Shown here: in pieces, positions 1-36,564 of the stretch
Layout: every line of letters begins with the position of its first letter
Position numbering within the stretch: the first letter of the stretch is position 1
Source: a virus
Length of the DNA: 36,564 nucleotides
Direction: 5' to 3' (one strand)
Virus record (IMG/VR): IMGVR_UViG_3300010297_000019
Span: 1 to 36,564 of that record
Translations under genes and position numbers: made by a program
The notes under the pieces: model-generated
The model's input: only the letters and a program-made list of their open reading frames with translations
Database searches by the model: none
Told to the model about the DNA's origin: nothing

Positions 1-590
1 ATAGTTGCAATATCATCACCACGATAGTAGACACCATTGGTATCACCATCGAAGAAAGATGCCTGCCAGAAGTAACAACCACCAGTTAGGTTAAAGATCG
101 CAGAAGCAGTAGGTTCATTAGTAGCAGTAATACCGAGACTACCCTGTACTGTGGGATACGGGACATATTTTGGAATGAACTTGGTTCGACGTAGGTCCGA
201 ACCAACAACAGAAGCACCACGAGGGACAATAATACCACCGCGAGTTGAATTAAACCTATAAAGAACATTGCTACTACTCGTCAGGTCAAAGTTAGTGTTA
301 GCATCAAACGGTTGAACATCATTGTAATCTGTTACCCCAGGTCTATTATCTAGAACGTAGTCAGAAGGATACAGATAGATCGAGAATGCGTCGAATTCAT
401 CATTACTCAGACCAACACGATAGGAGAATCGTGCCACTTCAAGAAACGCACGTTGTAATGTCTTAAACGGACGCAGTGCCGAGTTACCTCGGTTATCATA
501 TGCGTCCGATGCATCGAAGTCGTCAGGGTTGACGTAGATAATACGTCCAGTCCTAGACGTGATGATATTTTTAAGACGAGTTAGTGCCAT
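1..590 (-). CDS. Virion structural protein, partial (C-terminus beyond window)
   Basis: Reading the - strand from an ATG at 590 gives an open frame of 196 codons that runs off the left edge. It begins MALTRLKNIITSRTGRI and continues with a segment rich in Asn, Asp, Gly and Arg. This start is typical of a large structural protein conserved in T4-like cyanophages. Its opening (NPDDFDASDA, then RPFKTLQRAFLEVARF) resembles the first turn of a right-handed beta-helix, the fold used by many fibre-associated proteins, but that is inference. It is the last of three consecutive structural genes. A late-type box lies about 42 nt upstream. Exact role in the virion is unknown. Confidence 0.75.
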   Translation of the reverse strand, partial: MALTRLKNIITSRTGRIIYVNPDDFDASDAYDNRGNSALRPFKTLQRAFLEVARFSYRVGLSNDEFDAFSIYLYPSDYVLDNRPGVTDYNDVQPFDANTNFDLTSSSNVLYRFNSTRGGIIVPRGASVVGSDLRRTKFIPKYVPYPTVQGSLGITATNEPTASAIFNLTGGCYFWQASFFDGDTNGVYYRGDDIAT

Positions 591-631
591 TTATCGGGAT
601 TCCGTACTAGGGTCGCGGTTAGTCTCAGGAC

Positions 632-639
632 TATTTATT
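632..639 (-). promoter_or_regulatory. T4-type late promoter box AATAAATA
   Basis: The - strand reads AATAAATA, one mismatch from the T4 late consensus TATAAATA. It lies about 42 nt upstream of the ATG at 590 and overlaps the TAA stop of the preceding gene (638-640). Confidence 0.55.
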
Positions 640-2857
640 AAGGGGCAGCAGCACCTGCACCAGCGTCGTCACTATCACCCTTGCTGTTCAGAATAACTGT
701 GTAATCCTCAGATGCAGTCTCAAAACCAGATACACCGTAGGAAAGATCAGCGGCAGATGAATAAACTAAAAGATTCTGACCAGGACCAACAACAATGCCC
801 GTGATCTTATCATACTGATTAGCAGCAACGGATACATCATATGAGATGTAATCTTCTGCATTGGTATATGTGCTAGCAGTAGCACCTGCCTGATCACCAG
901 TACCAATACCATCGACAGCAAAGGTAAGGTTAGCAGCACCACCACCACCAAGAACAGCGTCAGTAGCAGTCAGAGTTTCTCCATCAACGTAGTTCTTACC
1001 ACCGTTCAACAGAGTAACAGTAGCAGCACCAGATCCATCGACTACAATAGAAACACTACAACCAGTTCCACTACCACCAGTAGGAGATACAGTGTAAGTA
1101 CCAGTAGAGCGTGATGGATCAGCAGCGGACACAGTATCAATAGCAAGAATTTTACCAGTGACAACCTCTGTCATGAGGCGGTTGGCATTAGTAAGTGTCG
1201 GTGTATCGTAGAATTGATCACCAACAGCGAAAGCAGCAGAAGCACCATCAAGAGAGATCTTCAATACGTTGCGTGCTTCATCAAAGTCATGCACATAACC
1301 CCAAGAACCAGATGTAACACCAGATGCCTGAATAGTATAAGTCGTGCCACCAAGTGTAAACTGGTCAGCAGCAGCAAATGCCTCATCACGCAGTTGATAG
1401 ATATAAATCTCTTCGTAAGCAGGCGTCAAAGATGTTGCAATAGAATAACCATATCCAGCATTATCATCAGCGGTGTTTGCAACAGCAGGTTCGGCATATG
1501 CATATAGGTTTAGCGCAGTTGCTTCGGTAACTTCAATTTCAAGATAACCATCAGTTCCAGCAGTACCGCCCTTAGTAACACCAGTAGTATATTCAACACC
1601 AGTCAAACCTTGTGTACCATCTTGTTCTTCTGACAGTCTAAATGGGTGACCAGTGTTAGATACATCACTCTGATCGTAGCGATAAGTTCTTTCATTATCG
1701 ATACCAGCAACAGTATCTCCTTCCAGGGGGAGAACATAAGGACCAGCAATATCATCCTGAGAGAGAATGAAACGGTCTACGTTTTCGATGTCATTAGAAC
1801 CCTGAGAGAAGTTCAGATCAATAGTTGCAGAAGATGTACCGCCAGCAACTGATTCTGCTTCTGTGAACCAGTTCAGATAATAGTCACCAGAGTCAGTAAG
1901 TTGAGTGATAGTACCACCATCAGTGTGGTCAACAGCAGATGTACCATACTGTCCACGTTCGACCGTAAGATCATTACCAGCAACAGCAGAGACAGCAAGA
2001 ATCTCGTTGTTAATTCTAATGAAAGAACCTTCAAGGAAACCAGTTGCATCAGTTACTGTCAAAGTAACATCAGCAGCGGCAAAAGTAGCACCCTCGTTAA
2101 TTGTTGTAGTGGTTGCAGAGTCGATGAAGGACTTAACGTATGTACCAGCAGGGATGGCAGAGGCAGTTGTGCCATACACACCACGAGTAACAGTAAGTTC
2201 GTTGTTTGCAGTATTAATACCAGAGGGATCAATCTGAATAATCTCAGTACCTGTTGCTATGGGAGATTCAGATACAAACAAAAGTGTATTATCAGCAAGA
2301 CCTGTGTTACGAGATACGTTGACAGTCGTTGCACTATTGCTTACATCAGCAGTAGTAAGATAAAGAAAACCTGTAACGGAATCAAAAGCACGAAGTGTAC
2401 CAGTCACACCAGAGAATGCACCTGTGATAGTCTCACCAAGTTGATAGATACCAATCAAGTTATCAGGCAATACTTCAATAGGATATACTTTGGCAACCTG
2501 CACATATCTGTTGATGGTAGCAGTATCTTTGTATACATCCAACAACTTGGCATTAGCACCATTGATACTTTCAATTACAGTACCAGGTATAGCATCAGCA
2601 AAGGTAATGCCAGGTGCAATTTTTAACTTATACGAACTAATTGGGTTACCTTTGCGAAACTTATACTGAGACGGCCAATCGCCATCTAGTGTAAGAATCT
2701 GATCATAGTCTCTCAGAGCAGCACGATAAGTAGCGGCGCTACCGCTCTGATTAGCAACAGTCAACACAGTTGATGCTGTTGATTCAATATCAACTCGATA
2801 GAGTTCTGTATTAGTAGTGGCAGCGGGTTTGGACGCTGCAAGTCTTCCTGCTGTCAT
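638..2857 (-). CDS. Virion structural protein, 739 aa, with internal duplicated module
   Basis: A 739-aa Ser/Thr/Ala/Gly-rich, beta-predicted protein placed between two other structural genes, as in many cyanomyoviruses. It has no signal peptide or membrane segment. Two modules of about 70 residues (roughly 174-243 and 252-320) repeat the pattern of a beta-rich block, a short NE/EII patch, then LTV-R-G-YGT and a final G-x-T. The first has LTVTRGVYGTTA and the second LTVERGQYGTSA. The C-terminus is low-complexity Gly/Ala/Asp. I infer a baseplate- or fibre-associated component. There are 7 nt between it and the upstream gene, so they are probably co-transcribed. The specific role is not recognisable. 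Confidence 0.75.
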   Translation of the reverse strand: MTAGRLAASKPAATTNTELYRVDIESTASTVLTVANQSGSAATYRAALRDYDQILTLDGDWPSQYKFRKGNPISSYKLKIAPGITFADAIPGTVIESINGANAKLLDVYKDTATINRYVQVAKVYPIEVLPDNLIGIYQLGETITGAFSGVTGTLRAFDSVTGFLYLTTADVSNSATTVNVSRNTGLADNTLLFVSESPIATGTEIIQIDPSGINTANNELTVTRGVYGTTASAIPAGTYVKSFIDSATTTTINEGATFAAADVTLTVTDATGFLEGSFIRINNEILAVSAVAGNDLTVERGQYGTSAVDHTDGGTITQLTDSGDYYLNWFTEAESVAGGTSSATIDLNFSQGSNDIENVDRFILSQDDIAGPYVLPLEGDTVAGIDNERTYRYDQSDVSNTGHPFRLSEEQDGTQGLTGVEYTTGVTKGGTAGTDGYLEIEVTEATALNLYAYAEPAVANTADDNAGYGYSIATSLTPAYEEIYIYQLRDEAFAAADQFTLGGTTYTIQASGVTSGSWGYVHDFDEARNVLKISLDGASAAFAVGDQFYDTPTLTNANRLMTEVVTGKILAIDTVSAADPSRSTGTYTVSPTGGSGTGCSVSIVVDGSGAATVTLLNGGKNYVDGETLTATDAVLGGGGAANLTFAVDGIGTGDQAGATASTYTNAEDYISYDVSVAANQYDKITGIVVGPGQNLLVYSSAADLSYGVSGFETASEDYTVILNSKGDSDDAGAGAAAP

Positions 2858-2864
2858 TTGTTAA

Positions 2865-4199
2865 TTACCATCCTGCCTGAAAAAATGATTGGAGTCTAAG
2901 TTGCCCACCAAGTACGGGAGCAGCGATTGCACCACCGAAGCTAACACCCAGTGCTGCTGTGTTGTTAGTGGAAAGAAGTGTTGCGTCGCCGTTAGGGAAC
3001 TGAATTGTAACTTCTTGGTCAATGTTTGATAGATCAATGTTGATCAAACCATTAAGATCATTAGGATTATTAATCCTCATGTCTTCCATTGTTTTGTTAA
3101 CAAGCGTTTGCGTTGCTAACTCAGAAACAATAACATTGGCGTCAGTTCCATTATTTAGAGGTGCAGCAAGAGAACCTTCGGGGAATGTCCACTGATAGTT
3201 TGTGTTGTCATTCAGGTTGCCAAGGTTGAATGTAATCTTCTTGGACGACTCCGCAGCGTCCTCAAAGATAGCACCTTTATAAACTTTGTTAGTAAGAGTT
3301 TGTGTTGATGCTTCACCAACAACAGTAACGTTCAAGTCGGGGAACGTAACAGTTCTATTACTAGTGAGAACACTAGAATTAAAGATTACATAATGAGTAG
3401 GATCATTCTCATCAGTAGAAGGAGTGTTTGAGAACGTGGGATTAACCATGTTCTTGTTATACACATCCTGCTGTGTCACATCATCCAACAGTGTGGACTG
3501 TGAAACAGCAACACCAAAGTCAGGTAGACGATAAATGTGCTGACCAGGTGCATCCCAAGCATCAGTCTCAAACTTAGCAATCTTAGATACATCAGTAGAA
3601 CCTGTGATGCTAAGATCAGAGTCTTTGATGATGATAGTCTTGTTCGTAATAGACTGATAGGTATCAGTAGCGACGAACGTTGTGACTGTATTTGCACCAA
3701 CCGAAGGGAAGTCGAATCGCTTCGTACCACCTGCGGTAGACACAGTATCTACATTAAAAACAACTTTCTTGGCGGCATTTTGATCACCGACAAAGAAAGT
3801 TGCAGAGTCTGTAAACTGCGCTTGACCAGTAACACTGAAATATCCAGAACCTTGTGGTTGAACAAACAGGTTTGCATTAGCAGCAGCACTGTCTTGAACC
3901 GCCATTCTAATGGTAGAAGAACCATCAGAGTTAGGATTTCTGGTTTGATACAATGACGCACTACCAAATGTAATGCCGATTTCATTGACTGCCGATTGGA
4001 ATAAACCAGTGTCTCGGTCCAAGTCAAACGCCAGTCCTGGCGCTGATGCAGATCCCGCAGAAATAGATCTGAAAAGTTGATTAACCTTAGACTTCCTGTT
4101 AGGGATCAGCGGGTCCGAGATAACAATCGGGAGAATTGCTTCCCCCGTTACCAGTTCATCAGCAATCGTATCAAGTTGTGATATTCTTTTAGTACCCAC
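2865..4199 (-). CDS. Virion structural (tail-fibre-like) protein, 444 aa
   Basis: A 444-aa protein beginning MGTKRISQLDTIADELVTGE, an opening shared by conserved cyanophage structural proteins. Three copies of a short repeat, SITNKTI, TLTNKVYKG and TLVNKTME, are spaced through the middle and C-terminal half. TLTNKT-type repeats are common in phage tail fibres and mark beta-structured shaft segments. The motif FDLDRDTGLFQ near the N-terminus also recurs in such proteins. A perfect late box stands 31 nt upstream. I infer a fibre or fibre-connector protein made late in infection; which fibre is not determined. Confidence 0.75.
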   Translation of the reverse strand: MGTKRISQLDTIADELVTGEAILPIVISDPLIPNRKSKVNQLFRSISAGSASAPGLAFDLDRDTGLFQSAVNEIGITFGSASLYQTRNPNSDGSSTIRMAVQDSAAANANLFVQPQGSGYFSVTGQAQFTDSATFFVGDQNAAKKVVFNVDTVSTAGGTKRFDFPSVGANTVTTFVATDTYQSITNKTIIIKDSDLSITGSTDVSKIAKFETDAWDAPGQHIYRLPDFGVAVSQSTLLDDVTQQDVYNKNMVNPTFSNTPSTDENDPTHYVIFNSSVLTSNRTVTFPDLNVTVVGEASTQTLTNKVYKGAIFEDAAESSKKITFNLGNLNDNTNYQWTFPEGSLAAPLNNGTDANVIVSELATQTLVNKTMEDMRINNPNDLNGLINIDLSNIDQEVTIQFPNGDATLLSTNNTAALGVSFGGAIAAPVLGGQLRLQSFFQAGW

Positions 4200-4229
4200 T
4201 GAGACTCACTTGGCGCTGTTCTTCCCTGT

Positions 4230-4237
4230 TATTTATA
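4230..4237 (-). promoter_or_regulatory. T4-type late promoter box TATAAATA
   Basis: Exact match to the T4 late consensus on the - strand, 31 nt upstream of the structural gene starting at 4199. The TAA stop of the upstream gene (4233-4235) is part of the box. Confidence 0.75.
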
Positions 4238-4532
4238 AGGTAACATCTCTGTGTCCTTTCGCTAATGAGATGACATCTGTATAGCGATCAGCATGTCGCT
4301 GATGGTACTCTCGCGCTTCGTCAAGTTCTGCCAAAAGTTCCTCATAGAACTGACGTGGACTGACATCCTCATCATTAAAGTAATCATTGATGCAGTCAGC
4401 AAGACGGTCCCTACGCTGTTTAGCGTAGATCTTGTTGTTGAATTCAACAGGATCAGGACTGACGATCTTAGGTGCTCCTTCAACGGTAGCATCTTTGAGG
4501 ATTTCTTCGTAGAATCTGTCGTCGGTCATCAT
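4233..4532 (-). CDS. Hypothetical protein, 99 aa
   Basis: A small acidic, helix-rich soluble protein (MMTDDRFYEEILKDATVEG...). It has no Cys pairs, no membrane segment and no recognised domain. The start is supported by an AAGGAAG ribosome-binding sequence and by an ATGA overlap with the stop of the upstream membrane-protein gene. A strong sigma70-type promoter lies 27-55 nt upstream, inside the 3' part of that gene, so it may be expressed early and independently of its neighbours. Function unknown. Confidence 0.7.
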   Translation of the reverse strand: MMTDDRFYEEILKDATVEGAPKIVSPDPVEFNNKIYAKQRRDRLADCINDYFNDEDVSPRQFYEELLAELDEAREYHQRHADRYTDVISLAKGHRDVTL

Positions 4533-4741
4533 GGTGCTTCCTTCACACGGACCTCAGTAGTATAGGCAGGTTGGGCAGATTTGTCAACCCTGTCCCAGTG
4601 TCTGATCACCCCTGCCACAATGAAACAATTAGTGATAAGGTAAGTGAGAAGTATAAAAGTCCGTATGATAGCCACTGAGTCTGCCTCTCGTTCATCTCTT
4701 CCCTCCTTTTGACCTAGTGCCTTTGCCCAGATTCTCCACAT
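4529..4741 (-). CDS. Small membrane protein, 70 aa
   Basis: One clear hydrophobic segment (about residues 24-45, containing TFILLTYLITNCFIVAGVI) follows a charged N-terminus starting MWRIWAKALGQKEG. The start at 4741 (ATG) is preferred over the in-frame TTG at 4753 because a GGAG sequence lies 6 nt before it. It begins 13 nt after the 3' end of the tRNA gene. The 3' portion also carries a sigma70-type promoter for the next gene. It probably inserts in the host inner membrane; function unknown. The embedded promoter leaves some doubt about how much selection acts on the C-terminal residues. Confidence 0.6.
   Translation of the reverse strand: MWRIWAKALGQKEGRDEREADSVAIIRTFILLTYLITNCFIVAGVIRHWDRVDKSAQPAYTTEVRVKEAP
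4559..4587 (-). promoter_or_regulatory. Sigma70-type promoter (TTGACA-17-TATACT)
   Basis: The -35 TTGACA (4582-4587) matches exactly and the -10 TATACT (4559-4564) matches 5 of 6, with 17 nt between. Transcription would start near 4552, giving a leader of about 20 nt before the ATG at 4532. The promoter lies inside the 3' end of the 70-aa membrane-protein gene. It would be read by host RNA polymerase early in infection. Confidence 0.65.
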
Positions 4742-4753
4742 AATTTTCTCCAA

Positions 4754-4827
4754 AGCCTGATGTCGGACTTGAACCGACGACCTACGGTTTACAAAACCGT
4801 TGCTCTATCCAGCTGAGCTAATCAGGC
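4754..4827 (-). tRNA. tRNA-Thr (anticodon UGU)
   Basis: The - strand folds into a complete cloverleaf. The acceptor stem is GCCTGAT with ATCAGGC; the D arm is GCTC/GAGC. The anticodon stem is ACGGT/ACCGT with loop TTTGTAA, giving anticodon UGU (Thr, codon ACA). The variable loop is AGGTC, and the T arm is GTCGG/CCGAC with loop TTCAAGT. The discriminator base is T and CCA is not encoded. Its first 10 nt overlap the end of the upstream gene, whose TAG stop is made of tRNA bases 8-10. Cyanomyoviruses commonly carry a few tRNAs that suit AT-richer phage codons. Confidence 0.95.
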
Positions 4828-5087
4828 ACATCTTGATAATTCTCAATGAGTTCAGACATCTCATAGAGAATCGGATGCATCTCCTCAGCAATCAGGTAGT
4901 CCGACCATCTATATAGGTCTTCCATCTTAATCTGAGGATTGGTGTTTGCTTCGGCAATAACATCACCGTCATGGGGATCAAACCCTTCATCCTCAAAGGT
5001 GAAGGGTAGTCCATTGATCATGAAGACGTTTACTATACATTCACATGAGTCAAGATAACAAAAAGCGTTACTTACTTTGTACTTCAT
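4818..5087 (-). CDS. Hypothetical protein, 89 aa
   Basis: A small acidic protein with two N-terminal Cys (FCYLDSCEC) followed by Asp/Glu-rich sequence; no known domain. Its stop codon and last two codons lie within the first 10 nt of tRNA-Thr, so tRNA processing from a shared transcript would cut the mRNA at the end of this frame. The start overlaps the upstream gene by 20 nt. Function unknown. Confidence 0.6.
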   Translation of the reverse strand: MKYKVSNAFCYLDSCECIVNVFMINGLPFTFEDEGFDPHDGDVIAEANTNPQIKMEDLYRWSDYLIAEEMHPILYEMSELIENYQDVPD

Positions 5088-5292
5088 GTGCTTCCTCTGC
5101 CATTAACTTGGCGATACGATAATCAATAGCGGCGAGTGCTTTTGAGTATGTGTCTGCCTTGTTACTATGTAGTGTGGATCCATCTTCATAGGCAAGAAGT
5201 GTATAGTGCCATTGGCAATCTATATCACTGAACCACAGTTTAATATCAACTGTTAAGTTCCTTCTGCATGTTGCTGAGCTCCTCATTGACAT
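5068..5292 (-). CDS. Hypothetical protein, up to 74 aa (start uncertain)
   Basis: An open frame with the core VDIKLWFSDIDCQWHYTLL and an Ala-rich helical C-terminus, resembling small conserved cyanophage proteins. In-frame ATGs exist only at 5292 and 5286, well inside the 3' end of the antitoxin-like gene. The residues they add (MSMRSSATCRRN) look non-native. A GAAGGA sequence lies just before the core, so a non-ATG start such as ATT or GTT near 5250 is possible. The C-terminal end overlaps the next gene by 20 nt. No function recognised. Confidence 0.5.
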   Translation of the reverse strand: MSMRSSATCRRNLTVDIKLWFSDIDCQWHYTLLAYEDGSTLHSNKADTYSKALAAIDYRIAKLMAEEAHEVQSK

Positions 5293-5527
5293 ACTGTCGT
5301 ACTCCTGCTGGGTCGGGTTGCCATCCCTCTGGCATGGGGAGGGGTGGGTTGTTAGCAGTCTCGATAACTTCGAGTGCTTTTCTGTACTCAGGGACGGGGA
5401 CCATCAAGACAGCTGGTTTGTTGTCCTGAGTGATCTTGATTGTATGACCTCTTTCAACGAGAGTCAAGCAGAAGTCAAAGTTTTCTTGAATTTCTTCAAG
5501 TTTTACTTCGATGATCTGTGCGTTCAT
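5246..5527 (-). CDS. Phd/YefM-like antitoxin-type protein, 93 aa
   Basis: The segment EVKLEEIQENFDFCLTLVER, then GHTIKITQDNKPAVLMVPVP and EYRKALE, follows the Phd/YefM fold: an N-terminal strand, a helix with an F-x-x-L core, a G-x-x-I-x-I-T hairpin, then AVLMV and EY. In toxin-antitoxin modules this domain binds operator DNA and the C-terminus neutralises a toxin. The start at 5527 is chosen because the upstream 45 codons overlap the preceding gene and look non-coding. No toxin-like gene (RelE, Doc or PIN) is adjacent. The C-terminal tail (PEGWQPDPAGVRQYVNEELS) could be a toxin-binding or unrelated extension. Confidence 0.65.
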   Translation of the reverse strand: MNAQIIEVKLEEIQENFDFCLTLVERGHTIKITQDNKPAVLMVPVPEYRKALEVIETANNPPLPMPEGWQPDPAGVRQYVNEELSNMQKELNS

Positions 5528-5528
5528 A

Positions 5529-5723
5529 TCAGTTAAAAATGTAGGTACGCTCGTCAGAGTCAAGTCGCTCTTGGAGGAAGGAACTGATGGTAGCGAAACC
5601 CTCAGCACCGTCTTCATTCCACTCGAACTGGACAGACTCTTGGTAACCACAGTCATCTTCAACGACGATCTTACGCTCGTTGAAGTGGATGTAGGCGTGG
5701 TTGATGAAGGAAGGAGACATCAT
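5529..5723 (-). CDS. Hypothetical protein, 64 aa
   Basis: Small acidic protein (MMSPSFINHAYIHFNERKIV...). The ATG at 5723 overlaps the TAA stop of gp5 in a TAATG junction, so translation is probably coupled. The upstream in-frame codons belong to gp5 in another frame. It may be a small beta-alpha domain; no family recognised. It sits between gp5 and the Phd-like gene. Confidence 0.6.
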   Translation of the reverse strand: MMSPSFINHAYIHFNERKIVVEDDCGYQESVQFEWNEDGAEGFATISSFLQERLDSDERTYIFN

Positions 5724-8359
5724 TAGTTCAACATGACAGGGAGACCATAGATTTGGGTGGGACCGAGGGCACACCCAAAGGCAGCAAGACCAGTACCACA
5801 CCCGTGAGAGAGTAGACCGCTTGTCACCTGATTAACAATAGCACCGCTACCCGAGGTTACAATCTCACCTATGCCACCTGTCGGAGTGGCCACCAGTGTC
5901 ATGTGTGCGCCAGCACTGGAACCAGTCACGATGTCTGCCATACCAGCAGAAGTGGAGGTTCCGAGTGCCATACGAACATGCATTGAGGGGGAGACGGATC
6001 CAGGGGGCACGTCCATCGTAATGTCAACGATGGAACCATTGACCAGACTGTATGAACCAGTGAACACTGGCATGGTCTGGAAAATTGCGATGACATCCAT
6101 CCTACCACATTGCATGAAGGATGTGATCCATGATGCTTCGTTGACGATCTCACCAGTTGCTTTGTTGGTGATAGCAGTAGCAGAGGTGTGGACATCAGGG
6201 GCATCCAGAGTGATACCCGAGACACCATTGAGTTTGACCTGGTTACCATGAATGGTAACATCACCGTGATATGCGATAGCGTGGTCACCTGCCTTAGTTT
6301 GGAATGACTTCGCTTCTTTCTCTCCTGCTTGGAGATCAACGTTCTTAGATGCATCGCTGAAAGACTGGAATGCACCCTGAACTGCTTTCAGTGCAGCATC
6401 ACCACCTTCTTGGAAGTTTTCTTCCGCTGCTTTGGTCCACTGGTTATCATCTTGGTTCAGAGCATTGTCACCCTTACCTTTTGCACCAGCGCCAGCACCA
6501 TTACCTGTGTTCTCGTTAAAGGATCCGTTCACTTCCAAGTGGAAGTCACCCATCACTTTAAGATAGTAGTCACCTTCAATCGTGTGAACCAGGTTGTTCT
6601 TGACGTTCTGAATCAAGTCACGACCAAAGATCGCGGTTTCATTACTAGGAACGTTCTTGTGAACATTACCACGCTTATCTTCAAACGTAGTAACACCACC
6701 AGGACCAGAACGGATGCGCTTCTCCTTCCCAGGTGTAGCATCATCAATGTCTCTGGCACCATTCAAGAACAGTTTAGTTTCCATGGCATAGGTGTTGATG
6801 CCTTGGAAGAATGAATCGAAGTAGTTACCTCCTGTTCCTTCTTCACTGAAATTAGTACAATCGTCACTGGTGTTACCACCAGGACCAGCAAGGGCAGTAC
6901 CAGGATCAGAACATTCGGTGGTCCCCAATAATGGTAACCACCCTGTCGCTTTCGGTTTTCGTGCGCTCCTTCCACAATCAATGAACGATGCAATGATGTC
7001 TACGATCATTGCAATGATATTCAGAATGTTTGTAAAACCTCCTTTAAGAAGAGCAGTAAAATCCAACTGCATCAACTTCTGCACAGAAGTTACAATATCG
7101 GAAAGTTGACCGATTGTATTGATTGCTTTGATGATAGTATTGAAAATCTTAGAGATCGATTTCAGTACCTTACAGATCGCTTTCTGAATGCCTTGAATTG
7201 CCTTGGTAACATAATCAGTGATCATCTTGAAGACTTGGTTGATCGCATTGGTAACCAAGTCCATTATCGTGTCAACAAAACTTCCTAGACTACTCATTAT
7301 ACTTCCTATGGCACTGAGCCACCCAGGAACTGGTCGGCAGAAAATGTTCTGAATAATGTTGGTGATGATACTGATGATGGTAGTAATCACCGCCAGAGGG
7401 ATGATACTAGCAAGTTGCGTGACAAAGATATCGATTGCTTCTCTTAATTGCTGAGAAAGTAGTTCCTTCAACGGTGCAACCATAGCGGTAACACCGTTGG
7501 TAACATAGTTAGCGATGTTACCAATCTGTTTGAGGATCATGTTACCCTGCTGAGCATGACCACTGATAGTAGACACCAAACTACCACCAGAACCCACACC
7601 CAAAGAACCGATTTGAGTGCCCAGTTCTGTGAGCATTCTCTTCAAGTCCTTGCTGAAACCATCAGAAGCACCACCACTTTGCAGAGGACCACTAGTACCA
7701 TCAGCAATACCCCCTTCCATAGACGGGGGACCAATCGGGTTGGTATATACGTTGAACGGGTTCTCAACTTCCGCTCTACTGATAGCACCACGGGTCTGCT
7801 CTTCACCACCCTCAGGACCACCAGGTGTTGCACCCTGACTCTTTACGAACGGGGATCCACCTTCAATGTTCTGACCTGTGACTGCTTGACGCTGTGGAGA
7901 TTGGAAAGCATACTCTTCCTTTTCAGCTTCGGAAGAATCCGCGATTGTTGTTCTAGATACATCGTTGTCACTGCCTTCGCTACCTTGTGATCCACCACCT
8001 TGTCCAGACTTCTTCTTGAATCCACGGAAGGCACCCATGACACATGGGAGTTGCCCTTCGTCGCCATCCATGAAGAAACCCATGACGAATGCACCCACTT
8101 GCAATTCACAAGTAGAACCAGCATTCTTGATCTGAGGTTTATCAGTAGGCAGCAAAACTGTTGCCCAAGGAAGTGCGTCGGTGGGAAGATCTTCAAGGTA
8201 AGATGAAGAACCATCTTCTCCTACCTTTCCTTTCTGGTGCCAACCTACAATACGTACTTTGACACGACCCAAAGAAGCAGGATCTTCTACGCTTTCAACT
8301 TCACCGACCCACCAGTTAAATCCATCTCTTCCAGCAAAATCAGTCTTGGTTCCTAACAT
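5723..8359 (-). CDS. gp5: Baseplate hub/central spike protein gp5, lacking the lysozyme domain
   Basis: Residues 1-112 form the gp5 N-terminal OB-fold (GFNWWVGEVESVEDPASLGR, GFFMDGDEGQLPCVMGAF). A Gly/Ser/Glu-rich linker follows at about 113-235. Residues about 235-465 are long hydrophobic and amphipathic helices where T4 gp5 carries its lysozyme. Residues 575-740 are short repeated strands (TIEGDYYLKVMGDFHLEV, VTIHGNQVKLNGVSGITL) fitting the gp5 beta-helix spike. A Gly/Ser-rich segment (740-878) ends the protein and may form the tip. In T4, gp5 trimers pierce the outer membrane during contraction. A late-type box lies 34 nt upstream. Length is 878 aa against 575 in T4. Confidence 0.85.
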   Translation of the reverse strand: MLGTKTDFAGRDGFNWWVGEVESVEDPASLGRVKVRIVGWHQKGKVGEDGSSSYLEDLPTDALPWATVLLPTDKPQIKNAGSTCELQVGAFVMGFFMDGDEGQLPCVMGAFRGFKKKSGQGGGSQGSEGSDNDVSRTTIADSSEAEKEEYAFQSPQRQAVTGQNIEGGSPFVKSQGATPGGPEGGEEQTRGAISRAEVENPFNVYTNPIGPPSMEGGIADGTSGPLQSGGASDGFSKDLKRMLTELGTQIGSLGVGSGGSLVSTISGHAQQGNMILKQIGNIANYVTNGVTAMVAPLKELLSQQLREAIDIFVTQLASIIPLAVITTIISIITNIIQNIFCRPVPGWLSAIGSIMSSLGSFVDTIMDLVTNAINQVFKMITDYVTKAIQGIQKAICKVLKSISKIFNTIIKAINTIGQLSDIVTSVQKLMQLDFTALLKGGFTNILNIIAMIVDIIASFIDCGRSARKPKATGWLPLLGTTECSDPGTALAGPGGNTSDDCTNFSEEGTGGNYFDSFFQGINTYAMETKLFLNGARDIDDATPGKEKRIRSGPGGVTTFEDKRGNVHKNVPSNETAIFGRDLIQNVKNNLVHTIEGDYYLKVMGDFHLEVNGSFNENTGNGAGAGAKGKGDNALNQDDNQWTKAAEENFQEGGDAALKAVQGAFQSFSDASKNVDLQAGEKEAKSFQTKAGDHAIAYHGDVTIHGNQVKLNGVSGITLDAPDVHTSATAITNKATGEIVNEASWITSFMQCGRMDVIAIFQTMPVFTGSYSLVNGSIVDITMDVPPGSVSPSMHVRMALGTSTSAGMADIVTGSSAGAHMTLVATPTGGIGEIVTSGSGAIVNQVTSGLLSHGCGTGLAAFGCALGPTQIYGLPVMLN

Positions 8360-8849
8360 TATCAGTAAGTGTATAGTCTAAGGTCCTGGCATTATTTAGA
8401 CGCACAAACTCAAACATTCCTTCTTCGGGTAGTTTGCCCCATGCGAATTTGCCTGTTTCGGCATCATACCCAGTATCCAAAGACTTATATACTTGTCCAT
8501 TGAACTGGACTTCACTGACTACTTTGGTGTTCCTGAGAATGCAATCACCATCTAACTCACCGAACCACCATCCATCAAAGTAACCGAATTTCCAAGAACA
8601 ACTTGGTTCGTTGGTGAGTAAGTTGGTTGATTGAGTGAAGACAGTTACATCATTCTCGTATGTGAGATCCACTTTGAAGTGGCGATAGGGTTTGTCTTCA
8701 CCTTGGTAATTATACCAGGACTTCATTTCTAGTGTCAAGTCTGCAACTTTCGTATACAGAATGTTGATCGTTGGCCACTTAACTGGGTTCGATTGTGCTT
8801 GCTTCTTATTGAGGTAGTGCCCCAATATCATTCTCTCAAATAATGTCAT
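8340..8849 (-). CDS. cpeT: CpeT-like protein (phycobiliprotein chromophore lyase family)
   Basis: A 169-aa protein starting MTLFERMILGHYLNKKQAQS, the usual start of CpeT/CpcT proteins. It carries conserved features downstream: DKPYRHFKV, GDCILRN, FNGQVYKSLDTGYD, and FAWGKLPEEGMFEFVR. CpeT/CpcT enzymes attach or stabilise bilin chromophores on phycobiliproteins, and cyanomyoviruses often carry one as an auxiliary gene to maintain light harvesting. It starts inside the end of the 2OG-oxygenase gene and ends inside gp5. With CP12 and the oxygenase it forms a host-metabolism block inside the baseplate cluster. The substrate is not predictable. Confidence 0.75.
   Translation of the reverse strand: MTLFERMILGHYLNKKQAQSNPVKWPTINILYTKVADLTLEMKSWYNYQGEDKPYRHFKVDLTYENDVTVFTQSTNLLTNEPSCSWKFGYFDGWWFGELDGDCILRNTKVVSEVQFNGQVYKSLDTGYDAETGKFAWGKLPEEGMFEFVRLNNARTLDYTLTDNVRNQD
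8393..8400 (-). promoter_or_regulatory. Late promoter-like box TCTAAATA for gp5
   Basis: The - strand TCTAAATA (the CTAAATA variant of the T4 late box) lies 34 nt upstream of the gp5 ATG, inside the 3' end of the CpeT-like gene. Confidence 0.45.
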
Positions 8850-9414
8850 ACCATCCAGTCACAATAGTCTTCTCTTCATTGGGTGCTGGCAGACCTTTGT
8901 GCATATGTGTCCAGTCTGCTGGCCAAATAAGGGTCAATCCCTTGACAGGTTTCACCTTACATTGCTGTGTCTCAAAATATGTTTCTCCCCCTTCTTCTAC
9001 ATCATTTAGATAAGTCATCCATGCCATGATTCTATTGGCACACTGTGGATGACTACTTCCCCTTTCACAGTGTAATTTCTTGAAACCTCCATTGGGAGGA
9101 TACCATTGAATGTTGAAATCTTCTACAAGATCCCACTTTATTGTTTTGAGTTGAGGATAGAAGTCGCAATATATCTTAGTAACTTCTGCTAGTTGATCAA
9201 TGAAGTCAACAATCCTCTTGTCCTTGATGTACCGTGGTACTGTCAAGTCTATTGAATCCTTTATATCCTTGTCGATCCCATTGCCATGGTGTCCTGGTTC
9301 CTTATTCAAGTAATCGCATGTATTGAAGAAGTCAATTACTCCATCGCAGACTTCTGGACTGATCTTCCCACCACCAATAAAACTGTAAGGTGCATCTATA
9401 TCTAAGTAATCCAT
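8836..9414 (-). CDS. 2-oxoglutarate/Fe(II) oxygenase (prolyl 4-hydroxylase-like), 192 aa
   Basis: A double-stranded beta-helix oxygenase of the 2OG-Fe(II) family, common in cyanophages. Visible features are FNIQWYPPNGGFKKLHCERG, LNDVEEGGETYF, and WTHMHKGLPAP...KTIVTGWY. Likely iron ligands are H115 and H172, with K182 in the place of the 2OG-binding basic residue. The usual HxD is HCE (H115-C-E117), so the acidic ligand would be Glu. Substrate unknown; proteins or nucleic acids are both possible. The start has a GAGG sequence 6 nt before the ATG. A consensus sigma70 promoter lies just upstream, so host polymerase may transcribe it early. Confidence 0.8.
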   Translation of the reverse strand: MDYLDIDAPYSFIGGGKISPEVCDGVIDFFNTCDYLNKEPGHHGNGIDKDIKDSIDLTVPRYIKDKRIVDFIDQLAEVTKIYCDFYPQLKTIKWDLVEDFNIQWYPPNGGFKKLHCERGSSHPQCANRIMAWMTYLNDVEEGGETYFETQQCKVKPVKGLTLIWPADWTHMHKGLPAPNEEKTIVTGWYDII

Positions 9415-9455
9415 AAAGCCTCAAAGAACCCTGTCTCTCAACCCTGACAGTGTTG

Positions 9456-9484
9456 ATTATAATGATTTATTCAGTGGTTGTCAA
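9456..9484 (-). promoter_or_regulatory. Consensus sigma70 promoter (TTGACA-17-TATAAT)
   Basis: Both hexamers match the consensus exactly: -35 at 9479-9484 and -10 at 9456-9461, with a 17-nt spacer. It faces the 2OG-oxygenase gene (ATG at 9414). The TGA inside the -35 is the stop codon of the CP12 gene. Confidence 0.8.
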
Positions 9485-9693
9485 ACGTCGTAGATTCTGC
9501 ACTCGTCAGACTCAGGGTTCTGATCGCAGTACATCTCAAACGCGGTCGGATCGTGTTCGTCATTAGGATGCTCTGTTTTCCAGAGAGCGAGATCACCAAG
9601 CTCCGATTCCAAGTGGCGGCGGCGCTGTGCTGATGTGTTTGGATTATTGAGCTCGTCAATATCCGCTTGGATATGCTTATCGATATTTTCCAT
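9481..9693 (-). CDS. cp12: CP12-like Calvin-cycle regulator, 70 aa
   Basis: A 70-aa acidic protein with the CP12 C-terminal signature: AFEMYCDQNPESDECRIYDV, with the Cys pair C56 and C65 at the characteristic spacing of nine. The N-terminal Cys pair of plant-type CP12 is absent, as in cyanophage versions. CP12 docks GAPDH and phosphoribulokinase and shuts off the Calvin cycle. Phage copies are thought to push host carbon flux toward the pentose phosphate pathway and NADPH and ribose supply for nucleotides. A late-type box lies 24 nt upstream. It opens the auxiliary block between the hub-like gene and gp5. Confidence 0.85.
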   Translation of the reverse strand: MENIDKHIQADIDELNNPNTSAQRRRHLESELGDLALWKTEHPNDEHDPTAFEMYCDQNPESDECRIYDV

Positions 9694-9715
9694 TTGATAC
9701 TAGAATAGTATGGTA

Positions 9716-11134
9716 CTATTTATTTCCCTTGTTCTGGGGGCTTACAGGGAGACTATCGCGGCATAAGTAGAGTTCGGTCGTCATACCCTGCTGGTTGTAA
9801 ACGTGCTTGACACCTTTGATAAGATACTTACCTGAAAACTGTCTGTCCTTACCCAGTTTGTTCTTATTCTTCTGGATAGATTCTGGGATGACCACCTTGA
9901 CCACACCACCTGCATAGACTGCTGTGTTACCTGGTACAGTAATAGTGAGGGTGTGAGTATTCAACAAGAACCATCTTTGGTTAGCATATGATGCTGCCAC
10001 CAAAATACTAGAACTCTCTTCTTCTGCACCACCATCAGGTGCATTTGCTTGTTGCTGTGTCAACTTGGGCAGAATCTTCAACTTAGTTCTTGTAGGAAAC
10101 TCCGTCTCAAATTCCTCAGTGACTGTCTCATCATATGGGAATCCCTTTTCTAAGGTAGATGCCTTATCGAAAATACCTCTCAATCTATTGACAACAGGAC
10201 CAGTAACTGTACCTTCTGGTTTACCACCACCTGTGGTTGCACTCGCTACTGGTAGAGCACTAGATGTAGGTGCTGCCATGACAATACCAAAGGTTGCTGT
10301 TTGGTACACACCCTGTCTCAGTTTTTCCAGTTGGTTTGCTCTGTCTGGATATTTGATGCTCTCAATCTTGAACATGTTCAGAACAGGATCATCGTCATTG
10401 ACGTTCTTTTGTCCGTACTTATACTCAGCAATCACACCTCCTTCACAGAGCATATCGATAGACTTGAAGTGGTATCCATTCTTGTTCTGATAGAACACGA
10501 AACCAGACTGTCTCTTACCGATGTTACCTTTCTGAGTCTTAGCACCACCTTTTCCTTTGGTTCCTTTGCCAGGAGAAACTCTACTTACCTTGTCTGTAAG
10601 GTATGATATACAGTCAACAGGTCTCCAATTAGGAGCGACCACATTCATCGGAGTGTAGGGTTCAATCTCAATATCCTTCTTGGATACTCCGAGATGATCT
10701 TTCAACATTCTCTCTACAACATCACTCTTACCATTCTTTGCACCAAAGAGACCGAAAGCACGGTTTGCTTCGTTCTTATACATTTCGGGAGCACCGAAGT
10801 GTAGGATATACATCTTGGCACGTTCACTCTTGATGACACTACCAATCTTATACATCTGCAAGGTTGCTTTGATCTTACCATCCTTAGCAGACTTCTTGCT
10901 GTCACCCTGACTAGCAAAAGTTTCAAACTCGATGTCTAACTTTTCAGTACCAAACAATCTAGCGTCCAAGTCAGTAGAATCCAAGATCGCCATGTCTAAT
11001 CTGATGAACGGAGAATCAATAGACTCGAACCATGAGAACTCAGAGATGACACCTTTGATGTCTAGTTTCTCGTCGTCTCCACCTTTGAGGTGAAGGTCTG
11101 CCTTAATTAGTTTATATGCTTTGGAATCTGCCAT
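9716..11134 (-). CDS. Baseplate hub-like structural protein (gp27-like position), 472 aa
   Basis: A 472-aa soluble protein. The N-terminus (KADLHLKGGDDEKLDIKGVI, SEFSWFESIDSPFIRLDMAI) and the C-terminus (GKYLIKGVKHVYNQQGMTTE, then LYLCRDSLP) resemble the barrel domains of T4 gp27 and other late-control/hub proteins, where the last strand pair is typical. T4 gp27 (391 aa) forms the trimeric hub that holds gp5. Here the gene lies upstream of gp5 with only the auxiliary block between. Its start overlaps the stop of the 1100-aa gene in a TAATG junction. The identification rests on position and short motifs, so it could be another hub-associated protein. Confidence 0.55.
   Translation of the reverse strand: MADSKAYKLIKADLHLKGGDDEKLDIKGVISEFSWFESIDSPFIRLDMAILDSTDLDARLFGTEKLDIEFETFASQGDSKKSAKDGKIKATLQMYKIGSVIKSERAKMYILHFGAPEMYKNEANRAFGLFGAKNGKSDVVERMLKDHLGVSKKDIEIEPYTPMNVVAPNWRPVDCISYLTDKVSRVSPGKGTKGKGGAKTQKGNIGKRQSGFVFYQNKNGYHFKSIDMLCEGGVIAEYKYGQKNVNDDDPVLNMFKIESIKYPDRANQLEKLRQGVYQTATFGIVMAAPTSSALPVASATTGGGKPEGTVTGPVVNRLRGIFDKASTLEKGFPYDETVTEEFETEFPTRTKLKILPKLTQQQANAPDGGAEEESSSILVAASYANQRWFLLNTHTLTITVPGNTAVYAGGVVKVVIPESIQKNKNKLGKDRQFSGKYLIKGVKHVYNQQGMTTELYLCRDSLPVSPQNKGNK
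9717..9724 (-). promoter_or_regulatory. Late promoter-like box AATAAATA for CP12
   Basis: The - strand AATAAATA lies 24 nt upstream of the CP12 ATG. The TAG stop of the upstream hub-like gene (9716-9718) overlaps its end. Confidence 0.5.
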
Positions 11135-14100
11135 TACGCGATACTAACTGGTTCTGCAAAGATCTCAGCGGTGAGACCGAATCTAGGTCTAGCATATGCA
11201 TTCGCTGGAATCACATATGGTCCAGAAGCAGGCATGTCTACTTCTGCTGCTGCCTGCTGTGGTGGGGATGAGTTACCACCAGCAGCAGGGAGTTGTGTAC
11301 TAGTTAGGCTAACATTCTCACCCGCTTCTGCCTTTGCTGCATCCTCTGCCTTCTGCTTTGCGGCGAGTTGATCACCACTCCTGGGTCTGAGGTCAGACTG
11401 ATCGATACCTGCTGCCAAACCACCAGACGGCGTTCCACTACCCATCTCCTGAGCATCCTGAACATACTTTTTGAGGATGTCCATCTTGCCCATGAGTGCT
11501 TCCATGGGATTCTTTTTCTCCTCACCATGTGCTGTTTCCTCACCAGTCACAGGATCAACTGAGACACCACCAGTGTTTGAAGATACTTGTGTATCATTAG
11601 CAGTTCCCTGAGCAGTAGGACCACCACCTTCATAGTCACCCCATCCCATGCCGTCGAAGATTCTTAACTTACCATCTTTATTGACAATATCACCAGTCAC
11701 ATACTTCTTATTAGGATCAAACTTAGGATAACCACCACCACCTAATGCTTTCATCATCTCATCAACACCAATGTGAGCAGCATTACTACCCACACCTGCA
11801 TAGTATGACTCACCTTTCTTGACTGCTCTTCTGTGACCCTGCATATCCTTAGGTACAGGAACTGCTGCCCAGACCTTAGCGAGTCTGATCATTGCTTCCT
11901 GAGGATTGTCCTTCATCATTGCAGGTGTCACACCTGCCTGTCCTTTCTCGATCAGGTGAACAGCAATCTTCGTCTGGTTCTGAGCATTATACTTATCAGT
12001 CATCGGATTAAGTCCGACTGCCTTTGCTCTTGCAACCAAGTATCTAGGGAGGTTCTGCCACTTACCTACGGCACCTGTTGCCTTCGCAGCAACCTGTGCG
12101 ATTGTCATGTCTGTTGCACCAGGAAGTGTCGTACCAGGTGCCATAGCATCCCACTTACCGCGAGACTCTTCTCTTGCGATCAGATCTAAGACAGGAGCAT
12201 ACACACCACCAGATGCATATCTCTTACCAGACTTACACCAGGGACAGAAAGAACCAGAGACACCTAAGTTGAGTGTACCACCTGTTGCCATTTCTTTGGC
12301 ATCAGCAGCATAGTCTCCAATAAGTCCAGCACTACCAGTAAAGAATGCTGCCATCTTCTCGGCAGACAGATATGAACTAGTAGAGTCAAAAGTATTAGTA
12401 GTGCTACCCTCACTACTACCTGACTGGTTGTTAGTATTGGTGGCATTGTTCGTGGTGCTACCTTTACTTGCTGCTGCTTTGGCGGGGTTAGGAGATCCTG
12501 CATCGGGAGGAACAGGAATCTGTTTCATACCAAGCATCTTTCTTACTTGGTTACGAATGATATGACCACCAGAACCTTTCGCACCATCCTTAGTCAGGTG
12601 CCACAAGTCCCAGCGTGCGCCATCACCACCCCATGCAGTAGGACCATAGTTGTCATTGCCAGGCAGTTGTCCATCTTTACCAGATGCTGCCTCAGCATGG
12701 GTCATAATGTTCTTGATATTAATATCACTTTCTTTCCAACCACGCTTCTTAGCGATGTCAGCGATCTCTCCTGACAAAGATGAAATCTGTTTACCAGAAG
12801 GCCATACATAATTACCGCCAGATCCTGCCATGGCAGCAACTGCCATACCAATACCTTGACCGTTTCTTAGATAAGTGTGTGCAACACCAGATCTCTGGTC
12901 ATATGGGTGAGCACGATAGATGCTACCATCACCCTGAACAATAGAGTGATACTTACCTGACTGTTTGAAGTTACCGCCACCAGCAGTCCAGTGGAGGAAG
13001 ATCTTACCACCCTGTGCTAATGCTTGTAGGACACGACCACCCATCGACATGGGTCTGCCATCATGCTGTGCCAGACGATTCTCTTCCTGAGAACCATCAC
13101 GGCGTGGGTTTGTTGTACCAGACAGTTTACCACCCTTTGCGAAGGTAGGGAGACTGTACCCTCCTGCCTTTGCCTGCTGCATTCTCAGACTGGTCAGACC
13201 GTTTCTTCCACCAGAAGTTGCAGGTGTGTTGAACGGAATCACGAATGCATCACCACCAGCGGAGCGTCTGCCTACCCACTCAGTACCATGACCAATGAAG
13301 GATGTAGATGCACCACCATCTAGTGATACAGGATAACCAGACATAGGTCCAGTAATCCATCCACCACCTGCTGCTTTCTTCTTAACCTTACCACCGTCTG
13401 CCTTCTCGTCCAGACCCTCATCGGAGAACATGTCACCGCTCATAGGAGCGCCAACCATGCCACCATTCTCTGAGGTTTCATCTAGTTCTGTCTTACCTTT
13501 CTCTACGCCTGGGGTGTTTGCCTTGTTGCCCAGAGCAATACCTAGTGCTCCGATGCCAGCAATACCCATCAGTGCCCATCCCCATCCAGTTCCCACAAGG
13601 AAACTGACGACACCTTTCATCACATTGAAGACTGCCATCCCCAATTTACCCATGAATCCAAAGACAGCATTCGCTAATCCTTTGGATCCAAGACTACCCA
13701 TCAACTTGAACAGAAGTCCAAGTCCTAGTTTAGCAACAGCAGCAGGTGCAAAGATAAGACCCAGTGCTGTTATAAATTTGATGATACCGAAGACACCTTC
13801 AAAACTGAAAGGATTCTCCATGAATGCTACGATACCATCCAGACCCATGTTGATCAGGAATCCATAGGTATCCTTCAACCAAGTACCAATCGCCTTGATT
13901 GCTTCGAGCATCTTCTTGATCTTCTCTATGTTCTCTGGTTTAGAGAACCAATCAAGAATTTCATATAGAATCAGTGTCCTAAACAGACCACTGACTAGTG
14001 ATGCCAGTCCCTTGAAGAATCCGAAGGCACCAGCAGCAACCTTCTTCGACTTCTCACCAAATGTAGATTTCTTATCTCTCTTTCCTTCTTGTAAGTCCTC

Positions 14101-14436
14101 TGCTTTCTTATCCTGCTCTAATCCTTCTGCCCTCTTCTTCGCTCTCTTTGCATCTTTCAGTCTCTTCTTCTCATCATCAATATGATCCTCACGAAGATTC
14201 AGGATCTGTTCCTGTGTCCTCATGTAAGTGCCCATGAAACCCTTCATGGATGTAGTCATCTCCTCCATGACCACACCAATCGAGTTGGTGGTAGCACCCA
14301 GACTATTGATTGCCTTGATATTCTTTACAGCACCATCTGTGGGTTGCGTAACTTTCTTACCATCAATAATGACAGTGATACCCTTACCACCTGTGGATGG
14401 GGGAGTTACATATTTGTAAAATCTTATCTTTGCCAT
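11134..14436 (-). CDS. Giant tail protein with amidase and lysozyme-like domains, 1100 aa
   Basis: N-terminal 1-130 is coiled-coil with long Lys/Glu runs, and 130-310 has several hydrophobic helices, including LDWFSKPENIEKIKKML. About 478-640 is an Amidase_2/AmpD-type N-acetylmuramoyl-L-alanine amidase (LHWTAGG, VAHTYLRNGQGIGMAVA, IMTHAEA, RWDLWHL). Likely zinc ligands are H482, H580 and D610. About 745-890 is a lysozyme-like muramidase region (LDLIAREESRGKWDAM, DMTIAQVAAKATGAVGKW) with the catalytic Glu probably at 756 or 757. Low-complexity linkers separate the domains. It is paralogous to the next upstream gene. I infer a hub/tape-measure-associated protein that opens peptidoglycan during DNA injection. 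Confidence 0.75.
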   Translation of the reverse strand: MAKIRFYKYVTPPSTGGKGITVIIDGKKVTQPTDGAVKNIKAINSLGATTNSIGVVMEEMTTSMKGFMGTYMRTQEQILNLREDHIDDEKKRLKDAKRAKKRAEGLEQDKKAEDLQEGKRDKKSTFGEKSKKVAAGAFGFFKGLASLVSGLFRTLILYEILDWFSKPENIEKIKKMLEAIKAIGTWLKDTYGFLINMGLDGIVAFMENPFSFEGVFGIIKFITALGLIFAPAAVAKLGLGLLFKLMGSLGSKGLANAVFGFMGKLGMAVFNVMKGVVSFLVGTGWGWALMGIAGIGALGIALGNKANTPGVEKGKTELDETSENGGMVGAPMSGDMFSDEGLDEKADGGKVKKKAAGGGWITGPMSGYPVSLDGGASTSFIGHGTEWVGRRSAGGDAFVIPFNTPATSGGRNGLTSLRMQQAKAGGYSLPTFAKGGKLSGTTNPRRDGSQEENRLAQHDGRPMSMGGRVLQALAQGGKIFLHWTAGGGNFKQSGKYHSIVQGDGSIYRAHPYDQRSGVAHTYLRNGQGIGMAVAAMAGSGGNYVWPSGKQISSLSGEIADIAKKRGWKESDINIKNIMTHAEAASGKDGQLPGNDNYGPTAWGGDGARWDLWHLTKDGAKGSGGHIIRNQVRKMLGMKQIPVPPDAGSPNPAKAAASKGSTTNNATNTNNQSGSSEGSTTNTFDSTSSYLSAEKMAAFFTGSAGLIGDYAADAKEMATGGTLNLGVSGSFCPWCKSGKRYASGGVYAPVLDLIAREESRGKWDAMAPGTTLPGATDMTIAQVAAKATGAVGKWQNLPRYLVARAKAVGLNPMTDKYNAQNQTKIAVHLIEKGQAGVTPAMMKDNPQEAMIRLAKVWAAVPVPKDMQGHRRAVKKGESYYAGVGSNAAHIGVDEMMKALGGGGYPKFDPNKKYVTGDIVNKDGKLRIFDGMGWGDYEGGGPTAQGTANDTQVSSNTGGVSVDPVTGEETAHGEEKKNPMEALMGKMDILKKYVQDAQEMGSGTPSGGLAAGIDQSDLRPRSGDQLAAKQKAEDAAKAEAGENVSLTSTQLPAAGGNSSPPQQAAAEVDMPASGPYVIPANAYARPRFGLTAEIFAEPVSIA

Positions 14437-17400
14437 TAACCGTTAAGGAGGGGAGATGCAGATGGACCGCCAGCGGATTGTTTCTTACCGCCACCAATGA
14501 CTTGTGTCTGAACGACAGGTTGGACCGCGACCATTAGTTGATTAGTCTTAGGTTCCTTCTCACGACGTGTCTTATCGACAGATAATGTACTCAGTTTGTC
14601 TATCTTAGTATTTAGTGCCTCTGTCTCATTAGTTTTGACTGGTTTGAGATCAGAAAGAGGTGTGGATGGTTGTGGGGCAGGAGGAGCAACAGACGGAGGT
14701 GCTTGTGGCGGAGTGGGATCAAAGATACCTTGACTAGGTGTTCCACCGCCCATTTCATCAGCGTCCTTAGCATAGCTTCCAAGGATACCTAGTTTCTGAG
14801 CAAAGAACTCTGCCATCTTCTGTGCTGACAGATACTCGGTCTTGGCATCTATTGTGGGTTCAGCAGTCTGGTTAGCAGTATCCGTACCACCAGTATTAGA
14901 ACTGCTGGAATCGCTAGCAGTCTGTGTCGTAGATCCTGGTGCAGTATAGTTGCCAGATCCATCAGTGCTACCACCACCAGTCAGATTCTCCCAGTGCCAT
15001 GCCTCATGCCCATCAGGATTGTCTGTCTCATATCCAGGAATCTGCTTGAATCCATATGTTCCAGCATTCATCCTCAACCACTTGTATGCACCATTGGTGA
15101 ACCAGAGGTCAACTGCCTTACCTAGACCATGGTTAGATGTACCAGGGGCAGCAGCAGTGCCAGGTCCAAGTTCTCTATAAAGTTGTGCTTGCTTCTCGTA
15201 TGTACGATAAGATGAGTTGATTCTGAATGCAGAACCCATCTTAAATCCATCTTCTGATGCCTTTGCCATCATCGCCTTGAACTTAGGCGCGACATCTTTG
15301 GCGAGTTTATGTCCACCACCAATCGATGCTAGTTGATCCTCAGGCAATCTACCATTGACAGAACCACCAGAAGCAAACTTACCCCAATCTCTTACAGGAT
15401 CTTTTGCCGACTTCTTGGTGCTCATCACCATGGGATCGACCATCTTCTTCGCCATCTTATTGTGTGCTCTTACAGCACCACCCACTGCCATCTCAGGGAG
15501 AGTCATGGGTTCACCAGTATCACCAGACTCTGCTGCTGATAGCAGTGCATCTTCACCAGGGAATCCACCGTTAGGATCGCGGATCAGTTTTCTCTGTGCA
15601 AAGTCACCACCGATCATCTTAGCGATCGGGTCGTCAGTCTCTGCCAACCAGGGTATCTTATAAAGGAGACCCAACAACTGTTCTGCTGCCCACTCACCAG
15701 CGAAACCACCTGCCATACCAGTGATGAAACCAGGTACACCACCAAACGGAGCACCAATAGCAAAACCAGCAGAGTAACCTAGCAGACCACCTAATGCTTT
15801 AAGTAAAGCGTTAATAGGTGATTCACCAAACATACCATAGTCCATGAGTGCTAGGACAGTGGCAACGATCTTATCAACACCACCGATCTTAGCATTTGCT
15901 TTTGCTGCTTTCAAGAACTCACGCAGGTTCTTGAATCCAGGGTTCTGGAATCCTGCCTTAATAGCACCACCGATGGATTCTTTCACCTTGTCCATCTTGA
16001 TACCACCAAAAGGACCCTTCGGTGGGGCGTTGGCAAGATCCTTGACCTTCTTACCAATAGGATTCTTTTCTAGGATAGGACCAACAAAGTCCTTGACCTT
16101 CGCCATCGCCTTGTCGCGAAGCGCAGCAGGATTCTTCGCCAGTTCTGCAACATCACCAATCATCTTTCCTGCTTTGGCACCGAAGTCCCAAATACCCTGA
16201 CCCATGCTCTTGACACCACCGATCAGTCTCTCGCCACCCTCAGCAAACCACTTGTTTAGATTTTGGAATGCACCAACAGTAAATGAACCAACTGCCTTTG
16301 CACCAGTTACAGTAGCATCGACTGCTCGACCTGCAAGTCTCTGACCTTTACCAAATAGGTCACCCAGAGCGCCCATGACGCCCTTGCTGGTTGCTACCTC
16401 TTCTGCTGCTTCGGATGCTACCTTCTTGCTACTTTGTTCTGCAAACTCAGCGCCAGTCTTCTTCGCTACATCATCAGCATTCTGAGCAACTGCTCTCTTA
16501 GTAGCATCATCTGCACCAGCAGGTAACAGATCCAACGGATTAGGACACAGAGCACCAGCGACCCCACCTAGACCACGACGACCACCACGACCGAATCTTC
16601 TTCTAGCAGCTCTATCACCAAATCTTCTTCTATATCTCTCTCGTGCAGTTAGTCTTCTACCAGAACTATCTCTCGATCCTCCACCACCGCCACCGCCACG
16701 ACTTCTCGGTGTTTGCGACTTTCGGAATGCTTCACCGATCTTACGCATCGCCTTGAAGTCGCCAATCAACTTCCAGGGCATTAGGATACGAGATCCTACA
16801 AAGATACTTGCTAATCCTGCAACGATTTGCAGAACACCAAATACCTTATCAAGACCATTCTCAACGGCACTCTTGTCAGGATCATTACCAAATACTTTCG
16901 TGATCCCATCAAGGACCTGAGTCATCCCCCACTTGGTAAACCATCGAGCAAGATCCCATATACCCTTGAAGAACTTCAAGAGTGTCTTGATCTTCTCTAA
17001 GTTTTCTGGTTTGGATAACCAGTCTAGTACACCCAGAGCAAGGAATGGAGCAACCAACTTGATCAGTCCACCCATGAGCATCTTCATGGGACTGAACAGG
17101 TTCTTCAACCATCCAAACTTAGATTTCTTCTCCTTCTTTGCTTCCTCCTCACCTATCTTCTCTTCTTTCTTTGCACTCAGTCCTTCTTGCTTCTCTTCTG
17201 CAAGTTTATCCTGCTGCAATCCTTTCTTCTTGCCCAGCATGTCTTCCTGGGCTTCAATTATCTCTACCTTATGCTTATGCTCTTTTTCTGTAACTTCCTT
17301 CTCTCTTTCTTGGAAAGCGAGTACAGAATCAGAGTATGTTGTTACTACTTCTTTGAATTCTTTTGTTAGCAGACCAATGTCAGTCAGAACCACACCAAGA

Positions 17401-17498
17401 CGATTGAAGGCAAACGTTTGTGACTTAAACTGTTTGCCTAACTCGTCTGACCCAAACTGGGGTTTAATGGTTACAAATTTTCTGATCGTTGCTGCCAT
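14436..17498 (-). CDS. Giant tail protein with VanY-type peptidase domain, 1020 aa (tape-measure candidate)
   Basis: The start at 17498 is taken because its ATG overlaps the TAA of the upstream ORF (TAATG); earlier in-frame codons are antisense-like. Residues about 1-130 are coiled-coil. About 130-265 are hydrophobic helices with LDWLSKPENLEKIKTLL, matching the downstream paralogue. An Arg/Gly-rich patch lies at about 266-310, followed by Ala/Gly helices to 640. At about 728-838 is a VanY/M15-type D-Ala-D-Ala carboxypeptidase region: SSYRT, SNHGLGKAVDLW (H790, D797) and HEAWHWE (E832, H835). A proline-rich tail follows. Its place directly after a chaperone-like gene pair suggests a tape-measure role. 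This is inference. Confidence 0.7.
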   Translation of the reverse strand: MAATIRKFVTIKPQFGSDELGKQFKSQTFAFNRLGVVLTDIGLLTKEFKEVVTTYSDSVLAFQEREKEVTEKEHKHKVEIIEAQEDMLGKKKGLQQDKLAEEKQEGLSAKKEEKIGEEEAKKEKKSKFGWLKNLFSPMKMLMGGLIKLVAPFLALGVLDWLSKPENLEKIKTLLKFFKGIWDLARWFTKWGMTQVLDGITKVFGNDPDKSAVENGLDKVFGVLQIVAGLASIFVGSRILMPWKLIGDFKAMRKIGEAFRKSQTPRSRGGGGGGGSRDSSGRRLTARERYRRRFGDRAARRRFGRGGRRGLGGVAGALCPNPLDLLPAGADDATKRAVAQNADDVAKKTGAEFAEQSSKKVASEAAEEVATSKGVMGALGDLFGKGQRLAGRAVDATVTGAKAVGSFTVGAFQNLNKWFAEGGERLIGGVKSMGQGIWDFGAKAGKMIGDVAELAKNPAALRDKAMAKVKDFVGPILEKNPIGKKVKDLANAPPKGPFGGIKMDKVKESIGGAIKAGFQNPGFKNLREFLKAAKANAKIGGVDKIVATVLALMDYGMFGESPINALLKALGGLLGYSAGFAIGAPFGGVPGFITGMAGGFAGEWAAEQLLGLLYKIPWLAETDDPIAKMIGGDFAQRKLIRDPNGGFPGEDALLSAAESGDTGEPMTLPEMAVGGAVRAHNKMAKKMVDPMVMSTKKSAKDPVRDWGKFASGGSVNGRLPEDQLASIGGGHKLAKDVAPKFKAMMAKASEDGFKMGSAFRINSSYRTYEKQAQLYRELGPGTAAAPGTSNHGLGKAVDLWFTNGAYKWLRMNAGTYGFKQIPGYETDNPDGHEAWHWENLTGGGSTDGSGNYTAPGSTTQTASDSSSSNTGGTDTANQTAEPTIDAKTEYLSAQKMAEFFAQKLGILGSYAKDADEMGGGTPSQGIFDPTPPQAPPSVAPPAPQPSTPLSDLKPVKTNETEALNTKIDKLSTLSVDKTRREKEPKTNQLMVAVQPVVQTQVIGGGKKQSAGGPSASPLLNG

Positions 17499-17686
17499 TA
17501 TAGGAATGATCCACCTTGTTTTTGCTTGGCACGTTCGCGCTCTTCTTCTTGTAGATATGCTATAAGTAGATTCACGTAAACATCCCTTTCCCAAGGGATC
17601 ATGTCTTCTAACTCAGTTAGTGAGTATTTGTGGTGTTGCATTAATGCAAAGTTAGTCTTGAACAAGTTCATGAGACTATCATGCAT
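17498..17686 (-). CDS. Small tail-assembly ORF, 62 aa, possibly read by -1 frameshift from gp26
   Basis: A 62-aa frame (MHDSLMNLFKTNFALMQHHK..., MIPWERDVYVNLLIAYLQEE). Its ATG is 5 nt after the gp26 TAG, but its reading frame is also open upstream through the slippery site in gp26, in the -1 frame. Similar small ORFs follow gp26 in other cyanomyoviruses and have been labelled baseplate hub assembly factors; I cannot confirm the label here. It may be made as a separate protein by reinitiation, or as the C-terminal extension of a 298-aa gp26 fusion like lambda gpG-T. Its stop overlaps the start of the giant VanY-domain protein. Confidence 0.65.
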   Translation of the reverse strand: MHDSLMNLFKTNFALMQHHKYSLTELEDMIPWERDVYVNLLIAYLQEEERERAKQKQGGSFL

Positions 17687-17691
17687 TAACG

Positions 17692-18393
17692 CTACGCGAA
17701 AAAAGCCGCGAGTCCTTCCAGGATGATGGTGTTATCCACCTTGGTTTTAGGATTCGTTACCACGAACTCATGCCTGAGTTTAGGCATTGTGTCGAAGAAC
17801 TTTTGAATAGATTGGAACTGTTCACTATTCATCTCACCGAGGAAATCCTTTGCTTCTTTCTTAGTGAAAGCCTCATAGGTTTCATCTCCATCGTATACTT
17901 TTTCAATGCAGTCGGCAGCAAGTTCAAAGACATCTTCAATGTCAGGATCTTCCTTCATGTTGGTGTCGATGAATGCATCGAGTGAAGGATACCTCATCTG
18001 TACCTTGACAGTATCAGTGAGTTTGACGATCTTCTTGTGATCCTTAGGAACATTGACTTCAATCTCATCGAGATTCAGTTGAACATCAACCTGAGTCTCT
18101 CCATCATCTTGACATGTTACTTTGAATTCACTAACTTCACCAACTGCTTTGGATCTGATCTTCAAGAAAAGATACTCGATCTCAAACGTGGCAAGTTTCT
18201 CAACATTAGGAACGTTGGTACATGCTTTAAGGATTTGCTTCACTGCGCGAATCATCTCCTTCTCGTTCTGGGACTCCATCGCGAGATAGAGGAGTTTTTC
18301 TTCTTTTACAAGAAACGGTCGGTATGTGACCTTAGTACCACTGACAGGGAGTTTACACTCGTAATCAGGCACTACAAGTTTAGGTAAAGGCAT
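17692..18393 (-). CDS. gp26: Baseplate hub protein, gp26-type (T4 baseplate family), 233 aa
   Basis: Starts MPLPKLVVPDYECKLPVSGT with YRPFLVKEEKLLYLAMES, the hallmark of the T4 baseplate family that includes gp26-type proteins of cyanophages (208-243 aa; here 233). The rest is alternating helices and strands ending FQSIQKFFDTMPKLRHEF. In T4 such factors help assemble the baseplate hub. It lies immediately before the giant tail proteins. The last codons (Ala-Phe-Phe-Ala) contain a candidate frameshift site into the following ORF. A TCTAAATA box lies 23 nt upstream. Confidence 0.75.
   Translation of the reverse strand: MPLPKLVVPDYECKLPVSGTKVTYRPFLVKEEKLLYLAMESQNEKEMIRAVKQILKACTNVPNVEKLATFEIEYLFLKIRSKAVGEVSEFKVTCQDDGETQVDVQLNLDEIEVNVPKDHKKIVKLTDTVKVQMRYPSLDAFIDTNMKEDPDIEDVFELAADCIEKVYDGDETYEAFTKKEAKDFLGEMNSEQFQSIQKFFDTMPKLRHEFVVTNPKTKVDNTIILEGLAAFFA
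17698..17704 (-). promoter_or_regulatory. Candidate -1 ribosomal frameshift site U_UUU_UUC
   Basis: In the gp26 frame the last codons are GCT TTT TTC GCG TAG. This contains the heptamer T TTT TTC, matching X_XXY_YYZ. A GGAAGGA Shine-Dalgarno-like sequence (17713-17719) ends 8 nt upstream. A 5-bp stem (17669-17683) starts 14 nt downstream. After a -1 slip the frame reads Arg-Val-Ala-Leu and enters the ATG at 17686 in frame, with no stop between. Confidence 0.55.
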
Positions 18394-18415
18394 AATCAGA
18401 AAATGACGATGTAAT

Positions 18416-18423
18416 TATTTAGA
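18416..18423 (-). promoter_or_regulatory. Late promoter-like box TCTAAATA for gp26
   Basis: The - strand TCTAAATA lies in the 34-nt gap between gp54-like and gp26, 23 nt before the gp26 ATG. Confidence 0.55.
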
Positions 18424-18427
18424 CGAG

Positions 18428-19165
18428 TTATCCGATGCTGAATCTCTGTACATCGGGGTTACCAGAACCTTCTACTCTGGTTCTAACTTCACTAAACGTG
18501 AATGTTTCTGCTCTACCACCCTTCGTTTTCAGGGTCTTGGGAGATACTTGGTCGAATCTGTAACGCTCGAAGTAGAACTGAATATCCATTTGCAGAAGTC
18601 CAGTCTGTTCGTTATCAAACGTTTGAGTGCTGATGTTAGTGGGGAATGCACCAAACAGTTTCCACACACCAGTTGCTTGCATCGGATGCATTCCTTTTTT
18701 GCTATTATCTCTATTCTGCTTCAACTTAAAGTTAGCACCATGCTCCCATTTGACGATCTGCAAATCAACAACATAATCATCATAGAATGCTACGCTATTA
18801 TCAGAGTCAGAAGCAGCAGAGTGTAACCATGCTTCAAAGAAGTCTCTATGCATCTGGTCCTTTGTGACCAAGAATGAGATAGTAATCTCCGAGTTAGTCT
18901 GACCTGTGGCGAAGCGACGCATCATACCATAGTTATTGATTTCGCTTGTCGTCAATGCTCTACTTGGTGTAGTAACAGAAGAAGCATAGTAGTTGATAGT
19001 CTCATAGACTCTTTTAATACGACCACCAGACACTGCACCATTACCACCGTTACCGAATATGGGAGGTGCAGGAATCATAATTTGAAACAGGTTAGTGGTT
19101 GCTGGTGCCAGGGCATTAGTAGCAACCAGATCTCTGAATGTATTAAATCTATTGGGACTTCCCAC
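18428..19165 (-). CDS. gp54: Baseplate tail-tube initiator-like protein (gp54-type), 245 aa
   Basis: A 245-aa protein with a tail-tube-like pattern: PNRFNTFRDLVATNALAPAT, then YYASSVTTPSRALTTSEI, and YGMMRRFATGQTNSEITISF. These features match tube or tube-initiator proteins, whose beta-barrel stacks on the baseplate. T4 gp54 is 320 aa, so this is shorter, as in cyanophages. It is flanked by gp26 and a gp4-type gene, and gp48-like (the tube cap) is nearby on the other strand. A different tube-fold protein cannot be excluded. Confidence 0.6.
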   Translation of the reverse strand: MGSPNRFNTFRDLVATNALAPATTNLFQIMIPAPPIFGNGGNGAVSGGRIKRVYETINYYASSVTTPSRALTTSEINNYGMMRRFATGQTNSEITISFLVTKDQMHRDFFEAWLHSAASDSDNSVAFYDDYVVDLQIVKWEHGANFKLKQNRDNSKKGMHPMQATGVWKLFGAFPTNISTQTFDNEQTGLLQMDIQFYFERYRFDQVSPKTLKTKGGRAETFTFSEVRTRVEGSGNPDVQRFSIG

Positions 19166-19635
19166 TATTGTCTACTCCAAATGATGGAACTAGGAACGTC
19201 AAGATATCGACCCACAACATTCATAGTAAATTGCTCCAAAGGGAGCGGATACTTCATATCTTTAAGGTCAGCAGATGAGACCGTCTTGATATTACTTGCA
19301 TTTGACATAAAGTATTTATGGTGGCAGCGACGAGGATATGATACGGATCCCCCGCCCCAAGATTTAGCAACAGATATTCTGGTGCTAGGTCTAAGATAAT
19401 GTATGTTTCCACCAGAGAACTGCTGGTTTGCCATGTCAATATCTGTGATCAGTACCATCGGGTACTTGTCATAGAATGGCAGATCTTTGGTTGCCGCAGA
19501 GTATGCAAAGAATATAACGTCACCTACCTTGAATCCTTTTGAGTCTTCCAACCCATAGAATACCTGAGACCTATACCAGTCCTTAGACTGCTTGCTCCCT
19601 CCTGCTAGTTCTTTAACGTCGTTGAAGATGCTCAT
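19165..19635 (-). CDS. Conserved T4-type protein of unknown function, 156 aa
   Basis: A 156-aa protein with a central segment VGDVIFFAYSAATKDLPFYD, then KYPMVLITDI and NIHYLRP. A run of this form (P-[FY]-Y-D-x-[FY]-P followed by N-x-HYL-P) recurs in uncharacterised proteins beside neck and baseplate genes of T4-like phages, and probably forms a small beta-barrel. It is packed between the gp4-type and gp54-like genes, overlapping both by 1-4 nt, so it is co-translated with morphogenesis genes. I infer a virion assembly role. Confidence 0.65.
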   Translation of the reverse strand: MSIFNDVKELAGGSKQSKDWYRSQVFYGLEDSKGFKVGDVIFFAYSAATKDLPFYDKYPMVLITDIDMANQQFSGGNIHYLRPSTRISVAKSWGGGSVSYPRRCHHKYFMSNASNIKTVSSADLKDMKYPLPLEQFTMNVVGRYLDVPSSIIWSRQ

Positions 19636-20066
19636 ACCTTTAACTCGTGTTCTGTAAGTATCATGAATTCCATCTTACGATCAGCACAGTATTCTCTCGC
19701 TGCCTTCCACTTCGCATCATTGACAGCGTAGGTTTTCACCTCATTCAAAAATCTTTTAGTAACTCGTTTTTGCTTCTTGGGGGGAATGGTCTGCTTCGAC
19801 GGTTTAACCTCGATAATGAACCTCTGAGTCCTTCCAGTCCTGGTCCGTGCTCTGACGTAGAAGTCTGGAAAATAGCGATGAACCCTATTATCGACAGGAC
19901 TAACATACGGGATGACAATCTCTTCACTGCCCCACTCCAAGACGTTTTCGTTCTTATCACACCATACCATAAATTTTCTTTCCCACAAACTCCTATAAAT
20001 AATATTTGTGGGATCTCCCTTATACTTATGAGTGTTTGATGGTCTAAATTTTCCTGAATAACTCAT
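19632..20066 (-). CDS. gp4: Head completion protein, gp4 (gp50/65) type, 144 aa
   Basis: Starts MSYSGKFRPSNTHKYKGDPT and continues IIYRSLWERKFMVWCDKNEN, WGSEEIVIPYVSPVDNRVHR, YFPDFYVRAR and FIIEVKPSKQT. This matches T4 gp4 and has the layout of a PD-(D/E)XK nuclease-like fold (E-V-I...D-F...E-V-K). In T4 it completes the packaged head before tail joining. The ATG at 20066 is chosen; the in-frame TTG at 20081 is unlikely. Its start codon overlaps the start of gp48-like on the opposite strand. No Shine-Dalgarno sequence is visible. Confidence 0.85.
   Translation of the reverse strand: MSYSGKFRPSNTHKYKGDPTNIIYRSLWERKFMVWCDKNENVLEWGSEEIVIPYVSPVDNRVHRYFPDFYVRARTRTGRTQRFIIEVKPSKQTIPPKKQKRVTKRFLNEVKTYAVNDAKWKAAREYCADRKMEFMILTEHELKV
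19994..20001 (+). promoter_or_regulatory. T4-type late promoter box TATAAATA for gp48/gp53
   Basis: Exact late consensus on the + strand, 63 nt before the gp48 ATG. It sits inside the gp4-type coding sequence, opposite the codons for the conserved IIYR motif. It is centred between two 9-nt arms, TCCCACAAA (19981-19989) and TTTGTGGGA (20005-20013). Confidence 0.7.
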
Positions 20067-21084
20067 GGCGAAGCAAGGCAAAAAGTCTAAGAATCAAAAC
20101 AAGTCTCAGTCGAAGGGGGCGAGGAGTGGTGGTAGACTTATTTATCCATTGCAGATGCCCCGTGGACCACGAGGTAACAATGATGGATCGATTTCGCGTG
20201 ACCGTACCTTTGGTACGGAGCAAATGGATTATCTGAAACTGATGATCTATGATTCTGAGAAGACTAATCAATATACCTATTCAGGAAAAGGCAAGAACCC
20301 TGGTTCTACTGGTAATAAGGACGCTATCCTTAAAACTATCTACCTGTACCTCCCACATGAACTGAACGAGACTTATAGCACCTCTTATGATAAGGTTGCA
20401 CTGGGTCCTTTCGGTGACATTGCTGTGGAAGCAATGAGATCAGGCAATATCGACAACATCGCCCAGAACATCCAGCAAGGTGCTAAGAACGCCAAACCCG
20501 AGGTTGCTTTCAATGCAGTCTCTGGTATCTTCAATGGCGCTGCTAGCATGTTTGGTGTTAGTGGCAACATGAACAAGAACCAACTTGCTGCTTTGGCGAA
20601 AGGTAAGGTGTTCAACCCATATGAAGAAACAGTCTTCAAAGGTGTGAACTATCGTTCTCACAACTTTAACTTTGCGATGGCACCACGCAATGCTGAGGAA
20701 GCACAAGCGATTGAGAACATCATTACAGCACTGAGAGACGCCATGCTGCCTAACATCAGTGGTGATGCTCGCTGGTTGACCGTTCCTAGATTCTTCCGAT
20801 GCGAACTGGTGAGATACACGCCTGGTAAGTCAGCAACCCAAGCAAAATTGAATGATAAACTCTCTGCCCCTGAGAGAATGTCTGTTCTTCTGACATTCCC
20901 AGTGAACATGGTCCTCACTAACATGCAAGTTAACCTGACACCATCAGGTCAGCATACATCTCTTCGTACTGCAAACATGGATGGTGTTGATTACGGTCCT
21001 GCCAGTTACAACTTGCAACTCAGTTTTGATGAGACTGCATTCATCACTCGTAATATGTACAACGGCGGCAAGAAATCACCATGA
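20065..21084 (+). CDS. gp48: Baseplate tail-tube cap protein, gp48-type, 339 aa
   Basis: A 339-aa protein. The N-terminus is basic and disordered (many Lys, Ser and Gln), followed by KTIYLYLPHELNETYSTSYD, a Gly/Ala-rich region, and a conserved C-terminal block (YRSHNFNFAMAPRNAEEAQA, FRCELVRYTPG, LTFPVNMVLTNMQVNLTPSG). These fit cyanophage gp48, which caps the baseplate and starts the tail tube. T4 gp48 is 364 aa. It is one of only two + strand genes, and its ATG overlaps the ATG of the divergent gp4-type gene. A perfect late box lies upstream. The stop overlaps the gp53 start (ATGA). Confidence 0.65.
   Translation: MAKQGKKSKNQNKSQSKGARSGGRLIYPLQMPRGPRGNNDGSISRDRTFGTEQMDYLKLMIYDSEKTNQYTYSGKGKNPGSTGNKDAILKTIYLYLPHELNETYSTSYDKVALGPFGDIAVEAMRSGNIDNIAQNIQQGAKNAKPEVAFNAVSGIFNGAASMFGVSGNMNKNQLAALAKGKVFNPYEETVFKGVNYRSHNFNFAMAPRNAEEAQAIENIITALRDAMLPNISGDARWLTVPRFFRCELVRYTPGKSATQAKLNDKLSAPERMSVLLTFPVNMVLTNMQVNLTPSGQHTSLRTANMDGVDYGPASYNLQLSFDETAFITRNMYNGGKKSP
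20139..20146 (-). promoter_or_regulatory. Late promoter-like box GATAAATA for gp4-type gene
   Basis: The - strand GATAAATA lies 73 nt upstream of the gp4-type ATG, inside the 5' end of the gp48-like coding sequence. It mirrors the + strand box inside the gp4-type gene. Confidence 0.5.
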
Positions 21085-22022
21085 CGCATTACTTCGGATA
21101 CCTACCTAACGTCAAAGTACGTGTTTCTTCGTTTAGAAAGAATAACGTTGAACCGTTCGTTGCTGCAAAGAATATCTTCCGTAGAGTGAAGATCAGAGAT
21201 CAGATCCAAGACGATATTCTTGGTTTTGAACAGTATACTGTCGGAAACAACGAAAGACCTGATCAGGTTGCTACTGAATTGTACGATGATCCTGAATTAG
21301 ACTGGATAGTCCTTCTCTGTAACAATATCATCAATATCTACAATGATTGGCCGATGAGTGAGAAGGAACTTTACGCATATGTGGCGAGTCGATACAAGGA
21401 TGTGAATGGTGTTCATCATCATGAGACATATGAGGTCAAAGACAATAATGGTAGGACCCTGATGAAAGAAGGAAAGGTTGTAAACTCTACTTTCCAATAT
21501 ACCACCACAGATAACATCACTGTCGTTCCTAGCGTATATCCTGTTTCCAACTACGATCACGAAAGAGCCATAAATGACGAAAAGTCAAATATTTGGGTTC
21601 TGCGTCAAGAGTACATTGATGACTTCGTTGATGAATTTGAAGAACTTCTTCAATATGCTCCAAATGCAGAATTGGGCGATGGAGAGGATATTAAGATGAC
21701 ACCAAATGCTGTGGAAGAGATCTTTATCGATAAGAAACTCATTTACACCACAGAGTACGGTCTGGCACCTTCTCTGGCATTTGCTGGACAGCAAGAATTG
21801 ACCAACAGAACGATTACGACCACAACACTCGATTCTGGCGCTACTATAACTCAATCAAACAATCAATCAACGAGTTCTACACTCGTGAACTCGTCTGGTG
21901 TGATAGCAGGCACCACAGACTCTTCTAGCACCGCTCAGAGCAGTTCTAGCAGCAGTGGATCAAGTGGCAGTTCTAGCAGCAGTGGATCGAGTGGTAGTTC
22001 TGGCAGCAGCGGCGGTTACTAA
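21081..22022 (+). CDS. gp53: Baseplate wedge subunit gp53, with Ser-rich C-terminal tail, 313 aa
   Basis: Residues about 1-240 match gp53: YFGYLPNVKVRV, a pattern of RPDQVATELYDDPELDWIVL, NNIINIYNDWPMSEKEL, and YVASRYKDVNG. T4 gp53 (196 aa) links wedges around the hub. After EFEELLQYAPNAELGDGEDI the protein extends to a C-terminal tail of about 60 residues rich in Ser, Gly and Thr, with no match to T4. The tail is encoded by a 27-nt tandem repeat. The ATG overlaps the gp48 stop. Its TAA stop overlaps the stop of the convergent gene on the other strand. Confidence 0.8.
   Translation: MTHYFGYLPNVKVRVSSFRKNNVEPFVAAKNIFRRVKIRDQIQDDILGFEQYTVGNNERPDQVATELYDDPELDWIVLLCNNIINIYNDWPMSEKELYAYVASRYKDVNGVHHHETYEVKDNNGRTLMKEGKVVNSTFQYTTTDNITVVPSVYPVSNYDHERAINDEKSNIWVLRQEYIDDFVDEFEELLQYAPNAELGDGEDIKMTPNAVEEIFIDKKLIYTTEYGLAPSLAFAGQQELTNRTITTTTLDSGATITQSNNQSTSSTLVNSSGVIAGTTDSSSTAQSSSSSSGSSGSSSSSGSSGSSGSSGGY
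21941..22017 (+). repeat. 27-nt tandem repeat encoding Ser/Gly tail of gp53
   Basis: Two nearly identical 27-nt units (21941-21967 and 21968-21994), differing at one base (GATCAAG versus GATCGAG), are followed by a diverged partial third unit. Each encodes SSSSSGSSG-type sequence. Replication slippage could change the tail length. Confidence 0.8.
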
Positions 22023-22261
22023 AACAGACCATTATCTTTTCCATATTGTAGCAATTCCTTCAAATGACCCACATGTTGCGCTCCAAGTGCAATTTGTGGG
22101 TATTCTGCTTCTGGACCAAATTCTTGCTCAAATGCTCTTTGTGTGAAATGTTGATTTAGGCGATATTCGAGATATTCACCACCTAGGGACCTTAGCAAAG
22201 CTTCTGCCCTTTCGCATTCTTGACTGCCGTTAGAGTAAACTACTGCTGTTAGTGGAATCAT
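22019..22261 (-). CDS. Glutaredoxin-like protein with altered active site, 80 aa
   Basis: An 80-aa thioredoxin-fold protein (VVYSNGSQECERAEALLRSL, then RLNQHFTQRAFEQEFGPEAE, YPQIALGAQHVGHLKELL). It aligns over its whole length with the true glutaredoxin at 30344-30595. The usual G-C-P-Y-C is G-S-Q-E-C here, so the nucleophilic first Cys is Ser and only C16 remains. It is unlikely to be a normal dithiol reductase; binding or a new substrate is possible. Start at 22261 is chosen because its ATG overlaps the upstream TAA (TAATG). Confidence 0.7.
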   Translation of the reverse strand: MIPLTAVVYSNGSQECERAEALLRSLGGEYLEYRLNQHFTQRAFEQEFGPEAEYPQIALGAQHVGHLKELLQYGKDNGLF

Positions 22262-22575
22262 TAGTCGCGTTGTCTCCAATCGTCTGGTTTGTCTTGTTTG
22301 AACCAATCTACAATTTCGTCTGCACCTGAGAACCCCGTTTTGTAATTAGATGGGTCGGGGTCGCCTAATCCCATCTTATTCATAAAATCGTCCATACTGC
22401 CCTCCTGAATATCCTGAGCAGCGGCACGACGTGCTTTCCTTAACCATTCACGAGCGGTAGTGTTTGCTTTGGACAATTTCTCTGCCCAAATCATGTCTTC
22501 AAGTTTGACTTCTTCCTTGTTGGCGATCTTTTTGCAGATAAACTCTAATCTGAGTCTGTACTGGGTTGAGAGCAT
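22261..22575 (-). CDS. Hypothetical protein, 104 aa
   Basis: A helical, charged protein (MLSTQYRLRLEFICKKIANK..., LEDMIWAEKLSKANTTAREW) with a C-terminal acidic half (MDDFMNKMGLGDPDP). It has no membrane segment or catalytic motif. It overlaps the upstream gene by 31 nt and its stop overlaps the next start. It is probably a conserved cyanophage protein; function not recognised. Confidence 0.65.
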   Translation of the reverse strand: MLSTQYRLRLEFICKKIANKEEVKLEDMIWAEKLSKANTTAREWLRKARRAAAQDIQEGSMDDFMNKMGLGDPDPSNYKTGFSGADEIVDWFKQDKPDDWRQRD

Positions 22576-22772
22576 ACTTCGTTGTCCGCCAGATAGTGTT
22601 CAAGTTGGTTGATGCGTTGGAATCGCTGATATGCTGCCTCAGACCGTATATGGAGGATATACTGAATATCGTCCATAACGAGAGTAGGGTCCACACCGTC
22701 TTCCAGGTACTTATCGATAGCTTCCGTCAAATACCGTAAACGGTGCCACTCTTGGGAGTAGGGTTTATACAT
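22545..22772 (-). CDS. Hypothetical protein, 75 aa
   Basis: A small helical protein (MYKPYSQEWHRLRYLTEAID..., DPTLVMDDIQYILHIRSEAA). First gene of a three-gene unit ending in the altered glutaredoxin. It stands behind a sigma70-type promoter and an adjoining late-type box. No domain recognised. Confidence 0.65.
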   Translation of the reverse strand: MYKPYSQEWHRLRYLTEAIDKYLEDGVDPTLVMDDIQYILHIRSEAAYQRFQRINQLEHYLADNEVCSQPSTDSD

Positions 22773-22796
22773 GATGTGGGATTATGCTACCAAAGA

Positions 22797-22825
22797 ACTA
22801 TACACAGAACTCGTGGTTCTGTCAA
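22797..22825 (-). promoter_or_regulatory. Sigma70-type promoter (TTGACA-17-TATAGT) with inverted repeat in spacer
   Basis: The -35 TTGACA (22820-22825) and -10 TATAGT (22797-22802) have a 17-nt spacer. The spacer carries an inverted repeat, ACAGAAC-N5-GTTCTGT (22804-22822). A repressor site between -35 and -10 is plausible. It drives the gene starting at 22772. Confidence 0.65.
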
Positions 22826-22826
22826 G

Positions 22827-22834
22827 TATTTATG
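22827..22834 (-). promoter_or_regulatory. Late promoter-like box CATAAATA
   Basis: The - strand CATAAATA ends 1 nt before the -35 TTGACA of the adjacent sigma70-type promoter. Together they would give both early and late transcription of the gene starting at 22772. Confidence 0.55.
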
Positions 22835-22853
22835 AAAAACCCTGGGGGCAAAA

Positions 22854-22882
22854 AAATACCCCGAATTTTTTTCGGGGTATTT
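22854..22882 (-). terminator. Rho-independent terminator after exported basic protein gene
   Basis: A 12-bp perfect stem, AAATACCCCGAA with TTCGGGGTATTT, around a 5-nt loop. On the - strand a run of T follows, so it ends transcription from gp32 and the gene at 22908-23288. A run of T is not present on the + side. Confidence 0.9.
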
Positions 22883-22907
22883 CTGAAACGAAAGGTCGTT
22901 TTTGGTT

Positions 22908-23288
22908 TTACCAGTCTAATCGATGACATGGAACTCGTCTGTCTCTCACTACCTCTTTGTAGTGACCATAGATGTAGACATCACCTCTCCAACGTCCAGG
23001 GACCCACTTGGTTCGACGCACCTCTTTGATACAAGTCCTGGGACGAATGTACTGTGGGCGATCGTGATAGTGGTGGACTTCAATCCTATGGTCATGGTCA
23101 AATGGTTCCCAGAAATCATTCCAGGTGATTGCCTGAGCAGGAGAAGCAAACCCAACTAGCAGCACCGAAGCAGCGGCTAGTTTTGCTTTGAGAGCAGAAC
23201 GACGCTTCTTTGCTTGACGCAGTGCTTGGGGTTTCAAGGTACGCTTTGCCTCTTTTTTAGAGTGGTGTTGCCAGTTGGGTAGTTTCAT
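22908..23288 (-). CDS. Exported basic protein, 126 aa
   Basis: A long basic N-terminal region (many Lys and Arg) is followed by a hydrophobic stretch LAAASVLLVGFASPAQA, which looks like a signal-peptide core with an A-Q-A cleavage site near residue 53. The mature part is rich in His, Arg, Tyr and Trp (HDHRIEVHHYHDRPQYIRPR, KWVPGRWRGDVYIYGHYKEV) with two Cys. I infer export to the periplasm or envelope; function unknown. Its ATG overlaps the gp32 stop (TAATG), so it is translationally coupled to gp32. A strong terminator follows. Confidence 0.7.
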   Translation of the reverse strand: MKLPNWQHHSKKEAKRTLKPQALRQAKKRRSALKAKLAAASVLLVGFASPAQAITWNDFWEPFDHDHRIEVHHYHDRPQYIRPRTCIKEVRRTKWVPGRWRGDVYIYGHYKEVVRDRRVPCHRLDW

Positions 23289-24208
23289 TAGTCGTTAGCT
23301 AGTTTGGCAAAGTATTCAAGGTCAGGATCGCTGTCCTCACTCAATGATTCTACACTCTTACCGAACCCAGCACGGAAGGATGAGGTCGGTTCGCTAGGTG
23401 TCACATCAGGAGCGTTGAAGTCATCAACGCTGATGGGATCCACCTCTTCTTCATCGACTCGTGCAGCACGGGAGGTCTTGCCAAGGACAAGGTTCAGACG
23501 TGCTTCCAGTTCCTCGTAGGACTTGAAGTTCTTAGGGTCGGTGAAGTCAGCAAGAGAGTATTGCTGGTTGTAGATCTCTTCAAGTTTGTCATCATCAAAG
23601 TCACCCAGTGTGCTACCAGCAGCGAACTCGGAACGATCGTAGTTCCAGTAACCGTCTTGCTTGACGATCTTCAACTTGAAGTCAGCACCTTCCCAGAAGC
23701 AGAAAGGATTGATGGGTTTCTCATCCTCAAACTGAGGTTTCATTGCCTCAACAATCTTGTCGTGGATCTTCTTACCATACTTGTAGAGGAAGACACGACC
23801 TTCATTCTCAGGGTGAAGGGGATCCTTGACAACATAGATGTTGGAGTAGTAAGACAGCTTACGCTTCTGCTTACGAGCAATCTCCTTGTCAGAGTCAAGA
23901 CCACTGTTCCAGAGGACTCGGTTCAGGTCACCAAGAGGATCCTTCTGACCGAGAGTGGTCAGGGAGTTCTCGATGTACCAACCACCAGGACCTTGGAAGG
24001 CGTGAGACCAGACCTGTGCCCAGGGCAGATCTTCACCAGTGGGAGCAGGAAGGAAACGGATGACAGCATAACCGTTACCTGCTTTATCAACCTCTGGTTT
24101 CCAGAGGCGTTCGTCGGGTCCATTGCCCGAACCTTTGCTCATCTTGTCCAGTTCTTTGGTCAGAGCGGCGATAGAACCGCTGGACTTTTTGAGCGATGCG
24201 AAAGACAT
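23288..24208 (-). CDS. gp32: Single-stranded DNA-binding protein gp32
   Basis: A 306-aa protein matching T4 gp32 (301 aa). An N-terminal Lys/Ser/Leu region (MSFASLKKSSGSIAALTKEL) is followed by the OB-fold core (YAVIRFLPAPTGEDLPWAQV, FQGPGGWYIENSLTT, RKLSYYSNIYVVKDPLHPEN) and an acidic C-terminal tail (SLSEDSDPDLEYF). gp32 coats ssDNA and recruits replication and repair proteins through its tail. It has a sigma70-type promoter, a late box and a leader hairpin. It is preceded by a terminator, so it forms its own transcription unit with the exported basic protein. Confidence 0.95.
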   Translation of the reverse strand: MSFASLKKSSGSIAALTKELDKMSKGSGNGPDERLWKPEVDKAGNGYAVIRFLPAPTGEDLPWAQVWSHAFQGPGGWYIENSLTTLGQKDPLGDLNRVLWNSGLDSDKEIARKQKRKLSYYSNIYVVKDPLHPENEGRVFLYKYGKKIHDKIVEAMKPQFEDEKPINPFCFWEGADFKLKIVKQDGYWNYDRSEFAAGSTLGDFDDDKLEEIYNQQYSLADFTDPKNFKSYEELEARLNLVLGKTSRAARVDEEEVDPISVDDFNAPDVTPSEPTSSFRAGFGKSVESLSEDSDPDLEYFAKLAND

Positions 24209-24269
24209 TGTATTCTCCGTGTGTGTTTTGTATTTGGTCTGTGTACCCCGTACGCTAAACAGGGTACTG

Positions 24270-24277
24270 TATTTAGG
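24270..24277 (-). promoter_or_regulatory. Late promoter-like box CCTAAATA in gp32 leader
   Basis: The - strand CCTAAATA lies 61 nt before the gp32 ATG, within the leader made from the sigma70-type promoter at 24321-24349. Confidence 0.5.
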
Positions 24278-24288
24278 CGAGGAGAAAG

Positions 24289-24309
24289 GAGGAGTAGTCT
24301 TGACTCCTC
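24289..24309 (-). promoter_or_regulatory. Hairpin in gp32 mRNA leader
   Basis: Seven-bp perfect stem GAGGAGT/ACTCCTC with a 7-nt loop, about 80-100 nt before the gp32 ATG. T4 gp32 regulates its own translation through a leader structure. Whether this hairpin does the same is unknown. Confidence 0.45.
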
Positions 24310-24320
24310 ACCACCTCAAT

Positions 24321-24349
24321 AATATACGGCATAAAAAAGGGGGTGTCAA
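24321..24349 (-). promoter_or_regulatory. Sigma70-type promoter for gp32 (TTGACA-17-TATATT)
   Basis: -35 TTGACA (24344-24349) matches exactly, -10 TATATT (24321-24326) matches 5 of 6, with a 17-nt spacer. The -35 contains the TGA stop of the upstream gene and lies within the terminator hairpin loop and stem. It would give early transcription of gp32. Confidence 0.7.
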
Positions 24350-24356
24350 CCCCCTT
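24331..24356 (-). terminator. Rho-independent terminator at the end of the gp33/DUF1825-like operon
   Basis: Stem AAGGGGGT/ACCCCCTT (8 bp, 4-nt loop), followed on the - strand by a run of T. The upstream gene's stop codon (24346-24348) is inside the loop. The gp32 -35 box overlaps the hairpin. Confidence 0.85.
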
Positions 24357-24708
24357 GAAGTTCTTTTTTCCATCCGATCAACTTGTCTTCCATGACCTGT
24401 AAGATCGCTAGCAGGTTACCCTGCCCTCCTGTGTAGATGGATGACACCGTGTCGATCCTATTCTTCATGGACTTGACCTCGGACTCGTCGTCCCCTTCCT
24501 CTTCAACATAGTTTGCCATCATCTCTAAGCGAGAGTAGAAAACTTTCTGCTTAGCAATGAGTTCTAGTGTCTTGTTGATGTGTTCAATCTTCTGACCAGG
24601 ATCAAAGTTCTCAAAGTCCTGAGACATTTTGAGCAGGTCAGTGTATGTTGATTGCAATTCGTTCAGTTCTTCTTGAACGATTTCTGACTTAAAGAATTCG
24701 TCAGTCAT
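24346..24708 (-). CDS. DUF1825-like protein, 120 aa
   Basis: Starts MTDEFFKSEIVQEELNELQS and continues as an amphipathic helical protein (FDPGQKIEHINKTLELIAKQ, KVFYSRLEMMANY). This opening matches the DUF1825 family of cyanobacteria and cyanophages, which begins with F-F-x-S-E-I-V-Q. The host and phage proteins are small helical proteins of unknown function. It overlaps the upstream gene by 4 nt, and its stop is in a terminator loop. Possible origin from the host. Confidence 0.65.
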   Translation of the reverse strand: MTDEFFKSEIVQEELNELQSTYTDLLKMSQDFENFDPGQKIEHINKTLELIAKQKVFYSRLEMMANYVEEEGDDESEVKSMKNRIDTVSSIYTGGQGNLLAILQVMEDKLIGWKKELQGG

Positions 24709-25025
24709 AGTTTTCCTCCTACTACCCCACTGTTAACGACGCGGGTGTAATCGTCTAGTGATCCATCCTGAATACATTTCAGATGCCAACGGGAGACTGA
24801 GAGAACTCCCTCATAAGTAGCACCAGTAATGAAGTGTTGACCCAGTGGGTCCTTCAAGATAGAAGTGAAGAGACCAAAGCGTGTCTCTTTAATATAGAAA
24901 GCATCATCGATCCACTCAACGTCCAGAGGAATCTCTTTCTCTACTGTACCCCCAAAGGATTGGGAGAGTTTAGAGCGGGAGGATCCCACGACTGGTTCGT
25001 TTGATGCAGTTGAGTTGTTGGGCAT
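24705..25025 (-). CDS. Hypothetical protein, 106 aa
   Basis: A soluble protein with a Ser-rich N-terminus, then DVEWIDDAFYIKETRFGLFT and a conserved-looking middle (LKDPLGQHFITGATYEGVLS, WHLKCIQDG). No domain recognised. It overlaps gp33 at its start by 56 nt and the DUF1825-like gene by 4 nt. Function unknown. Confidence 0.65.
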   Translation of the reverse strand: MPNNSTASNEPVVGSSRSKLSQSFGGTVEKEIPLDVEWIDDAFYIKETRFGLFTSILKDPLGQHFITGATYEGVLSVSRWHLKCIQDGSLDDYTRVVNSGVVGGKL

Positions 25026-25215
25026 TGGCTTTGATCTTGTCTTTGAGTGGTTTGCTGATGAGTTTACCTACCAGTTCAAACTCGATCTCATACTCTTCAC
25101 ATACTGATGCGACTGCTTCGATGTAATTGATGAGACCGTTGTTGTTCTGCACTGTATGTTCTACGAGGGCACTGAACTTGTTCTGTGTCATGAAGTTTTC
25201 TTCTAATTCTTTCAC
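24970..25215 (-). CDS. gp33: Late transcription co-activator gp33
   Basis: An 81-aa helical protein with FMTQNKFSALVEHTVQNNNG, then NYIEAVASVCEEYEIEFELV and SKPLKDKIKANAQQLNCIKR, matching cyanophage gp33. T4 gp33 bridges RNA polymerase and the sliding clamp to activate late promoters. A GTG start at 25215 is preferred because it overlaps the upstream TGA (GTGA) and has AGGAG 8 nt before it; the in-frame ATG at 25254 lies inside the upstream gene. The TATAAATA-type boxes in this window would be its targets. Confidence 0.75.
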   Translation of the reverse strand: MKELEENFMTQNKFSALVEHTVQNNNGLINYIEAVASVCEEYEIEFELVGKLISKPLKDKIKANAQQLNCIKRTSRGILPL

Positions 25216-25892
25216 TTGATACTCTCCTGAAAGAATCGATAGTCTTTGATCCATTGGCAGAGCGTATCAATGTATGGTATCTTATCATACTTTTCAACGA
25301 CCTGCGTCTGTCCGTCTTCCGCAACAGAAAGTGTCACAAGTTTCTTGACCTCAACACCAGTGCGTTCCCAATACATGTAAGCATACGCTGCTTCCTGTAC
25401 GAAATACTTCTCCAACCAGGACTCCTGTTTGAGTTCCTTAGTTGTCTTGAAGTCAATGATTGCTAGATCGCCATCAAACTCAGCAATACAATCAACACGG
25501 CCAGCAACGCATAGATCATCAGAATAAAGAGGGGCTTCAAGAACGTGAACATTATCAATACGATCAAGCACCTCACGAGCAGCCCTGAAAAGGATCGCGG
25601 GTAGACCCGTGCTCTCTTTAACTGCTTCCAGATTCCCCTTGATGTAGTTCTCGACGATGCCATGATACTTAGTGCCTCTCCATGATGATGTACGACGGAT
25701 CTTCTCCGCCTCAGTCCAACCAACTCGCTTCTCCCACTTCCTGATACCCTCGATGGATTGATGACCAACGACAGTAGTCACAGAAGGATACCAGTTACCA
25801 TTAGGTGACTTGTAGAAGCGACCTTTCTCACCTGTCTTGCTTTCAAGTTCCTGTAACTCACAAGCAGGACCAACATGATTAAATGTCTTCAT
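25212..25892 (-). CDS. PD-(D/E)XK exonuclease (RecB/Cas4-like), 226 aa
   Basis: RecB-like nuclease motifs are visible: VAGRVDCIAEFDGDLAIIDF and KTTKE give the G-x-x-D...D-F-K core, and Q-E-A-A-Y supplies the QxxxY motif. An N-terminal region with YPSVTTVVGH and WRGTKYHGIVENYI (with the helical H-x-x-x-E) also fits. Such enzymes resect DNA ends and are carried by many cyanomyoviruses. Start at 25892 is set by the TGATG overlap with the upstream PhoH stop. It lies between PhoH and gp33, in the DNA-metabolism operon. Confidence 0.8.
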   Translation of the reverse strand: MKTFNHVGPACELQELESKTGEKGRFYKSPNGNWYPSVTTVVGHQSIEGIRKWEKRVGWTEAEKIRRTSSWRGTKYHGIVENYIKGNLEAVKESTGLPAILFRAAREVLDRIDNVHVLEAPLYSDDLCVAGRVDCIAEFDGDLAIIDFKTTKELKQESWLEKYFVQEAAYAYMYWERTGVEVKKLVTLSVAEDGQTQVVEKYDKIPYIDTLCQWIKDYRFFQESIK

Positions 25893-26650
25893 CAATTAAA
25901 CCCGAGATTATTTTTGGAGATGAGATACTCACGAACGATACCAGAACGTACGATGTCTTCAATCCCAAACTCCACACACTCAAACGAGGGCATGGTTTGA
26001 AGGATCTTCATGAAGTCTAGCACACCAGTGCGCTCGTTGCTCTTGATGAGGTCAGACTGGGTGTAGTCACCAGAGAAAATAATCTTGGCGTCTTCACCAA
26101 CACGGGTGATGATGGAGTCTAGTTCGTGGAAGTTTAAGTTAGAGAACTCATCCACAATTATAATGCACTTGTCAAGGGTAACGCCACGGATGAATGACGT
26201 TGACCAGAAGGAGACAGTCTCTTGTGCTCTGAGATTATCGTAGAGCATCTCGAAACTATTATCATCAGGCATGGTGAACATGTACTTCACCATATTCTTG
26301 TATGGAATCTGGTACAGGTTACTCTTATCCTCATGGTCACCAGGCAGGAACCCGATCTCTCTGGTAGGCACCAGCGAACGGACCATGTAGATCTTCTCGT
26401 AAGGAGACTCAGGATCTAACACCTGCTGCATGGCAAGGTAGAGACTGATGAAAGTCTTACCTGTACCAGCGGCACCGTGCAGCACCAGATTCTTCCCCTC
26501 GGCATATGCATTGAACACCTTCTCCTGATTATCAGTCAGGGGTTCGATAGTTTTAAGGTGGTCAAGGTTGATCGGCTTTTTCCGTCTCATTTGTTTGGCT
26601 GTCATACCATTCATGTTCGGAGTCTTCTGACGCTTTCTTGCTGCTGGCAT
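25892..26650 (-). CDS. phoH: PhoH-like ATPase, 252 aa
   Basis: A P-loop NTPase with Walker A HGAAGTGKT (residues about 58-66 of the chosen start), KIYMVRSLVPTREIGFLPGD, Walker B CIIIVDEFSNL and the conserved SGDYTQSDL region. Matches the PhoH family, common in marine phages and induced by phosphate starvation in some bacteria. Substrate unknown; RNA or nucleotide functions are proposed. The ATG at 26650 is preferred to the in-frame GTG at 26677, since the upstream gene ends 2 nt before it. Confidence 0.9.
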   Translation of the reverse strand: MPAARKRQKTPNMNGMTAKQMRRKKPINLDHLKTIEPLTDNQEKVFNAYAEGKNLVLHGAAGTGKTFISLYLAMQQVLDPESPYEKIYMVRSLVPTREIGFLPGDHEDKSNLYQIPYKNMVKYMFTMPDDNSFEMLYDNLRAQETVSFWSTSFIRGVTLDKCIIIVDEFSNLNFHELDSIITRVGEDAKIIFSGDYTQSDLIKSNERTGVLDFMKILQTMPSFECVEFGIEDIVRSGIVREYLISKNNLGFN

Positions 26651-26651
26651 A

Positions 26652-26882
26652 TCAAGTGTATCGTGAAAGGTTAGCACCAGGGTGAGCCTGTTGGATCTTA
26701 GACATTACATCTTTGAATCCATCTGACTGCTTTGGTTTACCATAGGTAGTACCGTTGATTTGATTACCAAAGTACCGTTCTAATTCTGGATGCTCTGCCT
26801 TGTATTTATCGAGAGCGTGAATAGACATTACCTCAGTAATGATTTCACCTGTTTCTTTGTTTCTAAAATCGTAGGTAGGCAT
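26652..26882 (-). CDS. Small conserved cyanophage protein, FmdB-like start, 76 aa
   Basis: Starts MPTYDFRNKETGEIITEVMS, resembling FmdB-type zinc-ribbon proteins (MPTYEYRC) but with no Cys, so it should not bind zinc. The C-terminal half is charged (QAHPGANLSRYT). Such proteins are frequent in cyanomyoviruses. Function unknown. It sits upstream of PhoH in the operon. Confidence 0.65.
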   Translation of the reverse strand: MPTYDFRNKETGEIITEVMSIHALDKYKAEHPELERYFGNQINGTTYGKPKQSDGFKDVMSKIQQAHPGANLSRYT

Positions 26883-26884
26883 TG

Positions 26885-27055
26885 TCAGTTCCTATTCTGT
26901 GGTTGTGCAATGGCACAGATATACTTTGCCGTTGGCATGTCTGCCTCAAACAATTTCTTTGCCTCGTTCTGAGATGCTGCCATGACACTCTTGAAGTGAT
27001 GACGATTCCCTGTACTGTTCAGGGTGTAGCAAATCTGATAGGGATACTGTTTCAT
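26885..27055 (-). CDS. Small protein, 56 aa (short ORF)
   Basis: A 56-codon frame, MKQYPYQICYTLNSTGNRHH, then FKSVMAASQNEAKKLFEADM and PTAKYICAIAQPQNRN. Its ATG overlaps the ThyX stop (ATGA) and it ends 2 nt before the next gene's start, so the junctions fit the operon. The pattern (F-K-S-V-x-A-x-S-x-x-E-A) is like a small alpha-beta domain. No function recognised. Confidence 0.65.
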   Translation of the reverse strand: MKQYPYQICYTLNSTGNRHHFKSVMAASQNEAKKLFEADMPTAKYICAIAQPQNRN

Positions 27056-27753
27056 GGTATAAGAAGTGCAGATTGATAGCAGGGATCCTCTTGCTCAGGG
27101 CAATCACATGTGCTGTCACACCAACCCAATGCCTCAGCAACAGTCGGGAACTGACATACAAAGTGACGCTTACAGAGTTCAGCGATCTCCATGTGTTCTT
27201 TCTGTGTACCATTAGCAGTACGCAGATTGATATAATGGATCCATGACCTGAGATTTCCTGTCATGTAGAGTTTTGTTCCTACGGCGAGGGGAAGCACGAA
27301 GCGAGCACACTCCTTTGCAATATCATCTTCAAGCATCTGTTGATAGAGTTCCATACCACGCTTGAAGTAATCTTGCATGAGGATCTCATACTTCTGAACC
27401 AGAAAAGGATCCAGGTCATCGATACTATTCTGCCTGTTCTTGGTGTCTTGACGACGCAGTTCAGGCAGTTGGATGTCACCCAATTCAGATGAGTCTGCAT
27501 AGCGTTGAGAAAACTCTTGGAAGCAGAACGAACGGTGCCTCAGAATTTGAGCTGCCAGTCCCCTGGTAGTCTCAATCTGTAAGGTCATCGATGCCTGCTC
27601 AAACACAGACCAGTGTCCATGCTTGATGCAATACTTCAACAGACCACCAACCTTAGGGTTGTCCTGGTTTGCTGGGTTGCTCACGCGAGCAATGTAACCG
27701 ATAGTTTTCTCTGCATCGGGAGTGACAGAGACCAGACATACTTGTGGTTTCAT
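27052..27753 (-). CDS. thyX: Flavin-dependent thymidylate synthase ThyX, 233 aa
   Basis: Carries the ThyX signature RHR-x7-S (R72-H73-R74 to S82) in LRHRSFCFQEFSQRYADSSE. It also has VSNPANQDNPKVGGLLKYCI and SVFEQASMTLQIETTRGLAAQI, as expected for this family. ThyX makes dTMP from dUMP using methylene-THF, FAD and NADPH. In cyanophages it supplies thymidine for DNA synthesis. The C-terminus contains NGTQKEHMEIAELCKRHF and three late Cys. It is in the operon with RNase H and PhoH. Confidence 0.9.
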   Translation of the reverse strand: MKPQVCLVSVTPDAEKTIGYIARVSNPANQDNPKVGGLLKYCIKHGHWSVFEQASMTLQIETTRGLAAQILRHRSFCFQEFSQRYADSSELGDIQLPELRRQDTKNRQNSIDDLDPFLVQKYEILMQDYFKRGMELYQQMLEDDIAKECARFVLPLAVGTKLYMTGNLRSWIHYINLRTANGTQKEHMEIAELCKRHFVCQFPTVAEALGWCDSTCDCPEQEDPCYQSALLIP

Positions 27754-27992
27754 TTCAGTAAGAGTTTAGCGACGAGGTATAGTCCCAAGGATTGAAAGTA
27801 TCCTATCACGGGTAGTCCAAAGATGGCAGGCATTGAAACATTCCACGCTGCCCATACAAGAAAGGGTGCGACCATTAATCCACCGAGGAAACCCAACGTG
27901 GTGAGTGCCACCATCTTACTGTCTTGATCCGTCCAAGGTTGTTCTTCTTCACCAGGTTTCTTGATGTTGAATGTGTACATGGAGTTCTTCAT
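27750..27992 (-). CDS. Small two-pass membrane protein, 80 aa
   Basis: A charged N-terminus (about 27 residues) is followed by VALTTLGFLGGLMVAPFLVW and AIFGLPVIGYFQSLGLYLVA, two hydrophobic segments with a short loop. Start at 27992 is set by an ATGA overlap with the upstream stop. No family recognised. It sits just upstream of ThyX. Confidence 0.65.
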   Translation of the reverse strand: MKNSMYTFNIKKPGEEEQPWTDQDSKMVALTTLGFLGGLMVAPFLVWAAWNVSMPAIFGLPVIGYFQSLGLYLVAKLLLK

Positions 27993-28261
27993 TTCTTTTT
28001 CTTGTCCTTTTGCTGAGACCCATACAGTTTAGGATTAACTCTCCCTTCTGTCTGGGTCATGTTTACAAAGTCATGGCGGTAGTGATCCCAATAATGATCA
28101 AAGATATCTACTCTCTTAGGAGCAACAGCAATGTCAAACTTGGTCATACCATCCAAGGTATATTCAATCAAGTAGGCAGTGTAAGGCAAGGACCTGTCTT
28201 GACTCAACGATGGGTCACAGTCCTCGAAGAGTATCTTAATCTTCAAGAGCGATTGCCCCAC
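27989..28261 (-). CDS. Hypothetical protein, 90 aa
   Basis: An alpha-beta soluble protein (MGQSLLKIKILFEDCDPSLS..., LIEYTLDGMTKFDIAVAPKR, HYWDHYRHDFVNMTQTEGRV) with a Lys-rich tail. No domain recognised. It overlaps the upstream 143-aa gene by 19 nt. Function unknown. Confidence 0.65.
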   Translation of the reverse strand: MGQSLLKIKILFEDCDPSLSQDRSLPYTAYLIEYTLDGMTKFDIAVAPKRVDIFDHYWDHYRHDFVNMTQTEGRVNPKLYGSQQKDKKKK

Positions 28262-28674
28262 TGAATCTGGGGGAATGCTTCACTAACACATGCCTTGGTA
28301 ACTTTATACTTCTTACCAAGAGCCTTGTCCTTAGCAGCGATGACAACCTCTGCTTCATCAGGATGCAGACCTTCGAGCAGTTGAATGAACATCTGCTCAC
28401 GCTTCATGGCACTGATGTTAGATCCACCCTTGAAGAAGTGGTGGAGGATACGTGACTCATGCTCCAATCGTGTGTGCTCAGTGCCAGCAGGTGCCTCGTT
28501 CTTATTGTACGGAGGAGCACCCTCAGGCAGCATAGACACGATGGATTCATCGTAGTTGATGATCAGAATAGATTTAAGTGCTTGACTTACGTGGTCTTGC
28601 AGGATCTTAACCTTTTCTGCTTTGGTCTTTGCGCTGTGTGCCTTTTGTAGGACTTCGGAGATTAACAGTTTCAT
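28243..28674 (-). CDS. Conserved hypothetical protein, 143 aa
   Basis: A helical soluble protein starting MKLLISEVLQKAHSAKTKAE, then VKILQDHVSQALKSILIINY, then a central loop and KREQMFIQLLEGLHPDEAEV. Similar proteins occur next to RNase H in cyanomyoviruses. The C-terminal KVTKACVSEAFPQIQW has one Cys. Function unknown; it lies between RNase H and the small 90-aa gene. Confidence 0.65.
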   Translation of the reverse strand: MKLLISEVLQKAHSAKTKAEKVKILQDHVSQALKSILIINYDESIVSMLPEGAPPYNKNEAPAGTEHTRLEHESRILHHFFKGGSNISAMKREQMFIQLLEGLHPDEAEVVIAAKDKALGKKYKVTKACVSEAFPQIQWGNRS

Positions 28675-28675
28675 A

Positions 28676-29551
28676 TCAAAAGTCGGTGATGTGATCTAGC
28701 ATTTCGGTCAACTCATGCCTACCAAAGTAGACATACATCTGTCCTCGACCAGGAGGTTCAGTAGTTTCAAACGTATTTATGATGTCATCGTAAACTTGTT
28801 TAGGAATGCAATCAAAGTCGATTAATTTCCGATTGCGTTCGTAGTTCTGTGCGGTTACATCATCGCAGAATTGTTCGGGAGACATGTCCAACCACCGTTC
28901 AAGTTTTACTTTGGACAGTGGACGTTGACGTTTGCCAGCAACGAAGGTGTCATCATCAGACAGATAGTTAGGGATACCATCACCTCTATCACCCTTAATG
29001 ATGTGCTCCAAGAGATACTTCTTGGGGTCTAGACACTGGACAAACTTCTTCTGGATAGGATTGTATTGTGAGACAAACTTATACCGTTGAAGTTGTTGGA
29101 AGTCTTTGTCACCACTCATGATGAGGACTTTCTGTGGTGGTTGCATGTTGTTCTGCAACCTGATGTTACGGTATGCCTGGTCCTTTACAAGGGATGCGAT
29201 GACATCATCTGCCTCAGCACCATCGACTTCGATAACCTTGTAAGGAAGATTCTCTTTGATCTCGTCACGAATACGATTCAAGACATCAAAGATCTCATTC
29301 CAATCCAGAGAAGACTTCTCTCGATCTTTCTTACGTGTACCTTTATAGTAAGGAAACTCTTTGCGTCGCCAGTAATGCTTGCTGTCATAACAAAGGACCA
29401 GTTCACCATACTCCTTACTAAACTTAGAGCGATAGTATCGCAATGAGTTCAGTACCATATGGCGGACTAGTCCTTCGCTGATAGTCTGACTGGTTGACAA
29501 AGAAACCATTAGGTTGCTGATGCAAACCTGATTCATATCAACAAGGATCAT
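28676..29551 (-). CDS. rnh: RNase H / 5'-3' exonuclease (T4 rnh type), 291 aa
   Basis: A FEN-like 5' nuclease of the T4 RNase H type (305 aa in T4). Conserved acidic residues appear in MILVDMNQ, LVLCYDSKHYWRRKEFPYYK, GAEADDVIASLV, IMSGDKDFQQLQ and KGDRGDGIPNYL. It removes RNA primers and flaps on the lagging strand, acting with gp32, which is also in this window. The C-terminal FETTEPPGRGQMYVYFGRHE matches cyanophage versions. It is part of the DNA-metabolism operon. Confidence 0.9.
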   Translation of the reverse strand: MILVDMNQVCISNLMVSLSTSQTISEGLVRHMVLNSLRYYRSKFSKEYGELVLCYDSKHYWRRKEFPYYKGTRKKDREKSSLDWNEIFDVLNRIRDEIKENLPYKVIEVDGAEADDVIASLVKDQAYRNIRLQNNMQPPQKVLIMSGDKDFQQLQRYKFVSQYNPIQKKFVQCLDPKKYLLEHIIKGDRGDGIPNYLSDDDTFVAGKRQRPLSKVKLERWLDMSPEQFCDDVTAQNYERNRKLIDFDCIPKQVYDDIINTFETTEPPGRGQMYVYFGRHELTEMLDHITDF

Positions 29552-29557
29552 TAGACC

Positions 29558-29797
29558 TCAATCGTCTTCGTCATACATCATATCATCTTCGTCATCAATG
29601 TGCAAGTAGATCAGAGGCTGGTCAGTCAGTTCTCCGTTCTCGTCATACATCTCAGGATGCATAGCAATCCTAGCGTAGTCTGCACGATCAACCCACACAT
29701 CAAAGATATGCTTTAAGTTCCAGGATGCTAGGAATCCCAGAACAAAACTTCCGATGGTGAGGAAGAAAGCAATGTAAAGAAATGAAGCATCTGCCAT
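29558..29797 (-). CDS. Small membrane-anchored acidic protein, 79 aa
   Basis: A transmembrane segment near the N-terminus (SFLYIAFFLTIGSFVLGFLA) is followed by a charged domain and an acidic tail (HIDDEDDMMYDEDD). Start at 29797 is supported by a GGGAGA sequence just upstream; earlier in-frame codons lie before the promoter. A late-type box stands 26 nt upstream. Conserved in cyanophages in general form; function unknown. Confidence 0.65.
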   Translation of the reverse strand: MADASFLYIAFFLTIGSFVLGFLASWNLKHIFDVWVDRADYARIAMHPEMYDENGELTDQPLIYLHIDDEDDMMYDEDD

Positions 29798-29817
29798 AGC
29801 TGTTCTCCCTATGTGGT

Positions 29818-29985
29818 CTAAGTATTTATGGGAGAATCCAGATAATTCTCCGAGTATGCTACATCCCACAACTCATTGAGGATAGTATCATATTCTTTGT
29901 AGTCTGTACCATCTACAATACTGTTCACTTGCTTAGCACGAACAGCATCGTAGATAAGTTTCCATTGATGATGATTCAGATTCAT
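29818..29985 (-). CDS. Small protein, 55 aa (short ORF)
   Basis: A 55-codon frame, MNLNHHQWKLIYDAVRAKQV..., TILNELWDVAYSENYLDSPI. Its ATG overlaps the upstream TGA (ATGA), a typical operon junction. Helical, soluble, no domain recognised. Its 3' end contains a late promoter box for the next gene. Confidence 0.65.
   Translation of the reverse strand: MNLNHHQWKLIYDAVRAKQVNSIVDGTDYKEYDTILNELWDVAYSENYLDSPINT
29823..29830 (-). promoter_or_regulatory. T4-type late promoter box CATAAATA
   Basis: The - strand CATAAATA lies 26 nt upstream of the ATG at 29797, within the last codons of the 55-aa gene (stop at 29818-29820). Confidence 0.55.
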
Positions 29986-30344
29986 TTCTTCCTCACTTTG
30001 GTTCCAGGTTTACGACCTGGTTTACGTTCGGCATGATAATCCCAAGCATCTTTCAAGATACCATAGAGATAGTCCCTGACCTTTCTTGCTTTGGGTTTAG
30101 GGAGATAACCATACGCTTCACGTAAGACCTTATCACCTCCCTTGATGTAGTCTTCCAACTCCAAGATGATGAAGTTTAGGTTAGCAGCACACTGACTCTC
30201 AATGAAATCATTAGTTTGTCGTCGTGTCCACTTGTTTGTTTTTAGGTATGGGTACAACCTGAACAGGAACTTCTGCTCAGTCATGGCAAGATCTATGGAC
30301 TTGTCCACGAGTTCATATAGTTCCTGTTCATTATGTTGGGTCAT
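29982..30344 (-). CDS. Hypothetical protein, 120 aa
   Basis: A basic helical protein (MTQHNEQELYELVDKSIDLA..., MTEQKFLFRLYPYLKTNKWT, with ELEDYIKGGDKVLREAYGYL) ending in a Lys/Arg-rich tail (KPGRKPGTKVRKK). The tail suggests nucleic-acid binding, but no domain is recognised. Start at 30344 is set by a TGATG overlap with the glutaredoxin stop; the in-frame GTG at 30353 is less likely. Confidence 0.65.
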   Translation of the reverse strand: MTQHNEQELYELVDKSIDLAMTEQKFLFRLYPYLKTNKWTRRQTNDFIESQCAANLNFIILELEDYIKGGDKVLREAYGYLPKPKARKVRDYLYGILKDAWDYHAERKPGRKPGTKVRKK

Positions 30345-30595
30345 CAGAGGCACTTGTTCTCACGAAGATAGGCAATCGACTCGGTGCATCCACCGATCTT
30401 GTTCCCATTGATCAGAACCTGAGGGAAGGTAGCTCGTTGACCAAACTCCTGTCGGAATTGGTCACGAGTGAAGTTCTGATCGAGAACAAGTTCACTATAC
30501 TGCCAACCTCGCATCCTGTAAACCTCTTTGATCTTTGTGCAGTAGGGACACCCAGGACGAGTGTAGATTACTGTGCCACCAGGATTCTTAGCCAT
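30344..30595 (-). CDS. grx: Glutaredoxin, 83 aa
   Basis: A full thioredoxin-fold glutaredoxin with the dithiol site GCPYC (C16 and C19), TVIYTRPGCPYC, and the cis-Pro motif ATFPQVLINGNKIGGCTE. In T4 and cyanophages it supplies electrons to ribonucleotide reductase and repairs glutathionylated proteins. It heads the DNA-metabolism operon, after a terminator at 30616-30637. No clear promoter is seen between that terminator and the ATG, so transcription probably reads through. A second, altered copy is at 22019-22261. Confidence 0.9.
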   Translation of the reverse strand: MAKNPGGTVIYTRPGCPYCTKIKEVYRMRGWQYSELVLDQNFTRDQFRQEFGQRATFPQVLINGNKIGGCTESIAYLRENKCL

Positions 30596-30615
30596 AATAA
30601 TTTCAGGTAGAGATT

Positions 30616-30637
30616 AAAAAAGGGGACCGAAGTCCCC
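30616..30637 (-). terminator. Rho-independent terminator after exported barrel protein gene
   Basis: Stem GGGGAC/GTCCCC (6 bp) with a CGAA loop, followed on the - strand by six T. It lies 27 nt after the gene at 30664-31041 and 21 nt before the glutaredoxin start. Confidence 0.85.
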
Positions 30638-30663
30638 TGTATATATTATGTCAACGCTTAGGA

Positions 30664-31041
30664 TCAGAAGGAATACTTCACACCCAGTTTACCACCGTAG
30701 CCACGGTCGATGTCGCTGTCGCCAGAACCGACGAAGGAGACTTCACCATAGACACCCAGTTGCTCGGTAGCGGCGAGACCGATGCCTGCCTTACCAGAAG
30801 GAACGGTGTCACTATCAGAACCATCGGGAGTCAGATAGGTAGCACCACCCTGAACGTACCAAGAGGCAGACTCACCCAGAGCACCTTCGTAGCCCACATG
30901 GAAATCAGTTGCGGCACCAGTGTAGTCAGAGCCAGTCCAACCAGCATTGGTTTCCACGTTGACGTAGGGACCTGCGAGGGCAGCAGACGGAGCCACAACA
31001 GCAGCAGTAGCGGCGAGAGTTGCGATAGCAGTTTTGATCAT
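30664..31041 (-). CDS. Exported outer-membrane barrel-like protein, 125 aa
   Basis: Begins MIKTAIATLAATAAVVAPSA then ALAG, a classic signal peptide with an A-L-A cleavage site near residue 23. The mature protein is a run of short alternating strands with Gly turns (VNVETNAGWTGSDYTGAATD, FHVGYEGALGESASWYVQGG) ending G-K-L-G-V-K-Y-S-F. The terminal Phe and the alternating pattern match the beta-signal recognised by the BAM complex. I infer an outer-membrane barrel of about 6-8 strands, similar in outline to proteins carried by other cyanophages. It has its own promoters, a palindrome and a terminator. Confidence 0.75.
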   Translation of the reverse strand: MIKTAIATLAATAAVVAPSAALAGPYVNVETNAGWTGSDYTGAATDFHVGYEGALGESASWYVQGGATYLTPDGSDSDTVPSGKAGIGLAATEQLGVYGEVSFVGSGDSDIDRGYGGKLGVKYSF

Positions 31042-31118
31042 TTCTTTTTACCTGTTAGTTACTTGCGGAATGGTTACCCGCAGATGTATAGGGACTCGAC
31101 TTGTCCCGTTTGTTACAA

Positions 31119-31137
31119 ACCGTTAAGTCTTAACGGT
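31119..31137. promoter_or_regulatory. Perfect 19-nt palindrome at the transcription start (operator or leader hairpin)
   Basis: ACCGTTAAG-T-CTTAACGGT, a 9-nt inverted repeat around a single base. It begins about 7 nt after the -10 of the proximal promoter (31144-31149), so it would lie at the very 5' end of the transcript. It could bind a repressor dimer or fold in RNA with a 3-nt loop. Confidence 0.6.
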
Positions 31138-31143
31138 ATATGT

Positions 31144-31171
31144 ATAATACCAGAGAGTCCAAAAATGTCAA
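31144..31171 (-). promoter_or_regulatory. Sigma70-type promoter (proximal), TTGACA-16-TATTAT with extended -10
   Basis: -35 TTGACA (31166-31171) and -10 TATTAT (31144-31149), 16-nt spacer, preceded by TGG (extended -10). It drives the exported barrel protein gene starting at 31041. Confidence 0.65.
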
Positions 31172-31230
31172 CCGTGTGACAGTTTTGTTTTGGAATCAAA
31201 ACATTGAGGTCTCTCTGGGATCATGAGATA

Positions 31231-31259
31231 AGTGTACCAGGTTCTGGTGGTCTTGTCAA
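31231..31259 (-). promoter_or_regulatory. Sigma70-type promoter (distal), TTGACA-17-TACACT with extended -10
   Basis: -35 TTGACA (31254-31259) and -10 TACACT (31231-31236), spacer 17 nt, with TGG before the -10. The TGA in the -35 is the stop of the upstream gene (31256-31258). In tandem with the proximal promoter for the barrel protein gene. Confidence 0.55.
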
Positions 31260-31615
31260 TCCTTTCTCAGAGCATTACGAATCTTTTCAACTTGTTCTGG
31301 TGTAGGTTCTTGATCCACCACAACAGGTTCCTCAGGCATGTCAGGCACGATCTGTTTGAGTTCTTCGAGTGCCAAAGGAACATCCTCCAACAGTTCTGGA
31401 TCCTGTTCGAGACGATCCATCTCACCCAACCAACCATAGTGGTATTTCCTCCACGCTTTAAGCATCCTCTTACGACCCTTGGGATCGTCAGGATACTTGC
31501 GTAGGATCTTTTGTAGACCTGTCAGTTTCTTGACACCATCCACAATCATACGATCTGTGTTCTTAGATCTACCACCGTTACCAGGACGGTTAGTGAAACC
31601 AAAACCTTCTGTCAT
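31256..31615 (-). CDS. Hypothetical protein, 119 aa
   Basis: A charged, helix-rich protein. The N-terminus (MTEGFGFTNRPGNGGRSKNT) is Gly/Arg-rich, followed by KKLTGLQKILRKYPDDPKGR, WRKYHYGWLGEMDRLEQDPE and an acidic, proline-containing C-terminus. No domain recognised. It follows the large structural protein with a 1-nt overlap. Its stop is part of a promoter -35. Confidence 0.65.
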   Translation of the reverse strand: MTEGFGFTNRPGNGGRSKNTDRMIVDGVKKLTGLQKILRKYPDDPKGRKRMLKAWRKYHYGWLGEMDRLEQDPELLEDVPLALEELKQIVPDMPEEPVVVDQEPTPEQVEKIRNALRKD

Positions 31616-34600
31616 TAGTAAACTTCCTCAATTTCAATTCTAAATTTAACACGGTCCTTTGTCTTCTGGCAAAGATACCAGAGGTTAGAACTCCTGTTAT
31701 GTGATTCTTGATAGAACAATTCCTTAGGAGAGTAGGAGTTGTTGAATCTATCATCAGGATCCTCACCGACAGTCTGTACCCTAATCTTTTTAGGTAATTT
31801 ATCTGGGTGACCAGGTAAGACGTTAGCACCTACGTCCCTAGGGAAGAAAGGTGTTTGAGAACCAAAGAGGTCCTGATAGTCATCAGACTCATCCTGAATA
31901 GGTGGCCATACTAAGTCGAACGTTTGTCCAACACCATATGCGTACCCTTCATTGATGACATCCATGATCTCAACACCACATGCCCAGTAGATAGAGTTAG
32001 AGTATCTCTGAGTACCCGCAGGCAAGTGAGATGGCATCACTGTATATGGCCAGAATGCCACACGTATCTTACCACTACCACCAACATCTGTCGAGTTCTG
32101 CTTAGAACCATACTCACCCAGTCGATAGTCATGCATGAATGACATCTTACTGTACTGTCCATTACTGGTAGGCATGGCTCCTTGTGGGAATCCATCGGTG
32201 CTCAGATTGATACCATAAGCATAGTAGTTATCGATAGTCTGCATTGCTGAGTTGAAGTTACTACCACTACCCGCCTTGAACTGAGTGTACCATGCCATGA
32301 AACCATGGGTGTTAGACATGTGAACATACGTCCTGAGATTCTCATTATCAAGAACTGGTTTACAGATCAGACCTCTACCATATTCAAACAGTGCATTGTA
32401 GAAGATACCACGACCACCTCTGATGTTTGGATTGCCATTGAAGTTTCCTTCACCATCGATGTTGGAACTCATGACATGTCCACGTCGGTTAGTATTCCTC
32501 TCATAGAAGTTACCATTGTAACCCTGATTGTCTGCCCACTCTTGACCATCATAGTAGATGCTATTCCACTCTACTGCTTGACCGTTGGAGGAGTTAGCAT
32601 TGGTATCTATCTGACCCTGATCCCAGACATAAACTTTATCAGTCCATACTCTTCTAGGTTTATCCCAGAGACGGATAGAAAGTCTCTTGATTCTACCACC
32701 AGAAGTAATGCCTGCCGAACCTAGATACTCACCGATCCTAGGAGTATTAGAAGTAACCTCAGTCCTACCCATTGCCTCACCTGTGATAGGTGTGGTGCCA
32801 ATGTCATACTGCCATGGTTTCTCGAAGACCTTATCGTCTCGGTCATAGATGATCCAAGATACGTTAGCGATACCTGCACTAGGACCACGTTTGATCTCAT
32901 CGATCTCGAACAGCAACTTATCACCCTTAACAACAGAGAAGTCACCAAAGTTATGTCCGATGTTTGGCCATGCTCCGATAGGTGCTTCGTAATTAATGAT
33001 AGTGGTTCCGTTCTTCTTCAACTTGAACCTGAATCTAATCTCCTCACTCTCAACAGAACGAATAAGGAGACCGAATGCTTTCAGGCTGAGGTTAGCAGAG
33101 CGTCTACAACGAACAGTTTGTCTTCTGTAAAACTCGTGAGCATACTCACCACGGCAGAGACCAGCATTAGCCTGGTACTGCTCAGTGTTCTTGTTGGGTG
33201 GTGTCTTGGGACCACACTTAGAACGCATGACCATACCAGTCTCAAACGCTTTGTTGAAGAGTGGTTCAGCACACTGATCTCTGACAAGGATGTCAATCAA
33301 TTCTGGTTCAGGTGCTGCTTGGTCATACACATAGCATTCAATACCTTCATACTTCCAAGTCGAACCAGGAGCTCCAACACGATAGTACAGTTTGAAGTCA
33401 TCATAGTCTTCATCACTATCGGAACCATGAAGATCTTCCCACCACTGCTCACCAGGTCCATGGAACTTCACCTTGTTTCTCTTGTCAGGATTCATCTTCT
33501 GGTTAGAGAAGAAGACCCAGTTACCTTCGACAGAAGCAGGGTGCTGGTATGCATTGCCAGTCTTTGAGAAGGAGATGGTAGAACCATTGCTACCCACACC
33601 ACCATTACCATCAGGGATGAGGAAGAACACGATGTCCTTACCTGCATACTGCTTCAAGGTGCCGACAGAGATAGTGTATTGAGTGTACTCAATGTCCCTC
33701 GTAGTGTTTGCTTCGATGACTCTCGCCCAGTGGATATTGCCACCATCTTTGTCAGCAATACAGACACCCCAACTGTTCTCGTATCCAGCAGATCCTCTCT
33801 TCACACTGTAATGAATAGTGAAAGGAACATCAGCATCACTAGGAATAGTGTATGCCTGTCTCTTATTAAACTTAGGCGGCGTCATGCTGCCTTGCATTTT
33901 CACAATGGAATACTTGTGATCAGTTGCAGTGCTGGGTCCAGGTCTGGTGCTACCAATAAAGAGAGAAGCATTACAGTCACTACCATCACTATCTCGGAGA
34001 CAGAGTTTCTTACCGTTGTCTTGTACACTAATACCTTTGAGTCCAGTGTAATTAACATTGATAGTCTGACCAGCAGTGACACTCAGAGAAACACCTTTGC
34101 TTCCCCTTTCTCCTTTTCTAGTGACGGTCTGTCCTTGTCCGAAGTCAATCGTATTGAAGGACGTACCAGCATTACCAGGATCATCATCCCACTGTACGTT
34201 GATTTTCAGTTGACCACTACCATCACCACTCACAACAATGTTTCCACTGCTGTTGAAGACCGCACTGATCTCTGCCTTACCACCGTTGTAGTAACGATGC
34301 AGTTCTTGAATCCTCTCACCTTCTAAGAGATTTCCAGATGCACGGTCCTTATTGGGGAACACATACCCCAGAACTGTATCGATCACCTGCCCTGCTGCAT
34401 CCATGGTGGCACGTTCGCCAGGACCCTTAGAGTCAGGAGCACCAGGGTTGATGGTCAGGAACGTATCCTGTGTGGTCTCAGAGTAGGAACGGAAGAGGGG
34501 CACGGACCCTTTCACCCTTTCTTTGAGGATATAGAAAGCAGGTTCACCTTGATTGGTGACAGTGTACCCACCTTTATCAGGTTGAGATGTAAGACCATAC

Positions 34601-36210
34601 CTGTGGTCACTGGTACTACCACCAGCCTCAATGACCTCAATCTTAAAGGTCAGGTCTCTCTTGCCAGCATTGAATGTGTGTTCAACTTCCGTACCGATTG
34701 CAGGAAGATTACCCGAGAAACCATCCACCCACCATCTACTATCGTACTCACCATCATCATTAACGGATTGAATCTTAACGGTTACAGTTGCACCACCAAC
34801 GCTTACGTTCCTCGTATGAGTCGTAGCACTATTGAAATACTTGTTACCTGCTGGACAGAATACCTTACCACCAGTGTAGTTACCTGCCACATCCGTGGTC
34901 TGGACACGCAAGTTATGCTTCACAAATGAACCAGTGCCATTACCCAGAGCGTCAGCAACAGGAGTGACCATCACATTAGGGACACCTGCTGTCTTGTATT
35001 CGTAGACAGGAATACGTTCTGGGAAGCAGTTAGCAACACAGATCTTCTTGGTGATTGAGTTCTGACCACGGAAGTAGAAGGTATCACAGTCCGCTGGTGG
35101 AGATCTGTATGTGCCTGTTGCATATGGTTTGAACAGACAGTCCAGATAGTTCTTGACACACGACTCCCACTCTGGATCATCAGTTGTGGGTATTTCTCTA
35201 TCATTACAGATAAGAATCTTACCTTTATTAGGACCCTTGATATAGATCCATTTATCTTTTTCCTGTGGATACTTATATCTTTTAATCTCGCCTGCTAGTT
35301 TTCCAAGTTCTACTTCATTACAATCGAATCCATCAGTAATACGAGGACCATCATAGGGGGGCATCGGTGGAATAATTGGACCAGGATTCTGTTCACAAAT
35401 AGAAAGGTATGGGAACAATTCACACAACCATTCCCACGGTGGTGGGTCAGGGAAGAGTGGAATAGGTTTCCTCGGATCAACATCACCAGGTTGTGGTTGA
35501 GGAGTCGGAACGATCTCAGGATAGCATCGCTGAACGATCTCCCTAATGACTTCACCAGGAGGAGTGAATGCGGGATCCTCCTCTGGTCCTTTCCTAGGTC
35601 TAGGATAGTTAGGACCATCATCTGGTTCCAAGAAAGGACCGATGGGACCATAGCACTGACCAACCAGATCTCTAATGACATCAGAACCATTAGGAGGAAT
35701 AGGTTCTAACTCAATCTCTTTCTTAGGTCTCGGAAGGTAAGGACCAGGGTCAGGTTTCAGGGTGACAGGTAGACCGTCGTAGCAGTTGTCTACGATAGAA
35801 CGTACCAGGTCACCAGGTTGTGCCGCAGGAGGGGTGATGAGAGTACCCTGCCTGGGTCTAGGAGTGCTTACAGCAGGACTACCTGCCTCCTGAGGGACCA
35901 CCGCACGGGGGGGTTCACCAGGGATGTAGCAGTTGCCTACTGTGATTTGAATTGGGTTGACGGGAGCAGGGGGTTCAGGTTCTATACCCCTTCTCGGTCT
36001 AGTATAAGCGATGTTCCCTCCCACTTGGGGGAGGGGAGACTCGGGACCATAGCATGATCCCACAGTGATACGCACTTGCTCACCAGGTTGTGGCAGTACA
36101 ATCGGCTGTGCTACTCCTGTCCTTGGTTTGACATACTGAGTAGCAGCAGACGTTGTACGCTCTGGTAGAGACGGTGGAGGACCGCTATAACAAGGATTGC
36201 CAGCAACCAT
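31615..36210 (-). CDS. Large adhesin-like structural protein with Cys-Tyr repeat, 1531 aa
   Basis: Residues 1-240 hold six Cys-Tyr units (C7, C53, C94, C143, C187, C229) in a proline-rich repeat: V-R-x-x-V-x-x-C-Y, then P-R-P-R-x-G. About 570-645 (PLFRSYSETTQDTFLTINPG, ELHRYYN) resembles DUF5648-type lectin-like modules. About 800-945 ends WEDLHGSDSDEDYDDF, as in DUF4114 domains. The rest is Gly/Ser/Thr/Asn-rich beta structure. I infer a virion fibre or whisker-type protein for host attachment. A late box (36233-36240) stands 23 nt upstream. It is one of the largest structural genes of the window; which virion part is unknown. Confidence 0.7.
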   Translation of the reverse strand: MVAGNPCYSGPPPSLPERTTSAATQYVKPRTGVAQPIVLPQPGEQVRITVGSCYGPESPLPQVGGNIAYTRPRRGIEPEPPAPVNPIQITVGNCYIPGEPPRAVVPQEAGSPAVSTPRPRQGTLITPPAAQPGDLVRSIVDNCYDGLPVTLKPDPGPYLPRPKKEIELEPIPPNGSDVIRDLVGQCYGPIGPFLEPDDGPNYPRPRKGPEEDPAFTPPGEVIREIVQRCYPEIVPTPQPQPGDVDPRKPIPLFPDPPPWEWLCELFPYLSICEQNPGPIIPPMPPYDGPRITDGFDCNEVELGKLAGEIKRYKYPQEKDKWIYIKGPNKGKILICNDREIPTTDDPEWESCVKNYLDCLFKPYATGTYRSPPADCDTFYFRGQNSITKKICVANCFPERIPVYEYKTAGVPNVMVTPVADALGNGTGSFVKHNLRVQTTDVAGNYTGGKVFCPAGNKYFNSATTHTRNVSVGGATVTVKIQSVNDDGEYDSRWWVDGFSGNLPAIGTEVEHTFNAGKRDLTFKIEVIEAGGSTSDHRYGLTSQPDKGGYTVTNQGEPAFYILKERVKGSVPLFRSYSETTQDTFLTINPGAPDSKGPGERATMDAAGQVIDTVLGYVFPNKDRASGNLLEGERIQELHRYYNGGKAEISAVFNSSGNIVVSGDGSGQLKINVQWDDDPGNAGTSFNTIDFGQGQTVTRKGERGSKGVSLSVTAGQTINVNYTGLKGISVQDNGKKLCLRDSDGSDCNASLFIGSTRPGPSTATDHKYSIVKMQGSMTPPKFNKRQAYTIPSDADVPFTIHYSVKRGSAGYENSWGVCIADKDGGNIHWARVIEANTTRDIEYTQYTISVGTLKQYAGKDIVFFLIPDGNGGVGSNGSTISFSKTGNAYQHPASVEGNWVFFSNQKMNPDKRNKVKFHGPGEQWWEDLHGSDSDEDYDDFKLYYRVGAPGSTWKYEGIECYVYDQAAPEPELIDILVRDQCAEPLFNKAFETGMVMRSKCGPKTPPNKNTEQYQANAGLCRGEYAHEFYRRQTVRCRRSANLSLKAFGLLIRSVESEEIRFRFKLKKNGTTIINYEAPIGAWPNIGHNFGDFSVVKGDKLLFEIDEIKRGPSAGIANVSWIIYDRDDKVFEKPWQYDIGTTPITGEAMGRTEVTSNTPRIGEYLGSAGITSGGRIKRLSIRLWDKPRRVWTDKVYVWDQGQIDTNANSSNGQAVEWNSIYYDGQEWADNQGYNGNFYERNTNRRGHVMSSNIDGEGNFNGNPNIRGGRGIFYNALFEYGRGLICKPVLDNENLRTYVHMSNTHGFMAWYTQFKAGSGSNFNSAMQTIDNYYAYGINLSTDGFPQGAMPTSNGQYSKMSFMHDYRLGEYGSKQNSTDVGGSGKIRVAFWPYTVMPSHLPAGTQRYSNSIYWACGVEIMDVINEGYAYGVGQTFDLVWPPIQDESDDYQDLFGSQTPFFPRDVGANVLPGHPDKLPKKIRVQTVGEDPDDRFNNSYSPKELFYQESHNRSSNLWYLCQKTKDRVKFRIEIEEVY
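35515..36192 (-). repeat. Six Cys-Tyr/proline-rich repeats in the large structural protein
   Basis: Protein-level repeat of 41-49 residues, centred on C7, C53, C94, C143, C187 and C229, each followed by Tyr. Consensus is roughly P-G-x-x-[VI]-R-x-[IL]-V-x-x-C-Y, then a Pro-rich spacer and P-R-P-[RK]-x-G. Units are diverged at DNA level. Confidence 0.75.
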
Positions 36211-36213
36211 GTA

Positions 36214-36564
36214 TCACTTTACTTTACGAATGTATTTATTCTCTTCTAACCACTGCCTTGTCAGAGGTGTAGGTTCGTAGTCAGTCCACATCGTACCACG
36301 AGCACAGGACTCCAATGCTTCCTGTGTCATGTTCTCAGTCTTACCTGCCCAGGTTGCTTCTGCTTCCCAAGGACGTGCTGATGGTGGATAAGTACGCTTC
36401 ACCATCTCTCGCCAGATCTCAGGTACATCTTCCTCTGGTTTGATGATAGCAATCATACTATTCTTGATGGTGCCTGCCATACAATCTTGTGCAGCGTGCC
36501 ATCCTTCATGGCGGACAACACTCATCAGAATATGAGGACGATGTACATATGTCCTGTTGAGATA
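36214..36564 (-). CDS. Putative HExxH metalloprotease-like protein, partial (N-terminus beyond window)
   Basis: The frame is open to the right window edge with no stop, so the gene likely continues upstream; codon phase is exact at 36564. It contains VVRHEGWHAAQDC, whose H-E-G-W-H fits the HExxH zinc-binding and catalytic motif. The rest is charged (EVPEIWREMVKRTYPPSARP and WEAEATWAGKTENMTQEAL). The metzincin-like third ligand is not evident. Its stop is just before the late box of the large structural gene. Confidence 0.6.
   Translation of the reverse strand, partial: YLNRTYVHRPHILMSVVRHEGWHAAQDCMAGTIKNSMIAIIKPEEDVPEIWREMVKRTYPPSARPWEAEATWAGKTENMTQEALESCARGTMWTDYEPTPLTRQWLEENKYIRKVK
36233..36240 (-). 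promoter_or_regulatory. T4-type late promoter box AATAAATA for the large structural gene
   Basis: The - strand AATAAATA lies 23 nt upstream of the ATG at 36210, inside the 3' end of the HExxH gene. Confidence 0.6.

Follow-up and report, generated by a model that had tools for sequence, protein, structure and literature searches.

Organization of the gp26 locus

Is the short reading frame that follows gene 26 in a marine T4-like cyanophage a gene of its own, or is it the second half of gp26, reached by ribosomes that shift into the -1 frame? We addressed this question in a 36.6-kb fragment of a phage genome (36,564 nucleotides; hereafter, the window), in which the genes and signal elements of the gp26 locus lie on the minus strand. 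Among named phages, Synechococcus phage S-WAM1 (Kyanoviridae; 73.6% DNA identity) is the nearest to the window, which therefore comes from a cyanomyovirus. A tail-tube-like ORF (phrog_45; 18428-19165) lies directly upstream of gp26 and is followed by gp26 itself, its -1 frame extension and a 1020-aa ORF (14436-17498), an order that places the gp26/extension pair between tail-tube and tape-measure candidates. gp26 (17692-18393) encodes 233 aa followed by a UAG stop (17692-17694), matches PF12322 (E = 4e-69) and phrog_150, and is the candidate for the short form (TAC-N) of a tail-assembly chaperone (TAC). The extension (17498-17698) comprises 66 codons plus a stop, namely RVAL followed by the 62-codon ORF that gene-finding programs would predict (17498-17686, with its ATG at 17686 and its stop at 17500-17498), and is the TAC-C candidate.

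The start codon of the 1020-aa ORF overlaps the -1 frame stop (TAATG). The tape-measure label of this ORF reflects its position, hydrophobic stretches and length. It also contains a VanY-type D-Ala-D-Ala carboxypeptidase domain near residues 730-837; the tail may therefore carry a predicted peptidoglycan-cutting activity.

A slippery heptamer is conserved in phase at the end of gp26

The 3′ end of gp26 reads CTG GAA GGA CTC GCG GCT TTT TTC GCG TAG. An earlier note on this DNA had placed a slippery T_TTT_TTC here in the X_XXY_YYZ (-1) phase, and the heptamer (17698-17704) proved exact to the base, three codons before the stop. The note had also asked whether homologues keep it. We counted T_TTT_TTN in phase at the gene end in 176 loci from IMG/VR scans with gp26 and from annotated phages; these are all the loci with a readable gp26 end, chosen regardless of the heptamer, and T4 lies outside the set, as the cyanophage query does not find T4 gp26. 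The heptamer was present in 173 of the 176. Carriers include the phages KVP40, phiM12 and Cr30, phages of Acidovorax, Stenotrophomonas, Aeromonas, Agrobacterium and Rhizobium, and one Desulfovibrio phage. The three loci without it belong to Klebsiella Marfavirus (T4 type), one Ackermannviridae phage and one Vibrio phage.

Dereplication of the carriers (<85% identity over 360 nt) left 110 loci, which spell the heptamer TTTTTTC (99), TTTTTTT (9), TTTTTTA (1) or TTTTTTG (1). The codon preceding the heptamer ends in T in all 110, where gp26 codon use predicts 63, and all 110 have TTT as their first Phe codon (70.5 expected), counts that are conditional on carrying the motif, come from related loci and are to be read with the unconditional 173 of 176. 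By comparison, just one of the 114 other Phe-Phe pairs within gp26 genes is spelled T_TTT_TT. Synonymous sites are thus under selection for the heptamer. We rejected rarity alone as evidence, since TTTTTTC is not rare by itself: the window holds four copies, where 5.9 are expected. The other three (2879-2885, 22867-22873 and 24364-24370) occur at chance level. It is phase, place and conservation that make the heptamer at the end of gp26 more than chance.

A Shine-Dalgarno-like element is selected upstream of the heptamer

The GGAAGGA that had been pointed out 8 nt upstream of the heptamer was found at 17719-17713, where it constitutes a Shine-Dalgarno-like 5′ stimulator. Across the 110 loci, anti-Shine-Dalgarno pairing peaks in 9-mers beginning 12-18 nt before the heptamer and exceeds that of synonymous recodings at this place (z = -9.5), compared with values between -1.2 and +2.1 in five upstream control stretches. 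Synonymous sites are therefore under selection for this element as well.

The -1 extension is conserved ahead of any start codon

The -1 frame runs from the heptamer into the 62-codon ORF with no intervening stop, reading FFRVAL-MHDSL..., and the fusion would be 298 aa long, both as previously described. Stops in the -1 frame of homologues would have spoken against a fusion; the frame is open into the same domain in all 110 dereplicated carriers, and the extension measures 57-71 codons in each. The peptide is conserved from the slip point onward, ahead of any ATG, with the consensus FFRIALxHxSLxNYYxxNFxLMQHHKYSLxELENMxPWERxxYVxLL. The 62-aa ORF matches phrog_634 (gp51; E = 2e-27) and has a weak match to positions 239-276 of phrog_150, the latter as expected if some phrog_150 members are fused proteins. 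Searches of the extension alone against Pfam gave chance-level matches only, and profile searches against PDB sequences with gp26 and with the extension returned nothing relevant.

These data bear on the possibility that gp51 is an ordinary small gene, translated independently by ribosomes that re-initiate past the gp26 stop, with the T-run merely encoding Phe-Phe. An ATG does lie soon after the stop in the window and in many relatives (in 44 of 110 loci the first ATG is the fourth codon after Phe-Phe), and databases annotate gp51 separately, as a "baseplate hub assembly catalyst". However, in 32 of the 110 loci the first 14 codons of the -1 frame include no ATG, and in 19 they include no ATG, GTG or TTG; the gp51 domain therefore often cannot be made alone. 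Where ATGs exist, on average no Shine-Dalgarno sequence precedes them (mean -0.65 kcal/mol, compared with -2.7 kcal/mol for gp26 starts). Conservation of the peptide upstream of any ATG, together with synonymous selection both for the heptamer and for a Shine-Dalgarno-like element at frameshift spacing, also argues against re-initiation as the explanation of this locus, which we regard as very unlikely. Because the ATG often lies 2 nt or more past the gp26 stop, some free gp51 may be made by re-initiation.

A stem-loop follows the heptamer and differs in sequence between clades

The earlier note had described a small stem 3′ of the heptamer. A stem is present, but it is not small: it belongs to a 55-nt stem-loop (17692-17638) with a perfect 11-bp outer stem (17692-17682 paired with 17648-17638) and a long inner stem (17678-17653). 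A 5-nt spacer separates the stem-loop from the heptamer, a distance common among -1 stimulators. Its folding energy is -22.3 kcal/mol, compared with -9.0 ± 2.6 kcal/mol for dinucleotide shuffles (z = -5.2), and the window's stem-loop also exceeds synonymous recodings (z = -4.2). All elements of a -1 frameshift site are thus found here, namely a heptamer, a Shine-Dalgarno-like sequence upstream and a structure downstream (at 5-9 nt).

Downstream of the gp26 stop, only the -1 frame is coding, and the RNA there folds better than its synonymous recodings. The mean z for downstream folding is -2.46, compared with -0.51 to -0.76 in controls, and over 37 clusters below 65% identity it is -1.76, compared with -0.45. 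The minimum free energy falls below -12 in 76 of the 110 loci, and about a third of loci have no strong stem. Stem sequences differ from clade to clade, and the outer stem is intact in the window's close relatives only. In one clade the stem covaries, with three pair types at one position (UA 16, AU 5, GC 1) and eight double-changed cells compared with 1.9 in shuffles; there, the 3′-arm change is nonsynonymous in the extension (GAG to GTG or GCG). Applied to one clade, RNAalifold recovered only part of the stem, and Rfam had no match at the site. The window's own clade showed no excess of covariation over shuffles, and the case for the stem there is therefore its energy relative to synonymous recoding. 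We lean slightly toward the view that a three-part signal drives the frameshift across marine T4-like phages and that selection preserves where its stem-loop lies and how strong it is, with the sequence of the stem-loop replaced from clade to clade even where this alters amino acids of the extension; in the T4 lineage, which lost the signal, an in-frame gp51 with both domains would have compensated.

A run of six Ts, seven in a few relatives, could also serve transcriptional slippage, in which RNA polymerase slips on the homopolymer and produces mixed mRNAs that reach the -1 frame. Six Ts are short for this process, which requires neither the fixed codon phase found in 173 of the 176 loci nor the ribosomal stimulators selected on both sides of the run, and we consider it extremely improbable here.

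A putative frameshifted tail-assembly chaperone locus

Taken together, these results make us confident that -1 programmed frameshifting at the end of gp26 produces a TAC-N/TAC-NC pair of tail-assembly chaperones in this T4-like cyanophage. The arrangement is conserved among relatives (173 of 176), while an independent start is not (32 of 110 have no early ATG). The suggestion of a chaperone frameshift before the tape-measure candidate, already made in the earlier note, gains support from the gene order and from T4 gp51, in which the same two domains are fused in frame. Both the PF12322 domain and the gp51 C-terminal domain are present, as in the T4 gp26/gp51 family, and we take the T4-like TACs of Vladimirov 2022 to be, very probably, this same protein family.

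An AlphaFold model built for gp26 (pLDDT 87) strongly retrieves T4-like gp26 proteins; against the PDB, the HK97 chaperone 2ob9 ranks second and fourth, below significance (E = 1.3-1.9, probability up to 0.51). A structure search with the C-terminal domain gave no matches. It is well supported that gp26 and its extension work like a frameshifted TAC locus, and the TAC fold itself is a candidate.

The sequence, its phase and conservation, the selection on synonymous sites, the RNA structure and the domain homology to T4 gp51 are direct observations, from which we infer the slip, its rate and the roles of both proteins as follows. Most ribosomes would stop at the UAG and release gp26, the 233-aa TAC-N. 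A minority would pause at U_UUU_UUC, where GGAAGGA pairs with 16S rRNA and the stem-loop stands 5 nt ahead, move back by one base and translate through the gp51 domain to yield the 298-aa TAC-NC. If the analogy to lambda gpG/gpGT holds, the tape-measure protein encoded by the following gene would be coated with the short form, and tail-tube subunits would be brought in by the long form.

T4 and other phages without the heptamer

In T4 gp51, a baseplate hub assembly protein, a PF12322 domain (residues 1-201) and the C-terminal region of gp51 (147-246 on phrog_634) share a single reading frame. The N-terminal part of this protein thus resembles gp26, its C-terminal domain is homologous to the -1 extension, and it aligned with gp26 plus extension at the junction. 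With both domains in frame, the fused form is what the T4 gene naturally encodes. Unlike in the window, the long form there has a separate gene that needs no frameshift and lies on the strand opposite to gene 26. Genes 26 and 51 are divergent in T4 (L080:3303-4729) and in Marfavirus (L094:1683-3118). In T4, the PF12322 domain occurs in both gp26 and gp51, and the extension in gp51 alone. It is as if frameshifting had been replaced in T4 by duplication and in-frame fusion.

That a separate full-length gene supplies the long chaperone in the window and its relatives too, as the separate two-domain gp51 of T4 and Klebsiella Marfavirus might suggest, leaving the -1 ORF as a relic, is close to inconceivable: gp26 has a single place in each of 662 records and gp51 in each of 525, many of these records are complete genomes, and the -1 ORF shows strong protein conservation and is therefore no relic.

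In the Ackermannviridae phage EP75 (L093:3260-3470) and Vibrio phage K414 (L092:3040-3260), there is no T heptamer and the gp51-like peptide still lies in the -1 frame. Stop and start overlap as TAATG in K414, and EP75 has only A_ATT_TTC; re-initiation or some other slip site may operate in these two phages.

Annotation of the locus and comparison with known systems

Databases mostly miss the frameshift signal. None of the annotated phage records examined has a joined CDS at this locus. In the S-WAM1 record (L084:2615-3202), gp26 starts 38 codons late and the extension/gp51 is unannotated, and in the P-SSM7 record (L097:3301-3396), gp51 consists of the last 31 codons only. Many cyanophage records label gp26 and gp51 as baseplate hub proteins, an annotation that changes if the two form one frameshifted chaperone locus. 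Such a locus would explain the frequent absence or truncation of gp51 in GenBank and would give T4 genes 26 and 51, whose role has long been unclear, a testable function. It would also offer recoding studies in cyanobacteria a natural set of frameshift signals that combine the same heptamer with many different stem-loops.

The closest functional precedent is lambda gpG/gpGT, likewise short and frameshift-extended products of the gene just before the tape-measure gene (PMC5009743). The two systems differ in that no sequence similarity to lambda gpG/gpGT was established for gp26, 233 aa long here, and that the heptamer here is U_UUU_UUC, flanked by a Shine-Dalgarno-like element and a stem-loop. 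PMC10885494 and PMC12846349 credit Vladimirov, Gautam and Davidson (2022; Virology 566:9) with having identified the TACs of T4-like phages; according to them, such phages are known to have slippery poly-T sequences in TAC-N genes, and some encode the short and long TACs in separate genes. In other phage families, the TAC locus of phage Adele (Vandenendeviridae/Andersonviridae) also has a -1 frame that is open in all relatives, lies before the tape-measure gene and carries a conserved poly-T motif, GTTTTT, which is unlike the heptamer here; the section on that locus reports no stimulator analysis (PMC12846349). Full-text searches of freely available papers returned none on the present cyanophage signal. 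TAC frameshifting is already known in many phages and had been proposed for T4-like phages before; what this analysis adds is the three-part signal in cyanomyovirus relatives, with its selected Shine-Dalgarno-like element and its stem-loop that turns over in sequence, together with the mis-annotation of gp51.

What the first reader, a model, noticed from the sequence alone, without database searches (positions are those of the whole stretch)
30664..31259. Phage-encoded outer-membrane barrel under tandem promoters
Seen: signal peptide ending ALA, beta-rich mature part ending in Phe, two sigma70-type promoters, one terminator. It is an independent unit between structural and metabolic operons. 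Inferred: it may change host outer-membrane permeability, block superinfection, or help lysis.
Basis: partly seen in the sequence, partly recalled or inferred. Interest (0 to 1): 0.7.

Follow-up and report, generated by a model that had tools for sequence, protein, structure and literature searches.

The report
Cyanophage outer-membrane protein with RNA leader
Viruses of ocean cyanobacteria carry a small gene for a protein that is probably sent to the host's outer membrane; the protein family was already named, but its messenger RNA begins with a folded element for which I found no description, and the protein looks like half of a membrane pore.

Summary
ORF 30664-31041 (minus, 125 aa) has a signal peptide, an AxA site, alternating membrane-type beta strands and a C-terminal Phe. 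Its family is named: Pfam PF24653 'Cyanophage outer membrane protein like beta barrel', phrog_417, 'DUF680'/PhCOG173; 472 of 50,697 phage records match. It is a one-gene unit across the family, but tandem promoters are rare (19 of 284 loci).

(1) The mRNA carries a conserved two-hairpin leader (31111-31057) absent from Rfam; 10 of 12 pairs show double changes, and it lies directly before this gene in 118 of 119 pattern hits, the other contig being cut. P-SSM7-type leaders add a U-tract and a second, exclusive pairing, like an attenuator; their 5' module also precedes psbA in 18 loci. (2) AlphaFold gives six strands, fewer than any natural stand-alone outer-membrane barrel I know of; some cyanobacterial relatives are tandem doubles, so two copies may make one 12-strand pore.

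Best function: a pore subunit changing host permeability; a paralogue sits beside pstS with Pho-box-like sites. Function is untested. Published passaging suggests the gene is dispensable, perhaps costly, on one host.

The parts
30664..31041 (-). ORF, 125 aa, cyanophage outer-membrane protein (PF24653 / phrog_417 / DUF680 / PhCOG173 family), 'type A'
   Evidence: PF24653 E 8.8e-49, 165.2 bits against cut-off 27; phrog_417 E 2.4e-52; tblastn 472 of 50,697 phage records
30973..31041 (-). signal peptide, residues 1-23, cleavage after ALA
   Evidence: sequence; AxA in 114 of 114 aligned members
30667..30972 (-). mature part, 102 residues, six predicted amphipathic strands, C-terminal Phe, net charge -9
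   Evidence: AlphaFold2 mean pLDDT 81, pTM 0.66, strands 24-36, 39-55, 59-72, 78-90, 95-104, 114-123; hydropathy alternation 2.73 against 1.09 shuffled, 0 of 2000
31144..31171 (-). sigma70-type promoter TTGACA-16-TATTAT
   Evidence: site upstream of 240 of 284 type-A genes, 14 of 284 shuffled; within 120 nt of HP1, best site at least 10/12 in 182 of 284, 4 of 284 shuffled
31231..31259 (-). second promoter-like site TTGACA-17-TACACT, overlapping the end of the upstream ORF; doubtful
   Evidence: two sites in only 19 of 284 loci
31057..31111 (-). conserved structured leader RNA (model R1): HP1, CAUC linker, HP2, AGUAA
   Evidence: 67.8 bits, E 6.1e-17 (L001, with the same leader, is in the training set); covariation; no Rfam match at this place
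31119..31137 (-). extra leader hairpin HP0, ACCGUUAA-GAC-UUAACGGU
   Evidence: fold of the 96-nt leader; hairpins of other sequence at that place in several loci, seen by eye only
31091..31107 (-). leader hairpin HP1, GGGAC-AAGUCGA-GUCCC
   Evidence: in the family 6 of 6 pairs with changes on both sides, 86.7% of cells paired
31064..31082 (-). leader hairpin HP2, UGCGGG-UAACCAU-UCCGCA
   Evidence: in the family 4 of 6 pairs with changes on both sides, 99.7% of cells paired
30616..30638 (-). intrinsic terminator with UUCG loop
   Evidence: in 212 of 283 relatives, 1 of 283 shuffled
30344..30595 (-). downstream neighbour: glutaredoxin (nrdC), after the terminator
   Evidence: Pfam Glutaredoxin E 1.4e-11

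Best explanation
This is a self-contained phage cassette that puts a small pore subunit into the host outer membrane during infection. Shown by sequence: host-type promoter, folded 5' leader RNA, one gene, terminator. Predicted: the protein is exported by Sec, folded by BAM through its C-terminal Phe, and forms six amphipathic strands. Inferred: because natural stand-alone outer-membrane barrels known to me (recalled) have at least eight strands and some cyanobacterial relatives are two fused modules, two subunits (two of this protein, or this one with its pstS-linked paralogue) close into one barrel of about 12 strands with a polar lumen, raising permeability to small solutes such as phosphate compounds. 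The leader fixes how much protein is made: at least a stabilising or translational element in the version seen here, and probably a transcription attenuator in the P-SSM7-type version. Step confidences: exported outer-membrane protein 0.9; functional leader RNA 0.95; attenuator in the P-SSM7-type 0.5; two-subunit barrel 0.4; permeability as the benefit 0.5.
For: Family and export. Fold: six strands in this protein and in the pstS-linked type; best structural matches are outer-membrane barrels, OprF Z 10.3, 99 residues, 3.2 A. Strand alternation in one parity in all six strands, 0 of 2000 shuffles. Double modules in cyanobacteria: Pfam finds two PF24653 stretches in L447 and L448; their halves are 32% and 35% identical, E 1e-13 and 4e-16. 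Paralogue: pstS within 700 nt in 13 of 16 type-B loci, Pho-box-like sites in 16 of 21 against 4.15 expected. Leader: covariation 0.610 against 0.262 shuffled and 0.117-0.191 slid; directly before the gene in 5 of 6 named genomes not used for the model; HP2 pattern followed by this gene in 118 of 119 hits, the other contig being cut. Attenuator: both exclusive pairings better than shuffled, 0 of 300 each; U-tract in 112 of 115 such leaders, 12 of 189 others.
Against: No experiment shows membrane location, oligomer or pore. The monomer model cannot tell a dimer from a closed six-strand barrel or an open sheet; I had no coordinates to inspect and did not fold the host double protein. The protein is acidic (-9; type-A mean -9.7, n 96), not what I would expect of a phosphate-selective pore. 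This window's leader has no U-tract or outer pairing partner (by inspection) and its gene no clear Pho box (best match 2 mismatches of 8; none exact in 308 type-A loci), so neither the attenuator nor phosphate control is shown for it. S-TIM4 passaged on Synechococcus WH8102 in nutrient-replete medium accumulated disruptive mutations in the gene (PMC6224464, section 9). The outer-stem energy gain is small (-11.68 against -11.04) and relatedness can inflate such tests. One of the six test genomes (ACG-2014f) has the gene and no leader hit. Most host matches are partial, and in the longer host proteins the first-half match is mostly not significant.
Confidence: 0.45

Rival explanations
1. Superinfection exclusion: the protein sits in the outer membrane and masks or rearranges the phage receptor so that infected cells reject further phages.
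For: Outer-membrane features predicted; one-gene unit with a host-type promoter; apparently dispensable in passaging (PMC6224464, section 9).
Against: Predicted outer loops are 2-9 residues; loops only modestly more variable than strands, the presumed inner turns no less than the outer loops (entropy 1.4-1.8 outer, 1.6-1.9 inner, 1.1 strands); does not explain the pstS-linked paralogue.
Confidence: 0.17
2. Single-chain barrel: the protein closes alone, as a six-strand barrel or by recruiting extra segments, and works like OmpX or OmpA-type small barrels rather than as half of a pore.
For: Many of the best structure matches are eight-strand barrels (strand counts recalled); weak PF13505 OMP_b-brl hit, E 0.0056, below cut-off.
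Against: Two models, from overlapping alignments, give six strands; two host relatives are doubles.
Confidence: 0.25
3. Virion component: a minor particle protein, the outer-membrane features being incidental.
For: Two peptides, 25.4% coverage, in S-SZBM1 particles (PMC9146016, table passage).
Against: Listed among mutated genes not particle-associated in S-TIM4 (PMC6224464, section 9); signal peptide cleavage site in 114 of 114 aligned members; membrane debris can carry outer-membrane proteins into virion preparations (general knowledge).
Confidence: 0.1
4. Leader as plain stabiliser: the two hairpins only protect the 5' end of the mRNA and keep the ribosome site open, as the ompA leader of E. 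coli does (recalled), with no sensing.
For: In 39 of the 182 loci with a good promoter the -10 box ends 27-34 nt before the CAUC linker, which puts the start of transcription near the base of HP1 (57 nt in this window); this window's leader lacks the U-tract.
Against: The GUCG loop is kept in 55 of 65 leaders while the stem letters change, more than stability needs; P-SSM7-type leaders have two exclusive pairings with a U-tract. The CAUC linker was part of my search motif, so its constancy in A1 is no evidence; I raised this rival slightly for that reason.
Confidence: 0.43

Closest known systems
PF24653 Phage_OMP / phrog_417 / 'DUF680' (PhCOG173) of cyanophages, e.g. S-TIM4 ORF224, S-SM2 SSM2_217
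   Same: Full-length match; same leader RNA in 8 of 8 named genomes used for the model; nrdC, td and phoH nearby in S-SZBM1, P-SSM7, S-TIM4, P-SSM3, MED4-213 and ACG-2014b
   Different: Nothing essential; this is a new member. The window has an extra far promoter-like site and an extra leader hairpin
Two-module outer-membrane proteins of Synechococcus-order genomes (L447, L448; longer His-rich relatives L438, L441, L442)
   Same: Each half of L447 and L448 is a PF24653-like module
   Different: Two fused modules, about 259-330 aa. R1 gave 3 weak hits in 399 genomes, E 5e-4 to 5e-3, not followed up, under filters that lose weak matches
OmpA/OmpX/OprF-type small barrels
   Same: Meander of amphipathic strands, C-terminal Phe, Z up to 10.3
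   Different: Six predicted strands instead of eight; no sequence match over cut-off
PhotoRC-II RNA (RF01717) before cyanophage psbA
   Same: Phage leader RNA with two hairpins; in 18 loci a PhotoRC-II-like psbA leader (recognised by eye) begins with the 5' module of the P-SSM7-type leader of this gene
   Different: No PhotoRC-II match in the window; different hairpins
Other cyanophage regulatory RNAs: wcaG, manA, glnA; antisense CfrI
   Same: Known regulatory RNAs of the same phages (PMC2864571, PMC9602691, PMC9964418, passages)
   Different: No Rfam family overlapped the window leader; the passages read describe none for this gene

Membership tests
PF24653 Phage_OMP | profile score over curated cut-off across the full length | tested here: met
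   165.2 bits against 27, residues 1-125, profile 1-122 of 122
PF24653 Phage_OMP | signal peptide and C-terminal Phe, as in aligned members | tested here: met
Outer-membrane beta-barrel protein | amphipathic strands with one hydrophobic face | tested here: met
   2.73 against 1.09, 0 of 2000; strand limits are predictions
Outer-membrane beta-barrel protein | located in the outer membrane | not testable with these tools
   needs fractionation
OmpA/OmpX-type eight-strand barrel (PF13505) | profile score over cut-off | tested here: not met
   17.3 bits against 28.7
OmpA/OmpX-type eight-strand barrel (PF13505) | eight strands | tested here: not met
   six strands in two models from overlapping alignments; predictions
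OmpA/OmpX-type eight-strand barrel (PF13505) | fold similarity | tested here: inconclusive
   OmpA, OmpX, OprF Z 9-10, rmsd 3.2-3.8 A
PhoB-controlled phage gene (PhCOG173 as described for phosphate stress) | Pho box CTTA-N7-CTTA upstream | tested here: not met
   window best 2 mismatches; exact 0 of 308 type A, 4 of 21 type B
PhotoRC-II (RF01717) | covariance-model match | tested here: not met
   no PhotoRC-II match in the window at gathering score, nor in 30600-31300 at E up to 10, where three chance-level hits to other families lie outside the leader
Conserved structured RNA | compensatory changes beyond shuffled and slid controls | tested here: met
   140 double-changed cells against 43.8; 10 of 12 pairs
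Transcription attenuator or riboswitch | two exclusive pairings, one followed by a U-tract | tested here: not met
   window leader lacks both (by inspection); both present in P-SSM7-type relatives
Transcription attenuator or riboswitch | ligand- or condition-dependent readthrough | not testable with these tools
   needs transcription assays

The most novel reading that the evidence does not exclude
Cyanophages carry a split outer-membrane pore: six-strand half barrels that dimerise into a 12-strand channel, cut down from (or ancestral to) a fused host protein, and expressed from a previously undescribed leader RNA that works as a switch in P-SSM7-type phages and shares a 5' module with the psbA leader, so that membrane permeability and photosynthesis genes answer to one signal.
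Probability: 0.22. Interest if true: 0.8.

Novelty: new variant of a known kind. Interest (0 to 1): 0.56.

Why it matters
The gene is widespread in cultured cyanophages (472 records), yet it has only a family name. A two-subunit outer-membrane barrel of six-strand halves would, as far as I know, be new for a natural outer-membrane protein and would bear on how barrels grew by module duplication. A leader RNA kept with the gene in different genome neighbourhoods, and in one type sharing a module with psbA, offers a direct handle on how these phages time host-remodelling genes; both claims are testable with reporters and purified protein.

Tried and rejected
Rejected: 'complete eight-strand barrel' as the default reading (six strands in two models). 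Rejected: this gene as Pho-box controlled. Rejected: S-PM2d169, the most up-regulated S-PM2d gene in the phosphate-depletion table passage read (PMC10976474, passages), as a relative: S-PM2d has no PF24653 match at E up to 1, and its protein looks unrelated in the alignment. Rejected: extra leader copies in P-SSM7 and S-SM2, weak R1 hits (E 0.008 and 0.006) that lie inside annotated ORFs; two weaker hits (E 0.3 and 0.6, S-SM2 and S-TIM4) were not looked at.

Led nowhere: search for a viral relative of the host double protein (0 of 45 candidate stretches); PDB sequence search, best E 0.23, a designed barrel; the genome-contig scan, which used a single peptide pattern, gave 7 loci in assemblies named Rhodobacteraceae, Lewinella (two loci), Dehalococcoidia, Euryarchaeota, Gammaproteobacteria and one Prochlorococcus single-cell genome, probably phage contigs.

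Limits. R1's hits in 77 of 80 loci L001-L080 include loci it was built from (44 of the 52 training rows); misses are L024, L046, and L062, whose upstream DNA is cut. Of 73 distinct upstream sequences 65 held the core motif; the 8 without were five pstS-type copies, L065, L024 and L046. A1 used 52 of those 65: 10 without the GUCG loop and 3 duplicates were dropped, so GUCG and CAUC are constant in A1 by selection. R1 still hits all ten of the loop-lacking leaders' loci at lower scores, 35-44 bits. In 399 host-order genomes R1 was run with stricter filters; G001, whose assembly holds a PF24653 gene, gave no R1 hit. Type A, B and C were assigned by short sequence motifs of mine. The psbA module count is biased: 18 psbA leaders were found by searching for the module, and 0 of the 7 other psbA leaders held have it. 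Host matches: 27 of 399 genomes, 19 over cut-off. Of 13 loci fetched (L435-L443, L447-L450) I call two clear doubles (L447, L448); L435 and L437 are single modules of 119-123 residues that may be phage DNA. Promoter and terminator shuffles keep base composition only.

Full report
The gene. The window is a 36,564-base virus record whose gp32 is 89% identical to that of the T4-like Synechococcus phage S-WAM1. ORF 30664-31041 on the minus strand encodes 125 residues with a signal peptide ending ALA, a 102-residue mature part and a final Phe. It matches Pfam PF24653 'Cyanophage outer membrane protein like beta barrel domain' (E 8.8e-49) and phrog_417, unknown function. Relatives were found in 472 of 50,697 phage records, named Synechococcus phage 359, cyanophage 74, Prochlorococcus phage 28, marine 8, uncultured 3. 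Many of the listed records call it 'DUF680'. S-TIM4 ORF224, called DUF680/PhCOG173 by its authors (PMC6224464, passages and section 9), is the same family: PF24653 E 4.8e-32 at the coordinates of the annotated ORF. The family name is therefore not new.

The transcription unit. Promoter-like sites of at least 10/12 occur upstream of 240 of 284 type-A relatives (14 of 284 shuffled), two sites in only 19. The 284 are what remained of 343 distinct upstream regions after 18 type-B and 41 without the leader motif were dropped. A perfect-stem terminator follows 212 of 283 (1 of 283 shuffled). Shuffles kept base composition only, and relatives share ancestry, so these counts are descriptive.

The protein. 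In the AlphaFold2 model (114 sequences, mean pLDDT 81) there are six strands; a pstS-linked paralogue (35 sequences, pLDDT 80.5, overlapping alignment) also has six. In all six strands the odd residues are the hydrophobic ones; mean odd-even difference 2.73 against 1.09 when shuffled within strands, 0 of 2000. Structural neighbours are outer-membrane barrels (OprF Z 10.3, OmpA 9.7, NspA 9.5; avidins follow at about 7), while Foldseek against the PDB gave no match at E 0.001 or better. Natural stand-alone outer-membrane barrels that I know of (recalled) have eight strands or more.

Host relatives. Of 399 genomes of the order of a Prochlorococcus assembly, 27 have a PF24653 match and 19 pass the cut-off. 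Four of the ten best are short frames of 119-140 residues, possibly phage DNA in the assemblies; most of the rest are partial matches in longer frames. In two proteins (L447, L448) Pfam finds two stretches, and the halves are 32% and 35% identical (E 1e-13, 4e-16). Longer His-rich proteins (L438, L441, L442) match in their C-terminal part; the first-half match is significant only in L441 (domain E 8e-4; 0.5-0.7 in the others). The simplest reading of the doubles is a 12-strand barrel of two six-strand modules, of which the phage protein is one. That the phage subunit dimerises is my inference.

Two phage types. Type A, as here, was followed by nrdC within 700 nt in 127 of 267 loci with enough DNA and by pstS in 14; type B by pstS in 13 of 16, with Pho-box-like sites (at most 1 mismatch) in 16 of 21 against 4.15 expected, exact in 4 of 21 against 0.2. 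Type A has 52 of 308 against 26.45 expected, exact 0 of 308 against 1.0. The window's best site has 2 mismatches. In S-SM2, S-SCSM1 and Sf-FR1 two copies are adjacent and the second precedes pstS, with phoA next in S-SM2.

The leader RNA. Upstream sequences revealed a shared leader. Aligned by sequence alone (A1, 52 rows), the structure HP1-CAUC-HP2 has 93.2% of cells paired, 140 cells changed on both sides (43.8 shuffled), 10 of 12 pairs with double changes and a covariation score of 0.610 (0.262 shuffled; 0.117-0.191 when slid). Rows were chosen by a motif that includes CAUC, part of the 5' strand of HP2 and the GUCG loop, so the constancy of those letters in A1 is by selection; 55 of 65 leaders had the loop. 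Model R1 hits the window at 31111-31057 with 67.8 bits. In whole phage genomes its strong hit lies before the gene in 8 of 8 that have the gene and were used in training, and there is none in the 1 without the gene. In genomes not used in training it lies before the gene in 5 of 6, once each, beside nrdC (S-WAM1), Hsp20 and DNA polymerase (S-SSM4), glycosyltransferases and petE (S-CAM9, S-PRM1), or a second copy and pstS (Sf-FR1). The sixth, ACG-2014f, has the gene but no hit. Rfam has no match to the leader: none at gathering score, and the three hits at E 5.7-8.5 in 30600-31300 lie elsewhere.

P-SSM7-type leaders. In 115 unique leaders (from 120 of 323 loci; the named ones are P-SSM7, P-SSM3 and MED4-213, the others contigs of unknown host) HP1 is preceded by a 5' module (GGACUCGAAAnnAUCGUAACCCUG) and the strand CGCAGGG can pair with CCCUGYG before HP1 or with CCUUGCG after it. 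For 78 unique triplets, from 112 of 115 parsed, the natural pairs beat shuffled ones: outer -11.68 against -11.04 (0 of 300), HP2 -10.86 against -9.97 (0 of 300), with no gain for the control pairing (268 of 300). A run of at least four T follows in 112 of 115, against 12 of 189 other leaders. This is attenuator anatomy, not shown to act. The 5' module pattern gave 119 places that I read: 99 before this gene, 2 in contigs that end too early but look the same, and 18 before a PhotoRC-II-like stretch (by eye) and psbA. None of the 7 psbA leaders held for other reasons has it.

Published function data. S-TIM4 passaged on Synechococcus WH8102 accumulated 13 mutations in ORF224, many expected to be disruptive, at about 100% cumulative frequency per population; the gene was mutated in no population evolved on another host (PMC6224464, section 9). 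The authors speculate that expression lowers fitness there, call it a nutrient-response gene, and say the strains used have no homologue. The protein was found in S-SZBM1 particles with two peptides (PMC9146016, passages); that phage's protein is in this family (30% identity). An abundance table lists DUF680 (173) as over-represented at BATS (PMC3686209, passage). The paper proposing the phosphate link (reference 34 of PMC6224464) I did not see.

Literature on the leader. Searches listed no paper whose title shows a leader RNA of this gene; passages of three papers on cyanophage RNAs name PhotoRC-II, wcaG, manA, glnA or CfrI. Most subscription papers are not in that library and I read no supplements, so 'undescribed' is limited to this.

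Verdict. The protein is a new member of a named family of unknown function; the new parts are the leader RNA and the half-barrel argument. The mechanism is inferred. Interest is moderate to good because both parts are cheap to test.

Noticed in passing
L454, L459, L462, L466 and 14 further loci: The 5' RNA module GGACUCGAAAnnAUCGUAACCCUG precedes a PhotoRC-II-like stretch and psbA as well as the outer-membrane gene; PhotoRC-II as defined in Rfam may be only part of the psbA leader.
   Followed up: partly
L438, L441, L442 (Synechococcus-order genomes): Host outer-membrane relatives carry His- and acid-rich stretches (such as HDDHDDHDDHEEEHAEH in L442), suggestive of metal handling.
   Followed up: no
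L085:4560-4934, L090:5507-5866, L577:2419-2778: Second copy of the family beside pstS; where tested (type B) it has Pho-box-like repeats and lacks the leader motif; a candidate outer-membrane partner of phage PstS and PhoA.
   Followed up: partly
L573:454-945 (S-SSM4): An ORF annotated 'OMP1 protein' lies near the type-A gene on the opposite strand.
   Followed up: no
window 31615-36210: 1531-aa ORF with partial similarity to major head proteins (phrog_773, residues 645-757) and a DUF4114 domain, just upstream of the unit.
   Followed up: no
window 4754-4827: tRNA-Thr (TGT) gene in the phage fragment.
   Followed up: no
upstream regions of L086, L163, L069: Another recurrent upstream motif, like GAATGGCTCAATTACTCNCGCTAGGT, in some leaders, seen by eye.
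   Followed up: no
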